Shown here piece by piece: positions 1 through 55,382 of a stretch of 55,382 nucleotides of DNA. Source of the DNA: an uncultured Pseudoxanthomonas sp. (lineage in GTDB: Bacteria; Pseudomonadota; Gammaproteobacteria; Xanthomonadales; Xanthomonadaceae); contig NZ_CAMPJD010000026.1 in assembly GCF_946886695.1 (NCBI RefSeq), forward strand, positions 1 to 55,382. Direction: 5' to 3'. The position numbers were made by a program, and so were the translations under genes. Below the pieces are notes generated by a model. The model was given only the letters and a program-made list of their open reading frames with translations. It made no database searches and was not told the origin of the DNA. Within the stretch, counting starts at the first letter, position 1; each line of letters opens with the position of its first letter.

Positions 1-30
1 TGCGATGGCGGGCTGGAGCCCGCCCTACGA
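1..30. repeat. REP-like hairpin at the window edge
   Basis: GGCGGGCT (7-14) and AGCCCGCC (17-24) form a perfect 8-bp hairpin with a GG loop, followed by CTACGA. The CTA at 25-27 is also the reverse-strand TAG stop of the adjacent gene, so the repeat edge supplies the stop codon. The outline (TCGTAG, G-rich run, hairpin) resembles the pair at 50604-50717. The left part lies at the window limit. Confidence 0.6.
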
Positions 31-291
31 TGGGCGTCCGTCGTCGCGCACCCGCTCCACGCGCTGGCGGTAGGCCTGCACGTTGTCGCCGTTGATGCGG
101 GTGCGCTGGGTGCCGGTCACGGTGTCGACCTGGCGGTCCGTGCCGGTGACGGGCTTGGCCTGGATGTCGGTCTCGCGTTCGAACGCATGCGACTTGTCGG
201 TGTTGCGGTAATACCGGTAGATGGCCCAGTACAGCGCGGCGGCCCCGGTGGGCCCCAGCGCCAGCAGCCATAGGCCGTTGTCGTCGCTCAT
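25..291 (-). CDS. Small single-span membrane protein, third gene of the SPFH operon
   Basis: This 88-aa protein has one hydrophobic N-terminal segment (about residues 7-25, LWLLALGPTGAAALYWAIY) and then a charged Arg/Thr/Gln-rich tail that probably lies in the cytoplasm. Its ATG overlaps the TGA of the zinc-ribbon gene by 4 nt (ATGA), so it is very likely translationally coupled to it. A much longer frame upstream is open, but it only shadows the zinc-ribbon gene. I recognise no family. By position it could be a membrane anchor or partner for the SPFH and zinc-ribbon proteins. That role is inferred from context only. Confidence 0.7.
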   Translation of the reverse strand: MSDDNGLWLLALGPTGAAALYWAIYRYYRNTDKSHAFERETDIQAKPVTGTDRQVDTVTGTQRTRINGDNVQAYRQRVERVRDDGRPS

Positions 292-1610
292 GATCCTGCC
301 CAGATGATCCAGAGGGCGATGCCCTCCAGGAACGTGCCCACGGTCAGCGCGGCCAGCAGAAGTTTCCATTGCTGTACCGGCACGCTGCCCATCGTTTCGC
401 CGGTGCGGCCGTTGACCGCGATGTAGTGCAGCAGGCCGCCGTTGCTGCCCGGCTGGTGGTACGAGTACAGCCACACCGGCAGGTACATCGACACCCAGCG
501 CGTGCCGTGCACGTCGAGGCGTTCCTGTTCCCAGCGCACACCGCGGTCGTAGCGGCGCACCGAGCCTTCCACCTGCGCGCGCGCGATGGACAGCAGCTGG
601 TCCTCCAGTCGCGGATGCAGCTGCTCCACGTCGGTATCGCGCTTCTCCGAGGTGAAGCCCGACAGGTACGACGCATTCCACTTCACCGCGTTCTTGGTGT
701 CGAACGGCAGGATGGTGTTGATGATGTTCTGCGTGTTGACCTTGGTATCGAAGTTGCCGCGCTCGGCGGACGATTCCAGCGGCAGGTCGTCGACGGTGAA
801 GTCGACCTGCCGCTCCACCTGGTACACGTCGGCGTCGTAGTAGGTCTTCTTGTTCTTGTCGGTGCCGCGCGTGTACGTGCGGGTCAGGATCTCGCCCTTG
901 CCGGCGACCTCCGCGCTGGCGTTGCCGTCGACGATCATGTACGGCAGGTACACGCCGACGACATTCTCCGGCGTGAACTGCTCCTTGAACGCCTTCAGCG
1001 CGAACAGGCGCCGCTTGGCCACGAACTGGCGGATGCGCGCGACCGCATCTTCCTTCCTGATGTGGAACGGCAGCACCGCATCGGGCACCGCGCCGTTGGC
1101 GATCTGTTCGTTCACGCCGAAGACGTGGCGGCACCAGTGGCAGCGTGCCGTCATCGTGCTTTCGGTATTGACCATCACCTCGGCACCGCAGCCGGTGCAC
1201 TTGAAGGTCATCAGGCTGGCGACATCGGCGTCGATGGCGCGCGCGCCGCTGGCGATCACCGTGCCACGCAACTGGTCCAGGCCCACGCCCAGGCCGAATT
1301 CCTCCTCGACCCGCGCACCCACCCATTCGTTGCGGCAGTACAGGCAGACCAGCAGGTCGCTGCCCGGCTTGTGGCGGATGTCGGTGGCGCCGCACTTCGG
1401 GCAGCGATTCAGGCCGTCCTTGAGTTCGGCCGCGGCGGTGTCGAGGGCGACCGGATCGGGCGCCTCGATCTCCGCGCGGATGGCGTCGGGTAGGGTGGCG
1501 GGGTCGACCGGGAAGGTCCCGGGCAACGGCGGCACCTCCTGTGGCGAACCAGGGCCTGCAGGAGGAGCCGGCGGCAACGGCGGGGGCGCCGGACGATGCG
1601 GGGTGGACAT
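288..1610 (-). CDS. Double zinc-ribbon membrane protein (TFIIB-type zinc ribbon, YdjG-like)
   Basis: 440 aa. A Pro-rich N-terminus (about 1-40) precedes two zinc ribbons: C70-x2-C73 with C89-x2-C92, and C138-x2-C141 with C157-x2-C160. A large mixed domain follows, then a C-terminal hydrophobic segment at about 415-437 that should anchor it in the inner membrane. Proteins of this design are annotated as TFIIB-type zinc-ribbon proteins, and the B. subtilis counterpart YdjG sits in the pspA-ydjGHI operon. Here it lies 18 bp after the SPFH gene and overlaps the next gene by 4 nt. A membrane-associated partner of the SPFH protein is the best inference; the biochemical function is unknown. Confidence 0.85.
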   Translation of the reverse strand: MSTPHRPAPPPLPPAPPAGPGSPQEVPPLPGTFPVDPATLPDAIRAEIEAPDPVALDTAAAELKDGLNRCPKCGATDIRHKPGSDLLVCLYCRNEWVGARVEEEFGLGVGLDQLRGTVIASGARAIDADVASLMTFKCTGCGAEVMVNTESTMTARCHWCRHVFGVNEQIANGAVPDAVLPFHIRKEDAVARIRQFVAKRRLFALKAFKEQFTPENVVGVYLPYMIVDGNASAEVAGKGEILTRTYTRGTDKNKKTYYDADVYQVERQVDFTVDDLPLESSAERGNFDTKVNTQNIINTILPFDTKNAVKWNASYLSGFTSEKRDTDVEQLHPRLEDQLLSIARAQVEGSVRRYDRGVRWEQERLDVHGTRWVSMYLPVWLYSYHQPGSNGGLLHYIAVNGRTGETMGSVPVQQWKLLLAALTVGTFLEGIALWIIWAGS

Positions 1611-1628
1611 GGGCGGTGCGTGTTCCGG

Positions 1629-2777
1629 TTACAGGCCGAGCGCCTTCGCCTTCAGTGCGTCGTAGTCGGACTGCGTGATCAGGCCGAGGTCGAGCATCTC
1701 CTTGGCCTTCTTCAACCTGGCCACCGGATCCTCGGCCGCGGGAGCGGCCGGCGTGGCCGGCTGCTGCAAGCCGCCGACGCCCATCATCCCCGACGCCATG
1801 CCGATACCCATCAGGCCGGCCGCGCCACCGTTCTCGCCAGCGGACTGGATGCCCTGTGCGACGCTGGCCTGCAGGTTGGAGTTGCCGCGCGAACCGGACA
1901 GCGCATCGGCGCGCTGCACGGTCTTCAGCAGTTCACGCGTGTTGGCGTCGTACTCGATGGAGACGATGGCGGTCTTGACGATGGCCAGGCCGCGGCTGGA
2001 GCTCCATTGGTAACCCTGCTCGACGGCGGCCGACAGGCTCTGCGCGAAGCCCAGCGAATCCTGCTGGATCTTGGTGATGCGGTTGCCCTTGGAAGGATCG
2101 TTCGTGTACAGGCTGAAGGCCGGGGCCAGCGAGCCCACCACTTCGTTGAACAACTGGCTGGCAGCGGCATTGTCCATGTCGGTGAAGTCGAACACCTTGC
2201 CCGGCTGCAGGTATGCCGCCGGCACGAAGTTCTTCACGAACAGGATGGGGTCGACGATCTTCAGCGTGTAGGTGCCGCGCGTGATCGCACCGACCTGGGT
2301 GTTGAGGAAGCCGTCGTCCCAGTAGATCTCGGACTGGGTACCGAAGCGGTTGTCCGGCAGTTCCTTCAGCGAGACGAAGAATGCCGCCTGCTGCGAGCCC
2401 GGCTGGCCGCCGAACTTGAAGCGTTCCCAGCTCTGGGTGATGAAGGTCGACACGATGCCGTCGCCGGCGAAGATCGACTTGGAGTTGATGTCGTCCGAAC
2501 GCCATTCGTAACCACCCGGCTCGGCGACGAATGCGGTGATCGCGCCGTCCTGCATCAGCAGCAGGCCGTAGCCCTCGGGCACGACGATCTTCGAGCCGTT
2601 GGTGATGATGTTGGTCGAACCGCTGGTGTTGGAGCCGCGTCCGGCATTGGTGCCCTGGGGCACCGCGGCGAACAGTGCCGCCGTCGACGGCAGGCCCTGC
2701 GGCACCGTGTAGAAATCCTTCCACTGGTCGCCCAGCACGCCGCCGACTGCACCCACCACCGCCTGTACAAGACCCAT
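1629..2777 (-). CDS. SPFH-domain protein with C-terminal SHOCT domain (YdjI-like)
   Basis: 382 aa, first gene of a three-gene minus-strand operon. The N-terminal part (about 1-300) reads as an SPFH (stomatin/flotillin-like) domain of the YdjI / virion-core-protein type, with a conserved entry around DQWKDFYTVP. A Gly/Met-rich linker leads to a SHOCT helix pair at about 348-382 (RLKKAKEMLDLGLITQSDYD). SPFH proteins oligomerise at membranes, and B. subtilis YdjI is needed for PspA membrane targeting. No pspA is visible here. The ATG has a GGAG Shine-Dalgarno at 2785-2788. It is annotated elsewhere as a virion core protein, which is a naming artefact. Confidence 0.88.
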   Translation of the reverse strand: MGLVQAVVGAVGGVLGDQWKDFYTVPQGLPSTAALFAAVPQGTNAGRGSNTSGSTNIITNGSKIVVPEGYGLLLMQDGAITAFVAEPGGYEWRSDDINSKSIFAGDGIVSTFITQSWERFKFGGQPGSQQAAFFVSLKELPDNRFGTQSEIYWDDGFLNTQVGAITRGTYTLKIVDPILFVKNFVPAAYLQPGKVFDFTDMDNAAASQLFNEVVGSLAPAFSLYTNDPSKGNRITKIQQDSLGFAQSLSAAVEQGYQWSSSRGLAIVKTAIVSIEYDANTRELLKTVQRADALSGSRGNSNLQASVAQGIQSAGENGGAAGLMGIGMASGMMGVGGLQQPATPAAPAAEDPVARLKKAKEMLDLGLITQSDYDALKAKALGL

Positions 2778-2798
2778 GACATCGCTCCGTGATTCGTG

Positions 2799-2835
2799 GG
2801 CGGGTAGGGGTACCCGCCAACCGTGACCGAGTATA
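2799..2835 (-). promoter_or_regulatory. Putative promoter -10 and leader palindrome of the SPFH operon
   Basis: On the minus strand a TATACT hexamer (2830-2835) lies about 55 bp upstream of the SPFH start. Just downstream is a perfect 8-bp inverted repeat, GGCGGGTA (2799-2806) and TACCCGCC (2811-2818), with a 4-nt spacer. The palindrome falls in the predicted 5' leader, so it could be an operator or an RNA hairpin. No convincing -35 was found. Inference from sequence only. Confidence 0.4.
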
Positions 2836-2918
2836 CAGAGCGATACGCAGGCTTCATGGCGCAGAGGTCATGTGTGACCTGTCATCCGGCAGCATGGCTT
2901 TCTGGCTACCATCGGGGC

Positions 2919-3449
2919 GTGTCCACCGACGACATCGCCACCTTCCCCGACGACGACCTGCCGCTGGTGCGGCGCGGGTTCCCGTGGCCGATCCGCGCGG
3001 GATGCGTCGGCGCTGGTGCCTTCGCCGTCGTCATGCCGCTCTGGGAATTGGGCAGGGGACTGTGGCCGCTGAACGTGGCCACTCCGTTTTTCGCGGTCAT
3101 CGTAGGCGGTGCGGGCTACGTGGGGCTGCAGTTCATTCGCGCGGGGCTGTCGGGCTGGAGCGATCACTGGCAGTACTCGTCGCACACCATCGTGGTCCAC
3201 CGGCGTGCCTGGGGCCGACAGACTGCCACCCGCCTGACGACCACCAACGTGGCTGCCGTCGAAGTTCGCCTGAGCGAGGATGCCGACCATGACGACGCGC
3301 CTTGGCAGGTCGTCATCGTGCCCCGGCCCACGTTCTCCGGCCTGGCCGCGGCCGCCGATGCCGGCGGCGTGTTCGATACCGGCTGCTACGGGTCGCAGGA
3401 CTATGCCGAGCGCGTGCGACGCGCGTTGATCGACCACCTGGGGCTGTGA
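2919..3449 (+). CDS. Hypothetical membrane protein, two predicted spans
   Basis: 176 aa from a GTG start at 2919. The frame is open further upstream from 2823, but the extra 32 residues are Cys/His-rich, lie in the divergent promoter region and look non-coding, so I prefer the GTG. There is no clear Shine-Dalgarno; initiation may be close to leaderless. Two hydrophobic stretches (within about residues 20-38 and 50-70 of the short form) are followed by a soluble beta-rich domain with a conserved-looking WQVVIVPRPTF segment. The layout resembles PH-like bacterial membrane proteins, but I do not recognise a family. It is transcribed divergently from the SPFH operon. Confidence 0.65.
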   Translation: MSTDDIATFPDDDLPLVRRGFPWPIRAGCVGAGAFAVVMPLWELGRGLWPLNVATPFFAVIVGGAGYVGLQFIRAGLSGWSDHWQYSSHTIVVHRRAWGRQTATRLTTTNVAAVEVRLSEDADHDDAPWQVVIVPRPTFSGLAAAADAGGVFDTGCYGSQDYAERVRRALIDHLGL

Positions 3450-3452
3450 GCG

Positions 3453-3932
3453 TCAGCCGCGGATCGCCGCCTCGATCTTCGCGATGTCGATCTTGCGCAT
3501 CTCCATCATCGCTTCGAACGCGCGCTTGGCGATGCCCTTGTCCGGGCTGGTGAAGGCTTCGGTCAGCACGCGTGGGGTGATCTGCCAGTTCAGGCCCCAC
3601 TTGTCCTTGCACCAGCCGCAGGCGCTTTCCTGGCCGCCGTTGCCGACGATGGCATTCCACAGGCGGTCGGTTTCTTCCTGGTCGTCGGTGGCGATCTGGA
3701 ACGAGAACGCTTCGGTCTGCTTGAACGCCTTGCCGCCGTTGAGGCCGACGCAGGGAATACCCAGGACGGTGAACTCCACCGTCAGCACGTCGCCCTCCTT
3801 GCCGGAGGGGAAGTCCGCCGGGGCATGGTGGACGGCCTTCACTTCGCTGTCGGGAAAGATCTTCGCGTAGAACGTGGCGGCGTCCAGCGCGTCGGTGTCG
3901 TACCAGAGGCATAGGGTGTTCTTGGGGATCAT
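3453..3932 (-). CDS. VOC-superfamily protein (PhnB-like, 3-demethylubiquinone methyltransferase-like fold)
   Basis: 159 aa, the normal length for this family. The opening NTLCLWYDTDALDAATFYAK and the later GWCKDKWGLNWQITP are signatures of the PhnB-like branch of the vicinal-oxygen-chelate superfamily (PF06983). These are small dimeric cytoplasmic proteins with paired beta-alpha-beta-beta-beta modules. The Pfam name suggests ubiquinone methylation, but most members have no known reaction and this one shows no SAM site. The Shine-Dalgarno (complement of ggttctcct) sits just upstream of ATG 3932. It ends 3 bp from the convergent gene, so both probably share a termination zone. Confidence 0.9.
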   Translation of the reverse strand: MIPKNTLCLWYDTDALDAATFYAKIFPDSEVKAVHHAPADFPSGKEGDVLTVEFTVLGIPCVGLNGGKAFKQTEAFSFQIATDDQEETDRLWNAIVGNGGQESACGWCKDKWGLNWQITPRVLTEAFTSPDKGIAKRAFEAMMEMRKIDIAKIEAAIRG

Positions 3933-4020
3933 CTTGGTTCTCCTGTGGGTGGGTGCAGTGCGGCAGGGCGATCATCGCGGCGCTGTTTGCAAGGCAGGGT
4001 GAAACGAACGGGGCGGTTGC

Positions 4021-4638
4021 TCAGTGCTCCGCGAACGTGCCGGTGCGCACCTCGCCATCGCGCAGGTAGTGCGTGACCAGCACGCCGGCGGGGGTGGTGA
4101 CGGACGACGCCAGCCGCAACGCCGATGCACGCGTGCCGGCGTCGAACAGGCGCTTGCCGTGGCCCAGCAACACCGGGTAGACCAGCAGCCGGAGTTCGTC
4201 CACCACCTCGGCGGCCAGCAGTTGATGCAGCAGGTCGCTGCTGCCCTGCGTCACCAGGTCGGGACCCTCGCCATGCTTGAGTTCGCGCAGGGCGGCGACG
4301 GGATCCGTGCCCAGCGCACGACTGTTCCGCCACGCGAGCGTGTCCGGATGATGGGTGGCGACATGCTTGGTGGCGTTGTTGAACGCATCGGCGATGTGGC
4401 CGTGCGGGGCATCGCGGGGCACCTGCGGCCAGTAGTTGGCGAAGATGTCGTAGGTGCGGCGCCCGAGCACCAGGTCGAACGGGCGCGAGAACACGCCACC
4501 CATCACCTCGCCATCGCCGGCATGGGGCCATATCCAGCCGCCATGCGCGAAGCCGCCGCTGCGGTCTTCGTCCGGCCCGCCGGGCGCCTGGATCACCCCG
4601 TCGAGACTGGTCATGACGGCCACGATGAGCTTGCGCAT
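4021..4638 (-). CDS. Dihydrofolate reductase-family protein (RibD C-terminal domain)
   Basis: 205 aa. It starts MRKLIVAVMTSLDGVIQAPG, the typical opening of stand-alone RibD_C proteins, and contains LVLGRRTYDIFANYW (about 57-70) and an NAD(P)-binding-like PDLVTQGSSDLLHQLL stretch. It is probably an NAD(P)H-dependent reductase in the cytoplasm; the substrate is unknown. ATG 4638 is chosen because AGGAAC lies 7-12 nt upstream and the conserved N-terminus begins there. The frame stays open well upstream without family similarity. Confidence 0.88.
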   Translation of the reverse strand: MRKLIVAVMTSLDGVIQAPGGPDEDRSGGFAHGGWIWPHAGDGEVMGGVFSRPFDLVLGRRTYDIFANYWPQVPRDAPHGHIADAFNNATKHVATHHPDTLAWRNSRALGTDPVAALRELKHGEGPDLVTQGSSDLLHQLLAAEVVDELRLLVYPVLLGHGKRLFDAGTRASALRLASSVTTPAGVLVTHYLRDGEVRTGTFAEH

Positions 4639-4795
4639 GCCGGTGTTCCTTGCGGATGCCTGTATCCGCCTCTCTTCCACGACGAGCGGGAACGGGGGAA
4701 ATCGACAGCCCGTACCGCGCCGGTGATTGATCCCGATCAATGCAGTGATCCGCAGTGCCCGCCATGCTGTCCGCACCCTCAGCGAGGTCACGCAC

Positions 4796-4978
4796 ATGAA
4801 AGCGAACGTAGGCGGTTTCGACAAAGGGGCCCGCATCGTGGTGGGCGCGCTGCTCATCGCCTGGGCCGCGACCGGCGGCCCGGTGTGGGCCTGGATCGGC
4901 GTGGTGCCGCTGGCGACCGGCCTGTTCAATTTCTGTCCGCTGTACCGGTTGATTGGCGTGAACACCTGCCGGCGCTGA
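4796..4978 (+). CDS. YgaP-like transmembrane protein (DUF2892)
   Basis: 60 aa from ATG 4796, preceded by GAGGT at a good distance. The sequence is nearly all membrane: two hydrophobic spans around ARIVVGALLIAWAA and WAWIGVVPLATGLFNF, ending FCPLYRLIGVNTC. This matches DUF2892, which is also the membrane part of the rhodanese YgaP. The conserved Cys pair is at FCP and NTC. Upstream in-frame codons back to 4727 are probably leader. It is an inner-membrane protein of unknown function, possibly linked to sulfur or redox chemistry by family association only. Confidence 0.88.
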   Translation: MKANVGGFDKGARIVVGALLIAWAATGGPVWAWIGVVPLATGLFNFCPLYRLIGVNTCRR

Positions 4979-5086
4979 ACCGCGCATGTCATGCGCGGCG
5001 GACGTGAGCCCGTCCAGGCCGCGTCGCGTGCCGATCCGTGAACCGCGCGTCAACGTCGCCGCAGGGCGGGCGGCGATACTGGCCCG

Positions 5087-6322
5087 ATGGATATCTACGT
5101 ACTTGCGCTGGCCCTGGTCGGCGTGGCGTTGCTGGGCGCCGCATGGCTGCCGCATCTGTTGAAGCGGCATCCGCTGACATTCCCCATCGTCTACCTGCTG
5201 CTCGGCGCGGGTTTGTACGCGTTGCCCTGGCCGCTGCCACCCGCCGACCCGATCCGCTTCCCGCTCGTTGCCGAGCGCCTGACCGAACTGGCTGTCCTGG
5301 TCGCGCTGACCGGCGTGGGCCTGCGCATCGACAGCCGCTTCGGCTGGCGGCGGTGGGCGATCACCTGGCGACTGCTCGGCATCACCATGCCACTGACCAT
5401 CCTGGCCGGTCTGTGGCTGGGCCAGGCGTGGCTGGGCTACGGTACGGCGGCTGCGTTGCTGCTCGGCGCGGTGCTGGCGCCCACCGATCCCGTGCTGGCC
5501 TCCGACGTGCAGGTGCACCCGCCGGGTGAAGGCGGGGAGGATCCGGTGCGGTTTGCGCTGACATCGGAGGCCGGCCTCAACGACGGCCTGGCGTTCCCTT
5601 TCGTATGGCTGGCGGTCGCCCTTGCCCTGGCCGCTGCGGGCGAGCCGATGGACTGGGGGCGCTGGCTCGCGCTGGACGTGATGTGGCGGGGGCTGGGTGG
5701 CGTGGTGATCGGCGCAGTGCTCGGCTACGCGCTGATGCATTTGATCTTCCGCAGCGAACGCAGGCCCACGCTGGCCAACAGCAGCGATGGGCTCACGGCG
5801 CTGGCCATCACACTGCTGGTCTATGGCGTGGCGGAACTCTGCCACGCGTACGGGTTCCTGGCGGTGTTCGTGGCGGCACTGGTGATACGCCAGCAGGAGC
5901 GCGACCACGCGTATCACGCCACGCTGGATCTGTTCGCCCACCAGTGCGAAAAGCTGCTGATGGCGTTGTTGCTGCTGTTGCTGGGCGGCGCGGTGGCCAG
6001 TGGCATCCTGGCTGGCCTGTCATGGCGCGAGGTGGTGTTCGCGCTGGTCTTCGTCCTGCTGGTGCGGCCCCTGGCCGGCTGGCTGGGATTGCTGGGCACG
6101 TCGCTGTCTTCGCGCGACCGCTGGACCATCGCGGTGTTCGGCGTGCGCGGCATCGGCTCGTTGTACTACCTTGCCTTCGCCACCCATCACGCCGATTTCG
6201 CCGATCCCGAGGCGTTGTGGGCGGTGGTCTGCCTGGTGGTGGTGCTGTCGATCCTGCTGCACGGCCTGAGCGCGCAGGACGTGATGGAGCGGCTCGACCG
6301 GCGGAGGCGCGACAGGCGCTAG
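5087..6322 (+). CDS. Monovalent cation/proton antiporter (CPA1-type)
   Basis: 411 aa with about 11-12 hydrophobic segments. The antiporter core motifs are clear: TDPVLASD at 133-140 and EAGLNDGLAFPF at 161-172, whose N165-D166 pair corresponds to the ion-binding site of CPA1 Na+/H+ exchangers. There is no C-terminal TrkA or cyclic-nucleotide domain, so this is the minimal membrane form. It exchanges protons for Na+ (or K+) across the inner membrane and should support pH and salt balance. It appears monocistronic. The ATG begins at the first residue of the first membrane span. Confidence 0.9.
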   Translation: MDIYVLALALVGVALLGAAWLPHLLKRHPLTFPIVYLLLGAGLYALPWPLPPADPIRFPLVAERLTELAVLVALTGVGLRIDSRFGWRRWAITWRLLGITMPLTILAGLWLGQAWLGYGTAAALLLGAVLAPTDPVLASDVQVHPPGEGGEDPVRFALTSEAGLNDGLAFPFVWLAVALALAAAGEPMDWGRWLALDVMWRGLGGVVIGAVLGYALMHLIFRSERRPTLANSSDGLTALAITLLVYGVAELCHAYGFLAVFVAALVIRQQERDHAYHATLDLFAHQCEKLLMALLLLLLGGAVASGILAGLSWREVVFALVFVLLVRPLAGWLGLLGTSLSSRDRWTIAVFGVRGIGSLYYLAFATHHADFADPEALWAVVCLVVVLSILLHGLSAQDVMERLDRRRRDRR

Positions 6323-6430
6323 GTGCGCGGGCCAGAGCGTGCGCGCCTGTGCCCGTTCGCACCCGCCTGCGTTGTTGGCTGCGGTACGGATTGCTACCCT
6401 GCCTGCGGATCCGGTCAGACAGGCGGTTGA

Positions 6431-7480
6431 ATGCACAGGCGAAACTTTCTCGGAACGGCAGCGCTTGCCGCCACGGCGTTGATGCTGCCCATCGCAGGCA
6501 GTCACCGCGCCTTCGCCGCCACGTCGCGCAAGCGCCTGCTTCCGCCCGCGCTGAATCCCGGCGATACCGTCGCCCTGGTCAGCCCCTCCGGCGCTACCGA
6601 CGATCCCCTCGACCTGCAACTGGCGCAGGAGGCGATGGAAGCGCTCGGCTTGAAGGTGAAGGTGGCACCGCACTTCGCGGCACGGCATGGGCACCTGGCC
6701 GGCAGCGACCGCGAACGTGCAGGCGATCTCAACGCCATGTTCGGCGACAAGGACGTCAAGGCGATCATCTGCGTGCGCGGCGGTTCCGGTGCCGCGCGCC
6801 TGCTGCCGCTGCTGGACTACGACCTGATCCGCCGCAATGCCAAGGTGCTGCTGGGGTATTCCGACATCACCGCGCTGCACAACGCGTTGCTGTCGCAGGC
6901 CGGGCTGGTGAGCTTCCATGGCCCGATCGGCGCGGGCAGCTGGAATGCCTTCAACGCCGACCAGTTCCGCCGCGTCTTCTTCGAGCGCGAGCAGATGCAG
7001 TACCGGAACACGGCCGAGAAAGGCGACGAACTCGTGCAGCGCAGGAACCGCACCGTCACCATCACCGGCGGCAAGGCGCAGGGCGAACTGGTGGGCGGCA
7101 ACCTGTCCGTGCTGGTGGCGCTGGCCGGCTCACCGTACCTGCCGGATTTCAGCGGCAAGATACTGTTCCTGGAAGACGTGTCCGAAGCGCCGTACCGCAT
7201 CGACCGCATGCTCAGCACGCTGCGGCTGATGGGCGCGCTGGACAAGGTGGCCGGGGTGATCTTCGGCGAATGCACCGACTGCGATCCCGGCAACGGCTAC
7301 GGCTCGCTCACGCTGCCGCAGATCTTCGACGATTACTTCAAGCCGCTGAAGATCCCGGCCTACCGCGGCGCGATGATCGGCCACATCCGCCAGCAGTTCA
7401 TCGTGCCCGTCGGCGGCAGGGTGGAGATGGATGCGGACGCGGGGACGTTCCGGATGCTGGAGCCGGTGTTCCAGAGTTGA
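6431..7480 (+). CDS. LD-carboxypeptidase, Tat-exported (peptidase family S66)
   Basis: 349 aa. The N-terminus RRNFLGTAALAATALMLP is a twin-arginine signal with an Ala-rich c-region (AFAA, about 27-30). The mature part has the S66 catalytic layout: nucleophile S119 in VRGGSG, E248 in FLEDVSEAPYRID and H318 in IGHIRQQF. Family members remove the terminal D-Ala from murein tetrapeptides during peptidoglycan recycling. Classical LdcA is cytoplasmic, so Tat export to the periplasm is noteworthy, though common in this family's RRNFL branch. Length is normal for S66 plus signal. Confidence 0.9.
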   Translation: MHRRNFLGTAALAATALMLPIAGSHRAFAATSRKRLLPPALNPGDTVALVSPSGATDDPLDLQLAQEAMEALGLKVKVAPHFAARHGHLAGSDRERAGDLNAMFGDKDVKAIICVRGGSGAARLLPLLDYDLIRRNAKVLLGYSDITALHNALLSQAGLVSFHGPIGAGSWNAFNADQFRRVFFEREQMQYRNTAEKGDELVQRRNRTVTITGGKAQGELVGGNLSVLVALAGSPYLPDFSGKILFLEDVSEAPYRIDRMLSTLRLMGALDKVAGVIFGECTDCDPGNGYGSLTLPQIFDDYFKPLKIPAYRGAMIGHIRQQFIVPVGGRVEMDADAGTFRMLEPVFQS

Positions 7481-7600
7481 GAGATGCGGTCGCGGGTCGG
7501 CGTGTGCATTGCGCATGCCTGTCGAAGGCGCGCTGCGGCGCCACTTGAGCGTGCCCGGCGTGCATGGGAGCATCGAATGCCGGTGAAAGGAGACTCGCGC

Positions 7601-8020
7601 ATGATGAAGGCCACACCGCAGGACACCGGCGACGCCGCGCGCCGTATCGACGCCCGCATCGATGAACTGCGCGATTGGCGCGGCGACATGCTCTCGCGCG
7701 TGCGTGCGTTGATCCACCAGGCCGATCCCGATGTCGTGGAAGACGTGAAGTGGGTCAAGCCCACCAATCCGCACGGCGTGCCGACCTGGTCGCACGACGG
7801 CCTGGTATGCACCGGCGAGGTCTACAAGGCGTACGTGAAGCTGACCTTCGCGCATGGGGCGTCGCTGGCGGATCCGGACGGCCTGTTCAATGCCAGCCTC
7901 GACGGCGGCACGCGTCGCGCCATCGACATCCGCGAGCGCGACACCCTGGGTGGTCCTGCGTTCAAGGCGCTGTTCCGTGCCGGGGTCGCTTTCAATGCGG
8001 GCAAGAAATCCCGCAAGTAG
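7601..8020 (+). CDS. DUF1801 domain protein, first of a tandem pair
   Basis: 139 aa from ATG 7601, chosen because AGGAG sits 11-15 nt upstream; a second ATG follows at 7604 and upstream in-frame codons look non-coding. The motif VVEDVKWVKPTNPHGVPTW and the YVKLTFAHGA strand are typical of DUF1801 (YdhG-like fold), a small cytoplasmic family of unknown function. It ends RAGVAFNAGKKSRK. Ten bp downstream begins a second DUF1801 gene, so the two are probably co-transcribed. The pair is divergent in sequence, suggesting an old duplication or recruitment of a paralogue. Confidence 0.87.
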   Translation: MMKATPQDTGDAARRIDARIDELRDWRGDMLSRVRALIHQADPDVVEDVKWVKPTNPHGVPTWSHDGLVCTGEVYKAYVKLTFAHGASLADPDGLFNASLDGGTRRAIDIRERDTLGGPAFKALFRAGVAFNAGKKSRK

Positions 8021-8030
8021 GGTGTCCCCC

Positions 8031-8453
8031 ATGGCAGACAAGACCACCAAGCCCCGGCTGCTGTCCGGCGGCAACCCGCAGATCCCGAAAGGCGATGGCG
8101 ATGCGCCGGTGCAGGCCTATCTCGCCGCGATTCCCGGCTGGAAGCGCGCCATCGCCGAACGCCTGGATGCGCTGATCGGGCAACAGGTGCCGGACGTGCG
8201 CAAGGCGGTGAAGTGGAATTCGCCTTTCTATGGCGCACCGGATGCCGAGGGGTGGTTCCTGTCGTTCCATTGCTTCGACCGCTACCTCAAGGTCACCTTC
8301 TTCCGCGGCCAATCCCTGCAGCCGATGCCACCGGAAGCCTCGAAGTCGCAGGACACACGCTACGTGCACCTGCGCGAGGATGGGGATTTCAACGAAGCGC
8401 AGCTCGCCGACTGGGTGAAGCAGGCGAGCCGCCTGCCGGGCGAGAGGCTGTAG
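8031..8453 (+). CDS. DUF1801 domain protein, second of a tandem pair
   Basis: 140 aa from ATG 8031, 10 bp after the first DUF1801 gene. Conserved features are VQAYLAAIPGWKRAIAERLD, VRKAVKWNSPFYG and the strand YLKVTFFRGQSL. The WNSPFYG motif corresponds to KWVKPTNPHG in the neighbour. Proteins of this fold lack an assigned reaction; a small-molecule-binding pocket is plausible. The frame is open from 7854, but the preceding part is an out-of-frame shadow of the first gene. Confidence 0.87.
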   Translation: MADKTTKPRLLSGGNPQIPKGDGDAPVQAYLAAIPGWKRAIAERLDALIGQQVPDVRKAVKWNSPFYGAPDAEGWFLSFHCFDRYLKVTFFRGQSLQPMPPEASKSQDTRYVHLREDGDFNEAQLADWVKQASRLPGERL

Positions 8454-8474
8454 ACCGCCCAGGCACCGCGTGCT

Positions 8475-8795
8475 TCACATCATCAGGCAGTCGATGCCGT
8501 CCAGCACGATGTGGATCACCAGGCCGATGCCGAACCAGCGCGTCTTCCGGGGAATGACGAGCGCGCCGTAAACCAGCATCGCCGGCCATGCATGCAGCGG
8601 GTGGAAGCCGATGCTGCATCGGCCGGGCGCGTAGACCGGGTCGGCAAGCAGGTGGTCGAGATCGATCACCCAGGCGGCCAGCATCCACAGGGCCGCGCGT
8701 TTCCAGTCCTTCGGCCAGAACATGCGCGCGGTGGCCACCGGCACGACGACGTGCAGCAGCAGGTGGAGCAGGGGACGGAGTTCGATATCGGGCAT
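8475..8795 (-). CDS. DUF6122 family multi-span membrane protein
   Basis: 106 aa, starting MPDIELRPLLHLLLHVVVPV. It has three or four hydrophobic segments with conserved His and Asp residues: HLLLH near the N-terminus, DLDHLLADP in the middle, HPLHAWP and HIVLDGIDC near the end. This pattern fits DUF6122. The His/Asp residues could bind metal, as in the LexA-regulated YdjM hydrolases that it loosely resembles, but that is inference. It starts 7 bp after the stop of the YaiI gene, so it is the last gene of a three-gene minus-strand operon. Confidence 0.85.
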   Translation of the reverse strand: MPDIELRPLLHLLLHVVVPVATARMFWPKDWKRAALWMLAAWVIDLDHLLADPVYAPGRCSIGFHPLHAWPAMLVYGALVIPRKTRWFGIGLVIHIVLDGIDCLMM

Positions 8796-8802
8796 GGCGG
8801 GT

Positions 8803-9273
8803 TCAGCGTCGTGCGGCCAGCCAGCGGTCGAGCTGGTTGGCGAACGCCTGGCGGTCGCGCGCATTGAAGGCTGCCGGGCCGCCGGTCTGCACGCCGGCGC
8901 CGCGCAGCTCGTCCATGAAGTTCCGCATCGACAGCCGTTCGGCGATGTTGTCCGGCGTGAAGCGCTCGCCGCGCGGGTTGATGGCCTGTGCGCCGTTGGC
9001 CAGCACGCGCGCCGCCAGCGGGATGTCCTGGGTGATCACCAGGTCGCCGGCCCCGGCACGCTCGACGATGGCGTCGTCGGCCACGTCGAAGCCACCCTGT
9101 ACCTGCAGCGAGTGGATGAAGCGGGAGGGGGGCGTGCGCAGCCACTGGTTGGCGACCAGGGTGACCGCCACCTGGGCGCGCTCCGCGGCGCGGAACAGGA
9201 TCTCCTTGACAGGCCCCGGGCAGGCATCGGCGTCCACCCACACCTGGGGGGCGGGGGCCGTGCCGTCGGTCAT
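8803..9273 (-). CDS. yaiI: YaiI/YqxD family protein (UPF0178)
   Basis: 156 aa, typical length. The signature [18 protein letters not shown] at the N-terminus and [16 protein letters not shown] in the middle identify the UPF0178 (YaiI/YqxD) family, whose fold resembles PIN-like nucleases with conserved Asp residues (DADAC; TQDIPLA). Its activity has not been established. The start overlaps the stop of the upstream small Lys-rich gene by 4 nt, indicating translational coupling. The final residues RWLAARR are common in this family. Confidence 0.92.
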
Positions 9274-9425
9274 TCCTTTGCGGTGTCGGACGCACCCGGC
9301 TCAGGATCGGCGCCGGGCTGGGCCGCATCGCGTTCGGCGCGCTTCTTCGCGTCCTTTTCGTCTTTCTTCTTCTTCTTGGCCAGCTCGCGCTGGCGTTTTT
9401 CGAACGAATAATTGGGTTTTGCCAT
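9270..9425 (-). CDS. Small Lys-rich conserved protein
   Basis: 51 aa. It opens [20 protein letters not shown], a sequence I recognise as a widely conserved short proteobacterial hypothetical. The body is a run of Lys, Glu and Ala expected to form one charged helix; the tail is Pro/Asp/Glu-rich. It is probably cytoplasmic, and a nucleic-acid or ribosome association would fit the charge, but nothing in the sequence proves it. First gene of the operon with yaiI and the DUF6122 gene, with a 4-nt stop/start overlap to yaiI. ATG 9425 is chosen because the conserved N-terminus starts there. Confidence 0.85.
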
Positions 9426-9567
9426 GGACAAGGTCACCTGGGGACGGGAATGGGGCGTGGCGTGCCGGGGGGCGTTCCACAGGCCTACACGATAGCCCGC
9501 ATCTGCCGCCTGCGGGAAACCGGCATGAAAACAGCCATTTGCGAGGGTCGTGCGACGGTGTGGATGC

Positions 9568-9640
9568 GGACCCGCCTGCGCGCGGGTCCGGTGATGCCGC
9601 CGCGCATGGCTCGCGGGCGGCGCCTGCGCTGCTATACCAT
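9568..9640 (+). promoter_or_regulatory. Hairpin and candidate -10 before the DUF900 lipoprotein gene
   Basis: In the 274-bp gap between divergent genes, GGACCCGC (9568-9575) pairs with GCGGGTCC (9582-9589) across a 6-nt loop. About 45 bp later a CTATACC hexamer region (9632-9638) could be the -10 of the plus-strand gene at 9700. No good -35 was seen. Nothing else in this gap looks coding. Confidence 0.35.
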
Positions 9641-9699
9641 CGAAGCGTCGGGCGTCTCCGGGGAAGGGGCGCCCATGACGTCCTTCCATGGGGTGATCG

Positions 9700-10992
9700 A
9701 TGCGGCGGATTCTCTGCCTGACGCTGGCAGCACTGGTGCTGGCCGGCTGTGCGAAACGTGTCAAGGAGTCGTTGCCGCCGCCGCCGGAGCAGGCATCGGT
9801 GCCTGCTCCCCCGCCGCCACCGCCACCGCCACCTCAGGGCAGTGCCGCGGAAGCCGCGCGCATCGAGGCCGCCCGCCGTGCCGCAGCTGAAGCTGCCGCC
9901 CGCGCCCAGCAGGAGCGCGCCGCCGACAGTGCGCGCCAGGCGGCCGAGCGCGCCGCCCGTGCCCGCGAAGCCGCGCAGCCGCCGACGTCGGATTTCGTCA
10001 ACGTCGACGTGTTCTACGCCACCAACCGGACGCCGGCGACCGCGTTCGCCACGCTGCCGCCGGGCGATCGCTTCACCGCGGGTGTCGCGCGGCAGCTGAC
10101 GTACGGCACTGCCCGCATCAGCATCCCGAAGGCGCATGTCGCCGGGGAACTGGAATCACCGCGCTGGTACCTGTTGGAGTTCAAGGAAGACCCCAAGCAG
10201 CACATCATCCTGCAGGAGGTCGATCGGCTGGCGCAGGCACCGTTCTTCGCCAGGCTGTACGGGCGCGTCGGTGAATCACGCGGCAGCAATGCGTTCGTGT
10301 TCGTGCACGGCTACAACGTCAGCTTCCGCGACGCCGCGCGCCGCACCGCGCAGTTGGCCTACGACCTGCGCTTCGATGGTGCGCCGGTGTTCTACAGCTG
10401 GCCGTCGCAGGCGGCGCTGGCGGGCTATTTCACCGACGAACAATCCATCGCGCGCTCGGTGCCGCTGATCGAGGGTTTCCTGGCCGACATGGCCGACCGC
10501 TCGGGCGCGCAGAACCTCTACGTCATCGGCCACAGCATGGGTACGCGCGGCGTCACGCAGGCCATCCGCAATCTGGTGGCGAAGCGGCCGGAACTGCGCG
10601 GCCGCTTCCGCGGCATCATCCTGGCCGCGCCCGACATCGATGCGAAGGTGTTCCGCGAGGAGCTTGCGCCCGCCCTGCGGCAGGCCAGCGGCTACGTGAC
10701 CCTGTACGCCTCGTCCGAAGACATGGCGCTGAAGGCGTCCAGGCAGGTCAATCGCGGCCCCCGTGCCGGCGACACCAGCGAGGGCGTGGTACTGGTGAGC
10801 GGCGTGGACACCATCGACGTTTCCGGCGTGGACCAGAGCATGCTGGCGCATTCCTACTTCATGGAATCGGACAAGGTGATGGGCGACATCCGCGAGATGT
10901 TCCGCGCCCATCAGCCCGCCGCACGGCGCAAGCCGCTGCAATCGGTGAAGCTGGGCACGGGGATGTTCTGGAAGATCCTGCCGCCGCCATGA
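9700..10992 (+). CDS. DUF900-type alpha/beta hydrolase lipoprotein
   Basis: 430 aa. The signal MRRILCLTLAALVLAGC ends in a lipobox (LAGC, Cys17), so it should be a lipoprotein. A Pro-rich stretch and an Ala/Arg/Glu-rich probable coiled coil (about 45-95) form a spacer that could reach from the outer membrane. The hydrolase domain (about 103-410) belongs to DUF900, with nucleophile S279 in GHSMG and the family's FVFVHGYNVSFRDAARR entry. Substrate unknown; a periplasmic esterase is the likely role. The stop codon lies inside an inverted repeat shared with the downstream gap. Confidence 0.88.
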   Translation: MRRILCLTLAALVLAGCAKRVKESLPPPPEQASVPAPPPPPPPPPQGSAAEAARIEAARRAAAEAAARAQQERAADSARQAAERAARAREAAQPPTSDFVNVDVFYATNRTPATAFATLPPGDRFTAGVARQLTYGTARISIPKAHVAGELESPRWYLLEFKEDPKQHIILQEVDRLAQAPFFARLYGRVGESRGSNAFVFVHGYNVSFRDAARRTAQLAYDLRFDGAPVFYSWPSQAALAGYFTDEQSIARSVPLIEGFLADMADRSGAQNLYVIGHSMGTRGVTQAIRNLVAKRPELRGRFRGIILAAPDIDAKVFREELAPALRQASGYVTLYASSEDMALKASRQVNRGPRAGDTSEGVVLVSGVDTIDVSGVDQSMLAHSYFMESDKVMGDIREMFRAHQPAARRKPLQSVKLGTGMFWKILPPP

Positions 10993-11007
10993 TGCAGCGG
11001 CAGGATC
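10974..11007. terminator. Inverted repeat across the stop codon, possible bidirectional terminator
   Basis: GATCCTGCCGC (10974-10984) pairs perfectly with GCGGCAGGATC (10997-11007) over a 12-nt loop that contains the end of the hydrolase gene. It lies between two convergent genes. There is no T-run, so intrinsic termination would be weak; an mRNA-stabilising 3' hairpin is the alternative. Confidence 0.45.
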
Positions 11008-11065
11008 GGCTGGCCGCTCCTTCGGGCGGGTCGCGAGGTCCCGGCAGCGCGAGACCGTCGGCAGG

Positions 11066-11959
11066 TCAGGGGCAGGGGCAGGGGCCGCACCCGGCGGGCT
11101 GCGCATCGCTCCTGCAACAGGCGACGAGCCGGGCTATCTCGGCAGGCGCATCTTCCTGCAGGAAGTGTTTGCCCCGCACCTGGTGCCACGATTCCAGTCC
11201 GAGCACGTCGCACAGATCGGGCGCGAATCGTGCCATGTCCAGGGCGGGATCCTGCGCGCCCCAGATCACCTGCGCGGGGAACGTCCTGCCGCGAAGAGCG
11301 GCGATGATCCTTCCTTCGAACTCGGGAGTTCGCTCGAACCCCCGCATGATCCTCCGGAATGCAGCTCCGCCGTCCTTCCTGGTCAGCAGGTCGCCGTAAG
11401 CCCGCAGTTCGTCATTACGCGGGCCGTCATGTACCCCCATCCTGCGCATGAAGGGGATGATCAGCGGTGTTCTGGTCGATGCGGTCCAGAGGGGGCCGAC
11501 GACGGGGTACACGAACAGCTGCATGACCCACGGACGGCGGAACCGCGCCACCTTCACCAGTGAGTTCAGCACGGTGAGCGAACGGATTCTTTCCGGGATC
11601 TGCCTGATGACGTCGAACCCGATGGGTCCGCCGATGTCATGGACCACCAGATGGACTGCGCCCAGGCCGGCAGCGTCGAGGGCCTTCAGGGTCCAGCGCG
11701 CCAGGCCGCTCCACGTGTAATCGAAATGCGCCGGCCGATCGGCGAGCCCCATGCCGGGGAAGTCGAATGCGATGCCCTCCATGCCGCGCGCAGCCAGCTC
11801 GGGAAGCAGCTTGCGGTACACGAAGCTCGACGCAGGAACGCCGTGCAGGCAGACCACGGGTTCCCCCTTGCCTTCCCGCCAGATGCGGCTGTCCGCGCCG
11901 TCGACCTCGAGGCGGGTGCCGAGCGCTTCCCACGCGGGAACGACGTCGTCGTGGCGCAT
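11066..11959 (-). CDS. Alpha/beta hydrolase, haloalkane dehalogenase-like
   Basis: 297 aa. The fold markers are the oxyanion region LHGVPASSFVYRKLLPEL (about 38-55), the nucleophile elbow VVHDIGGP with Asp108 in place of the usual Ser, and a C-terminal GKHFLQEDAP that carries the catalytic His. Asp as nucleophile is typical of haloalkane dehalogenases and epoxide hydrolases, so a hydrolytic reaction through an alkyl-enzyme ester is likely; the true substrate is unknown. The start has an AAGGATC Shine-Dalgarno upstream. The last 25 residues are Cys/Pro-rich and may be poorly conserved. Confidence 0.87.
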   Translation of the reverse strand: MRHDDVVPAWEALGTRLEVDGADSRIWREGKGEPVVCLHGVPASSFVYRKLLPELAARGMEGIAFDFPGMGLADRPAHFDYTWSGLARWTLKALDAAGLGAVHLVVHDIGGPIGFDVIRQIPERIRSLTVLNSLVKVARFRRPWVMQLFVYPVVGPLWTASTRTPLIIPFMRRMGVHDGPRNDELRAYGDLLTRKDGGAAFRRIMRGFERTPEFEGRIIAALRGRTFPAQVIWGAQDPALDMARFAPDLCDVLGLESWHQVRGKHFLQEDAPAEIARLVACCRSDAQPAGCGPCPCP

Positions 11960-12101
11960 GATGATCCTTGCGGTGGATAGGCCAGGGGCTCGACGGCATC
12001 CGGTTGCCGCTTCGCGCCTGGCGTCGCCCCGACTCTATCCGTACCGCACGGCCAGCGGAACCACGTGGGCGGCCGACACCGCCCGCATATCCGTCCCGCG
12101 C

Positions 12102-12701
12102 CTACGGCCGCCGCTTGTAGGTGATCTCCATCATCTTGGTTTCCTTGCCGTCCGGACCGGGGCCGTACATCTCGAAGACTTCCGTGTTCTTGTCGGTCCA
12201 GCGCGTGGTCATGCGGCTGCTCTGGGGCTTCTTCGTCACCGGGTCGTGGTGGGTGCCGGTGTAGGTGCAGGTCAGCTGGGCATCGCAGGTGCCCTCGCTG
12301 ACCATGAGGCCCGTGCTCATGCTGTCGTTCCACGTGCCCCAGTACTTGCCGGTGACGTTGTCGAACCCATGCAGGCCCTGGCCGGAGAACGGCTGGCCCA
12401 TCATCTGCGAGGTCACTTCCTCCAGCATCACGCGGTTGCCGAGGATCATCCTGCGTGTCGCGGTGCCGGGGTCGGTGCTGGGTGGTGCGCCGGGTGCGTG
12501 CCAGCTCTTCACGACCAGGTCGTAGGTGCCGGCCATCGAAGCCAGCCTGCCGTGTTCCATGCCTGGCGTGCCGGCCTTCTGGTAGGCCTCCATCATGGCC
12601 TGCATCTCGGGCGTCATCGCCGGCGGCGTGTCCTGGGCGAACGCGGGGCCTGCGAGCAGTAGGGTTGATACGGCGACGGACAGCAGCGTGGTGCGTTGCA
12701 T
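12102..12701 (-). CDS. DUF1579 family exported protein
   Basis: 199 aa with a Sec signal (LLSVAVSTLLLAGPAFAQD, cleavage after AFA near residue 22). The mature part shows the DUF1579 pattern: GTYDLVVKSWHAPG, LEEVTSQMMGQPFSGQGLHG and KYWGTWNDSMSTG. This family is a lipocalin-like beta-barrel of unknown role. It is probably periplasmic. The two Cys in GTCDAQLTCTY may form a disulfide. It is separated by 82 bp from the upstream methyltransferase gene, so co-transcription is possible but not certain. Confidence 0.85.
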   Translation of the reverse strand: MQRTTLLSVAVSTLLLAGPAFAQDTPPAMTPEMQAMMEAYQKAGTPGMEHGRLASMAGTYDLVVKSWHAPGAPPSTDPGTATRRMILGNRVMLEEVTSQMMGQPFSGQGLHGFDNVTGKYWGTWNDSMSTGLMVSEGTCDAQLTCTYTGTHHDPVTKKPQSSRMTTRWTDKNTEVFEMYGPGPDGKETKMMEITYKRRP

Positions 12702-12782
12702 GGTGGCCCCTCCCGGGCATGGCGGTGGCGCTGTTGTGCGCCCCGCCGCGCTCAGCCGGCGTGAAGGTCGGCCGAGGGTCGG

Positions 12783-13625
12783 TCAGCGGCGCAAGGCGAC
12801 CACGCCGTCCAGCGCCCGCTGCGCCTTGAAGCCGGCCTTCTCCAGCCGCTTCGCCACCTCGCCGGGCACGTCGCGCCCGCTGGTGAGCTTGTTGGGCGTG
12901 CCGGTGTAGTGGAACAGCTTGCCGCCGCGACGCAGCACGCGCGCAAGCTGGTCGTAGAAGGCCTGCGAATACAGCTCGCCGGCGATGCCGAAACGCGGCG
13001 GGTCGTGCAGCACGGCATCGACGGAGGCGTCCGCCACCTGCGTGATGGCTTGCGAGATGTCGGCGTGGGTCAGCTGCAGGCGCCCACCATGCCCGGGTGC
13101 GTCCGGATCCGGCGACCACGGGTTGAGCGTGCGCAGCCAGAGCACGTCGCCGTTCTTCTCGAACGACAGGATGCGTGCGGCGCCTGCGGCCAGGCACCAT
13201 GCGGCGAAGTAGCCCAGCCCGCCGCAGGTATCCAGCACCGCCTTGCCGTGCGGCTCGACCAGCGCGACCTTGCGTTGCGCGTCATCCAGAGGCGATTCCT
13301 TCGACGTCGGCAGCATCTTGATGCCATCGATCTCGAACGTGGGCACGCCCCATTCCGTGGGCACGAGCTTGATCAGCGAGCCGGCATAGCGCGAGATCGG
13401 CGCGAAGTCCCCGCCGTCCCAGTAGTACAGCGTGCGGTCCTTCAGTCGGTCAGGATAAGGGTACGCCGCGCCGCGCCACTGCCATGTTCCGGCTTCCAGT
13501 CGCGCGTCCGCCAGCGTGCGTCCAAGGTCCAGCGAGCCATGCCACACGGTGTCGCCGCGGTCGCGCGCCGCCAGCAGGGTCGCAGCGGTGTCGCGGGCGA
13601 GCAGGGGACCGGTGTAGTGGGGCAT
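12783..13625 (-). CDS. Class I SAM-dependent methyltransferase-like protein (COG2521-like)
   Basis: 280 aa. After an N-terminal domain of about 130 residues, a Rossmann methyltransferase core follows: motif I VLDTCGGLGYFAAWCL (about 149-164), an acidic residue after the next strand (SFEKN), and DPPRFG (about 210-215), which resembles the NPPY/DPPY catalytic loop. The arrangement resembles COG2521-type predicted methyltransferases and spermidine-synthase-like proteins. RNA or small-molecule substrates are both possible. It is divergent from the M14 peptidase gene. Confidence 0.78.
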   Translation of the reverse strand: MPHYTGPLLARDTAATLLAARDRGDTVWHGSLDLGRTLADARLEAGTWQWRGAAYPYPDRLKDRTLYYWDGGDFAPISRYAGSLIKLVPTEWGVPTFEIDGIKMLPTSKESPLDDAQRKVALVEPHGKAVLDTCGGLGYFAAWCLAAGAARILSFEKNGDVLWLRTLNPWSPDPDAPGHGGRLQLTHADISQAITQVADASVDAVLHDPPRFGIAGELYSQAFYDQLARVLRRGGKLFHYTGTPNKLTSGRDVPGEVAKRLEKAGFKAQRALDGVVALRR

Positions 13626-13734
13626 GGAGCGGGAGTCCTGAAGTGCGTCGTGATCGCAGGAGCGGGATTTTCGCCCCCGCCGACCCTTGGGCGATAGCCC
13701 GGGATGTCTGCGGAAGCCATGTTGCCCCCGCTGG

Positions 13735-13740
13735 TATAGT
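13735..13740 (+). promoter_or_regulatory. Candidate -10 box for the M14 peptidase gene
   Basis: TATAGT lies 35 bp before ATG 13775 in a 149-bp divergent gap and fits a sigma-70 -10 element. A TTGCCC occurs upstream but only 7 bp away, too close to be the -35. The matching -35 is not obvious. Confidence 0.4.
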
Positions 13741-13774
13741 GCCGACCCCTCGGATTCCCGGTCTTACCACCGTC

Positions 13775-14701
13775 ATGAACACGCCCGCCCGCTTCCATCC
13801 CATCGGTACACCCGGTACGCCCTGGGGGGCGGCGGAGAAAGCCGCATGGCGCGCGCAGCAACGCGTGCAACGCTGTTATGCGGACGATGTGGTAACCGTG
13901 GTCGATCGGCTGCGCGGACGCTTCGATGTACAGCAGTACGGCACGCTGGACTACGGTCCGGGCGAGGTCTATCCGCTGTTGGCGGTACGCAGCCGGGACT
14001 GGAACGAGGCACTGCCCACGATGCTGGTCACGGGCGGCGTGCACGGCTACGAGACCAGCGGCGTGCATGGCGCGCTGCAGTTCCTCGAAGAGCGTGCCGC
14101 CGACTATGCCAGCAAGGCCAACCTGCTGGTGGTGCCATGCGTCAGCCCGTGGGGCTACGAACGCATCCACCGCTGGAACGCCGATGCGCTGGATCCGAAC
14201 CGCTCGTTCCGTGCGGGCAGTCCTGCGCAGGAATCCGCCGCGTTGATCGCGCTGGTCGCGCCGGTGAAGGATCGCGTGCTGATGCACATCGACCTGCACG
14301 AAACCACGGACAGCGATGAGAGCGAGTTCCGTCCTGCACTTGCCGCGCGCGACGGAAAGCCATTCGAACCCGGGGAGATTCCGGACGGCTTCTACCTGGT
14401 GGACGACAGCGCGAATCCACAGCCCGGTTTCCAGCGCGCCGTGATCGCGGCGGTGGCGGTCGTCACCCATATCGCCCCCGCCGACGCGCGTGGCGAGATC
14501 ATCGGGTCACCGGTGGTGGCCGAGGGCGTCATCCAGTATCCCGTGAAGTCGCTGGGCCTGTGTACCGGCATCACCGACGCACGCTACGCCACCGTCACCG
14601 AGGTCTATCCCGACAGTCCGAAGGCGACGCCGCAGCAGTGCAACGATGCGCAGGTGGCGGCGGTGGTAGCGGCGATCGGGTACGCACTGGTGCAGGGTTG
14701 A
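13775..14701 (+). CDS. M14-family metallocarboxypeptidase-like protein
   Basis: 308 aa from ATG 13775. Zinc ligands fit M14: H90 and E93 in GGVHGYET and H175 in HIDLHETTD. Asn142-Arg143 in LDPNRSF match the substrate-carboxylate site, and a Glu in TEVYPDSP is placed like the catalytic general base. No signal peptide is visible, so it is probably cytoplasmic, unlike secreted digestive carboxypeptidases. Possible substrates are murein peptides, gamma-glutamyl peptides or N-acylated amino acids (the AstE/ASPA branch shares this fold). The sequence does not decide between them. Confidence 0.85.
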   Translation: MNTPARFHPIGTPGTPWGAAEKAAWRAQQRVQRCYADDVVTVVDRLRGRFDVQQYGTLDYGPGEVYPLLAVRSRDWNEALPTMLVTGGVHGYETSGVHGALQFLEERAADYASKANLLVVPCVSPWGYERIHRWNADALDPNRSFRAGSPAQESAALIALVAPVKDRVLMHIDLHETTDSDESEFRPALAARDGKPFEPGEIPDGFYLVDDSANPQPGFQRAVIAAVAVVTHIAPADARGEIIGSPVVAEGVIQYPVKSLGLCTGITDARYATVTEVYPDSPKATPQQCNDAQVAAVVAAIGYALVQG

Positions 14702-14796
14702 AGCGAGCCTGCGGGGGCCCTATTTCCTTTCGTGAAAGACGATTGCTTTCCGGGGCGTAGGCTGTCCCGGCGGCAACGCGAAGCGAGGACATGACC

Positions 14797-15063
14797 ATGG
14801 CAACCGGATGGGCCGGCGATGGCGCCGTGCAGGAACAGATCGATGCGACCGTGAAGGACGGCATCGAACGCGCGCGCCGCGCGCTGCCTAAGGGTCCGAG
14901 CCTGACCCACTGCGAAGAATGCGAAAAGCCGATCCCGGCGGCCCGCCAGCAGGCGGTGCCGGGCGTGCGCCTGTGCGTGGTATGCCAGGAGGCGGCCGAC
15001 CAGGAGGAGCAGGGTGCCGGCCTGTACAACCGGCGCGGCAGCAAGGATAGCCAGCTGCGCTAG
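14797..15063 (+). CDS. ybiI: DksA/TraR-type C4 zinc-finger protein (YbiI homologue)
   Basis: 88 aa, the same length as E. coli YbiI, and it shares its start (MA-GWA-D) and its end NRRGSKDSQLR. The zinc finger is formed by HCEECEKP and RLCVVCQE. ATG 14797 is preferred to 14791 because GAGG at 14785-14788 is then 8 nt away and because of the YbiI N-terminus. The protein lacks the long coiled coil that lets DksA enter the RNA polymerase secondary channel, so its role in transcription is unproven. Confidence 0.92.
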   Translation: MATGWAGDGAVQEQIDATVKDGIERARRALPKGPSLTHCEECEKPIPAARQQAVPGVRLCVVCQEAADQEEQGAGLYNRRGSKDSQLR

Positions 15064-15087
15064 CAAGGTGCCGTCACCCGCCGGGCG

Positions 15088-15381
15088 TCACTCCACCGTC
15101 AGCGGGATGCCCTTCCTGCGCATGTCCAGGTAGTCGGTACGTACGGCACGGCAGTAGGGCCCGCTCATGACGAAGCGGCGACACACGTCCGGCCGGGTCT
15201 GGTAGATGCCGCAGTTCATCCGGGCGCCATCGAGTGCCACGCACCAGCCTTCCTCGTCGCGCGCCATCACGTGCAGGCCGGCGGGAGTATGGGTGGTGAG
15301 ATGCGCGGGAATGTGGTCTTCCGGTTGCAGGACCACGGTCAGGCGGCAGCAGACGGCGTCGCACCGCGAACACGAGGTCAT
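15088..15381 (-). CDS. YkgJ family cysteine-cluster protein
   Basis: 97 aa. It begins MTSCSRCDAVCC, the family's C-x2-C-x3-CC cluster (Cys 4, 7, 11, 12), followed by further Cys in EEGWCVAL, NCGIYQTRPDVCRRF and GPYC. This is the CxxCxxxCC putative zinc- or iron-chelating domain. Function unknown; a role in metal or Fe-S handling is the usual guess. The frame stays open upstream but family similarity begins at this ATG. Confidence 0.88.
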   Translation of the reverse strand: MTSCSRCDAVCCRLTVVLQPEDHIPAHLTTHTPAGLHVMARDEEGWCVALDGARMNCGIYQTRPDVCRRFVMSGPYCRAVRTDYLDMRRKGIPLTVE

Positions 15382-15771
15382 GACGGCATGACCTGCGGCC
15401 GGTCCCAGGCAGCGCACGCTCCAGCAGGGAAAGGCACGGCATGTGCAACGACGGGGCGAGGGTGTGACGGGCAGGGCATGGAAGCTCCCGGGGGCAACCA
15501 TCCCATCGTGGGGAATGCGTCGCGTGGGAAAGGGAGCGAAGCGGAGGGCCGGGGGCCGTGCGGAACGCGCGAAGCAAGCGGTGGGCTCGCGGCACGCATG
15601 CTACAGCATGCATCGCAAGGGGCGGCCTGCGCACGCGGAAGTACGTCACCTGAGCTTCATGTGGTGTCGCATCGGTTCGCCTGCGGTCAGGCAGGCATGC
15701 CAGGTTTGACGCTGCAGTCATACCGCCTGCGTTATCCCTGTCCGCAGATGTCTTGAAGCGGAGGTGCGTTG
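15382..15771. other. 390-bp intergenic region with one palindrome and a possible promoter
   Basis: I see no supported gene here. The middle is purine-rich on the plus strand. GCATGCT (15596-15602) and AGCATGC (15605-15611) form a palindrome with a 2-bp spacer. TTGACG (15706-15711) could be a -35 for the gene at 15772, with a weak CGTTAT (15730-15735) as -10 at 18-bp spacing. Confidence 0.4.
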
Positions 15772-16362
15772 ATGACGCTGGAGCTGCGTTGCCGCTGCGG
15801 TCAGGTGCAGGGCTCGGTGGATGCCCGCCGGGCGTATGCGCGTGCAACGTGTTACTGCGGGGATTGCCGGACCTACGCGCGTCACCTCGGGCAACCCGGC
15901 GTGATGGATACGCAGGGCGGTACCGACATCGTGGCGATGAACCCGCTGGCGGTGCGTTTCACGGCAGGCGAGGAGCACATCGCAGGCCTCTGCCTGCGCG
16001 AAGGCGGGCTGTTGCGCTGGTACGCGGCGTGTTGCCGTACGCCGCTGGCCAATACGCCGCGCGACGGGAACGTCGCCTACGTGGGCGTGGTGGCCGCATG
16101 CCTTGTGCCGGAGACGGATGTCGATGCCGCATTCGGCCCGCCGGGCCGCGTGGTGTTGAACTCCGACAGCGCCGTCGGCGAGGTGCGTCGCACGCGGCTT
16201 GCTTTCCTCGCGGCCGGAGCCCGCATCGCCGTGGGCATCATGGCGGCAAGGCTGCGCGGGCAAGCGCCAGCGCTGTTCTTCAGCGCCAACGGCCAGCCCC
16301 TGCGTACCGCGTACCCTCTGGGCGAGGATCCGCGCGGCGAGGCGGGGCGGGAGCCGATCTGA
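15772..16362 (+). CDS. DUF6151 / GFA-like zinc-binding protein
   Basis: 196 aa from ATG 15772 with a strong GGAGGTG Shine-Dalgarno. The N-terminal LRCRCGQVQGSV, then CYCGDCRTYARHLG and CCRTPLANTP, form a zinc-binding layout like glutathione-dependent formaldehyde-activating (GFA) proteins, and the whole matches DUF6151. It is probably a soluble metal-binding protein; whether it handles glutathione conjugates is not known. The C-terminal third is less conserved in appearance. Confidence 0.85.
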   Translation: MTLELRCRCGQVQGSVDARRAYARATCYCGDCRTYARHLGQPGVMDTQGGTDIVAMNPLAVRFTAGEEHIAGLCLREGGLLRWYAACCRTPLANTPRDGNVAYVGVVAACLVPETDVDAAFGPPGRVVLNSDSAVGEVRRTRLAFLAAGARIAVGIMAARLRGQAPALFFSANGQPLRTAYPLGEDPRGEAGREPI

Positions 16363-16397
16363 GCCGATCGTGCGGGCCGCGGTTGCTTTCGCATGGA

Positions 16398-16417
16398 TAC
16401 CTGACTAAAGTCAGGTA
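16398..16417 (+). promoter_or_regulatory. Near-perfect 20-bp palindrome at the start of the MarR-GNAT gene (putative operator)
   Basis: TACCTGACT (16398-16406) and AGTCAGGTA (16409-16417) are exact reverse complements with a 2-bp AA spacer. The right arm ends directly before ATG 16418. MarR-family proteins bind such palindromes and usually repress their own gene, so autoregulation is the natural reading. Repressor binding here would block initiation of transcription or a very short leader. Confidence 0.7.
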
Positions 16418-17308
16418 ATGAACGAGAGCCAGATCCAGCGGGTCCGCCGCTTCAACCGCACGGTCACCCGCCGCATCGGAGTGCTCACTGATGACTACCT
16501 CGGGCACGGCCGCCCGTTGGCCGAGTCGCGCCTGCTGTTCGAAGCAGGGCATGCAGGGGCGGATGTGCGCGACTTGCGTGCACGCCTCGGGTTGGATTCC
16601 GGCTATGCGAGCCGGTTGTTGCGCGCGCTTGAGGCGCAGGGACTTGTGCGGGTACAGGCATCGCCCGTTGATGCACGCAGGCGGCATGTGGTCCTGACCG
16701 CGAAAGGGCGGCGCGAGGTGGATGCGCTCGACCGGGATTCGCGGGCGTTGGCGGATTCCCTGCTGGCGCCCTTGTCGGCGCGGCAGCGCGAACGCTTGGT
16801 CGATGCGATGGATGAAGTGGAGCGTCTCATGCGTGCGTCCGCGGCGGAGGTCGCGCTGGAGGATCCGGCCAGCGTCGAGGCGCAGGCGTGCATCCAGGCC
16901 TATCTGGATGAACTCGATGCGCGCTTCGAAGGAGGTTTCGACGCCGCCCGCAGTGTTTCAGCCGATCCCGGCGAGCTGGTACCGCCCCGTGGCGCCTTCG
17001 TGGTCGCGCGTCTGGAGGGCGAGGCGGTCGCATGCGGAGGATTGAAGCGGATCGCCGACGGCATGGGCGAGATCAAGCGCATGTGGGTGGCGCCGGATGC
17101 GCGCGGGCTGGGCATCGCGCAGCGGGTGCTGGATGCGCTGGAGGCACACGCGGTGGAGATGGGGCTGCGCACGTTGCGACTGGACACCAACGGCAGTCTG
17201 GTGGAAGCGCGGGCGTTGTATGACCGCAACGGCTACTTCGAGATCCCCGCCTATAACGACAACCCTTACGCGCACCACTGGTTCGAGAAACGCCTGCGCA
17301 CGGACTGA
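16418..17308 (+). CDS. MarR-type regulator fused to a GNAT acetyltransferase
   Basis: 296 aa. Residues 1-150 form a MarR winged helix: RVRRFNRTVTRRIGVL, the recognition segment LGLDSGYASRLLRALEAQGL and the wing DARRRHVVLTAKGRREVD. Residues about 155-296 form a GNAT domain with acetyl-CoA motif WVAPDARGLGIAQRVLDALE and the family's RLDTNGSLVEARALYDRNGY. Such fusions couple sensing to acetylation of a small molecule or protein; the substrate is unknown. The palindrome touching its start codon suggests direct autoregulation. No Shine-Dalgarno is visible, so the mRNA may be leaderless or nearly so. Confidence 0.92.
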   Translation: MNESQIQRVRRFNRTVTRRIGVLTDDYLGHGRPLAESRLLFEAGHAGADVRDLRARLGLDSGYASRLLRALEAQGLVRVQASPVDARRRHVVLTAKGRREVDALDRDSRALADSLLAPLSARQRERLVDAMDEVERLMRASAAEVALEDPASVEAQACIQAYLDELDARFEGGFDAARSVSADPGELVPPRGAFVVARLEGEAVACGGLKRIADGMGEIKRMWVAPDARGLGIAQRVLDALEAHAVEMGLRTLRLDTNGSLVEARALYDRNGYFEIPAYNDNPYAHHWFEKRLRTD

Positions 17309-17418
17309 AGGCGAGGCCCACCGTCCCGCGCGGGTATGAGCCGACGCTGCGCGTTTGCTCGACCGGATTTCGCGGCGAAACCGTCCTTCCTGTACTTCGT
17401 GTCCTGGTTGCCCTGCGA

Positions 17419-17559
17419 TCAGGAGCGCTTGCCGGGATTGGGTAATTGGCCCTTCCCATGATCCTTGGGAAGCGGGCGGGATGGGGTTGATGGCGTGGCG
17501 GGCGCGGGTATCGCCTTGGAGGCGTCGTGGCGGGCGGGCGGCTTGGGATGGAAAGTCAT
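17419..17559 (-). CDS. Small basic Pro/Lys-rich protein (46 aa)
   Basis: A 46-aa frame starting MTFHPKPPARHDASK and ending HGKGQLPNPGKRS. It has a strong GGAGGAG Shine-Dalgarno 8-14 nt upstream of ATG 17559, which is the main evidence that it is real. The protein is basic, proline-rich and probably disordered; I recognise no domain. A hairpin of 8 bp (17570-17588) takes up half of the Shine-Dalgarno, hinting at translational control. Codons run on upstream to about 17601 without support. Confidence 0.6.
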   Translation of the reverse strand: MTFHPKPPARHDASKAIPAPATPSTPSRPLPKDHGKGQLPNPGKRS

Positions 17560-17569
17560 GGCAGGTCTC

Positions 17570-17588
17570 CTCCGGCCGATGGCCGGAG
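17570..17588 (-). promoter_or_regulatory. Hairpin overlapping the ribosome-binding site of the 46-aa gene
   Basis: CTCCGGCC (17570-17577) and GGCCGGAG (17581-17588) are perfect complements around a 3-nt loop. On the minus strand the 3' arm ends with the first half of the GGAGGAG Shine-Dalgarno. Folding would partly hide the ribosome-binding site. Confidence 0.5.
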
Positions 17589-17738
17589 ATGCACCGTGCA
17601 CGTGGAGGGATGAGTAACGCGTGTAGTCATGGGGTAAAGCAGGCCGTCATGCCGGAAATGGCTGGATTGCCCGATGGACGGCTGTGATTGCGCGCAAAAG
17701 ACCCCTCTGTGCCGGCGAAAGGCGCGTAAGGTCGAGGG

Positions 17739-19064
17739 ATGATGCATCGGTTCCTCAGTGACAACCGCGCCGAACTGATTGCGCGCTGCCGTGGCAAGGT
17801 CGCGCTGCGATCCGCCACGGGCGTGCCCGGCCAGGAACTGGATCACGGCGTGACGGTTTTCCTGGACCAGCTGATCAAGACACTGCAGGTGGAGGAGGGC
17901 GCCGAGCCGATGCGCAGCCGCAGGGTATCGGGGCCTGCGGGCGGCGGTCGTCCCGCCCTGTCTGAGATCAGCGAGTCCGCGGCCCTGCATGGCCGCGAAC
18001 TGCTGACGCACGGGTTCACCGTCGACCAGGTGGTGCACGACTATGGCGACCTGTGCCAGGCGATTTCCGATCTTGCCTTCGAACGGGGCGCGGCGATCGA
18101 GACGGATGAGTTCCGCACGCTCAACCGTTGCCTGGACAATGCCATCGCGCACGCGGTGACGGAATTCGGCTACCAGAATGAGATCGTGCAGTCCGACAGG
18201 CAGGCCCTGGCGTTGAACGAGCGGCTGGGATTCTTCGCGCACGAGTTGCGCAACCAGCTGTGCACGGCGACGCTGGCGCTGTCGATCATCAAGGAAGGCA
18301 GCGTGGGCATGTCCGGTGCGACGGCCGGCATCCTGGATCGCGCTCTGGCCGGGCTGGGAAGCCTGATCGATCGTTCGCTGGCCGAGGTGAGGATGGCCGC
18401 CGGCACGCCGGTGCAGAAGCGGCTGTACTCGCTGGCAGATTTCATCGCCGAGATCAGGCTGTCGGCCTCGCTGGAGGCCACAGTCAGGGGATGCGTACTG
18501 GTCGTGTCCGAGGTGGATCCTGTGTTGGCCATCGATGTCGACCGCGACCTGCTGCTGTCGGCAGCCGGCAATCTGCTGCAGAACGCATTCAAGTTCTCAG
18601 CGCCGGGCAGCGAAATCACGTTGAACGCCTATGCGCGCGCCGACCGCATCCTGATCGATGTGGAAGACCGCTGCGGCGGGCTGCCTTCTGGCGATGGCGC
18701 GACCCTGTTCCAGCCTTTCGTGCAGCAGAGCGCGGACCAGAGCGGCCTGGGGCTGGGCTTGTCGATCTCGCAGCGCAGCGTGGAGGCCAACCAGGGGCAA
18801 CTGAGCGTGCGTGATGTGCCCGGCACGGGCTGTGTCTTCACCATCTCGCTGCCCCGCCACCAGATGCCGCCATCGGAAGGACCGCTGCCGCCACGCGCTC
18901 TGAGCTATAGGCGCTCCACGAAAGTCCTGGACCAGCCTCCCATCAGGAGGGTGGTAGCAGCGACGCGGATGACATTCCGCGGTGTGCTGCCGAGTGGCGC
19001 AGGACTTGCATGCTCAAGCGCAGGGCGCGTGCAGCTCATGGGCCTCCCGGAGGCAGTAGAGTAA
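17739..19064 (+). CDS. Soluble sensor histidine kinase
   Basis: 441 aa, no membrane span. The N-terminal 150 residues are helical and resemble the RsbRD/globin-like sensor region found before some kinases (ELLTHGFTVDQVVHDYGDLC). The kinase core has H168 in FFAHELRNQL, an N-box NLLQNAFKFS (278-287), DRCGG (310-314) and GLGLGLSI (336-343). The catalytic domain ends near TISLP (368-372), yet about 70 more residues of low-complexity sequence follow, which is unusual. No response regulator gene is adjacent, so it is an orphan kinase. ATG 17739 or 17742 may be used. Confidence 0.88.
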   Translation: MMHRFLSDNRAELIARCRGKVALRSATGVPGQELDHGVTVFLDQLIKTLQVEEGAEPMRSRRVSGPAGGGRPALSEISESAALHGRELLTHGFTVDQVVHDYGDLCQAISDLAFERGAAIETDEFRTLNRCLDNAIAHAVTEFGYQNEIVQSDRQALALNERLGFFAHELRNQLCTATLALSIIKEGSVGMSGATAGILDRALAGLGSLIDRSLAEVRMAAGTPVQKRLYSLADFIAEIRLSASLEATVRGCVLVVSEVDPVLAIDVDRDLLLSAAGNLLQNAFKFSAPGSEITLNAYARADRILIDVEDRCGGLPSGDGATLFQPFVQQSADQSGLGLGLSISQRSVEANQGQLSVRDVPGTGCVFTISLPRHQMPPSEGPLPPRALSYRRSTKVLDQPPIRRVVAATRMTFRGVLPSGAGLACSSAGRVQLMGLPEAVE

Positions 19065-19107
19065 TGTGAGTTACCCGGGTACCATGCGTCCAGCCGCTTG
19101 GATGGCG

Positions 19108-19126
19108 GGCACCTTGGGGTGGTGCC
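19108..19126 (+). terminator. Short hairpin after the histidine kinase gene
   Basis: GGCACC (19108-19113) pairs with GGTGCC (19121-19126) over a 7-nt loop in the 263-bp gap before the sulfotransferase gene. No T-run follows. A 10-bp palindrome TACCCGGGTA lies just upstream near 19074. No coding sequence in this gap is convincing. Confidence 0.25.
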
Positions 19127-19327
19127 TGCGGAAATGCGTCCGGGCGTAGACACCATGGGGGCAGCCCTGTACGGCGCTGTGCCTGTGCGACAACAGGGGA
19201 TCTGCTTGGATACTTCGGTCGGCATGCCGCGTGCATGTGCCGCCATGCGCGTTTCGCTCCTGCGAAGCGCGTGTTCGCGCAGTGGGCAGCGTCAGGCAGA
19301 GGTGGGAGTTTGCGAGGAGGTTGCAGC

Positions 19328-20185
19328 GTGAGCAGGCGCTTCCACTTCATATCGGGCCTGCCGCGTTCCGGATCGACATTGCTGGCCGGCATCCTGCGGC
19401 AGAACCCTCGCTTCCATGCAGGCATGAGCAGTCCGGTCGCCGGCCTGATCAATGGCGCGCTGGAGCAGATGGGCGCCGGTGGCGAGTCCTGGGCCTTCTT
19501 CGACGAAGCCAAGCGACGCACTATCTGCCGTGCATTGCTGGATGCTTACTACGCGGACAATGCGGCCGACGTGGTGTTCGACACCAACCGCACATGGACC
19601 GCGCGCATGCACCAGCTGGTCGAGCTGGTGGACGACTTCAAGGTCGTCTGCTGTGTGCGGAATCCTGCGTGGATCATGGACAGTTTCGAGTCCATCTACC
19701 GGAAGAACCCCTTCGACTACAGCCGGATGTTCAGTCCGGCCACGCGGCAGACGGTATACAGCCGCAGCGAACAGCTGATCAACGCCGGTGGCGCCGTCGG
19801 CGGGGCATGGACGGCCTTGAAGGAAGCCTACTACGGCGAATTTTCCGACCGTCTGCTGCTGGTCGATTACGAACTGCTCACGCGCCATCCGGCCCGCACG
19901 ATGGAACTGGTGTACGACTTCATCGGCGAACCGCGTTTCACCCACGACTTCGACAACGTGGACTACGCCGAAGAGGCGTTTGACCAGGGGTTGGGCGTCA
20001 AGGGCCTGCATACGGTCAGGCGGAAGGTCGAGTTCAAGGCCCGGCGCAGCATCCTGCCGCCGGATCTCTTCGCGAAGTACCACGACATGGATTTCTGGCA
20101 GGACCAGGCCGGTACGGCGGCGGGGATCATCGCCCCGCGTCGCGACGGCGGCCAGAACAAGGACAACACCAAGGACACACCATGA
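19328..20185 (+). CDS. Sulfotransferase, coupled to the giant autotransporter
   Basis: 285 aa from GTG 19328, chosen for the GAGGAGG Shine-Dalgarno 8-14 nt upstream and because residues 2-10 immediately enter the fold. The 5'-phosphosulfate loop GLPRSGSTLLAGIL (10-23) marks a PAPS-dependent sulfotransferase; the 3'-phosphate region fits VVCCVRNPAWIMDSFESIYR. It transfers sulfate from PAPS to a hydroxyl or amine in the cytoplasm. Its TGA overlaps the ATG of the 2361-aa autotransporter by 4 nt, so the two are made together. This suggests, but does not prove, that the surface protein or a partner is sulfated. Confidence 0.88.
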   Translation: MSRRFHFISGLPRSGSTLLAGILRQNPRFHAGMSSPVAGLINGALEQMGAGGESWAFFDEAKRRTICRALLDAYYADNAADVVFDTNRTWTARMHQLVELVDDFKVVCCVRNPAWIMDSFESIYRKNPFDYSRMFSPATRQTVYSRSEQLINAGGAVGGAWTALKEAYYGEFSDRLLLVDYELLTRHPARTMELVYDFIGEPRFTHDFDNVDYAEEAFDQGLGVKGLHTVRRKVEFKARRSILPPDLFAKYHDMDFWQDQAGTAAGIIAPRRDGGQNKDNTKDTP

Positions 20186-23100
20186 AGCGCGCCCTGCTTG
20201 GCGGCCTTTCGACGCTGCTGCTTCCCTTCTCCGCACATGCTGCCACGACGTCGGCCGGTGGATACCTGATGCGCGGTGGCTACCAACCGCGTAGCTACAT
20301 GCGCGTCGGCGTCGGCGCCAGTGACCTGACGACGACGGAGTTGCGCGACGGCGTCGCAAGTCACGGGAAGGCCGTGCGGCGCGCCGACGGTCCCGTCATG
20401 GCGGGACCGCTCGAGATCCATGCGCCGGGACCGGTGACGGAACTGGTGATCATTGATGCCGCAGTGCCGGACAAGGGCGCCTTCTACCGCGGCGTGAAGC
20501 CTGGCGTGGATATCGTCGAGATCGATACGTCGCGTTCGGGCTTGGAGCAGTTGAAGCTGGCACTGGCGCCGTATCGTGATCTCGTCGCACTGCACATCGT
20601 CTCCCACGCAGAGGATGGCGTACTGCACCTGGGCAACAGCCGCATCGATTCGGAAGCACTGAAGCGCGAGATCGATACATTCGCCGCGTTGCGTGGTGCG
20701 CTGGCCGATGGTGCCGACCTGCTGCTCTACGGCTGCGATCTGGCGAGCGGGAAAGAAGGTGAAGCGTTGTTGGACATCCTGCGCGATATGACCGGCCTCG
20801 ATGTGGCAGCGTCGAGCAACAAGACCGGCAACGCGGAGCAGGGTGCTGACTGGGATCTGGAAGTGCGCCGAGGCGATGTTGTCGCCGCGCTCCCGTTCGC
20901 CGAGAAGAGCTTGCGGGACTTCTCCTCGGTACTGGCGCCAGCCACCTACAACAGCGTGAGCTTCTGTCCCGGTGCCGGCACCGTCAATAACTACTGCGTA
21001 GGAGGCTCACTGCCGTCGACGGACGGCAAGCTGGTGATTTCCGCGAGCACGCCCCAGGTGTACGCGATCTCCGCCAACCATATCGCGAACAACCCCGGCT
21101 GGCCGGCCAATATGGTGCCCAGCTACAGTTACCCCTACACGACGAGTGGTCACATCCAGTTCCAGGCGAACACTGCGAACATGGAATCCTTCGTGTTGAC
21201 CAGCGTCCGCAAGATCGTCAACTGGCAGGGCGCGTGCGCTAGCGCGCAGCTCATTGGTACGCGCAAGTCGGACGGTTCCACCGTGACCGACAACATCGCG
21301 TGGGGGGCGGGCGCCGCCACCTACACGCCAGGCAACCTGGCCGGCGTGGCGCTGACGGCATTGCGCGTCCAGGTGAACAACTGCGCCTATGACGTGTCCG
21401 GCAACCTGCGTCTCGATCAGCTTGTCATCGATGACGCTCCCAGCTCTGTGCCCGTGCTCACCGATGCCCGCATCAGCATCTCCGGTGCCAGCGGCACCGG
21501 CGGTGCGTACAAGATCGGCGACACCGTCACCGCTACCTGGAACAACACCGCCGGAGGCGACAACAGTGGCGCCATGAACGGCGTCACCGTGGACTTCAGC
21601 CAGTTCGGCGGCGGAGCGGCGGTGGCCGCGAGCAACAGCAGCAACACCTGGACCGCCACGTATACGCTCACGTCGGGCGCCATCGACGGCATCAACCGCA
21701 ACGTCAGCGTGACGGCGACCAACGTCGCTGGCAGCACAACGATCGCCGATACCACCAACGCCACGGTCGACAACGTGGCGCCGACGGTGACCGACGGCAA
21801 CATTTCAATTTCCGGTGCTTCGGGAACCGGCGGCACCTACAGGATCGGCGACACCGTCACGGCGGCCTGGAACAACACGGCCGCAGGCGACAACAACGCG
21901 GACACGATCAGCGGTGCCACCGCGAACTTCAGCCAGTTCGGGGGTGGCGTCGCGGTCAGCGCGACCAACAGCGGCGGCACCTGGACGGCAACGTATACGC
22001 TGCCCAGCGGTGCGCTGCAGGCGACCGGCCGCAATGTCTCGTTCACGGCCACCGACAATGCCGGCAACACCACGACGGCGGCCGATACCACCAATGCCGC
22101 AGTCGACACCGCACCGCCTGCCGTCACCGGCATCACCGTGAGCGGGTCGCCTGCGGGCACCGCCACCAGCGTGACCTTCACGGTGGCGTTCAACGAGTCG
22201 GTCACGAACATTTCGACAGATGACTTCGCGCTGGCGACGACGGGCACGGCCACGGGCACGATCAGCAGCGTTTCGGCGAGCAGCGGCACCTCGATCAACG
22301 TCACCGTTAGCGGCATTGCCGGCAACGGCGACCTGAGGCTGAATCTCAACGGGTCCACCGATGTTGCGGACGCGGCCGGCAACAGCGGGCCCGCGGCATT
22401 CACCAGCGGGTCGACCCATACCGTCGCCATTCCCACCGCGCCTGGCGCGCCGACGATCGGCACCGCGACGGCGGGCGACGGCCAGGTCAGCGTGACCTTC
22501 ACCGCACCGGGCAGCAACGGCGGTTCGGCCATCACCACGTACACGGCGACGGCCAGTCCCGGTGGCGCGTTCGGCACCTGTGCGGGGCCGGCAGCCTGTA
22601 CGGCCACGGTGACAGGCTTGACCAACGGCACGGCATATACGTTCACCGTGACCGCCACCAACGCCATCGGAACAAGCGTTGCGTCGGGCGCATCGAATGC
22701 CTCGACGCCTAAGGGCAACCAGACCATCACCTTCGGCAACCCGGGTGCGCAGAACTTCGGCACCGCGCCGACATTGACCGCCACTGCGACATCCGGTCTC
22801 GCGCCGACGTTCAGTTCGTCCACCACCGGCGTATGCACCATCACGTCCGGCGGCGCGCTGACGTTCGTCACCGCCGGCAGCTGCACCATCGACGCCGATC
22901 AGGCCGGCGATACCGCGTGGAATGCCGCGACCACGGTGACCCAGACGTTCACGGTCAACGCGGTGGTACCCGGCGCGCCGACCATCGGTACCGCGACGGC
23001 GGGTGACACCCAGGCCACGGTGACGTTTACCGCACCGGCCTCCCTCGGCGGTGCGGCGATCATTGCCGGCGGCTATACAGTCACGGCGAATCCCGGCGGC

Positions 23101-26100
23101 GCAACCGGCACGGGCTCCAGTTCGCCGATCACGGTGACCGGCCTGACCAATGGCGTGCCCTACACGTTCACGGTGACCGCGACCAATTCCGCCGGCACCG
23201 GTGCCGCGTCGGCCGCATCGAACAGCATCACGCCGGCCTCGCCGCAGACGATCACCTTCGGCAATCCGGGCACGCAGAACTTCGGGACATCGCCGACGGT
23301 CAGCGCGACATCGACCTCGGGACTGGCCGTGACCTTCACCTCATCCACCACCGGCGTCTGCACGACCACGTCCGCGGGTGTGCTGACCTTCATCGCCGCC
23401 GGCACCTGCACCATCAACGCCGACCAGGCGGGCGACGGCAGCTTCCTGCCCGCGTCGCAGGTCAGCCGGTCGTTCTCCGTCAGTCCCGTGGTGCCGGCTG
23501 CGCCGACGATCGGCACGGCGATTGCTGGCGACACCCAGGCGAGCGTCGCGTTCACCGCCCCGCTGAACATCGGCGGATCGGCGATCACCAGCTATACCGT
23601 GACCGTCAACCCGGCCGATGTGGCACCGATCAGTGGCGGGTCGTCGCCGATCGTCGTCACCGGCCTGACCAACGGACAGGCATACACCTTCACGGTGACG
23701 GCGGACAATGTGGCGGGCACGGGCCCTGCGTCGGCGGCGTCGAACAGCATCACGCCGGCGGCGACGCAGACCATCACGTTCGCCAATCCCGGCGCGCAGA
23801 ACTTCGGTACCACGCCGACGTTCACCGCGACGTCGGACTCCGGACTGACGCCGACGTTCACCTCGTCCACGACCAGCGTCTGCACGATCACGACGGGCGG
23901 CGCACTGACGTTCGTCACGGCGGGAACCTGCACCATCAACGCCGACCAGGCGGGCAATGGCAGTTACCTCCCCGCCCCGCAGGTCACCCGTTCGTTCACC
24001 GTCAATCCCGTGGTGCCGGGTACGCCGACCATCGGCGTGGCAACCGTCGCAAGTCCGACCGAGGTCGATGTGGCCTTCGCGGCGCCCGCGAGCAACGGAG
24101 GTATCGCCATCACCGGATACACGGTGACGGCCAGCCCCGGCGGTGCCACGACCACCGGTGCGGCCAGTCCCATCCGTTTCCCGGGCCTGACCGCAGGTGT
24201 CAGCTACACATTCACGGTCACCGCGACCAACAGCGCAGGCACGGGCGCCGCGTCGGCGGCGTCCAATGCCGTTGTCACCGCCGTGACGCAGGTCATCACG
24301 TTCGCCAATCCCGGTGCACAGAACTTCGGCACCACGCCCACGCTGTCAGCGACGGCGGATTCCGGGCTCGCGGTGAGCTTCACATCGGCGACGACCGCCG
24401 TCTGCACCATCACGCCCACGGGCACGCTGGCCTTCATCGCGGTCGGCACCTGCACGATCAACGCGGACCAGGCGGGCGATGCGAGCCATCTGCCTGCCTC
24501 ACAGGTCAGCCAGACGTTCACCGTGAATGCCGTGGTGCCCGATGCGCCCGTGATAGGCACGGCGACGATGGCGTCCGCTACTTCGGCGACAGTGTCCTTC
24601 ACCGCACCGGCCTTCACCGGCGGCGCTCCCGTCACCGGCTATGTGGTGACGGCGAGTCCGGGAGGCGCCAGCACGAATGGCGCGGGAAGCCCGATCACGA
24701 TCGCAGGCCTGACCAGCGGCACGGCATACACGTTCGCCGTGACGGCACAGAATGGAGCGGGCAACAGTGCTTCCTCGGCGCCTTCGAATGCGGTGACGCC
24801 GATCCCGGCGCTCACGGTCGCGGCGGCGAGTGCAACATTGCCTTACGGCGCTGGCGCCACGCCTGTGACGCTGTCGATCACGGGTACCGCGACATCGGTT
24901 GCCGTGGGTACGGCACCGGTGAACGGCATCGCGACGGTCAGCGGTACCACGATCAGCTACCAGCCCAATGCCGGTTACGCCGGCCCGGACAGCTTCACTT
25001 ATACGGCCAGCGATGCGTACCAGACCACCGCGACCGCGACGGTGACGATCACCGTGACGGCGCCGACGGTGATGCTGGATGCCGCCAATCCCGCCAACGG
25101 CACGGGCGGCACTGCCTACACGCACGCGTTCCTTGCCAGTGGCGGTGCATCGCCTTACCGCTTCCAGCTTGTCGGCGGCGCTTTGCCGAGCGGGCTGAGC
25201 CTGGGCACGGATGGACGCATCACCGGCACGCCGACGGTGGCGGGCAACTTCACGTTGACCGTGGAGGTGACCGACAGCAGCACGGGCACCGGCCCTTTCA
25301 CGGCGCAGCAGCAGTACACGCTGCAGGTGGTGGCGCCGCAGATCGCGTTCGCGCTGCCCGCGTTGCCGCAGGCGACGCATGCCAGCGCGTTCGACCAGAC
25401 CCTGGCGGTAACGGGTGGCACCGCGCCGTACACCTACGCGGTGACGGCAGGCAGCCTGCCGCAGGGCGTTGCGTTGAGTGCGGCGGGCGTGTTGTCGGGA
25501 ACGCCGACTGCGTCGGGACGCTTCTCCTTCACGGTGGAGGCGCGTGATGCCAACGGCTTCACGGGAGCACAGGCGTACGAACTGGTCGTGGCGCAGGCGC
25601 TGCAGGCGATCACCGGCCTCAGTGCGAATCCGGCCACGCCGGTGTTCGCGCCCAATGGCACGTTCACCGTGGCCGCGACGGGGGGTGCTTCCGGCAACCC
25701 GGTGGTGTTCGCGAGCACCACGGCGCAGGTCTGCGAGGTGAGTGGTGCGACCGTCACCATGCTGGCGGCCGGGCGTTGCAGCCTGACGGCGGACCAGGCA
25801 GGCGATGCGAACCACGAGGCGGCACCGCAGGTGCAATTGGACGTGGATATCGCGGCCGCCGTGCCGACGCTGGAATGGCCTGACGAGCTGCGCAAGGTGT
25901 TTGGCGAGCCCGCCTTCGACCTGGTGAATCCGGAGAGCCCGAGCAGCGGCGCCTTCACCTTCACCAGCAGTGATCCGGAGGTGGCCAGCATCAGCGGTCG
26001 CACGGTGACGCTGCATGCGGAAGGCGAGACCGTCATCACCGCGTCGCAGGCGGCCGCCGGCAACTATGCGGCGGCCAGCGTGGAGATGCGCCTGCAGGTG

Positions 26101-27267
26101 GAAGTGCGCCCGGATCCGACCCGGGACCCGGGCGTGGTCGGCCTGTTGCAGGCACAGGTGGATGCGAGCGTGCGTTTCGCAAGCGCGCAGCAGTCGAACA
26201 TCCGCGACCGCCTGCGCCAGGTGCGCAGCGGCGCCAACGGTTCCAGCAACAACGTCACGCTGGCCTATGCCGGTGGTGAAGAGCGCCAGGGGCTTTCAGT
26301 GCCCGTGGGGCAGGCCACGGGCGGCAGCCTGCCGGCGCTGCCGCAGGGATGGGGGGCGTGGGCATCGGGCACGGCGACGTTCGGCAAGAGCGGCCGGGCA
26401 GGCGGATACGACTTCCAGACCGATGGCCTCACGCTGGGTGCGGACCGCGCCATCGGCGAACAGGTGCTGGTCGGCGTGGCGGGCAGCTTGGCGCGCAACG
26501 ACAGCGATCTGGACGGTACGGCGTCGCGCCTGAAGGCCGACCAGCGCTCGCTGGCGCTGTACGGCCTGTGGCGCGCGGGCGAGCATGTGTTCGTGGACGG
26601 CATGCTGGCCACCGGGCGCCTGGACTTCGACATCCGCCGCTGGAGCGACGATGCCGGGGCGATGGGCACCGCGGTGCGCGATGGCAAGCAATGGTTCGGT
26701 TCGCTGGCTTTCGGCTACGAGCATCGTGGCGAACGCATGGCGCTGACCACCTACGGTCGCTTCGATGCCAGCCGCACCACGCTGGAGGCCTATCGCGAGT
26801 ACGGGATGGACATCTACGACCTGGCCTACCGGCGCCAGGTGGTGGAGAACAGCACCGTCGCGCTGGGCCTGGAGGGCAGCTACCGCTTCGGTGGTGGCGA
26901 CGGGCGCTACCGTCCGTTCTGGAGCCTGGAATATCGCCAGGCGTTGGAGGACAAGGGAGAGGCCGCGATGAACTATGTCGTGTGGCCGCACCCCACCGAC
27001 TATCGCCTGGACATGCAGAGCTACAACGACGATGCGCTGGCATTGTCGGCGGGCCTGGACGTGAAGCTGCGGCAGGGTTGGCTACTGTCGCTGCTGTTCG
27101 GTCACGAACAGGCCAGCAACAGCACGCAGGGCAGCAGCATCGGCCTGCGGCTGTCGTATGGGCAGCCCTCCAGCGGCGGGTTCGTGCCGGATGACGGCAC
27201 GATGGCCGGCGATGCCGCCCGTCGTTGCGGCCGCCGGTGCGCCAACAGCGGCGCCGCGCCGCGCTGA
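20182..27267 (+). CDS. Giant DUF4347 / Ig-FN3 repeat autotransporter adhesin
   Basis: 2361 aa. Order: Sec signal (1-21, cleaved after SAHA), DUF4347 (about 86-250), a beta-rich domain (about 255-420), two related Ig-like repeats of about 108 aa (from about 430), one further Ig-like domain, then alternating FN3-like and Cys-pair Ig-like modules with a 174-175 aa period (about 754-1540), two He_PIG-type putative Ig domains (about 1630-1810), two more Ig-like domains, a helical linker (about 1981-2017) and an outer-membrane beta-barrel (about 2056-2327, starting GWGAWASGTATFG). It should be a type V secreted surface protein for adhesion or biofilm. The barrel's last strand SIGLRLSYG is followed by an odd 34-residue Cys/Arg-rich tail. 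Confidence 0.9.
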   Translation: MKRALLGGLSTLLLPFSAHAATTSAGGYLMRGGYQPRSYMRVGVGASDLTTTELRDGVASHGKAVRRADGPVMAGPLEIHAPGPVTELVIIDAAVPDKGAFYRGVKPGVDIVEIDTSRSGLEQLKLALAPYRDLVALHIVSHAEDGVLHLGNSRIDSEALKREIDTFAALRGALADGADLLLYGCDLASGKEGEALLDILRDMTGLDVAASSNKTGNAEQGADWDLEVRRGDVVAALPFAEKSLRDFSSVLAPATYNSVSFCPGAGTVNNYCVGGSLPSTDGKLVISASTPQVYAISANHIANNPGWPANMVPSYSYPYTTSGHIQFQANTANMESFVLTSVRKIVNWQGACASAQLIGTRKSDGSTVTDNIAWGAGAATYTPGNLAGVALTALRVQVNNCAYDVSGNLRLDQLVIDDAPSSVPVLTDARISISGASGTGGAYKIGDTVTATWNNTAGGDNSGAMNGVTVDFSQFGGGAAVAASNSSNTWTATYTLTSGAIDGINRNVSVTATNVAGSTTIADTTNATVDNVAPTVTDGNISISGASGTGGTYRIGDTVTAAWNNTAAGDNNADTISGATANFSQFGGGVAVSATNSGGTWTATYTLPSGALQATGRNVSFTATDNAGNTTTAADTTNAAVDTAPPAVTGITVSGSPAGTATSVTFTVAFNESVTNISTDDFALATTGTATGTISSVSASSGTSINVTVSGIAGNGDLRLNLNGSTDVADAAGNSGPAAFTSGSTHTVAIPTAPGAPTIGTATAGDGQVSVTFTAPGSNGGSAITTYTATASPGGAFGTCAGPAACTATVTGLTNGTAYTFTVTATNAIGTSVASGASNASTPKGNQTITFGNPGAQNFGTAPTLTATATSGLAPTFSSSTTGVCTITSGGALTFVTAGSCTIDADQAGDTAWNAATTVTQTFTVNAVVPGAPTIGTATAGDTQATVTFTAPASLGGAAIIAGGYTVTANPGGATGTGSSSPITVTGLTNGVPYTFTVTATNSAGTGAASAASNSITPASPQTITFGNPGTQNFGTSPTVSATSTSGLAVTFTSSTTGVCTTTSAGVLTFIAAGTCTINADQAGDGSFLPASQVSRSFSVSPVVPAAPTIGTAIAGDTQASVAFTAPLNIGGSAITSYTVTVNPADVAPISGGSSPIVVTGLTNGQAYTFTVTADNVAGTGPASAASNSITPAATQTITFANPGAQNFGTTPTFTATSDSGLTPTFTSSTTSVCTITTGGALTFVTAGTCTINADQAGNGSYLPAPQVTRSFTVNPVVPGTPTIGVATVASPTEVDVAFAAPASNGGIAITGYTVTASPGGATTTGAASPIRFPGLTAGVSYTFTVTATNSAGTGAASAASNAVVTAVTQVITFANPGAQNFGTTPTLSATADSGLAVSFTSATTAVCTITPTGTLAFIAVGTCTINADQAGDASHLPASQVSQTFTVNAVVPDAPVIGTATMASATSATVSFTAPAFTGGAPVTGYVVTASPGGASTNGAGSPITIAGLTSGTAYTFAVTAQNGAGNSASSAPSNAVTPIPALTVAAASATLPYGAGATPVTLSITGTATSVAVGTAPVNGIATVSGTTISYQPNAGYAGPDSFTYTASDAYQTTATATVTITVTAPTVMLDAANPANGTGGTAYTHAFLASGGASPYRFQLVGGALPSGLSLGTDGRITGTPTVAGNFTLTVEVTDSSTGTGPFTAQQQYTLQVVAPQIAFALPALPQATHASAFDQTLAVTGGTAPYTYAVTAGSLPQGVALSAAGVLSGTPTASGRFSFTVEARDANGFTGAQAYELVVAQALQAITGLSANPATPVFAPNGTFTVAATGGASGNPVVFASTTAQVCEVSGATVTMLAAGRCSLTADQAGDANHEAAPQVQLDVDIAAAVPTLEWPDELRKVFGEPAFDLVNPESPSSGAFTFTSSDPEVASISGRTVTLHAEGETVITASQAAAGNYAAASVEMRLQVEVRPDPTRDPGVVGLLQAQVDASVRFASAQQSNIRDRLRQVRSGANGSSNNVTLAYAGGEERQGLSVPVGQATGGSLPALPQGWGAWASGTATFGKSGRAGGYDFQTDGLTLGADRAIGEQVLVGVAGSLARNDSDLDGTASRLKADQRSLALYGLWRAGEHVFVDGMLATGRLDFDIRRWSDDAGAMGTAVRDGKQWFGSLAFGYEHRGERMALTTYGRFDASRTTLEAYREYGMDIYDLAYRRQVVENSTVALGLEGSYRFGGGDGRYRPFWSLEYRQALEDKGEAAMNYVVWPHPTDYRLDMQSYNDDALALSAGLDVKLRQGWLLSLLFGHEQASNSTQGSSIGLRLSYGQPSSGGFVPDDGTMAGDAARRCGRRCANSGAAPR
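22441..24810 (+). repeat. In-gene tandem repeats, about 522-525 bp period
   Basis: The Cys-pair module (QTITFGNPG...) begins at 22720, 23245, 23767 and 24289, giving spacings of 525, 522 and 522 bp. The FN3-like modules begin at about 22441, 22969, 23494, 24016 and 24538. There are thus four full composite units and a fifth FN3. Protein identity is high enough for recombination or slippage between copies, and the stretch is a likely assembly and length-variation hotspot. Confidence 0.85.
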
Positions 27268-27293
27268 CGCCGCTTTCCGGCGGACCAACCACG

Positions 27294-27325
27294 CGAAGCC
27301 CGGCCCTGGCCGGGCTTCGTCTTTT
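27294..27325 (+). terminator. Rho-independent terminator after the autotransporter gene
   Basis: CGAAGCCCGGC (27294-27304) pairs with GCCGGGCTTCG (27309-27319) across a CCTG loop, followed by TCTTTTC. An 11-bp GC-rich stem plus T-rich run is a good intrinsic terminator for the sulfotransferase-autotransporter operon. Confidence 0.88.
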
Positions 27326-27467
27326 CAGTGTTGGGGGGCAGGGACGGAACGCCCGTCCAGCCTTGGCCACCACCTTTTGGCACGGTCTCCGGGCCGGGCC
27401 CGGTGGGTATCCTCACGGGCACGCCCGCGCGCGATGCGCGTACCTGTCCCGTTTCCGGAGAACGCTT

Positions 27468-29591
27468 TTGAAGAAGACCCTGCTGACCACCGCGACCTCG
27501 CTGGCCCTGTTCCTCGCCGGGCCGCTGGCTGCGCACGAAGACGATGGCTGCCTGGATGACGGCTGCACGCTGCAGGCGCTGTTCGCCGAATCGGGAAGTG
27601 CGGGCACATCCGCCACCGGTTCGACCATCGCGGCCAGGCGGTTCGGCGAGTGGGGCATCGACACCGCCGGCATGGACCGCGAGGCGCAGCCCGGCGCGGA
27701 CTTCTTCCGCTACGTCAGCGGCACCTGGGCCGACACCACGCAGATCCCGGCCGACCGCTCCAGCTATGGCGGCTTCGCCATCCTGCGCGATCTGTCCGAA
27801 GCGCGTCTGCGCGTGCTGGTGGAAGGCTATGCGCTGGGCGACCCGGCTACGGGCGGCGATGCGGCGAAGATCGCCGCGCTCTACCAGGGTTTCATGGACG
27901 AGAAGACCGTCGAGGCACTGGGTGCCAAGCCTCTGCAGCCGGTGCTGACCGACATCCGCGCGGCGAAGGACAGGGACGCGCTGGCGCGGCTGATGGGCCG
28001 CCGTGGCAGCTTCAACGACAGCTTCTTCAACCTCAGCATCACCGACGACCAGAAGGACCCGGACCGCTACACGCTCTACCTGAGCCAGGGTGGCCTGGGT
28101 CTGGGCGACCGTGAGATGTATCTGCGCGACAACTTCAAGCCGCAGCGCGAGCGCTACGAGGCCTACATCGCGCAGATGCTGCAGCTGGCCGGCTGGGACA
28201 CGCCGCAGGACAACGCGAAAGCGATCCTGGCACTGGAAACGCGTATCGCCGAGGCGCACTGGACGCGTGCCGAAAGCCGCAACCGCGACAAGACCTACAA
28301 CCCGCTGGCGATGGCCGAGTTCGCGACGACGTCCCCGGGATTCCCGTGGGCGGACTTCTTCAAGGCCGCCGGCGTCGATGGTGCGGGCCGCGCGGTGATC
28401 CGCCAGGATTCCGCCATCCCGAAGATAGCCGCGATCTTCGCCGACACCGACGTGGCTACGCTGCAGGCCTGGCAGGCCTTCCACGCGACCGACAATGCCG
28501 CGCCGTTGCTGTCGAAGGACTTTTCCGTGGCGCAGTACGAGTTCCGCGACAAGTTCCTGTCCGGCCAGCCGCAGCAGCGCGAGCGCTGGAAGCGTGGCGT
28601 CGCGTTCTCCGAGAGCGCGATGGGTGAGGCCATCGGCCGCGACTATGTGCAGCTGTATTTCCCGCCGGATGCCAAGGCCAAGATGGATACGCTGGTCGCC
28701 AACGTGAAGGCGGCCATGGGCGCGCGGCTGGATACGCTGGCGTGGATGAGCCCGGCCACCAAGGCGGAGGCGCACGCCAAGCTCGCCGGCTTCGGCCTGA
28801 AGATCGGCCACCCCGACACGTACCGCGACTACAGCGCGCTGGTGGTGAAGAACGGCGACCTGTTCGGCAATGCCCTGCGTTCGCAGCAGTTCGAGTGGGA
28901 CTATCGCCGCAATCGCATCGGCAAGCCGGTGGACAAGGGGGAGTGGGGCATGACCCCGCAGACGGTGAACGCCTACTACAACTCGGTGAAGAACGAGATC
29001 GTGTTCCCGGCGGCGATCCTGCAGCCGCCGTTCTTCGATCCGGACGCCGATCCGGCGGTGAATTACGGCGGCATCGGCGGCGTGATCGGCCACGAGATCA
29101 TCCACGGTTTCGATGACCAGGGCCGCAAGTCCGACGGCAAGGGCCTGCTGCGCGACTGGTGGACGGCCGACGACGCGGCCAAGTTCGAAGTGCAGGCGGC
29201 CAAACTGGGCGCGCAGTACGAGGCGTATGCGTTCCCGCAGCTGCCTGGCATGCACATCAACGGGCGCGTGGCGATGGGCGAGAACATCGGTGACCTGGGT
29301 GGCCTGACCATCGCACTGGAGGCCTACCATCGTTCGCTGGACGGCAAGCCGGCGCCGGTGATCGACGGCTTCACCGGCGACCAGCGCTTCTTCATGGGAT
29401 GGGGCCAGGTATGGCGTACCCTGTGGCGCGACGACGCACTGCGCCAGCAGCTGGTCAACGGCACGCATTCGCCGGGCCACATCCGTGCCTTCGCCCCGCT
29501 GCGCAACATCGATGCGTGGTACGACGCGTTCGGCATCAAGCAGGGCGACCCGCTGTACATCGCGCCGCAGGACCGCGTGCGGATCTGGTGA
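27468..29591 (+). CDS. M13 family metallopeptidase (neprilysin/PepO-like), exported
   Basis: 707 aa from a TTG start at 27468. This start is chosen because CGGAG lies 9-13 nt upstream and a Sec signal (KKTLLTTATSLALFLAGPLAAH) begins at residue 2; no ATG in frame gives a signal. The zinc site is H542-E543-x2-H546 (IGHEIIHGFDDQG) with E605 and D609 in GENIGDLGG, all intact. The C-terminal substrate-binding region fits the family (GWGQVWRTLWRDD). It degrades peptides in the periplasm or outside the cell. Two Cys in the segment DDGCLDDGC follow the signal. Confidence 0.93.
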   Translation: MKKTLLTTATSLALFLAGPLAAHEDDGCLDDGCTLQALFAESGSAGTSATGSTIAARRFGEWGIDTAGMDREAQPGADFFRYVSGTWADTTQIPADRSSYGGFAILRDLSEARLRVLVEGYALGDPATGGDAAKIAALYQGFMDEKTVEALGAKPLQPVLTDIRAAKDRDALARLMGRRGSFNDSFFNLSITDDQKDPDRYTLYLSQGGLGLGDREMYLRDNFKPQRERYEAYIAQMLQLAGWDTPQDNAKAILALETRIAEAHWTRAESRNRDKTYNPLAMAEFATTSPGFPWADFFKAAGVDGAGRAVIRQDSAIPKIAAIFADTDVATLQAWQAFHATDNAAPLLSKDFSVAQYEFRDKFLSGQPQQRERWKRGVAFSESAMGEAIGRDYVQLYFPPDAKAKMDTLVANVKAAMGARLDTLAWMSPATKAEAHAKLAGFGLKIGHPDTYRDYSALVVKNGDLFGNALRSQQFEWDYRRNRIGKPVDKGEWGMTPQTVNAYYNSVKNEIVFPAAILQPPFFDPDADPAVNYGGIGGVIGHEIIHGFDDQGRKSDGKGLLRDWWTADDAAKFEVQAAKLGAQYEAYAFPQLPGMHINGRVAMGENIGDLGGLTIALEAYHRSLDGKPAPVIDGFTGDQRFFMGWGQVWRTLWRDDALRQQLVNGTHSPGHIRAFAPLRNIDAWYDAFGIKQGDPLYIAPQDRVRIW

Positions 29592-29605
29592 TCCGATGAC
29601 GCCGC

Positions 29606-29637
29606 GGGAAGGCGGGAGCCCGTGCTCCCGCCTTCCC
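29606..29637. terminator. Strong 14-bp hairpin between M13 peptidase and thpR
   Basis: GGGAAGGCGGGAGC (29606-29619) pairs perfectly with GCTCCCGCCTTCCC (29624-29637) over a CCGT loop, starting 15 bp after the M13 stop. It lacks a T-run, so it may stop polymerase weakly or protect the mRNA end. A smaller hairpin GGATC/GATCC overlaps the stop codon itself. Confidence 0.6.
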
Positions 29638-29711
29638 TGGCAGGGCGTTGCAGGGTTGCATCGTCCGACGCGCGCGCCGATGATGAGGCGATTGTTCCAC
29701 GCCCGCGTGCC

Positions 29712-30302
29712 ATGTCATCCCGTTCTGCTTCCACTCCGCAAGGCGACCTGTTCGGCGGCCCGCAACCGGGCCGGCTGCATCGGCTGTTCTTTGCGCTGGT
29801 GCCCTCTGCGGGCGAATGCGAAGCGCTGCGGCACCGTGCCGAGGATCTCAAGGCGACGTATCCGCAGGCGCGCTGGGTGCGGCCGGAACGCTACCACCTG
29901 ACGCTGCATTTCCTCGGCGAAAGCGATGGGCCTCGCGAGGACATGGTCCGCACGGCGCACGACGCCATGCAGGGCTGGCAGCCGGAGCCCCTTGGCATCA
30001 CCCTCGACCATCTGCTGTGCCTGGGCAATCCGAAGAATCCCGCACTGACGCTGGCCGCATTGCACCCGTCGCCTGCGACGGTCGCCTTCTGGCGCGACCT
30101 GCAGCAGCGTCTGCTGCGCGCAGGCTTCAAGCAGCACGTCGGCCGCAGCTTCGTGCCGCACCTGACGCTGGCTTACGTGCCGCCGCGCACCGCACCGGTG
30201 GATGTGCCGCCTGTCGTGCTGCATCCGCAGGAGATGCACCTGCTGCAGAGCATCGAGGGTGAGGCGGACTACCAACGCCTGGGTGAGTGGCCGCTGGGGT
30301 GA
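29712..30302 (+). CDS. thpR: RNA 2',3'-cyclic phosphodiesterase (ThpR/LigT)
   Basis: 196 aa from ATG 29712. Two HxTx motifs of the 2H phosphoesterase family are present: H62-L-T-L in RYHLTLHFLGE and H150-L-T-L in FVPHLTLAYV. The N-terminal RLFFALVPS strand is also typical. The enzyme opens 2',3'-cyclic phosphates at RNA ends and can ligate tRNA halves in vitro (2'-5' ligase). Cytoplasmic. The first 20 residues are a loose extension. Confidence 0.92.
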   Translation: MSSRSASTPQGDLFGGPQPGRLHRLFFALVPSAGECEALRHRAEDLKATYPQARWVRPERYHLTLHFLGESDGPREDMVRTAHDAMQGWQPEPLGITLDHLLCLGNPKNPALTLAALHPSPATVAFWRDLQQRLLRAGFKQHVGRSFVPHLTLAYVPPRTAPVDVPPVVLHPQEMHLLQSIEGEADYQRLGEWPLG

Positions 30303-30369
30303 AGCGGTGCGGCCTGCGGCGCTAACATGGGCAGCGCGATGGGGATCGCGTCAAGATGGAGGGGGGGTG

Positions 30370-32847
30370 ATGGTGCGTCAGAGAAGGCGTGGCGTGATCG
30401 CGGTGCTGGTAGTCCTGCTGGGGCTGTCCGCGGTTGCCGCCCAGGCCAGCATGCGCGAGGTCGAGCCGGGAAGCGATCCGGCCTTAAAAGCCAGCGAGGG
30501 ACTGGTGTTGATGGCGGTGGATACGCCGGTACCGGTGTACTCGGTACGCATGAACCGCGATGGCAAGATCTTCGGTTCGGGCGCGATGCGCCAACTGAAG
30601 GCCGGGCGTAGCTTCCGTCTGTATGCGGTGCCTGCCGGCACCTATGGCTGGCGCGAACTGCAGATGATCTACGGCTACAGCTACAAGCTGGCCGATGACG
30701 AGGATTTCCGTTTCAAGGTCGAGCCGGGGCGGATCACCTATCCGGGCGACCTGCTGTTCCGGCCCACTTCAGTCTGGCGTGCCCAGTTCGCAATGGCCAA
30801 CCGCGCATTGGCCGCGATCGACTGGCTAACGAAGGAACACGCCGCGATATACGCCCATTACCCGTTTGAATTCGCGGGACGTTATCCGGATCCGTTCCCA
30901 GCGTTCTACAGGGCGATACAGGAAAGCGTCACGCAGGACGACGCTGTAGCGGACTTGGGTGAACCACCAGCACCCTCCGCCTTGCCCCTCCCGGTAGCCA
31001 CCCTGTTCAAGCGGGATAGGATCCTGGAAGCCAGCATCAATCCCGCCGGAACCCTGCTGGCGCTTCACGTCCGCGAAGGCGAAGACGACTGGGGGGTGGA
31101 CCTCATCGACCTCAACGCGGGCCAGGCCATGACGCTCGCCAAGAGCGCGTTGGCGTTCGACCGATTGCAGTGGTCCGGTGACGACATGCTGCTGCTGGCC
31201 ATCGACAAGCCGAGAGGGTTGCAGATGGTCACGGTGGTGCGCATCGAGCAGGACGCTGCCGGTCGCCGCCGCTACACGCAGATCAAACTGCCGCGCGATG
31301 GCGTGATCGTGGATCCGTTGCCCGCTGATCCGGCGCACATCCTCTTCGCCAGCTACTCCAACCACGGCGAGCCCATGGTGCACCGGCTACCCATCTCGAG
31401 CCAGCAGGCCGTGGATGGGTTCCGGTTCGCATATCGTGATCGTGTCAACCAGGGCCTCAAGGACGATGTTGGCTGGTACACGGACGGGAGTGGCGAGCTG
31501 CGACTGGTGATGGTTCGCGGAGAAGACCACTACAGGCTGTTGCGCAAGGAGGACATCGGTTTCCGCGAGGTCCTGGTACTGACCGAGGACATGGACTTCG
31601 AGCCGGTCGCCCTGTCGCGCGATGCATCGGTGGTCTACGGGTTCACCGAGAAGAACCGCGGCCAGCGTGACCTTGTGGAGTACGACCTGGCGAAGAGGGT
31701 CTTGACCCGGACGCTGTTCACCCGACCTGGCCATGACGTGCGCAGAGTGTTGTTCGATGCGCGGCGCGCGCCGATCGGCGTGCAGTATTACGAAGGCGGC
31801 AAGGTCGTCAGTCACTACTTCCAGTCCGACGATGCGCACATGGAGGGCCTGCTGCAGAAGGCCTTCCCTGGCAGGCTGGTTCAGCTGCTGGACCGCAACC
31901 GCGACGGCCGCCATGCGGTGCTCAGCGTTGATGGTCCGGACCAGCCGCCTCAGCTGTTCCACCTGGACGCCGCCGCCGGTCGCGTGGCGCTGATCGATGA
32001 CTTCGCGCCATCGCTCGCCGAGATGCACTTTGCGCCGGCCGAGGTCCTGCGGGTAACGCACTCCGACGGCACCCGGATCGAGGCGTTCCTGACGCTGCCG
32101 GACGGACGGGGCAAGCGTCCGCTGGTGGTCATGCCCCATGGCGGACCTATCGGCGTTGCCGACAGCCTGCATTTCGACCGCGAGGTGCAGTTCATCGCAT
32201 CGTTGGGCTACGCCGTGCTGCAGGTCAATTTCCGCGGCTCCGAAGGCTACGGGAAGGCATTCCGTGAAGGCGCCTACAGGGGCCACGGGACGGTGATCGA
32301 GGATGACATCGACGCGGCACTCCAGCACGCGCTCTCCCGTTATCCCCTGGATGCCGACCGTATGTGCATGATGGGCGCCAGCTACGGCGGCTATTCCTCG
32401 CTGGTCGCCGCCGTGCGCTGGCCGGATCGCTTCCGGTGCGTGGTGTCGATTTCCGGCGTCAGCGACCGCGTGTTGTTTTTCACCGCCAGCGATTCGGCTA
32501 GACGCGCCAAGACGCGCGAGCACATGGAGAAGACCATCGGCAACCCGCACACTGACCTAGTGCGTATGCAGGAGACATCGCCGCTGTACCAGTATGCGCG
32601 CATACGCACGCCGGTGATGCTGGTCCACGGGCTGGAAGACGAGCGGGTCGACTACGAGCACAGCCGCCGGCTGGCGCGCATGATGCGCCTCGGCGGGCAT
32701 CCCGCCGTTGGCCTGGTGTTCGAGGATGAAGGGCACGGCTTCGACTCGCAGGAGAGCCAGGAGAAGTCGTGGGCCGCCGTGGCCGGCTTCCTGCAGAAGC
32801 ATCTTGGCGGAACGGACACTGCTGCGAAGATGGCCGTGGCGCCGTGA
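30370..32847 (+). CDS. S9 family prolyl-oligopeptidase-type serine peptidase, exported
   Basis: 825 aa from ATG 30370, preceded by GGAGGGGG. A Sec signal (RRGVIAVLVVLLGLSAVAAQA) is followed by an N-terminal region of about 200 residues, a beta-propeller-like domain and a C-terminal alpha/beta hydrolase domain. The catalytic triad is S671 in GASYGGYSS, D757 in HGLEDERV and H789 in DEGHGF. It should cleave short peptides in the periplasm. The arrangement fits S9C/dipeptidyl-peptidase relatives. It ends 10 bp from the convergent TPR gene. Confidence 0.9.
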   Translation: MVRQRRRGVIAVLVVLLGLSAVAAQASMREVEPGSDPALKASEGLVLMAVDTPVPVYSVRMNRDGKIFGSGAMRQLKAGRSFRLYAVPAGTYGWRELQMIYGYSYKLADDEDFRFKVEPGRITYPGDLLFRPTSVWRAQFAMANRALAAIDWLTKEHAAIYAHYPFEFAGRYPDPFPAFYRAIQESVTQDDAVADLGEPPAPSALPLPVATLFKRDRILEASINPAGTLLALHVREGEDDWGVDLIDLNAGQAMTLAKSALAFDRLQWSGDDMLLLAIDKPRGLQMVTVVRIEQDAAGRRRYTQIKLPRDGVIVDPLPADPAHILFASYSNHGEPMVHRLPISSQQAVDGFRFAYRDRVNQGLKDDVGWYTDGSGELRLVMVRGEDHYRLLRKEDIGFREVLVLTEDMDFEPVALSRDASVVYGFTEKNRGQRDLVEYDLAKRVLTRTLFTRPGHDVRRVLFDARRAPIGVQYYEGGKVVSHYFQSDDAHMEGLLQKAFPGRLVQLLDRNRDGRHAVLSVDGPDQPPQLFHLDAAAGRVALIDDFAPSLAEMHFAPAEVLRVTHSDGTRIEAFLTLPDGRGKRPLVVMPHGGPIGVADSLHFDREVQFIASLGYAVLQVNFRGSEGYGKAFREGAYRGHGTVIEDDIDAALQHALSRYPLDADRMCMMGASYGGYSSLVAAVRWPDRFRCVVSISGVSDRVLFFTASDSARRAKTREHMEKTIGNPHTDLVRMQETSPLYQYARIRTPVMLVHGLEDERVDYEHSRRLARMMRLGGHPAVGLVFEDEGHGFDSQESQEKSWAAVAGFLQKHLGGTDTAAKMAVAP

Positions 32848-32857
32848 GCGCTCGCGG

Positions 32858-33931
32858 TCAATGCGCCAGCCGGCGCAGGGCGTCCAGCTTGGCTTGGTAC
32901 AGCGCGCGGGTGTCGCCCTGGCTGAGTTGGCCTGCGCGCGCCAATGCCTTTCCTGCACGCCGGTGGTCGCCCTGCAGGAAATACACGCGGGCGAGACCGA
33001 AGTGGAAGCGGTGTTCGCCGTCGTACAACTGGATGGCCTTGCGGTAGTGGGTGGCGGCGCGCACCAGGTCACCGTCGCGCTCGAAGCCGGCGGCCAGCAG
33101 GAAATGGTGGAACGGGTCGCGGGCCTGCACGGCATCCAGCCGCTTCTGCAAGGGGCGCGCGGCCTCCACATCGCCCGCACGCTGGTAGAACGTGACCAGA
33201 TTGAACAGGGCGCCGGGATTGTCGGCGTCGAGGTCGAGCGCACGCCGGTAAGCCTGCTCGGCACGCCCTGCATCGCCGCCGCGCAGATGGATGACGCCGA
33301 TGTTGCTCCAGCTGGTGGCGTAACCAGGGTCCAGGGTCAGGGCCTTCTCCGCATGGCGCAAGGCATCGACCTGCGCGCCATGTTCCAGCAACGCCACCGC
33401 ACGGTTGTTGTAGTAGTGGGCGATGAGACGGGCGTCGTGGATCGGTTCCGGCGGCTTGCGGGTGATGACCTCGTTCCACGCGACATCGACGGTGAAGTGA
33501 CGCTCGCGAATGCGCACGCCGGCATTGACGTGCTGCGTGCGGTAGAGGGTGTTGTGGTCCTGTCGCCAGGCCAGGGTTTCGTCGACCTGCTGCGCGTAGG
33601 CATCGAGCCCTGCCTCGCGCGCCAGCGCCACCGTCAGCAGGGTGAAGCTCATGCAGTTGGCCTGGCGTGTGGCGTAGGCCTCGGTCACGGTGTGGTTGGC
33701 GTCGGGGTGGTAGCTCATGCCCAGCCCCCGGGGGCTGAAGAGGAAGTCGACCATCCGCTCAAGCCGGGCATGCGGCAGGCGGGTGTGATCGAGGACCTGT
33801 TCGCGGAACTGCCGCTTCAGCGGTTCCGGCACTGCCAGCACGTCGGCGGCAGCAGGAGGTGGAACGCCTTGGGCCAGGGCCGACAGGGCCGACGACGCCA
33901 GCAGCAGGGTGCCGAGCCATTTCGTCCACAT
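32858..33931 (-). CDS. TPR protein with transglutaminase-like region, exported
   Basis: 357 aa from ATG 33931, with GGAGGT 7-12 nt upstream. A Sec signal (WLGTLLLASSALSALAQ) precedes a transglutaminase-like stretch (about 60-150: RQANCMSFTLLTVALAREAG, then HVNAGV and HFTVDVAW). Its Cys, His and Asp are placed as in papain-like folds. Four or more TPR units follow (about 170-350, for example ALTLDPGYATSWSNIGVIHL and ALDLDADNPGALFNLVTFYQ). A periplasmic scaffold or peptidase-like role is likely; activity is unproven. Confidence 0.85.
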   Translation of the reverse strand: MWTKWLGTLLLASSALSALAQGVPPPAAADVLAVPEPLKRQFREQVLDHTRLPHARLERMVDFLFSPRGLGMSYHPDANHTVTEAYATRQANCMSFTLLTVALAREAGLDAYAQQVDETLAWRQDHNTLYRTQHVNAGVRIRERHFTVDVAWNEVITRKPPEPIHDARLIAHYYNNRAVALLEHGAQVDALRHAEKALTLDPGYATSWSNIGVIHLRGGDAGRAEQAYRRALDLDADNPGALFNLVTFYQRAGDVEAARPLQKRLDAVQARDPFHHFLLAAGFERDGDLVRAATHYRKAIQLYDGEHRFHFGLARVYFLQGDHRRAGKALARAGQLSQGDTRALYQAKLDALRRLAH

Positions 33932-34078
33932 TGCCCACCTCCGGGTCCCGCATCGGGACGCGTCCGCGTGGCCGGAGTGTAGTCCCGCATCGCAGTGCGG
34001 CATGAACCGTCCCTGCAGCGTTGACGCGATCATCGTGGGACGGCTAGCGTCATGGCCCTTTCGCCCGAGGCGTCCCGC

Positions 34079-35437
34079 ATGCGCATTGCCAATTCCTTGC
34101 TCCTGTTGCTGGCCAGCCTGGCGTCGGCGCCCTGCGGACACGCCGCACCGGTGCCGCAGCAGGGGCGGGACGGGATCGACGTGGGAGCGGTGCTGTCGCC
34201 GCGGGACCGCGTGGAGCCCGAGAACCGCATGCTTCGCGAGCGGCTCGACACCTTGCTGCCACGGCTGATGCGTGATGCCGACCTCGACATGTGGGTGGTG
34301 ATCGCGCGCGAGTACGCCGAAGACCCGGTGTACTTCACGCTGGTGCCGCAGCCGGCCCATGCGGCGCGCCGGACCACGATGCTGGTCTTCCATCGCCAGC
34401 CGGACGGCAGCGTGCAGCGGCTGTCCATCAACCGGTACCCGTTCGGCGCACCCTACGACACGGCGTGGTCCGGCGGAGACCTCAATGCGCAGTGGGAGGC
34501 GCTGGGGGCGCTGATCACTGCGCGCGACCCGCGCAGGATCGGCATCAACGTCTCCGGCGAGTGGGCGGTCGCCGATGGCCTGACGCACGCGCTGCACGAG
34601 CGCCTGCTGTCGGTGCTGCCGGCCGCGCTGCACGCCAGGCTCGTGCCGGCGGAGACGCTGGTCGTCCGCTGGATGGAAACCCGCACGGCGGGAGAGCTCG
34701 CGGCGTATCCGCATATCGTGTCGCTCGCACGCGGCGTGATCGCCGAAGCGTTCTCGGGTCGGGTCATCACGCCCGGCGTCACCACCACGAATGACGTGGC
34801 CTGGTACATCCGGGAGCGCTTCGAGTCGTTGGGGCTGGCGCCGTGGTTCATGCCGGACGTGAACCTGCAGCGGGCGGGCACGGCGTGCGCCGACGATGCG
34901 CCGTTCTGTGGCGAAGAAGGCGTGATCCAGCCCGGTGATGTGCTGCATACCGATGTGGGGCTGTGCTACCTCAAGCTCTGTACTGATACGCAGGAAATGG
35001 CCTACGTGGCCAGCACGGGCGAAGCCGGGGTGCCTGCCGGGTTGCGTGCGGCGCTGGCACAGGGCAACCGCTGGCAGGACACGCTGACCGGCCAGTTCGT
35101 CACCGGCCGCACGGGCAACGAGATCCTGGCGGCGACGCAGCGCGAGGTGGCGCGCCTGGGCCTGCGCGCGGCGACCTACTCACATCCGGTGGGGTTCGTG
35201 GGCCACGCGCCCGGGCCGACCATCGGCATGTGGGACAACCAGGGCCCCACCGCGGGGCAGGGCGACTGGCCGCTGCATGCCGATACGGTCTACGCCATCG
35301 AGGGCAACGTGAAGGCACGCGTCCCGGAGTGGGGCGGGCAGAACGTGCAGGTCAAGCTGGAGCAGATGGCCGTGTTCGATGGCCGGAGGGTGGTCTATCT
35401 GGCGGGGCGCCAGGTGGTCTGGCACGTGGTGCGGTGA
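34079..35437 (+). CDS. M24 family metallopeptidase (Xaa-Pro aminopeptidase-like), exported
   Basis: 452 aa from ATG 34079. It starts with a Sec signal (MRIANSLLLLLASLASAPCG...HAA), so I prefer this ATG to 34052. All five M24 metal ligands are present with classic spacing: D292, D303, H376 (GHAPGP), E408 (YAIEGN) and E428 (KLEQM). The N-terminal domain (about 40-215) is creatinase/aminopeptidase P-like. It should release N-terminal residues before proline in the periplasm with two metal ions. It is divergent from the TPR gene across a 147-bp gap. Confidence 0.9.
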   Translation: MRIANSLLLLLASLASAPCGHAAPVPQQGRDGIDVGAVLSPRDRVEPENRMLRERLDTLLPRLMRDADLDMWVVIAREYAEDPVYFTLVPQPAHAARRTTMLVFHRQPDGSVQRLSINRYPFGAPYDTAWSGGDLNAQWEALGALITARDPRRIGINVSGEWAVADGLTHALHERLLSVLPAALHARLVPAETLVVRWMETRTAGELAAYPHIVSLARGVIAEAFSGRVITPGVTTTNDVAWYIRERFESLGLAPWFMPDVNLQRAGTACADDAPFCGEEGVIQPGDVLHTDVGLCYLKLCTDTQEMAYVASTGEAGVPAGLRAALAQGNRWQDTLTGQFVTGRTGNEILAATQREVARLGLRAATYSHPVGFVGHAPGPTIGMWDNQGPTAGQGDWPLHADTVYAIEGNVKARVPEWGGQNVQVKLEQMAVFDGRRVVYLAGRQVVWHVVR

Positions 35438-35469
35438 CGCGCCGGACGCGCGGGCGGTAGGATGCCGGC

Positions 35470-35910
35470 ATGAGCGCCGATGCCCACCTGATCGCCTGCC
35501 CGCACTGCGCGGCGATGAACCGTGTGCCGCCGGCGCGGCTGGTCGAGACGCCCAACTGCGGGCGCTGCCACCATCCCTTGTTCACCGGCCTGCCGCTGGC
35601 GCTGGGCGAGGCGGACTTCGACCGGCACGCCCTGCGCAGTACGCTGCCGTTGCTGGTGGATTTCTGGGCGCCGTGGTGCGGGCCTTGCCTGCAGATGGCC
35701 CCGCATTTCCAGCAGGCGGCGGGCGTGCTGGAGCCCGCGATGCGGCTGGCCAAGGTGGACACGGAAGCCTGCCCGGGGCTGGGCAACCGCTTCGGCATCC
35801 GCAGCATCCCGACGATGGTGCTGCTGCAGGGTGGCCGCGAGCTCGCCCGGCAGAGCGGGGCGATGTCGGCGGAGGGGATCGTAAGGTGGGCGCGCGGGGT
35901 GGCGGGATGA
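35470..35910 (+). CDS. trxC: Thioredoxin 2 (TrxC), zinc-containing
   Basis: 146 aa. An N-terminal zinc finger (C10-x2-C13 and C30-x2-C33) precedes a thioredoxin domain with active site WCGPC (69-73) and the cis-Pro region IRSIPTMVLLQGG. This layout is that of TrxC, a cytoplasmic disulfide reductase that helps in oxidative stress. It starts 32 bp after the M24 gene; co-transcription is possible. The C-terminal ends VRWARGVAG. Confidence 0.94.
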   Translation: MSADAHLIACPHCAAMNRVPPARLVETPNCGRCHHPLFTGLPLALGEADFDRHALRSTLPLLVDFWAPWCGPCLQMAPHFQQAAGVLEPAMRLAKVDTEACPGLGNRFGIRSIPTMVLLQGGRELARQSGAMSAEGIVRWARGVAG

Positions 35911-35991
35911 GGTTGCCAAGGGCACGCAAGCGCGGTGCTGTGCTCCCCGCGGGCGCTACGCGATGATCAAGAATCCTGCGGTGGTCGCGGC

Positions 35992-36540
35992 ATGACGCTG
36001 CCGATTCTTGAAACAGGGCGCTTTCATTTGCGACCTCTGCTTGAGAAGGACCAGGCCTTGTACGTTTCCATTTACACGAACGAAGCGTTGATGCGCTTCG
36101 TGGGCGAGCCAATGGAATCCGGGGACGCAGTACGCGCGTTCAGCGCGTTTCTTCGTTCCAATCGGCATGGTGACCTTCGGCGAGCTTGTTGTTGGGTTAT
36201 CGAACACGACGGTCCGACGCGGGAAGCAGTCGGACTTCTGGCGTTGATTCCCCATCCCGAGGCCGCTGAAATTGGAGTGATGGTTCTGCAGGCTTGGCAG
36301 GGTCGCAAGGTTGCCCAGGACGTCATCGGGTTCCTTTCCGGTCATGTGTTCCAGGACGAGAGTTGGACACGGACCTTCAGCCGACATCTGCGCGAGAACG
36401 AAGCAGGTGCCGGCGTGATGCGCAGGCTGGGATTCCGGGAGATGGAGGATGTTCCCGGTGGCGCGCGGTTTCGAGGGTGGGAGATGGCGCGCGAGGAGTG
36501 GAAGGAGCGCCACTCGGTGGCGCCGCTGTACGGCACATGA
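35992..36540 (+). CDS. GNAT N-acetyltransferase (RimJ/RimL-like), first gene of the borosin block
   Basis: 182 aa from ATG 35992. It opens with the RimJ/RimL pattern LPILETGRFHLRPLLEKD; the acetyl-CoA region fits IGVMVLQAWQGRKVAQDVIG and the C-terminal strand fits GVMRRLGFREME. The gene ends 17 bp before the methyltransferase, so they are almost certainly one operon. In that context it could acetylate the N-terminus or a side chain of the peptide product, or confer self-protection; both are inference. By eye the base composition is less GC-rich from here to about 37750. The Shine-Dalgarno is weak. Confidence 0.85.
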   Translation: MTLPILETGRFHLRPLLEKDQALYVSIYTNEALMRFVGEPMESGDAVRAFSAFLRSNRHGDLRRACCWVIEHDGPTREAVGLLALIPHPEAAEIGVMVLQAWQGRKVAQDVIGFLSGHVFQDESWTRTFSRHLRENEAGAGVMRRLGFREMEDVPGGARFRGWEMAREEWKERHSVAPLYGT

Positions 36541-36557
36541 TGGGGCAGGAGGAAGCA

Positions 36558-37340
36558 ATGACAGGAAGGGGTACGCTCGCATGCGTGGGCGTAGGAATGA
36601 CGTTGGGAGCGCACCTTGCGCCGCGCGCGCGGAGCCATATCGAACAGGCCGATGTGGTCTTCAGTGCCATGTCGGATCCGATCGTGGAGCTTTGGGTCCA
36701 AGGCATGAACCGGGACGTCAGGAGCCTGCAGCCGCTCTACGCCGAAGGGAAGCCGCGTCGCGAGACCTATCGCGAGATGGTGGAGTTGATGATGACAGAG
36801 GTCCGCCAAGGGCGCCGCGTATGCGGGGCCTTCTATGGTCATCCAGGGGTCTTTGCTCAGGTGCCGCACCAAGCGCTGGCGAAAGCGCGTGCGGAAGGTT
36901 ACGAGGCTGTCATGGAGGCCGCTGTTTCTGCTGAGGATTGCCTCTATGCGGACCTGGGCATCGATCCTGGCGCCTTCGGTTGTCAGCATTTTGAAGCCAG
37001 CCAGTTCATGTTCTATCAGCGCAGAGTCGATCCTTCCGCCTACTTGGTCCTTTGGCAGATCGGTGTGGCCGGTGACCTGACGACGGGACGCCTGTCCACG
37101 GATGCCGGAGCAAAGCAGTTGCTGGTGGATCTGCTGCTTGACGACTACCCGCCGGACCATGGAGTTGTCGCCTATGAAGCCGCGACCCTGCCCATTGCCT
37201 CCCCTCGCATTGACCGGCTGCCGCTCGATCGGCTGCCTACGGCCCCCCTGTCGGCCGCGACCACGCTGGTAATACCTCCTGCCATGCCCTTACGCCGTAA
37301 CGAGCGCGTGCTGGAGCAACTCCGTCGCATGGCGCGGTGA
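36558..37340 (+). CDS. Borosin-type peptide backbone alpha-N-methyltransferase (split borosin, SonM/OphMA-like)
   Basis: 260 aa with AGGAGG just upstream. The fold is tetrapyrrole methylase (TP-methylase): SAM-binding start LACVGVGMTLG (7-17) and AFYGHPGVFAQVPHQAL (91-107). Y61, R67 and Y71 have exactly the 6- and 4-residue spacing of the catalytic Y66, R72 and Y76 of the fungal borosin enzyme OphMA. ISAEDCLFADLG-like sequence (VSAEDCLYADLG, 123-134) and GCQHFEASQF (141-150) match bacterial borosin enzymes rather than cobalamin or DiPH methylases. It should add methyls to backbone amides of the separate precursor encoded 138 bp downstream. The substrate is in trans, unlike OphMA, where it is fused. 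Confidence 0.88.
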   Translation: MTGRGTLACVGVGMTLGAHLAPRARSHIEQADVVFSAMSDPIVELWVQGMNRDVRSLQPLYAEGKPRRETYREMVELMMTEVRQGRRVCGAFYGHPGVFAQVPHQALAKARAEGYEAVMEAAVSAEDCLYADLGIDPGAFGCQHFEASQFMFYQRRVDPSAYLVLWQIGVAGDLTTGRLSTDAGAKQLLVDLLLDDYPPDHGVVAYEAATLPIASPRIDRLPLDRLPTAPLSAATTLVIPPAMPLRRNERVLEQLRRMAR

Positions 37341-37355
37341 CGCATGGTGGGTCGG

Positions 37356-37378
37356 CAATGGTCATGGCAAGACCATTG
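37356..37378 (+). promoter_or_regulatory. Stem-loop between borosin methyltransferase and precursor genes
   Basis: CAATGGTC (37356-37363) and GACCATTG (37371-37378) are perfect complements with a 7-nt loop, starting 15 bp after the methyltransferase stop. Only AAAAG follows, so it is not an obvious terminator. It could set the ratio of enzyme to precursor by RNA processing or stabilise the downstream transcript, or be an operator. Confidence 0.45.
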
Positions 37379-37478
37379 AAAAGTGGGTATTGTCCCGGAC
37401 GGGGGCAGCTTTTGCCGGCCTGTCGGGCCCGGTAGCGGCTGCGGAAGTGCCGAATTTCATCAAAATTGGGGAAACAGC

Positions 37479-37754
37479 GTGTCCAATGCAATCCGCTTTC
37501 TGGAATCCATGGGGGCGTCCGATTCGCTGCGTGCGGCATCGGACTATGAGGCGGCGGTGAGGGCGCTCGATGTCGAGTCGGCCCAACAGACTGCGCTGCT
37601 CGACCGTGATTCGGCTTCACTTGCGGGGCTATTGCTCGCCCGTCCGACGATGTTCTGCATGATCCTGGCTCCGGACGAGGGCAAGGAAGACGAATTGCCC
37701 GACCAGGCCGACGAGCAGACGGATGGAGACGAGGACCACGGAGAAAAAGAGTAG
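37479..37754 (+). CDS. Split-borosin RiPP precursor peptide
   Basis: 91 aa from GTG 37479, with GGGGA 7-11 nt upstream. Residues 1-55 look helical (NAIRFLESMGASDSLRAA, YEAAVRALDVESAQQTALL), like the leader/borosin-binding domain of SonA-type precursors. A short hydrophobic strand MFCMILAP (58-65) is the likely methylated core. The tail from 66 is extremely acidic (26 residues, mostly Asp/Glu). A longer frame from 37383 is open but unlike any leader. The gene follows the methyltransferase by 138 bp. The exact core boundaries and methylated residues cannot be read from sequence. Confidence 0.8.
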   Translation: MSNAIRFLESMGASDSLRAASDYEAAVRALDVESAQQTALLDRDSASLAGLLLARPTMFCMILAPDEGKEDELPDQADEQTDGDEDHGEKE

Positions 37755-37760
37755 GCTCCG

Positions 37761-37775
37761 GGAGCGCTTTGCTCC
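37761..37775 (+). promoter_or_regulatory. Small hairpin between precursor gene and TPR-GGDEF gene
   Basis: GGAGC (37761-37765) and GCTCC (37771-37775) pair over a 5-nt loop, with partial extension by flanking CCG/GG. No T-run follows. It may attenuate read-through from the borosin genes into the next gene. Confidence 0.3.
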
Positions 37776-37803
37776 GGCTGCATCGGCTGATCGGGAGAAG
37801 GAC

Positions 37804-39621
37804 ATGAGACTCGGGAAAGGACGTACCTTGTGGTTGGCAGCTGTGCTGGCGTGCGTTCTCGCCGCGCCGGTCCAGGCACAGGTTTCACCCGGCATCGATG
37901 CGCTGATCGAACAGGCGGAGGCGATCAAGACGTCGCAGCCCGCCAAGTTCTATGATGTGTTGGAACGTCTCGAAAAGCGTGTAGAGGACGCCACACCTGA
38001 GCAACGCCTCAAGCTGAGGCTGCTCCGGGCGCATGGTTTCCTGATGAAGGGCAGGGCGGAGCCCGCAATACGCGAGCTCCGCCAGATCCAGCAGGAAACC
38101 GACGATCCGGAGATGCTGTTCTGGACAGGCTCGCTGCTGGTCAACACCTACGCGCTGACGCGTAAATTCGAGCAGGGGCTGACGACCCTCAACGACATCC
38201 TCCCGCTTGCCACCAAGGTGGAGAAGAAAGACGTCCGTCACCGTGGCCTTCTGGTCGCGGGTCTGCTGTACAACCAGGTAGGGGAGTACATGCTCGGCGA
38301 GCAGTACGCCAACCAGGTCCTGGCAGACGCGCCCGATGGACGCAACCAGTGCGCCGCCGGCAACCTGGTTGCCGAAGCGGCATTAGGACTGAAGAAAGCA
38401 CCCTCCGAGGAAATGATCTTCCGCACGATCAAGGTTTGCGAGGATCAGAAGGAACCTATCCTGGGTGGGTTGACGCGCACGTACTTGGCGCGGAAATGGG
38501 TGGAGGACGGCAAAGTCGATCAGGCGATCGAATTGCTGGAGCGCTACCTCCCCACCGTGACGGCTACGGGCTACCCCTTGGTCATCAGTGAATACCACGC
38601 CATGCTGGCCAGCATGTACCTGAAGCTGGGCGATATCGGCACGGCGCAGGCGCACGCCAACGAAGCTGTGGAGCGAGGGGTGGGCATGACATCGCTGCCG
38701 CTCGTGGTGGCATACAAGACACTTTACGAAATCGCCGAGTCGCGTGGTGATTCCAAGGCGGCGTTGTCGCGCTACCGGCAGTACGCCGACGCCGACAAGG
38801 CATACCTCAACGACGTAAAGACGCGCCAGCTGGCTTATCAGATCGTTCGCCAGCAGATACTCCAGAAGACCCAGCAGATCAGCATGCTGGACCAGGAAAA
38901 CCAGGTCCTGCAGTTGCAGCGCACGGTCGACCAGCAGGCCGCGCAGAATACGCGGCTGATCGTCATCCTGCTGGTGCTGCTGGTCGCCTCCATCGGCTAC
39001 TGGGCGTTCAAGATCAAGCGCGTGCAGCTGTCGCTGAAGAAGATGGCCGAAACCGATGCGCTGACCGGCATCTGCAACCGCCACCACTTCACCCTGCGTG
39101 CCGAGCGCGCGCTGGCCGAGTGTGCCCGCAATGGCGAGCAGGCCGCGCTGATCATGTTCGACCTCGACCACTTCAAGAACATCAACGACCGTTTCGGCCA
39201 TGGCACCGGCGACTGGGCGCTCAAGGAAGTGGCTGAAGCCAGCAAGGGCTTCTGCCGCCGCATTGACGTACTCGGCCGCCTGGGTGGCGAGGAGTTCGCC
39301 ATCCTCATGTACGGTTGCGATCTGCGCGCTGCTGCCCGCGTGGCTGAAGACTGCCGCGTCCGCCTGGCGCAGATCGAGACCCGCGAGACCGGGCATGTCT
39401 TCGCCATCACCGGCAGTTTCGGGGTGACCTCCAGCATGCAGTCCGGCTACAGCCTGGCCAAGCTGCTGTCGCACGCCGACAAACAGCTGTACCGCGCCAA
39501 GCACCTGGGCCGCAACCGCGTCTGCGTGCACGAGAACGAACACGAGAACGTGCGTGCCGCCGGCAGCAACGTGCTGGAACTGCCGCAGCGCGAGGGCCGC
39601 ACGGAACACCTTGGCGCCTGA
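37804..39621 (+). CDS. Diguanylate cyclase with periplasmic TPR domain
   Basis: 605 aa from ATG 37804 (GGAGAAGG upstream). Sec signal (RTLWLAAVLACVLAAPVQA), a TPR-like helical sensor (about 30-370), a coiled segment LDQENQVLQLQRTVDQQ, one membrane span (about 385-404) and a cytoplasmic GGDEF domain. The active site is GGEEF (494-498) and an inhibitory I-site R485-x2-D488 is present, so it should make c-di-GMP with product feedback. It begins 49 bp after the borosin precursor and may share its transcript, though it could equally have its own promoter. Confidence 0.9.
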   Translation: MRLGKGRTLWLAAVLACVLAAPVQAQVSPGIDALIEQAEAIKTSQPAKFYDVLERLEKRVEDATPEQRLKLRLLRAHGFLMKGRAEPAIRELRQIQQETDDPEMLFWTGSLLVNTYALTRKFEQGLTTLNDILPLATKVEKKDVRHRGLLVAGLLYNQVGEYMLGEQYANQVLADAPDGRNQCAAGNLVAEAALGLKKAPSEEMIFRTIKVCEDQKEPILGGLTRTYLARKWVEDGKVDQAIELLERYLPTVTATGYPLVISEYHAMLASMYLKLGDIGTAQAHANEAVERGVGMTSLPLVVAYKTLYEIAESRGDSKAALSRYRQYADADKAYLNDVKTRQLAYQIVRQQILQKTQQISMLDQENQVLQLQRTVDQQAAQNTRLIVILLVLLVASIGYWAFKIKRVQLSLKKMAETDALTGICNRHHFTLRAERALAECARNGEQAALIMFDLDHFKNINDRFGHGTGDWALKEVAEASKGFCRRIDVLGRLGGEEFAILMYGCDLRAAARVAEDCRVRLAQIETRETGHVFAITGSFGVTSSMQSGYSLAKLLSHADKQLYRAKHLGRNRVCVHENEHENVRAAGSNVLELPQREGRTEHLGA

Positions 39622-39640
39622 CGCTGACGCGTCGTCTCAC

Positions 39641-40729
39641 TCAGCGTGTCGCGAGGGCGGGCTGCGGCCCTTCATGGAGGGCCAACTGGTTGCGCCCGCT
39701 GCTCTTTGCCCGGTAGAGCGCCCGGTCGGCCGTTTCCAGCCAGGCCCGCAAGCCGGCTGTCGCAGCGTCCGCGCTCGCCAATCCCAGGCTCACCGTGTGT
39801 CGCAGGTCCGGCGCGGACTGCACCCGCAAGGCCTCCACGCCTGTCCGGATGCGTTGCGCGACGATCTCCGCTGCCACCAGGTCGGTTCCGCGCAGCAGGA
39901 CGGCGAACTCGTCGCCACCCAGCCGGCCCGCGCAGTCCTGCCCGCGGATGCTGTGGCGGATCACCTCGGCGGTCGCGCGCAGCACGTCATCACCCACCGC
40001 GTGGCCGTGACGGTCGTTGATCGCCTTGAAGTGGTCGATGTCGATCATCATGAGTGTCGCGGGTTCTCCGGTCACGGCGCACTGGTCCAGCAACAGCGTG
40101 GCCTGTTCCTGCCAGTGCCGGCGGCTGTCCAGTCCCGTCAACGTATCGCGCCGGCTCAGTTCGTCCAGCAGGCGGTTCTGCCGCTTCACCTTGCGGACCA
40201 GATGATAGCTGGCCTGGCTGACCGCGATGGAGTGGATCAGCAGCATCGGCAGGCATGCCAGCATTACCGGCATGCTGGTGGCCGGACGCAGCTCGAATCC
40301 CGTTACCGCCCCGGCCACCAACGCGCCGGCCAGCATCAACGGAAGCGACCAGTACCAGAGACGATCGATGCCGGTGCTGATCTTGTCGACCGTGGCCAGC
40401 GTCACCAGCAGCACGCTGGGGAGCAGGTTGAATGCCATCAGCGGCACCCACATGCCGGCTAGCAGGGAATCGAACAGCAGGTTGCGGATCTCGCCCCGAA
40501 AAGGCATGGGATGGCGCAACGACAGCCATAGCGCGAGTTGCGGCCACACCACGGCGGTGAAGACCAGCCATGCCCACGTGCCCCAGGCGGCATTGTTCTC
40601 CAGCAGGACAGTCCCCACCGGCAACGCAGCCAGACCCATCCCCAGCATGCGCAGCCGGTAGATCCGGCGCGGCAATCGCTGGCTCTGGCGCGCCGGATCG
40701 GCGCCGGAAAGCGGTGCGGTGAACGGCAT
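39641..40729 (-). CDS. MASE2-type membrane diguanylate cyclase (AdrA/DgcC-like)
   Basis: 362 aa from ATG 40729. The N-terminal MASE2 region (about 20-180) has RRIYRLRMLGMGLAALPVG and several hydrophobic spans; a coiled linker (VRKVKRQNRLLDELSRRD) leads to the GGDEF domain with GGDEF at 271-275 and I-site R262-x2-D265. DgcC/AdrA enzymes make c-di-GMP that activates cellulose synthesis in enterics; the output here is unknown. The gene is convergent with the other cyclase, with stops 19 bp apart. The frame is open about 35 codons further upstream, but MASE2 similarity begins after this ATG. Confidence 0.9.
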   Translation of the reverse strand: MPFTAPLSGADPARQSQRLPRRIYRLRMLGMGLAALPVGTVLLENNAAWGTWAWLVFTAVVWPQLALWLSLRHPMPFRGEIRNLLFDSLLAGMWVPLMAFNLLPSVLLVTLATVDKISTGIDRLWYWSLPLMLAGALVAGAVTGFELRPATSMPVMLACLPMLLIHSIAVSQASYHLVRKVKRQNRLLDELSRRDTLTGLDSRRHWQEQATLLLDQCAVTGEPATLMMIDIDHFKAINDRHGHAVGDDVLRATAEVIRHSIRGQDCAGRLGGDEFAVLLRGTDLVAAEIVAQRIRTGVEALRVQSAPDLRHTVSLGLASADAATAGLRAWLETADRALYRAKSSGRNQLALHEGPQPALATR

Positions 40730-40873
40730 TGGCGCGTGGAGTCCCCTTGCTCGTGACGGCCATTCCCGGTGCACCGGGGGCAGGCGGAGTGTAGGCCAAA
40801 CCGTGACGCTGGGCACGTCACGGAGCTCTGCCAACGACAGCGGCCCCGGTCGGGAAATCTTGAGGCGGTGTCG

Positions 40874-40879
40874 GATAAT
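40874..40879 (+). promoter_or_regulatory. Candidate -10 box for the DUF998 gene
   Basis: GATAAT lies 28 bp before ATG 40908 and matches five of six positions of the sigma-70 -10 consensus. A convincing -35 was not found. Confidence 0.4.
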
Positions 40880-40907
40880 CGGGGGCCTGTTTCCCGTGGG
40901 CGCCTCG

Positions 40908-41552
40908 ATGCCTGATTCCCAGTGCCGACCCGTTTCCCACGATCACCGCACACGCGCTCGGATTGCCGCCCTTGCCGCGATGGCAGGCGCGTCGCTGTTC
41001 CTGATGGTGGGCACCGCGCTGCAGTTCGTCCGGGCTGATCTCGCCTGGCAGCAGGCCACGATGAGCCAGTACCTGCTCGGTCCCGGCGGATTGCTGCTGC
41101 GCGTTGCCTACTGCGTGCTGGCGATCGCCATCATGGTGCTGGCGATAGGCATCTACCGGCAGTTGTCGGCGCATGCGCGCAGTGCGGCACCGCTCCTGCT
41201 GCTCTGCACCGGCGCGGTCGCGCTGGCGGGCGTGGCGATTGGGGACTCGTGGCTGCCGTCCATCGCGCCCGATTTCCATCGCTGGTTCCACCACACCTGC
41301 GCGATCACCGCCTTCCTCTGCGTCACTGGCGGCATGGTGCTGCAGGCGTGGCGGTTCCGGCTTGACCCGGCCTGGCGGTCCTGCTTCCCCCTCGCGGCGG
41401 GATGGTCGCTCGGCTGCCAGGGGTTGCTGTGGATGCATTCACTGTGGCCGCCTGCCGGACAGGGCTGGGTGCAGAAGCTGCTGATCGCGCTGATCGTCAC
41501 CGCCATGCTGCTTGCCGGAATATGGCTCTGGCGCGCGGCGCGGGTGCGATGA
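40908..41552 (+). CDS. DUF998 family membrane protein
   Basis: 214 aa from ATG 40908. Six hydrophobic segments are visible (for example IAALAAMAGASLFLMVGTAL and YCVLAIAIMVLAIGIY), with conserved loops WQQATMSQYLLGPGG and DFHRWFHHTCAI. The layout and the SxYLLG loop match DUF998, a family of six-span membrane proteins with no assigned function. It may be transcribed from a GATAAT promoter just upstream. It is 48 bp before the RidA gene. Confidence 0.85.
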   Translation: MPDSQCRPVSHDHRTRARIAALAAMAGASLFLMVGTALQFVRADLAWQQATMSQYLLGPGGLLLRVAYCVLAIAIMVLAIGIYRQLSAHARSAAPLLLLCTGAVALAGVAIGDSWLPSIAPDFHRWFHHTCAITAFLCVTGGMVLQAWRFRLDPAWRSCFPLAAGWSLGCQGLLWMHSLWPPAGQGWVQKLLIALIVTAMLLAGIWLWRAARVR

Positions 41553-41600
41553 CGCAGGCACGGCGCTAAGCTGCGGCTTCCAATCAGGGAGAAGAGCATC

Positions 41601-41945
41601 ATGATCCAGCGGTTCGACGTGGGCACGCGGTTGTCCGAGATGGCCATCCACAACGGCGTGGTGTATCTCGCCGGCCAGATTGCGGAGGACGCGACGCAGG
41701 GTATCGCCGGACAGACGCAACAGGTGCTTGGCGAGATCGATGCCCTGCTGGCGCGCGCGGGTACCGACAAGTCGAAGATCCTGCGTGCCGAGATATTCCT
41801 GAAGGATCTGCATGACTTCGAAGGCATGAACCGCGTCTGGGACAGCTGGGTACCGGAAGGCAACGCGCCCCCGCGTGCGACCGTGCAGGCGCATCTCGCA
41901 CGTGCCGGCTGGCTGATCGAAATCGTGGTCACCGCCGCGGTCTGA
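41601..41945 (+). CDS. RidA family protein (reactive imine/enamine deaminase-like)
   Basis: 114 aa. The pattern NGVVYLAGQIAEDATQGIAGQTQQVL, then DFEGMNRVWDSW and PPRATVQAHLA fits the RidA/YjgF/Rid family; the Arg in PPRATV corresponds to the carboxylate-binding Arg of active members. RidA hydrolyses reactive enamines/imines formed by PLP enzymes. The opening MIQRFDVGTRLSEMAIHNG is that of the Rid subgroup rather than archetypal RidA, so activity may differ. It is followed after 3 bp by a small gene. Confidence 0.9.
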   Translation: MIQRFDVGTRLSEMAIHNGVVYLAGQIAEDATQGIAGQTQQVLGEIDALLARAGTDKSKILRAEIFLKDLHDFEGMNRVWDSWVPEGNAPPRATVQAHLARAGWLIEIVVTAAV

Positions 41946-41948
41946 ACG

Positions 41949-42161
41949 ATGGCGGCGCGCAAACCCGGTCCTTGGCAGCGTCCGGCGCCGAAGCGTCGCG
42001 AGGGCGGCCAGAAACTCACGCCCGAACAGGTGCAGGAAGCCAGGGCCCGTGCATTCGCGGCCGGCCGCCGCTATCCCAACCTGGTGGACAACATGTACGT
42101 GGCCGCGAAGGCGAAACGCGAAGGAGCGACGATGGAAGGGGTGCGTGACGAGGCGGAGTGA
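41949..42161 (+). CDS. Small basic conserved hypothetical, cotranscribed with the Rid gene
   Basis: 70 aa, starting 3 bp after the Rid stop. The N-terminus is Lys/Arg/Pro-rich (MAARKPGPWQRPAPKRREGG); the remainder is one or two helices (LTPEQVQEARARAFAAGRRY, NLVDNMYVAAKAKR). The spacing supports translational coupling and a real gene. I do not recognise a characterised family. A DNA- or RNA-associated role would fit the charge but is unsupported. Confidence 0.7.
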   Translation: MAARKPGPWQRPAPKRREGGQKLTPEQVQEARARAFAAGRRYPNLVDNMYVAAKAKREGATMEGVRDEAE

Positions 42162-42199
42162 GTGCGTTTCCATGCTTGAGAGCGTGGATGCACATCCGG

Positions 42200-42230
42200 C
42201 TGTAAACGTCTGTAATAAAACTGCTTCGAA
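42200..42230 (+). promoter_or_regulatory. Direct CTGTAA repeats resembling a Pho box, without clear target
   Basis: CTGTAA occurs at 42200 and 42210, then CTG at 42221, in an AT-rich island. The about 11-bp period is like PhoB boxes, though the CTGTCA core is not exact. No plus-strand gene starts downstream for over 1.4 kb and the minus gene reads toward it, so a target is not evident. Confidence 0.25.
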
Positions 42231-42277
42231 ACGCTAACCGGACATCAACAATGCCTCGCGTATCGTGCGCGCACGTT

Positions 42278-42329
42278 CCGCAGCCGCTGCGGCACGCACT
42301 TCCCGGGGTGCGCGCCGCAGCCCCTGCGG
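42278..42329. terminator. Two short CCGCAG/CTGCGG hairpins after the Rid operon
   Basis: CCGCAG-CCG-CTGCGG (42278-42292) and CCGCAG-CCC-CTGCGG (42315-42329) are two tandem hairpins between convergent genes. Neither has a T-run. They may act together as a bidirectional end signal. Confidence 0.35.
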
Positions 42330-42339
42330 ACGACCACAC

Positions 42340-43608
42340 TCAGGCGTTGCGCTGCGCCAGCCAGTCGATCACGCCGCGCGCGGCATGGTGGCCGCTGGCG
42401 AAGCACGCCGTCAGCAGATAGCCACCTGTGGGGGCTTCCCAGTCGAGCATCTCGCCGGCGGCGAACACGCCCGAAAGGGCGCGCAGCATCAGATGGTCGT
42501 CCAGTGCCTCCAGGGCCACGCCGCCCGCACTGCTGATGGCTTCGGCGATCGGTCGCGGACGCAGCAGTCGGAACGGGAAGCGCTTCAGCGTGCGCGCGAT
42601 CCTGGCGGGCTCGGCCAGTGCCGTCTTGTCCAGAACTTCGTAGAGCAGTGCCGCGCGCACGCCGCTCACGCCGGCCTCGCGCCGCAGGTGTTCGCTCAGG
42701 CTGCGCGAGCCGCGTGATCTGGCCAGTCGCCGCGCGAGATCCTGTTCATCGCGGCCGGGCAGCAGGTCAAGCACCAGCGTGGCGTGACCATCGCGTGCGA
42801 TGGCGTCGCGCAGCATCGGCGAGAGTGCATAGACCAGGCTGCCCTCGATGCCGGTGACGGTGAGCACGCACTCGCCCTGGCGTTGGCGCGCAGTGCCATC
42901 AGCGTCCTGCCAGTGCGCGATGACCGGCTTGAGGGGCTCGCCAGCGAACAGTGTCGCCAGATGCTCGCTCCACGCGATGTCGAAGCCGCAGTTGGAAGGT
43001 TGCAGGGGCGCGATGGCGACATCTTTCTCCCGCAGCGTATCCACCCACGCGCCGTCCGAACCGAGTTCCGGCCAGCTTCCGCCGCCCATCGCCAGGACGG
43101 TGGCGGCGGCGGACACGGTGACCTCGCCGTCGGGCGTCGCGAAGCGCAGGGCGCCGTCGTCGGTCCATCCCGACCACCGATGGTGCACATGGAAACACAC
43201 GCCCTGTTCGCGCAGCCTCCGCACCCAGCCGCGCAGCAGCGGGGCCGCCTTGAGGTCGGACGGAAACACGCGGCCCGAGGTGCCGACGAACGTCTCCACG
43301 CCCAGCCCGCGCGCCCAGTCGCGCAGGGCGTCCGCATCGAAGCCGCGCAGCCAAGCTGCCACGTCCTCCTGTCTGTCGCCGTAGCGCGCGACGAAGACAT
43401 CGAACGGATCGGAGTGGGTCAGGTTCATGCCGCCCTTGCCGGCGATCAGGAACTTGCGCCCCACCGACCCCTTGGCGTCGTACAGGTCCACCCGCAGGCC
43501 GGCGGCACGCAGGGTTTCGGCGGCCATGAGCCCGGCGGGTCCGCCACCGATGACGGCGACGGAGGGCGTGGAGGGCGGGTCATCGGAGCGTGGGGCAGGC
43601 ATCCGCAT
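42340..43608 (-). CDS. FAD-binding HI0933/BaiN-family flavoprotein (TIGR03862-like)
   Basis: 422 aa from ATG 43608; ATG 43602 is an alternative, and neither has a Shine-Dalgarno. A TACTAT box overlaps the start region, so the mRNA may be leaderless. The FAD motif is VAVIGGGPAGLMAAETLRAAG; further family markers are GRKFLIAGKGGMNLTHSDP, TSGRVFPSDLKAAPLLR and the C-terminal FAAGEMLDWEAPTGGYLL. The family (HI0933, BaiN, RdsA) comprises FAD-dependent oxidoreductases of mostly unknown substrate. A second member lies at 52401-53582. Confidence 0.88.
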   Translation of the reverse strand: MRMPAPRSDDPPSTPSVAVIGGGPAGLMAAETLRAAGLRVDLYDAKGSVGRKFLIAGKGGMNLTHSDPFDVFVARYGDRQEDVAAWLRGFDADALRDWARGLGVETFVGTSGRVFPSDLKAAPLLRGWVRRLREQGVCFHVHHRWSGWTDDGALRFATPDGEVTVSAAATVLAMGGGSWPELGSDGAWVDTLREKDVAIAPLQPSNCGFDIAWSEHLATLFAGEPLKPVIAHWQDADGTARQRQGECVLTVTGIEGSLVYALSPMLRDAIARDGHATLVLDLLPGRDEQDLARRLARSRGSRSLSEHLRREAGVSGVRAALLYEVLDKTALAEPARIARTLKRFPFRLLRPRPIAEAISSAGGVALEALDDHLMLRALSGVFAAGEMLDWEAPTGGYLLTACFASGHHAARGVIDWLAQRNA

Positions 43609-43699
43609 AGTATGCCGCGCCGGCACAGCGCTTCCGGCGGGCACATCGCATGCGCTGCGTGCGGTATCGTCGCGCGGAACTCCGGACATGGGACACACG

Positions 43700-45298
43700 A
43701 TGCGTTCGAACCTGATGGCGGCTGCAGGCCGCGCACTCTGGCTGCTCGGTCTGGTGGCCACCGGCGCCGTGGCGAAGGAGACGACGCCGCCGCCTGCGCT
43801 GCAGGACCTGGATACCTATGTCGAATCCGTGCGCCGGGCGTTCGATGTCCCGGGCATCGCGGTGGCGGTGGTCAAGGACGGCGAGGTCGTGCTGGCGAAA
43901 GGCTGGGGCGAGCGCGAGATGGGCAAGCCGGCGAAGGTCGATGCGTACACGATGTTCGCCATCGCTTCCAACACCAAGGCCTTCACCTCGGCATCGCTGT
44001 CGATGCTGGCCGACGAAGGCAAGCTGGAACTGGAGGACCGCGTCATCGACCACCTGCCATGGTTCCGCATGGCCGACCCCTACGTCACCCGCGAGATGCG
44101 TATCCGCGACCTGCTGGTCCACCGCAGCGGACTGGGACTGGGGGCGGGCGACCTGCTGTACTGGCCCACCACCACCTACAGCAACCGAGAAGTGGCCGAA
44201 CGCCTGCGCGATGTCCCGCTCAGCGGCGGCTTCCGCGAGCGCTACGCCTACGACAACATCCTGTACGGCGTGGCGCAGCTGGTGATCGAACAGGCCAGCG
44301 AACAGTCGTACGATCAGTTCCTGCGCACCCGCATCTTCCAGCCGCTGGGCATGCGCGAGACGCGCTACAACAGCGATGCGCTGAAGCCGGGCGACAACGT
44401 CGCCACCGGGCACGCCAAGGCGGACTTCAGCGCCCTGCAGCCGGCGCCACGGATGACGTGGCGCAATGTCGCCGGCGCAGGTGGCATCTACTCCAGCGTC
44501 AACGACTTGGCGAAGTGGATGAACGCACAGCTCGCCAGCGGCACCTATCGGGACGCGCAGGGTCGGGAGCACGCGCTCTTCACGCCCGCGCGGCAGAAGG
44601 CAATGTGGTCGCTGGTCACGCCTATCCCGATCACCGAGCCGAAGGTGGAAGCGCTGAAGGCAGCGAAGCCGAACTTCCTCGGTTACGGTGAAGGCTGGAT
44701 GGTGTCCGACTTCCAGGGTCGCAAGCTGGTCTGGCACACCGGCGGCTGGCCCGGCATGGTCTCGCGGGTGACGCTGGTGCCGGAGCAGAAGCTTGGCGTG
44801 GTGGTGCTCACCAACCAGGAAGTCGGTGCCGCCTTCCACGCGATCACGCTGAAGGTGCTGGACGCGTACCTGGCGAACAGCGGCACCGACTGGCTGGCTG
44901 CCTATCAGGCCCAGGTTGCGCAGGCGAAGGGCAACGCCGACGAGCATTGGCAAAAGCTGCAGGCCGCACGCGACGCCGCGTCGAAGCCGTCGTTGCCGTT
45001 GGCGAACTACGCCGGCACGCTGCGCGACCCGTGGTATGGCGATGTCGTGGTAACGCAGGAAGGCGAGGGACTGGTGCTGCGTTTCAGCCGTACGCCGGAA
45101 CTGGTGGGCGACCTGCAGCCGTGGCAGCACGACACCTTCGTGGTGCGCTGGCGCGAGCGCTGGCTCAACGCCGACGCCTTCCTGACGTTCTCGCTGAAAC
45201 CGGACGGCGGCATCCGCGAGGCCCGGATGGAAGCGATCTCGCCGCTGACCGATTTCAGCTTCGACTTCCACGACCTGCGGCTGGCGCCGGTGGAGTAG
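43700..45298 (+). CDS. Serine hydrolase of the class C beta-lactamase family, exported
   Basis: 532 aa from ATG 43700 (43688 is possible). The signal is LMAAAGRALWLLGLVATGAVA. The penicillin-recognition triad is intact: S90-x2-K93 (SNTK), Y184-D185-N186 and H346-T-G in the HTGG motif. A C-terminal domain of about 130 residues (from about 400) looks like DUF3471. Such proteins are usually esterases or D-amino-peptidases rather than beta-lactamases. It is probably periplasmic. The downstream REP pair may serve as its 3' end. Confidence 0.9.
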   Translation: MRSNLMAAAGRALWLLGLVATGAVAKETTPPPALQDLDTYVESVRRAFDVPGIAVAVVKDGEVVLAKGWGEREMGKPAKVDAYTMFAIASNTKAFTSASLSMLADEGKLELEDRVIDHLPWFRMADPYVTREMRIRDLLVHRSGLGLGAGDLLYWPTTTYSNREVAERLRDVPLSGGFRERYAYDNILYGVAQLVIEQASEQSYDQFLRTRIFQPLGMRETRYNSDALKPGDNVATGHAKADFSALQPAPRMTWRNVAGAGGIYSSVNDLAKWMNAQLASGTYRDAQGREHALFTPARQKAMWSLVTPIPITEPKVEALKAAKPNFLGYGEGWMVSDFQGRKLVWHTGGWPGMVSRVTLVPEQKLGVVVLTNQEVGAAFHAITLKVLDAYLANSGTDWLAAYQAQVAQAKGNADEHWQKLQAARDAASKPSLPLANYAGTLRDPWYGDVVVTQEGEGLVLRFSRTPELVGDLQPWQHDTFVVRWRERWLNADAFLTFSLKPDGGIREARMEAISPLTDFSFDFHDLRLAPVE

Positions 45299-45307
45299 TC
45301 AGCGTTT

Positions 45308-45428
45308 CTGTAGGAGCGATGTGAGTCGCGACCGCGAGAAATAAAGGCAAGCAGACCTTCCACCTCGCGCACGAATTCCCGCCCCAGGTGGTCAAGCCGT
45401 GCGGTCGCGACTCACATCGCTCCTACAG
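45308..45428. repeat. REP pair A (REPIN-like inverted repeat)
   Basis: A 28-bp sequence beginning CTGTAGGAGCGATGTGAGTC (45308-45335) is repeated exactly in inverted orientation at 45401-45428, 65 bp apart. The sequence family is that of pair B at 48691. It lies between convergent gene ends and would fold into a long hairpin. Such pairs are dispersed by RAYT transposases; none is encoded in this window. Confidence 0.9.
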
Positions 45429-45442
45429 GGAGAACGCGCTAC

Positions 45443-45889
45443 TCACTCGTGCGGCTTGACGTCCAGCAGTTCGACGTCGAACACCAGCGAGGCGCCGGGG
45501 GGAATCACGCCACCGGCGCCATTGCTGCCGTAGCCGAGGTCGGCGGGGATCCGCAGCGTGCGCTTGCCGCCCACCTTCATACCCGCCACGCCGTCGTCCC
45601 AGCCGCGGATCACCTGGCCGGCCCCCAGCAGGAAGGTGAAGGGCTGGCCGCGATCCACGGAGCTGTCGAACTTCAGGCCGCGCTGCTGCGGGGCGTTCTC
45701 GTCGTACAGCCAGCCGGTGTAGTGCACGGTGACATCACTGCCGCTGGTCGCCACGGCACCGGTACCGGCGAGGGTGTCGATGCGTTCCAGTTCGGCGACG
45801 CTGCCGCTTGGCGGCGGGACAGGGGCGTTGCAGGCAGCGAGCAGGAGCAGCAAAACGGCGAGCAGCAGGGGACGCATCGGGGGCTTCAT
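45443..45889 (-). CDS. FKBP-type peptidyl-prolyl isomerase lipoprotein
   Basis: 148 aa. A signal with lipobox (LLLLLAACNAP, Cys19) precedes a compact FKBP domain: VTVHYTGWLYDE, FDSSVDRGQPFTFLLGAGQ, VIRGWDDGVAGMKVGGKR and PADLGYGSNGAGGVIPPGASLVFDVELLD. All are canonical FKBP motifs including the Tyr, Phe, Asp and Trp of the active pocket. It should assist folding at the periplasmic face. ATG 45877 is an alternative start. Confidence 0.93.
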   Translation of the reverse strand: MKPPMRPLLLAVLLLLLAACNAPVPPPSGSVAELERIDTLAGTGAVATSGSDVTVHYTGWLYDENAPQQRGLKFDSSVDRGQPFTFLLGAGQVIRGWDDGVAGMKVGGKRTLRIPADLGYGSNGAGGVIPPGASLVFDVELLDVKPHE

Positions 45890-45964
45890 CCACAGGGCGA
45901 AAGGCGCGCAGGGTAACGCATCCTGCTGCCCGGTGGCCCGGATTGCAGCGGTTACACTGGCGCC

Positions 45965-46327
45965 ATGGCGAAACTCTTCCTGAATCTGCGCAACGTGCCC
46001 GGTGACGAGGCCGACGATGTGCGCGACCTGCTGCGGGCGAACGCGATCGACTTCTATGAGACGCAGCCCAGTCCGTGGGGAATTTCCGCCGGCGGGCTGT
46101 GGATCGAGGACGTCGACCAGCTGGCGCGGGCCAGGGCGCTGATGGCGGACTACCAGGCCCGGCGTCGGGCGCAGGCACGTGAGGACCGAACGGCGGCGGA
46201 GCGTGAAGGGCGTGCGGAGACGTTTGCGGGCCAGTTGCGCGCGCGGCCCTTGTACGTGGTCGGGGTGCTGGCAGCGATGGTCGTGATCATCGTGCTGACG
46301 CTTGCGCTTCCCTGGATGCTGCTCTGA
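45965..46327 (+). CDS. DUF6164 family membrane protein
   Basis: 120 aa. It opens MAKLFLNLRNVPGDEADDV, with PWGISAGGLWIEDVDQLARA, the DUF6164 pattern, then a charged helix, and one C-terminal membrane span (VVGVLAAMVVIIVLTLALPW, about 97-117). The soluble N-terminal part has a ferredoxin-like alternation similar to DUF2007 (putative signal-transducing) domains. It is inner-membrane anchored; function unknown. It is 34 bp before the trhO gene. Confidence 0.88.
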   Translation: MAKLFLNLRNVPGDEADDVRDLLRANAIDFYETQPSPWGISAGGLWIEDVDQLARARALMADYQARRRAQAREDRTAAEREGRAETFAGQLRARPLYVVGVLAAMVVIIVLTLALPWMLL

Positions 46328-46361
46328 GGCGCGAGCCCCCGGTGGGCGCTAAAATCAGCGC

Positions 46362-47111
46362 ATGATCACCAACATCGCGGCCTACCATTTCACGCCCATC
46401 GAGGCTCCCGAGGCATTCGCCTCGACGCTTCGCGCACGCGCCGAGGCGCTCTCGCTGCGGGGTTCGGTACTGGTGGCGGGCGAGGGTGTGAACCTGTTCC
46501 TGGCCGGCGGGGCGGATGCAATCGAATCCTTCCTCGCCCCGCTGCGCGCAGACGCGCGCTTCGCCGGTCTGCGGGTGAAGTACAGCACCAGCCGGCAGGT
46601 GCCGTTCGCACGCCTCAAGGTCAAGGTGAAGCAGGAGATCATCAGCTTCCGCCGTCCCGGCACCACGCCGGAAGACGTGCGGGCCCCCGTCGTCGAACCC
46701 CCCACGCTGGCCCGCTGGCTGGAGCAGGGGCATGACGATGCCGGCCGCCGCGTGGTGATGCTGGATACCCGCAACCAGCAGGAGATCGCATACGGCACCT
46801 TCACCGGTGCGCTGACGTTGCCGATCGAAAAGTTCACCGACCTGCCGGCGGCACTGGAGCCGCATCGCGAGGCGCTGAAGGACGCCACCGTGGTCAGCTT
46901 CTGCACCGGCGGCATCCGCTGCGAGAAGGCTGCGCTGTGGATGCAGGCCGATGGCATGGACAACGTGCTGCAGTTGGACGACGGCATCCTGGGATACTTC
47001 GAACAGGCCGGTGGCGCCGGTTACGACGGCGCCTGCTTCGTGTTTGACGAGCGCGTTGCGCTGCGTCCGGACCTCACGCCGCTCGTGGACGACGCGGCCG
47101 ACGCCGCATGA
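46362..47111 (+). CDS. trhO: tRNA uridine-34 hydroxylase (TrhO/YceA), rhodanese family
   Basis: 249 aa. The N-terminal acylphosphatase-like region ([20 protein letters not shown]) and rhodanese domain with active Cys181 in [14 protein letters not shown] are diagnostic. TrhO hydroxylates U34 of some tRNAs with O2 to give 5-hydroxyuridine, which is then modified to mo5U or cmo5U. E. coli TrhO is about 350 aa; this version lacks the C-terminal extension. The stop overlaps selO by 4 nt, so both are coupled. Confidence 0.92.
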
Positions 47112-48676
47112 GTGGCCTGGGCACCCTGAGCTTCGACAACCGCTTCATCCGCGAACTGCCGGGAGATCCGGAGCAGGGATACCGGCGTCGGGAGGTTCGC
47201 GGCGCCTTGTGGTCGCCGACCGAGCCCACGCCCGTCGCTGCGCCGACGCTGCTGGCGCATTCGCATGAAGTCGCGGCGCTGCTCGGCCTCGACGATGCCG
47301 ATGTCGCGTCTCCCGCATTCGCACAGGTGTTCGGCGGCAACACGCTGCTGGCCGGCATGCAGCCTTACGCCGGCAACTATGGCGGCCACCAGTTCGGCAA
47401 CTGGGCCGGCCAACTGGGCGATGGTCGCGCGATCACGCTGGGCGAGGTGGTCAATGCGCGGGGCGAACGCTGGGAGCTGCAGTTGAAGGGCGCCGGGCCG
47501 ACACCGTATTCGCGCACCGCGGATGGTCGTGCGGTGCTGCGTTCGTCGATCCGCGAGTTCCTGTGCAGCGAGGCGATGCACCATCTGGGCGTTCCGACCA
47601 CGCGGGCGTTGAGCCTGGTCGGCACGGGCGAGCAGGTCGTGCGCGACATGTTCTACGACGGCCATCCGAAACCCGAGCCGGGCGCGATCGTGTGCCGCGT
47701 GGCGCCGTCGTTCCTGCGCTTCGGCCATTACCAGTTGCCGGCGTCGCGCGGCGACACGGACCTGTTGCGCGCACTGGTGGACTTCACGATCCGGCGCGAT
47801 TTTCCTCACCTGTCGGGGGAAGGCGAGTCGCTGTACGCCGCGTGGTTCGCCGAGGTCTGCGAACGCACGGCGGTGATGGTGGCGCACTGGATGCGCGTGG
47901 GCTTTGTCCATGGCGTGATGAACACCGACAACATGTCGGTGCTTGGCCTGACGATCGATTACGGCCCCTACGGCTGGATCGATAACTACGATCCGGACTG
48001 GACGCCCAACACCACCGATGCCCACGGCCGCCGCTATCGCTTCGGTTGGCAACCGCAGGTGGCGGGATGGAACCTGAGCCGCTTCGCGCAGGCGTTGTCG
48101 CCGCTGTTTGATGGCGTGGAGCCCTTGCAGGCCGGCCTGCAGCGGTTCGCCGATGCCCATGCACGCGCGCACCGCGACACCACCGCACGCAAGCTGGGGT
48201 TGGCCGACTGCCGGGATGACGACATCGAACGGATGGACACGTTGCAGCAGCTGCTGGCACAGGGCGAGATCGACATGACCCTGTTCTTCCGGGCCTTGAT
48301 GGATGCGGATCCGGCGGATGCATCGCTGTCCGCATTCGATGATGCGTTTTATGACCCAGCCCGTCGCGACGCCGTCGCGCCGGCGTTGCGCCATTGGCTG
48401 GTCGAGTACGCGCGCCGCCTCGATGACGAAACGCTGACGCCGGCGGCGCGCCGTGAATGCATGCGCCTGGCCAATCCCCGCTACGTGCTGCGCAACTATC
48501 TGGCGCAGCAGGCCATCGATGCCGCCGAAGCGGGCGACCTGTCCGGCGTGCATGCGCTGCTGGACGTGATGCGCAGGCCGTACGACGACCAGCCGGGTCG
48601 CGAACGCTATGCCGGGCGTCGCCCCGACTGGGCACGCGATCGCGCGGGTTGTTCGATGCTGTCGTGCAGTTCCTGA
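47108..48676 (+). CDS. selO: Protein adenylyltransferase SelO (YdiU)
   Basis: 522 aa, a little longer than E. coli YdiU (478). Family signatures: [45 protein letters not shown] [11 protein letters not shown], and [14 protein letters not shown]. The C-terminus CSMLSCSS carries the Cys that replaces selenocysteine in human SELENOO. SelO is a pseudokinase that transfers AMP to Ser/Thr/Tyr and aids redox homeostasis. It is translationally coupled to trhO. Confidence 0.95.
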
Positions 48677-48690
48677 GTCGCATCGCTTCC

Positions 48691-48821
48691 TTGTAGGAGC
48701 GACGTCAGTCGCGACCGCACGGTTCGATCTTCCCGATCTAGTTCGTTGTGCACCGAATTTCGGGTGAGCAGAGTTCCGGTGCGTTCTTGCCGCACGGTCG
48801 CGACTGACGTCGCTCCTACAA
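48691..48821. repeat. REP pair B (REPIN-like inverted repeat)
   Basis: A 27-bp sequence starting TTGTAGGAGCGACGTCAGTC (48691-48717) is repeated exactly as its inverse at 48795-48821, 77 bp apart. Pair A has the same core with ATGTGAGTC in place of ACGTCAGTC. It begins 14 bp after the selO stop and ends 45 bp before the glutathione transferase gene. Confidence 0.9.
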
Positions 48822-48866
48822 CGGCAGACATCGCGGTAGCATGGCCGTCTCCCGCGGAGCTCCCCC

Positions 48867-49538
48867 ATGATCACCGTCCACCATCTCAACAACTCCCGTT
48901 CCCAGCGTGTGCTCTGGCTGCTCGAGGAACTTGGGCTGGACTACACGGTGGTGCGTTACCAGCGCGACCCGCAGACCATGCTCGCGCCGCCGGCGCTGAT
49001 GAAGATCCATCCGCTGGGCAAGTCGCCCGTGGTGGTGGATGGAGAACACGTGTTGGCCGAATCCGGCGCGATCCTCGAGTACCTCGTGGAGCGTTACGAC
49101 ACCGCGCGCCGGTTCGCGCCCTCGCCGGGTACTGCCGAGCATCTGCGCTACCGCTACTGGCTGCATTACGCGGAAGGCTCGGCGATGCCGCCGATGCTGC
49201 TCAGCCTGGTGTTCTCCCGCCTGAAGAAGGCGCCGATGCCATTCTTCGCCCGGCCCATCGCGCGCGGTATCGCCGACAAGGCGATGCGGACGTTCGTCGG
49301 GCCGCAGGTGAAACTCCACCTGGGCTACATGGAAAGCGAACTGGGCAAGGCGCCGTGGTTTGCCGGGGACCAGTTCAGCGCGGCCGACATCCAGATGAGC
49401 TTTCCGGTCGAAGCGGCGGCGGTACGCGCCGGGCTGGAGGCCTGTCCGAACCTCGCCGGATTCCTGCAGCGCATCCACGCGAGGCCAGCCTACCAGCGTG
49501 CGCTGGAGCAGGGCGGGCCGTTCGACCTGCTGGGCTAG
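48867..49538 (+). CDS. Glutathione S-transferase
   Basis: 223 aa. The N-terminal thioredoxin-fold domain starts ITVHHLNNSRSQRVLWLLEE with the catalytic Ser in NNSRSQR, then HPLGKSPVVVDGEHVLAESGAILEYL. The C-terminal helical domain has KLHLGYMESELG, FAGDQFSAADIQMSFPVE and ends QRALEQGGPFDL. It is a cytoplasmic GSH transferase of a class common in proteobacteria; substrates unknown. It starts after REP pair B. Confidence 0.92.
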   Translation: MITVHHLNNSRSQRVLWLLEELGLDYTVVRYQRDPQTMLAPPALMKIHPLGKSPVVVDGEHVLAESGAILEYLVERYDTARRFAPSPGTAEHLRYRYWLHYAEGSAMPPMLLSLVFSRLKKAPMPFFARPIARGIADKAMRTFVGPQVKLHLGYMESELGKAPWFAGDQFSAADIQMSFPVEAAAVRAGLEACPNLAGFLQRIHARPAYQRALEQGGPFDLLG

Positions 49539-49590
49539 GCGGGATGCAGCATCCCATGCCGCAGGGTGGAACCGGATCGCCTGCGGCCCC

Positions 49591-49609
49591 ATGACGATGA
49601 CATCGTCAT
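49591..49609 (+). promoter_or_regulatory. Palindrome upstream of the LLM oxidoreductase gene (possible operator)
   Basis: ATGACGATG (49591-49599) and CATCGTCAT (49601-49609) are exact complements with a 1-bp centre, 13 bp before ATG 49623. It sits at the ribosome-binding region, so it could be a repressor site or a translation-blocking hairpin. A smaller GGGATGC/GCATCCC palindrome lies about 45 bp upstream. Confidence 0.4.
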
Positions 49610-49622
49610 TGCCGGTGTCCCC

Positions 49623-50606
49623 ATGATCCCTTACTCGCTCCTCGACCTCGCGCCTGTCTGCGAGGGCAGCGATACCACCCAGGCGTTCGTCCACATGCGC
49701 GACCTCGCGCAGCATGCCGAGCGCTGGGGTTACACGCGTTACTGGCTGGCCGAGCACCACAACATGCCGGGCATCGCCAGCGCCGCGACGGCGGTCCTGA
49801 TCGGGCACGTCGCAGGCGCGACATCCACCATCCGCGTGGGTGCTGGCGGCATCATGCTGCCGAACCACTCACCGCTGCAGGTGGCCGAGCAGTTCGGCAC
49901 ACTGGCATCGCTGTATCCGGGCCGCATCGATCTTGGTCTCGGCCGTGCGCCGGGCACCGACCAGGCGACGGCGCGTGCGCTGCGCCGCTATTTCGACAGC
50001 GCGGAACAGTTCCCGCAGGACGTGCAGGAACTGCTGCGTTACTTCGAGCCGGTACAGGAGGGCCAGGCGGTGCGTGCCGTGCCGGGCGCGGGCCTCGACG
50101 TGCCGGTATGGCTGTTGGGCTCCAGCCTGTTCGGTGCACAGCTCTCGGCCGCGCTCGGCTTGCCGTACGCGTTCGCGTCCCACTTCGCACCCGATGCCAT
50201 GGACCAGGCGCTGCTGGTGTATCACCGCGACTTCCGTCCATCGAAGCGGCAGGCCCAGCCGCACGCGATGCTCGCGTTGAACGTGGTGGCGGCCGAAACC
50301 GATGCCGAGGCAAAACACCTGTTCACCACTCAGCAGCAGGCCTTCGTCAACCTGCGGCGCGGGCGTGCCGGCCTGGTGCCGCCGCCGATCGACGACATCG
50401 AAACGTTCTGGGAACCGCACGAAAAAGCGGGCGTGGCGCAGGCGCTGGCCTGTGCCGTCATCGGTAGCCGCGACACCGTGCGCAAGGGCATTGCGGACTT
50501 CATCCAGAGGCACCGCCCCGACGAGCTGATGCTGACGGCCAACATCTTCGACCACGAAAAGCGCTTGCGCTCGTTCCAGATCGCGGCCGAAGTCATGCAA
50601 TCGTAG
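49623..50606 (+). CDS. LLM-class flavin-dependent oxidoreductase
   Basis: 327 aa from ATG 49623. The luciferase-like monooxygenase pattern is clear: [58 protein letters not shown] and [21 protein letters not shown]. This is the YhbW/MsnO8-type branch. It uses FMN or FMNH2 to oxidise a substrate that cannot be inferred. The TAG stop is the first triplet of the REP element at 50604, so the repeat supplies the stop. Confidence 0.9.
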
Positions 50607-50717
50607 GGTGGGCCTCGGCCCACCGTCGCACGGGGTCAGACGCGGCGTGCGTCGAGCCGTCGATCATCCTCCGCGCGAGCAGATGCGACACGATGGTGGG
50701 CCAAGGCCCACCTACGA
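50604..50717. repeat. REP pair C (inverted hairpins whose edges provide stop codons)
   Basis: TAGGGTGGGCCTCGGCCCAC (from 50604) and its near-inverse GGTGGGCCAAGGCCCACCTA (from 50695) form two hairpins with GGTGGGCC/GGCCCACC arms. The first TAG is the stop of the LLM gene (50604-50606); the CTA at 50712-50714 is the reverse-strand TAG of the carboxylesterase gene. It joins two convergent genes and should work as a bidirectional 3' end. Confidence 0.85.
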
Positions 50718-52331
50718 GGTGCCTCGTTGGAGGAACGGCACGCGCTCGTACAGCCGGCGCTCTCCGCCGCGCGGATCGTCCTGCATGCTGGATTTTTCGT
50801 CGAACACCATCGTCTGGCGCTGCGGCAGCGTGTAAGGCGCCCATTCGGGCAAGCCCGCGTGGTTGGGATCGCCATGGCGGGCAAGGGCGATCAAGGTCTC
50901 GCTCATGCGCGAGGCCATCGTGCGCGCACGCGCGTCGTCGCCGGTCTTCGATCCCTCGGCCGCCACGTTGTCGAACACCAGCGGGATGTCGAGCGTGTGG
51001 AAGGCACGCAGGCGTCCGCCCTCGGCCGGCGAGCGCCAGTCCAACTGGTAGACCCACGCAGGCGATCCCTGCTTCGCACGCTCCTCGGCTTCGATGACGG
51101 CGCCGCGCCAGGAGCGGCCCGCGGTGGTGGCTGCGAAGAACACCTCGGACGGCGTGTAGTCCGGATACAGCCGGCGGTACTCGGCGATCACCACCTCCGG
51201 CGACAGGTCCACATACTGCTGCTCGCGCAGCTTCTGCGGCAACTGGTCCCAGGTCAGCACGAAGTTCGCTTCGTCGTTGCCCAGGAACGCGCGCGTCTCA
51301 TCGCGGGTGTTGCCGATGATCATCGGGATGCGCGCCGACTGCGCCGGCGCATCGGGGTAGAAGGGGTGACGGGGCAGGTTGTGCGTATCCAGTACCGGGC
51401 CGAAGTAGAGCGCCGTGTTCTCCACCCGCGACGGATCGCGCACGCGCGCGGCGTCCAGCAGCCGCGCCATCGGCATCGCGAGCAGCGCATCGGTATCGCG
51501 TGGGCCGAGACCCAGTTCGGCCAGGAACAGCGCGCTGCGTTGTGCCGCCGCACGCGGACCGGCAGCGGTGACCTGCTGGCCGCTCATCGTCATCGCCTTG
51601 TGGAACAGGCCATCTGCCTCCGGCATCGCCATCAGCGTGGCGATCTTGGCACCGCCGCCCGACTGGCCGAACACGGTGACGTTGCCCGCATCGCCGCCGA
51701 ACTCGTGCGCGTGCTCCCGCACCCACCGCAGGGCGTCGATCAGATCGAGCTGGCCGGCGTTGCCGGCGTCACGCAGGCGCTCGTCGCCGCTCTCGCCCAG
51801 GTAGAGGTAGCCGAACGCGTTGAGCCGGTGATTGACGGTGACCACGACGACATCGCCGCGGCGACACAGGTTCACGCCGTCGTACAGCGGGTGCGAGCCG
51901 GAGCCGTTGTTGTAGCCGCCACCATGGATGTAGAACAGGATCGGACGCTTGCCGCCATCGCGCAGGGCAGGGCTGTAGACGTTGAGGAACAGGCAGTCCT
52001 CACTGACGGGCTGTCCGTCGGCATCGCCGCGCTGGGGTGCGGATGCGCCGTAGCGGGTGGCATCGCGCGTTCCCTTCCAGGCGGCTTCACGCACGGCGCG
52101 CTGGAACCGCCGGTTGGCGGTGTCGCCGCCGTAGGGCACGCCGCGGAATACGTGGATGTCGCGATCCACGATGCCTGCGATGCGTCCGCTACGCGTGGTG
52201 GCAAGCGAAGACCGGGAGCTTGCCTGCGCGGTGAACAGTCCGGGGCCGAGCAGGCCCGCCATCGCGGAGGTGGCGGTGAGCTGTCGCAGGAAATCGCGGC
52301 GCGTGGAAGGGACGGAACGGAACAGATGCAT
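50712..52331 (-). CDS. Carboxylesterase type B, Tat-exported
   Basis: 539 aa from ATG 52331. A twin-arginine signal (STRRDFLRQLTATSAMAGLL) suggests folded export. The enzyme has the type B esterase signature: oxyanion HGGG (136-139), nucleophile S224 in FGQSGGGAK, an acid in NTRDETRAF and His in AFHTLDIPLVF. It matches para-nitrobenzyl esterase/carboxylesterase family members of about 500 aa. It should hydrolyse carboxylic esters in the periplasm. The TAG stop lies in REP pair C, giving the C-terminus FLQRGTS. Confidence 0.92.
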   Translation of the reverse strand: MHLFRSVPSTRRDFLRQLTATSAMAGLLGPGLFTAQASSRSSLATTRSGRIAGIVDRDIHVFRGVPYGGDTANRRFQRAVREAAWKGTRDATRYGASAPQRGDADGQPVSEDCLFLNVYSPALRDGGKRPILFYIHGGGYNNGSGSHPLYDGVNLCRRGDVVVVTVNHRLNAFGYLYLGESGDERLRDAGNAGQLDLIDALRWVREHAHEFGGDAGNVTVFGQSGGGAKIATLMAMPEADGLFHKAMTMSGQQVTAAGPRAAAQRSALFLAELGLGPRDTDALLAMPMARLLDAARVRDPSRVENTALYFGPVLDTHNLPRHPFYPDAPAQSARIPMIIGNTRDETRAFLGNDEANFVLTWDQLPQKLREQQYVDLSPEVVIAEYRRLYPDYTPSEVFFAATTAGRSWRGAVIEAEERAKQGSPAWVYQLDWRSPAEGGRLRAFHTLDIPLVFDNVAAEGSKTGDDARARTMASRMSETLIALARHGDPNHAGLPEWAPYTLPQRQTMVFDEKSSMQDDPRGGERRLYERVPFLQRGTS

Positions 52332-52400
52332 GGAATACCTGTGATGACACCGGTTTCCAAAGGCTAGCAAAGGCGGTCGGGACAGGAACGCCGCAGTGCG

Positions 52401-53582
52401 TCAGACCGCCATGCCCGCCGCGTGGCCCGAAGCCCAGGCCCACTGGAAGTTGTACCCACCCAGCCAGCCGGTGACGTCGAGGACTTCGCCGACGAAGAAC
52501 AGGCCTGGCACGTGCTTCGACATCATCGTGCTGCTGGACACGCCATCGGTGTCGACACCTCCGAGGGTCACTTCCGCCGTCCGGTAGCCTTCGGTGCCGC
52601 TGGCGACCAGCGGCCAGCCAGCCAGGAGCGCTGCCGCTTCCTTGAGTTGCGGCGTGTTGAGCTGCTTCATCGGCCGGTTGGGTAGCCAGACCTCGCACAG
52701 GCGCTGGGCAAAGCGGCGCGGAAGCGCGTCGGAGAGGACCGTCTTCAGTTCGGCATCGGGGCGCTGTTTCTGCTGCGACTGCAGCCAGTCCAGCGCGTCG
52801 CGGTCCGGCAGCAGGTCCAGTCGCAGGTCGTCGCCAGGCTGCCAGTACGACGAGATCTGCAGGATCGACGGACCGCTGACACCGCGGTGGGTCAGCAGCA
52901 TGAAGTTGCGGAAACGCGCCTTGCCGCATCGGGCTTCCACCGGGAGTGCGACCCCGCTCAGGTCGGCCAGCCGCTCCTGGTGTTTGCCGCTGAGCGTCAG
53001 TGGGACCAGTCCCGCACGCGTGGGCAGCACGGCGTGTCCGAACTGCTTCGCCAGTTCGTAGCCGAAGCCGGAGGCGCCCATGCTGGGGATAGACAGGCCG
53101 CCGGTGGCCACCACCAGCGATGGTGCGGCGAAACGGCCCAGTGGCGTATCGATGCGGAACACGCCGCTGTCGTGGTGGACCTGCTGCACGCTGCAGCCCG
53201 TCTCGATGCGTACGCCTGCGGCCACGCATTCGTCCACCAGCATCTTCACGATGAGCTTGGACGACACGTCGCAGAACAGCTGCCCCAATTCCTTTTCATG
53301 GAACGCGATCCGATGGTGCTGGACCAGTTCGATGAAGTCGCCCGGCGTGTAGCGCGCCAGCGCCGACTTGCAGAAATGCGGATTGGCCGACAGGAAGTTG
53401 GCAGGCGTGGTGCCGGTATTGGTGAAGTTGCAGCGCCCGCCACCGGACATCAGGATCTTCTTGCCGACCTTGTTGGCGTGTTCGATGACCAGCACGCGCA
53501 GGCCACGCTGGCCCGCCGTGAGCGCGGTCATGAGACCGGCCGCGCCGCCGCCGATCACCAGTACGTCGTGGGTGCGCGCCAT
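52401..53582 (-). CDS. FAD-binding HI0933/YhiN-BaiN-family flavoprotein
   Basis: 393 aa from ATG 53582. The FAD motif VLVIGGGAAGLMTALTAGQRG opens the protein, followed by KVGKKILMSGGGRCNFTN, LVVATGGLSIPSMGASGFGY and a C-terminal FFVGEVLDVTGWLGGYNFQW. This is the classic YhiN-like branch; the relative at 42340 is of the TIGR03862 branch. BaiN reduces bile-acid intermediates in gut bacteria, but the general role of these proteins is unknown. It lies 4 bp after the yaeQ gene, hence probably co-transcribed. Confidence 0.9.
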   Translation of the reverse strand: MARTHDVLVIGGGAAGLMTALTAGQRGLRVLVIEHANKVGKKILMSGGGRCNFTNTGTTPANFLSANPHFCKSALARYTPGDFIELVQHHRIAFHEKELGQLFCDVSSKLIVKMLVDECVAAGVRIETGCSVQQVHHDSGVFRIDTPLGRFAAPSLVVATGGLSIPSMGASGFGYELAKQFGHAVLPTRAGLVPLTLSGKHQERLADLSGVALPVEARCGKARFRNFMLLTHRGVSGPSILQISSYWQPGDDLRLDLLPDRDALDWLQSQQKQRPDAELKTVLSDALPRRFAQRLCEVWLPNRPMKQLNTPQLKEAAALLAGWPLVASGTEGYRTAEVTLGGVDTDGVSSSTMMSKHVPGLFFVGEVLDVTGWLGGYNFQWAWASGHAAGMAV

Positions 53583-53586
53583 GCGC

Positions 53587-54144
53587 TCAGGCGGCCCGCG
53601 CGAGCCCCGACTGGCGGATCGCGGGGATGACGCTGACCACGCGATCATCGGTCATCCACTGCATTTCGCCATCCTGGATCATCACGTTGAACCGCATGCT
53701 GCGCACCATCAGCGCGGTAAGTGCATCCACCGCCTCCGGGGCGATGTCGAGCACGGTCAGATTGCGGTGGCGGGCCAGCAGCGCTGCATTCTTGTCCCAC
53801 CAGAGATCGGCCGCGCGGCCGCCGTAGTTGACCACGGTGACCTCGCGCGCACGTCCGCAGGCCTTGCGGATCCGGGATTCGTCCGGCTGGCCCAGGTCGA
53901 TCCACTGCTCGATCAGGCCGGTGTAGTCCTTGCGCCAGAGGTCGGGTTCCTCTTCGTTGCTGAGGCCCTTCCCGAACTCCAGCCGGTCCTCGGCCAGCAG
54001 TGCGAAGGCGAGCAGGCGCACCATCAGTCGCTCGTCGGTCTCCGACGGGTGCTGGGCCAGGGTCAGGCCGTGGGCACCGTAGTAATGGCGGTCCATGTCG
54101 CTGATCTGGAGTTCGGCTTTGACGACGGTGGACTTGAGGGCCAT
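53587..54144 (-). CDS. yaeQ: YaeQ family protein
   Basis: 185 aa, typical length. YaeQ signatures are MALKSTVVKAELQISDMDRH, LAQHPSETDERLMVRLLAFAL, EPDLWRKDYTGLIEQWIDLG and the later VNYGGRAADLWW. The fold is a PD-(D/E)xK nuclease-like variant without proven activity; E. coli YaeQ can suppress rfaH defects. It is cytoplasmic. It is the first gene of a two-gene operon with the YhiN-type flavoprotein. Confidence 0.94.
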   Translation of the reverse strand: MALKSTVVKAELQISDMDRHYYGAHGLTLAQHPSETDERLMVRLLAFALLAEDRLEFGKGLSNEEEPDLWRKDYTGLIEQWIDLGQPDESRIRKACGRAREVTVVNYGGRAADLWWDKNAALLARHRNLTVLDIAPEAVDALTALMVRSMRFNVMIQDGEMQWMTDDRVVSVIPAIRQSGLARAA

Positions 54145-54453
54145 GGTGGGGGATCGGGCAAAGGGGCGTCATGATACGCCGCATGGAGGGGCGCTCCCCG
54201 AATGCCGGCAACCGGTCAGCTGGACCGCTCGGACCTCCCTGTTCAGCTTGTGAGCGGGAAGGATTCGCTTTTCTCCGGAAACCCCGGTAGAGTGCCGGCA
54301 CTGTGCTTGCCAGGGTCACCGTGAATCGTGAGCCTGATGCGGTAGATACATCTGCTACATCTTCCCGCTTTACCAACGCCTGCAAACCCAGTCCCGTCCC
54401 GGTCACATGCCGGGGTTGTGGTCCTTTCATCCATGTTTCAGGAGTTAGTAAAG
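54145..54453 (+). promoter_or_regulatory. Promoter and long 5' leader of the cold-shock gene
   Basis: No gene is seen in this 309-bp gap. TAGAGT (54288-54293) could be the -10 box with TTCGCT (54264-54269) as a weak -35 at 18-bp spacing. This would give a leader of about 150 nt, a length typical of cold-shock mRNAs that change fold with temperature. AGGAG lies 10-14 nt before ATG 54454. Confidence 0.5.
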
Positions 54454-54663
54454 ATGTCTGATCGTCAGACCGGTACCGTCAAGTGGTTCAACGACGCCAA
54501 GGGCTTCGGCTTCATCACCCCGCAGAGCGGCCCCGACCTGTTCGTGCACTTCCGCTCGATCCAAGGCAATGGCTTCAAGTCGCTGAAGGAAGGCCAGGCG
54601 GTCTCCTTCGTCGCCGTGCAGGGCCAGAAGGGCATGCAGGCCGACCAGGTGCAGCCGCTGTAA
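54454..54663 (+). CDS. Cold-shock domain protein (CspA family)
   Basis: 69 aa, the usual size. RNA-binding motifs RNP1 (KGFGFI) and RNP2 (DLFVHF) are intact within [20 protein letters not shown]. It is a single-stranded RNA/DNA-binding chaperone that prevents mRNA secondary structure. ATG 54454 is chosen because AGGAG lies upstream and the family start ([12 protein letters not shown]) is there; the frame is open to 54418. A good terminator follows. Confidence 0.95.
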
Positions 54664-54689
54664 TCCAGCGCTGAACCCTACGGTTCAAG

Positions 54690-54725
54690 AAAACGCCGGT
54701 GCGCAAGCGCCGGCGTTTTTGTTTG
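54690..54725 (+). terminator. Rho-independent terminator of the cold-shock gene
   Basis: AAAACGCCGG pairs with CCGGCGTTTT around a loop of about 10 nt (54690-54720), followed by T-rich TTGTTTG. The GC-rich stem and T-run fit intrinsic termination. Confidence 0.9.
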
Positions 54726-54782
54726 TGGGCCCGCCGGAATGGCGGGGCGTGAGCCGGGGGGGCGGTGCATCTACAGCCATTG

Positions 54783-55382
54783 CCGTCATTCCAGCGCAAG
54801 CTGGAATCCAGTGGCCATCAGCAAGAGAGTTCTCGCCGCTCAGCAGGGAAGGCAACAGCAAGATGGGTCCCAGCTTTCGCTGGGACGACGGCACCGGACA
54901 TGTCAGAGCCGAGTTCACGCCGTCATTCCAGCGCACGCTGGAATCCATTGACCATCAGCAAGGCAGTTCTCGCCGCTGAGCTTGGAAAGCAACAGCAAAA
55001 TGGGTCCCAGCTTTCGCTGGGACGACGGCACGGGACATGTCAGAGTTGAGTTCACGCCGTCATTCCAGCGCACGCTGGAATCCATTGGCCATCAGCAAGA
55101 GAGTTCTCGCCGCTTAGCTTGGAAAGCAACAGCAAGGTGGGTCCCAGCTTTCGCTGGGACGACGGCACGGGACATGTCAGAGTCGAGTTCACGCCGTCAT
55201 TCCAGCGCACGCTGGAATCCATTGACCATCAGCAAGACAGTTCTCGCCGCTCAGCAGGGAAGGCAACAGCAAGATGGGTCCCAGCCTTCGCTGGAACGAC
55301 GTCCCCGGTCATGCCAGCTAGGTTCATGCCGTCATTCCAGCGCACGCTGGAATCCATTGACCATCAGCAAGGCAGTTCTCGC
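54783..55382. repeat. Tandem array of about 137-bp units, running off the window
   Basis: The marker CCGTCATTCCAGCGC recurs at 54783, 54920, 55057, 55194 and 55329 (spacings 137, 137, 137, 135), so four full units and a partial fifth are present. Each unit contains two hairpins: ATTCCAGCG/CGCTGGAAT with a 2-nt loop, and GTCCCAGC/GCTGGGAC with a 4-nt loop. Copies differ by a few bases. No protein is supported in it. It is not a CRISPR array because units are contiguous, with no unique spacers. Confidence 0.9.

Follow-up and report, generated by a model that had tools for sequence, protein, structure and literature searches.

Introduction

The closest described system is the type IV borosin pair SonM/SonA of Shewanella oneidensis which, in the available sections of PMC8429565, consists of a stand-alone methyltransferase and a separate precursor with a borosin-binding leader. 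Residues Y58, R67, Y71 and Y93 of SonM were mutated in that study, and L63 and I65 are the methylated sites of SonA according to the available part of PMC11285071. The same sections of PMC8429565 report that the fungal borosins fuse enzyme, leader and core in one polypeptide and that backbone methylation favours membrane permeability. A GGDEF-containing domain is listed among the architecture elements in the Figure 1 legend of PMC11395268, which covers borosin types 0–XI, and the available text of that paper cites Imani 2022, Lee 2024 and Cho 2022 for types V–X and 0, a literature in which a TPR-GGDEF neighbour has possibly been mentioned earlier. The terms cyclase, receptor and signal are absent from the available main text of PMC11395268, as are GGDEF, cyclase and tetratricopeptide from that of PMC8429565, and the covered portions of the borosin literature assign no biological function to the bacterial split forms.

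A second point of comparison is the ComQXP system of Bacillus, in which a modifying enzyme, a small precursor and a receptor are encoded side by side (available sections of PMC4008528 and PMC4408185). As described in the available sections of PMC4008528, ComQXP varies most in the active peptide and strongly in the N-terminal part of the receptor, the cytoplasmic part being conserved, and the exit route of the peptide is not known. Here we describe a locus that is predicted to combine the chemistry of the first system with the arrangement of the second. It lies in a stretch of 55,382 nucleotides from an uncultured Pseudoxanthomonas sp. (NZ_CAMPJD010000026.1), analysed as a whole and referred to below as the window.

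Results

A stand-alone methyltransferase of the split-borosin family

The frame at 36558–37340 (+) encodes a 260 aa protein free of internal stops. A first-pass annotation had read in it Y61, R67 and Y71 together with the motifs YGHPGVF, SAEDCLYADLG and GCQHFEASQF, all of which are present in the translation, and had taken it for the enzyme of a split borosin, describing the 6- and 4-residue spacing of the three residues as that of OphMA. Among solved structures the best match is indeed SonM (E 2e-74), aligned over residues 5–255 with 126 identities in 251 aligned residues, followed by the fungal borosins OphMA, dbOphM and MroMA1 (E 1.7e-51 to 5.7e-44). Y61, R67, Y71 and Y93 of the window protein align with SonM Y58, R67, Y71 and Y93, respectively, so that the four examined active-site residues are shared, and their equivalents are conserved in 86 of 86 aligned loci, the window counted. 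The enzyme carries neither a clasp nor a core, the precursor being encoded by a separate gene, which sets the pair apart from the fused fungal proteins.

Pfam names the general fold only (TP_methylase, cut-off met), as it would if the enzyme were a tetrapyrrole-type methylase standing next to an unrelated small gene. We give this explanation a negligible probability: the solved-structure matches are SonM and the fungal borosins, and a tetrapyrrole identity is rejected on the NCBIfam models, with YabN scoring 37.6 bits against a cut-off of 525 and two precorrin models scoring 11–12 bits against cut-offs of 302–391. The comparison with OphMA and SonM on one side and precorrin methylases on the other, which the first-pass annotation had proposed as a check, has therefore come out on the borosin side. 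Methyltransferase matches were found in 36 of 61 related genomes, which argues against a chance frame; the nearest named relatives are from Pseudoxanthomonas (92% identity), in line with a probable origin of the window in that genus, and in a phylum-wide sample 5 of 200 genomes have the enzyme. Judged by its sequence, the product of 36558–37340 is a split-borosin methyltransferase with a predicted alpha-N-methylating activity.

A separate precursor with a SonA-like leader

Downstream lies the 91 aa gene with a GTG start that had also been pointed out at first pass, at 37479–37754 (+). A longer frame of 123 aa begins at 37383, but GTG at 37479 is the likelier start because 10 of 17 homologues share the same MSN start, while five start further in and two are longer. 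The predicted hydrophobic core, MFCMILAP (residues 58–65; 37650–37673), is retained in 16 of the 17 homologues and reads MYCLVVAP in the remaining and most distant one, so the precursor is not a chance frame. It follows a leader of 55 residues (37479–37643) and precedes an acidic tail (residues 66–91; 37674–37751); in 68 of 86 relatives the net charge of the last 22 precursor residues is no higher than −3. An iterated profile recovers a gene with the same leader in 109 of 120 loci (the window and 119 others, duplicates included), and the peptide gene is thus conserved in relatives, as would be expected of a genuine precursor.

Searches of the PDB with the single precursor sequence gave no meaningful match, and a profile of close homologues did not find SonA. 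With a profile of 23 varied precursors the best seven matches are SonA entries (E 1e-4 to 5e-4), all over the leader; by this wider profile the leader covers SonA residues 1–55 (E 1e-4) and resembles its borosin-binding domain. An hhalign comparison with ten SonA orthologues reached 97.4% probability and aligned the predicted core with that of SonA, placing C60 and I62 opposite L63 and I65. We infer from this register that C60 and I62 are the methylation sites here, and the strain would make a backbone-methylated peptide, as first proposed.

The core is conserved within one class of relatives (class A) and varies between classes, class B having MMCMIWAP, and it contains a cysteine in 53 of 86 loci. 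Loci from Rhodanobacter, Dyella and Frateuria (L114, L115, L117, L118, L121, L124 and others) have the same leader with a polar core of the type VPQITNAPGHEE in place of a hydrophobic one. The L159 precursor apparently has two core-like segments, and that of L168 contains a repeated GGDKDEEEIR unit. Enzyme and precursor are new members of the known split-borosin family, and they differ from SonM/SonA in the 91 aa precursor, whose core is internal and followed by a long acidic tail, in the core sequence and in an acetyltransferase gene upstream.

A TPR-GGDEF membrane protein and an acetyltransferase flank the pair

Two further genes fall outside the coordinates of the first-pass annotation and alter the likely function of the cluster. 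The upstream one, at 35935–36540 (+), encodes a GNAT acetyltransferase (Acetyltransf_3, Pfam E 7e-17), an accessory member of the cassette that may cap the peptide; such a gene is found near the methyltransferase in 60 of 156 distinct loci and never in 1,087,562 bases of far flank. The downstream gene, at 37804–39621 (+), encodes a predicted membrane sensor of 605 aa that we propose as a receptor on the basis of Pfam, hydropathy and locus linkage. It shows a signal peptide by eye, a putative periplasmic TPR-like sensing domain (residues 27–384; 37882–38955), a hydrophobic stretch at about residues 379–405 that is followed by positive residues and holds the predicted transmembrane helix (about residues 385–404; 38956–39015), and a GGDEF domain (39046–39519; Pfam E 2e-41) displaying a GGEEF motif with an RxxD upstream of it. 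The TPR matches of the window protein stay under the Pfam cut-offs, while the sensors of two relatives pass the cut-off of TPR_12. The outer part contains two cysteines, C183 and C212, that are present in all 86 of 86 loci, as would fit an oxidising periplasm. Enzyme, precursor and membrane sensor thus stand side by side, as in ComQXP.

In L038, L039, L044, L049 and L051 the precursor is followed by a tandem pair of TPR-GGDEF genes, which might encode two receptors for the same peptide. A second GGDEF gene of the window, at 39641–40834 (−), is arranged tail to tail with the first one and is retained in syntenic relatives. It was rejected as a member of the exchanged block described below, as it evolves with the flanks (93% identity to locus L048, against 28–64% for the GNAT protein, methyltransferase, precursor and TPR domain).

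The TPR sensor gene accompanies the methyltransferase across loci

We read 39 loci in relatives (36 genomes out of 61), the 80 best of 143 named loci, eight loci of a class-wide sample in which 10 of 369 genomes had a match, and 40 selected loci of an order-wide sample around genome G409, in which 62 of 247 genomes had one. Removal of 11 duplicates leaves 156 distinct loci. With a TPR-sensor profile at a threshold of E 1e-10, a same-strand sensor gene was found near the methyltransferase in 38/39, 67/70, 2/8 and 34/39 loci of these sets, 141 of 156 altogether, the last two counts alone being independent, since the first two sets had served to build the profile. The same profile has no match in 658,203 bases of far flank. 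The output of the sensor is mostly a GGDEF domain and sometimes a histidine kinase, the TPR part being retained; in the class-wide set, L180 has a TPR hybrid kinase and L179 one sensor of each kind. The linkage extends to the SonM type: among ten loci with SonM orthologues (67–93% identity), all from one genus that is presumably Shewanella and not including the S. oneidensis locus itself, nine have a TPR-GGDEF gene directly downstream and the tenth, L223, a TPR protein without GGDEF.

Fifteen of the 156 loci have no TPR-sensor gene at this threshold, among them L164 and L252, whose contigs end too early. Also among the fifteen, L235 and L255 have sensors that Pfam identifies as TPR histidine kinases, the TPR-GGDEF gene of L240 is on the opposite strand, and the six class-wide loci without a nearby sensor (L181–L186) hold distant methyltransferases at 27–42% identity. 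L138 and L170 have methyltransferase and precursor with no TPR sensor nearby, and both precursors are without the acidic tail.

Stand-alone TPR proteins without an output domain occur in L231 and L242, as might be expected if the peptide were an antagonist whose producers must retain a matching TPR protein for sensing or immunity, in the manner of bacteriocin-immunity pairs. The hydrophobic core would suit such a function, and retention of matched partners would give the same joint exchange as described below. Most TPR proteins nevertheless keep a signalling output, which immunity does not need, and a search of the four cassette proteins against the PADLOC anti-phage defence library gave no match at E 1e-3. 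We consider antagonism very improbable.

In L065–L067 the methyltransferase is fused behind the GGDEF domain in a single frame of 840–848 residues, in which Pfam recognises TPR, GGDEF and TP_methylase (L065). A SonA-like precursor lies upstream of the fusion in L066 and L067, and none was found in L065. The fusion would fit a peptide that stays in the cell, with methyltransferase, precursor and cyclase forming a complex at the cytoplasmic side of the membrane and the precursor or its methylation state tuning the cyclase; a cassette without a visible exporter would fit it as well. We regard this arrangement as quite improbable, given that the core, across 15 syntenic loci, goes with the TPR domain in the periplasm and not with the GGDEF domain in the cytoplasm (see below).

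Sensor and methyltransferase are also absent together. Among 25 relatives without the methyltransferase, 13 belong to the same genus, and at E 1e-40 a TPR-GGDEF match is absent from all 13 of these and present in 3 of 3 controls; shared ancestry may explain part of this co-absence. Eight stretches carrying the thioredoxin-like flank gene, from seven of the 13 genomes, contain this gene (65–70% identity) as the only one among the query genes, so that no syntenic empty site can be read from them.

Part of the cassette has been exchanged as a block between related species

Nucleotide identity between the window and L048 is 96–98% up to about 35,850, falls to 41–73% through the GNAT, methyltransferase, precursor and TPR regions, and returns to 85–97% from about 38,850, a boundary that falls within the sensor gene just ahead of the membrane helix. 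At the protein level the flanks are 93–98% identical and the GGDEF domain 99%, against 28% for the GNAT protein, 64% for the methyltransferase, 45% for the precursor and 44% for the TPR domain. L048 instead matches L046 in precursor (84%), TPR domain (86%) and methyltransferase (82%). The limits of the block are similar in five pairs, namely window/L048 and four others with similar flanks, and between L041 and L037 the position of the GNAT gene has changed as well. The G+C content of the block (about 35880–38850) is 61–63%, compared with 70–73% upstream and 66–68% downstream.

Topology tests point the same way. In AU tests, for which the tree groups were named after the data had been seen, the group that the flanks support, the window with L031, L032 and L048, is rejected by the TPR data (p 7e-79), and a group of L046 and L048 by the flank data (p 6e-40); pairing L036 with L042 (0.001) or L037 with L041 (0.0006) is likewise rejected by the TPR data. 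Between Rhodanobacter loci L143 and L150 the precursor and the TPR domain display the block pattern, the methyltransferase being 77% identical. No such pattern was seen among SonM-type loci, where all parts have diverged. At the level of sequence, these comparisons show that the gene set has been exchanged as a block between related species, the outer part of the sensor included and its output domain left in place.

The predicted core co-varies with the sensing domain

We asked which parts of the cassette vary together in 15 syntenic loci with both flanks conserved, drawn from the window and the 39 loci of relatives (window, L031–L037, L040–L043, L045, L046 and L048). In rank Mantel tests, whose permutations treat species as exchangeable, the correlation of the core is 0.57 with the TPR domain (0 of 4999 permutations), 0.45 with the leader (4), 0.21 with the acetyltransferase (276), 0.18 with the GGDEF domain (287), 0.18 with the methyltransferase (461) and 0.14 with the flanks (334). 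When flanks and GGDEF domain are taken into account, the strict 8-residue core still correlates with the TPR domain at 0.69 (0/4999), while the core given flanks and TPR domain correlates with the GGDEF domain at 0.11 (878/4999) and with the methyltransferase at −0.07 (3454/4999). Partial correlations of the other parts with the TPR domain are 0.57 for the tail (0), 0.34 for the methyltransferase (11), 0.30 for the acetyltransferase (35) and 0.22 for the leader (107). Reducing each tight TPR class to a single locus (n = 8) leaves the core at 0.69 (5/1999) and the tail at 0.58 (4), with the leader at −0.06, the methyltransferase at −0.01 and the acetyltransferase at −0.19. Four core classes, named after the data had been seen, need three changes on the TPR tree, which is the minimum, six on the flank tree and five on the methyltransferase tree.

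Peptide and sensing domain thus co-vary around a conserved output domain in the 15 syntenic loci, and the picture is not clear-cut in wider sets. Across 86 loci the core tracks both the TPR domain (partial 0.28) and the GGDEF domain (0.18, 0/999), so that the TPR domain is not singled out, and across 22 loci the correlation with the GGDEF domain (0.47) exceeds that with the TPR domain (0.36); in these sets all parts have a common ancestry and the core aligns poorly across types. Whole-precursor identity in the 15 loci follows the thioredoxin flank (0.42) more than the TPR domain (0.26), and L159 and L160 share 92% identity in the TPR domain while their cores differ. Within the syntenic set, the correlations and tree comparisons show, for the predicted core, joint inheritance with the TPR domain.

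These data bear on the possibility that the locus makes an ordinary split-borosin natural product, with the TPR-GGDEF protein sensing some other cue, for instance an environmental one, that controls production, and travelling with the cluster because it is adjacent. Adjacency by itself yields joint exchange, and physical linkage alone would join precursor and TPR domain, since their genes are neighbours. The acidic tail tracks the TPR domain in the same way as the core, so that either the recognised part extends past the core or physical linkage contributes, and in the wider sets the core tracks the GGDEF domain too. Against this, the core follows the TPR domain far more closely than does the leader encoded by the same gene (0.69 against 0.22), the sensor persists when the output switches to a histidine kinase, and the linkage reaches the SonM/SonA type. 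We therefore hold this explanation to be unlikely, although it is the one among the alternatives that deserves most weight.

Discussion

As related species exchange the peptide and the outer part of the sensor together, a likely role of the peptide is that of a signal to this sensor. We consider it reasonably probable that the peptide is a pheromone and the TPR-GGDEF cyclase its receptor. In the pathway that we infer, the methyltransferase would bind the precursor leader and methylate backbone amides in MFCMILAP (C60 and I62 by the SonA register); the leader and the acidic tail would be cleaved off by a protease, and a cap may be added by the acetyltransferase. The product, hydrophobic and methylated, would then exit the cell and bind the periplasmic TPR domain of the producer's own or a neighbour's cyclase, and this binding would shift c-di-GMP output. 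No dedicated exporter or protease was seen in the cassette; permeability gained by methylation might, as a conjecture, explain the absence of an exporter.

The variation of core and TPR domain around a conserved output resembles the pherotype pattern of ComQXP. The systems differ in their parts: ComQXP uses an isoprenyl transferase (ComQ) and a histidine kinase (ComP), and the window encodes a methyltransferase and a TPR cyclase with a predicted signalling role. Among the open-licence papers covered, one mentions borosins together with GGDEF and none mentions them together with a diguanylate cyclase, and the signalling reading was not found. More broadly, the chances seem to us evenly balanced that gammaproteobacterial borosins form a class of Gram-negative peptide pheromones, that is, ribosomal peptides with methylated backbones, perhaps self-permeant, with periplasmic TPR receptors, exchangeable outputs (c-di-GMP synthesis or histidine kinase) and pherotypes arising by joint exchange of enzyme, peptide and sensing domain.

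The linked TPR sensor and its co-variation with the core name a candidate receptor and predict peptide-receptor pairings. If the pheromone reading is true, these loci would add bacterial signals of a new chemical class, give c-di-GMP a peptide input in Gram-negative bacteria and provide natural sets of methylated peptides with their matching receptors. The broader reading would also assign a function to bacterial split borosins, the relatives of SonM/SonA included.
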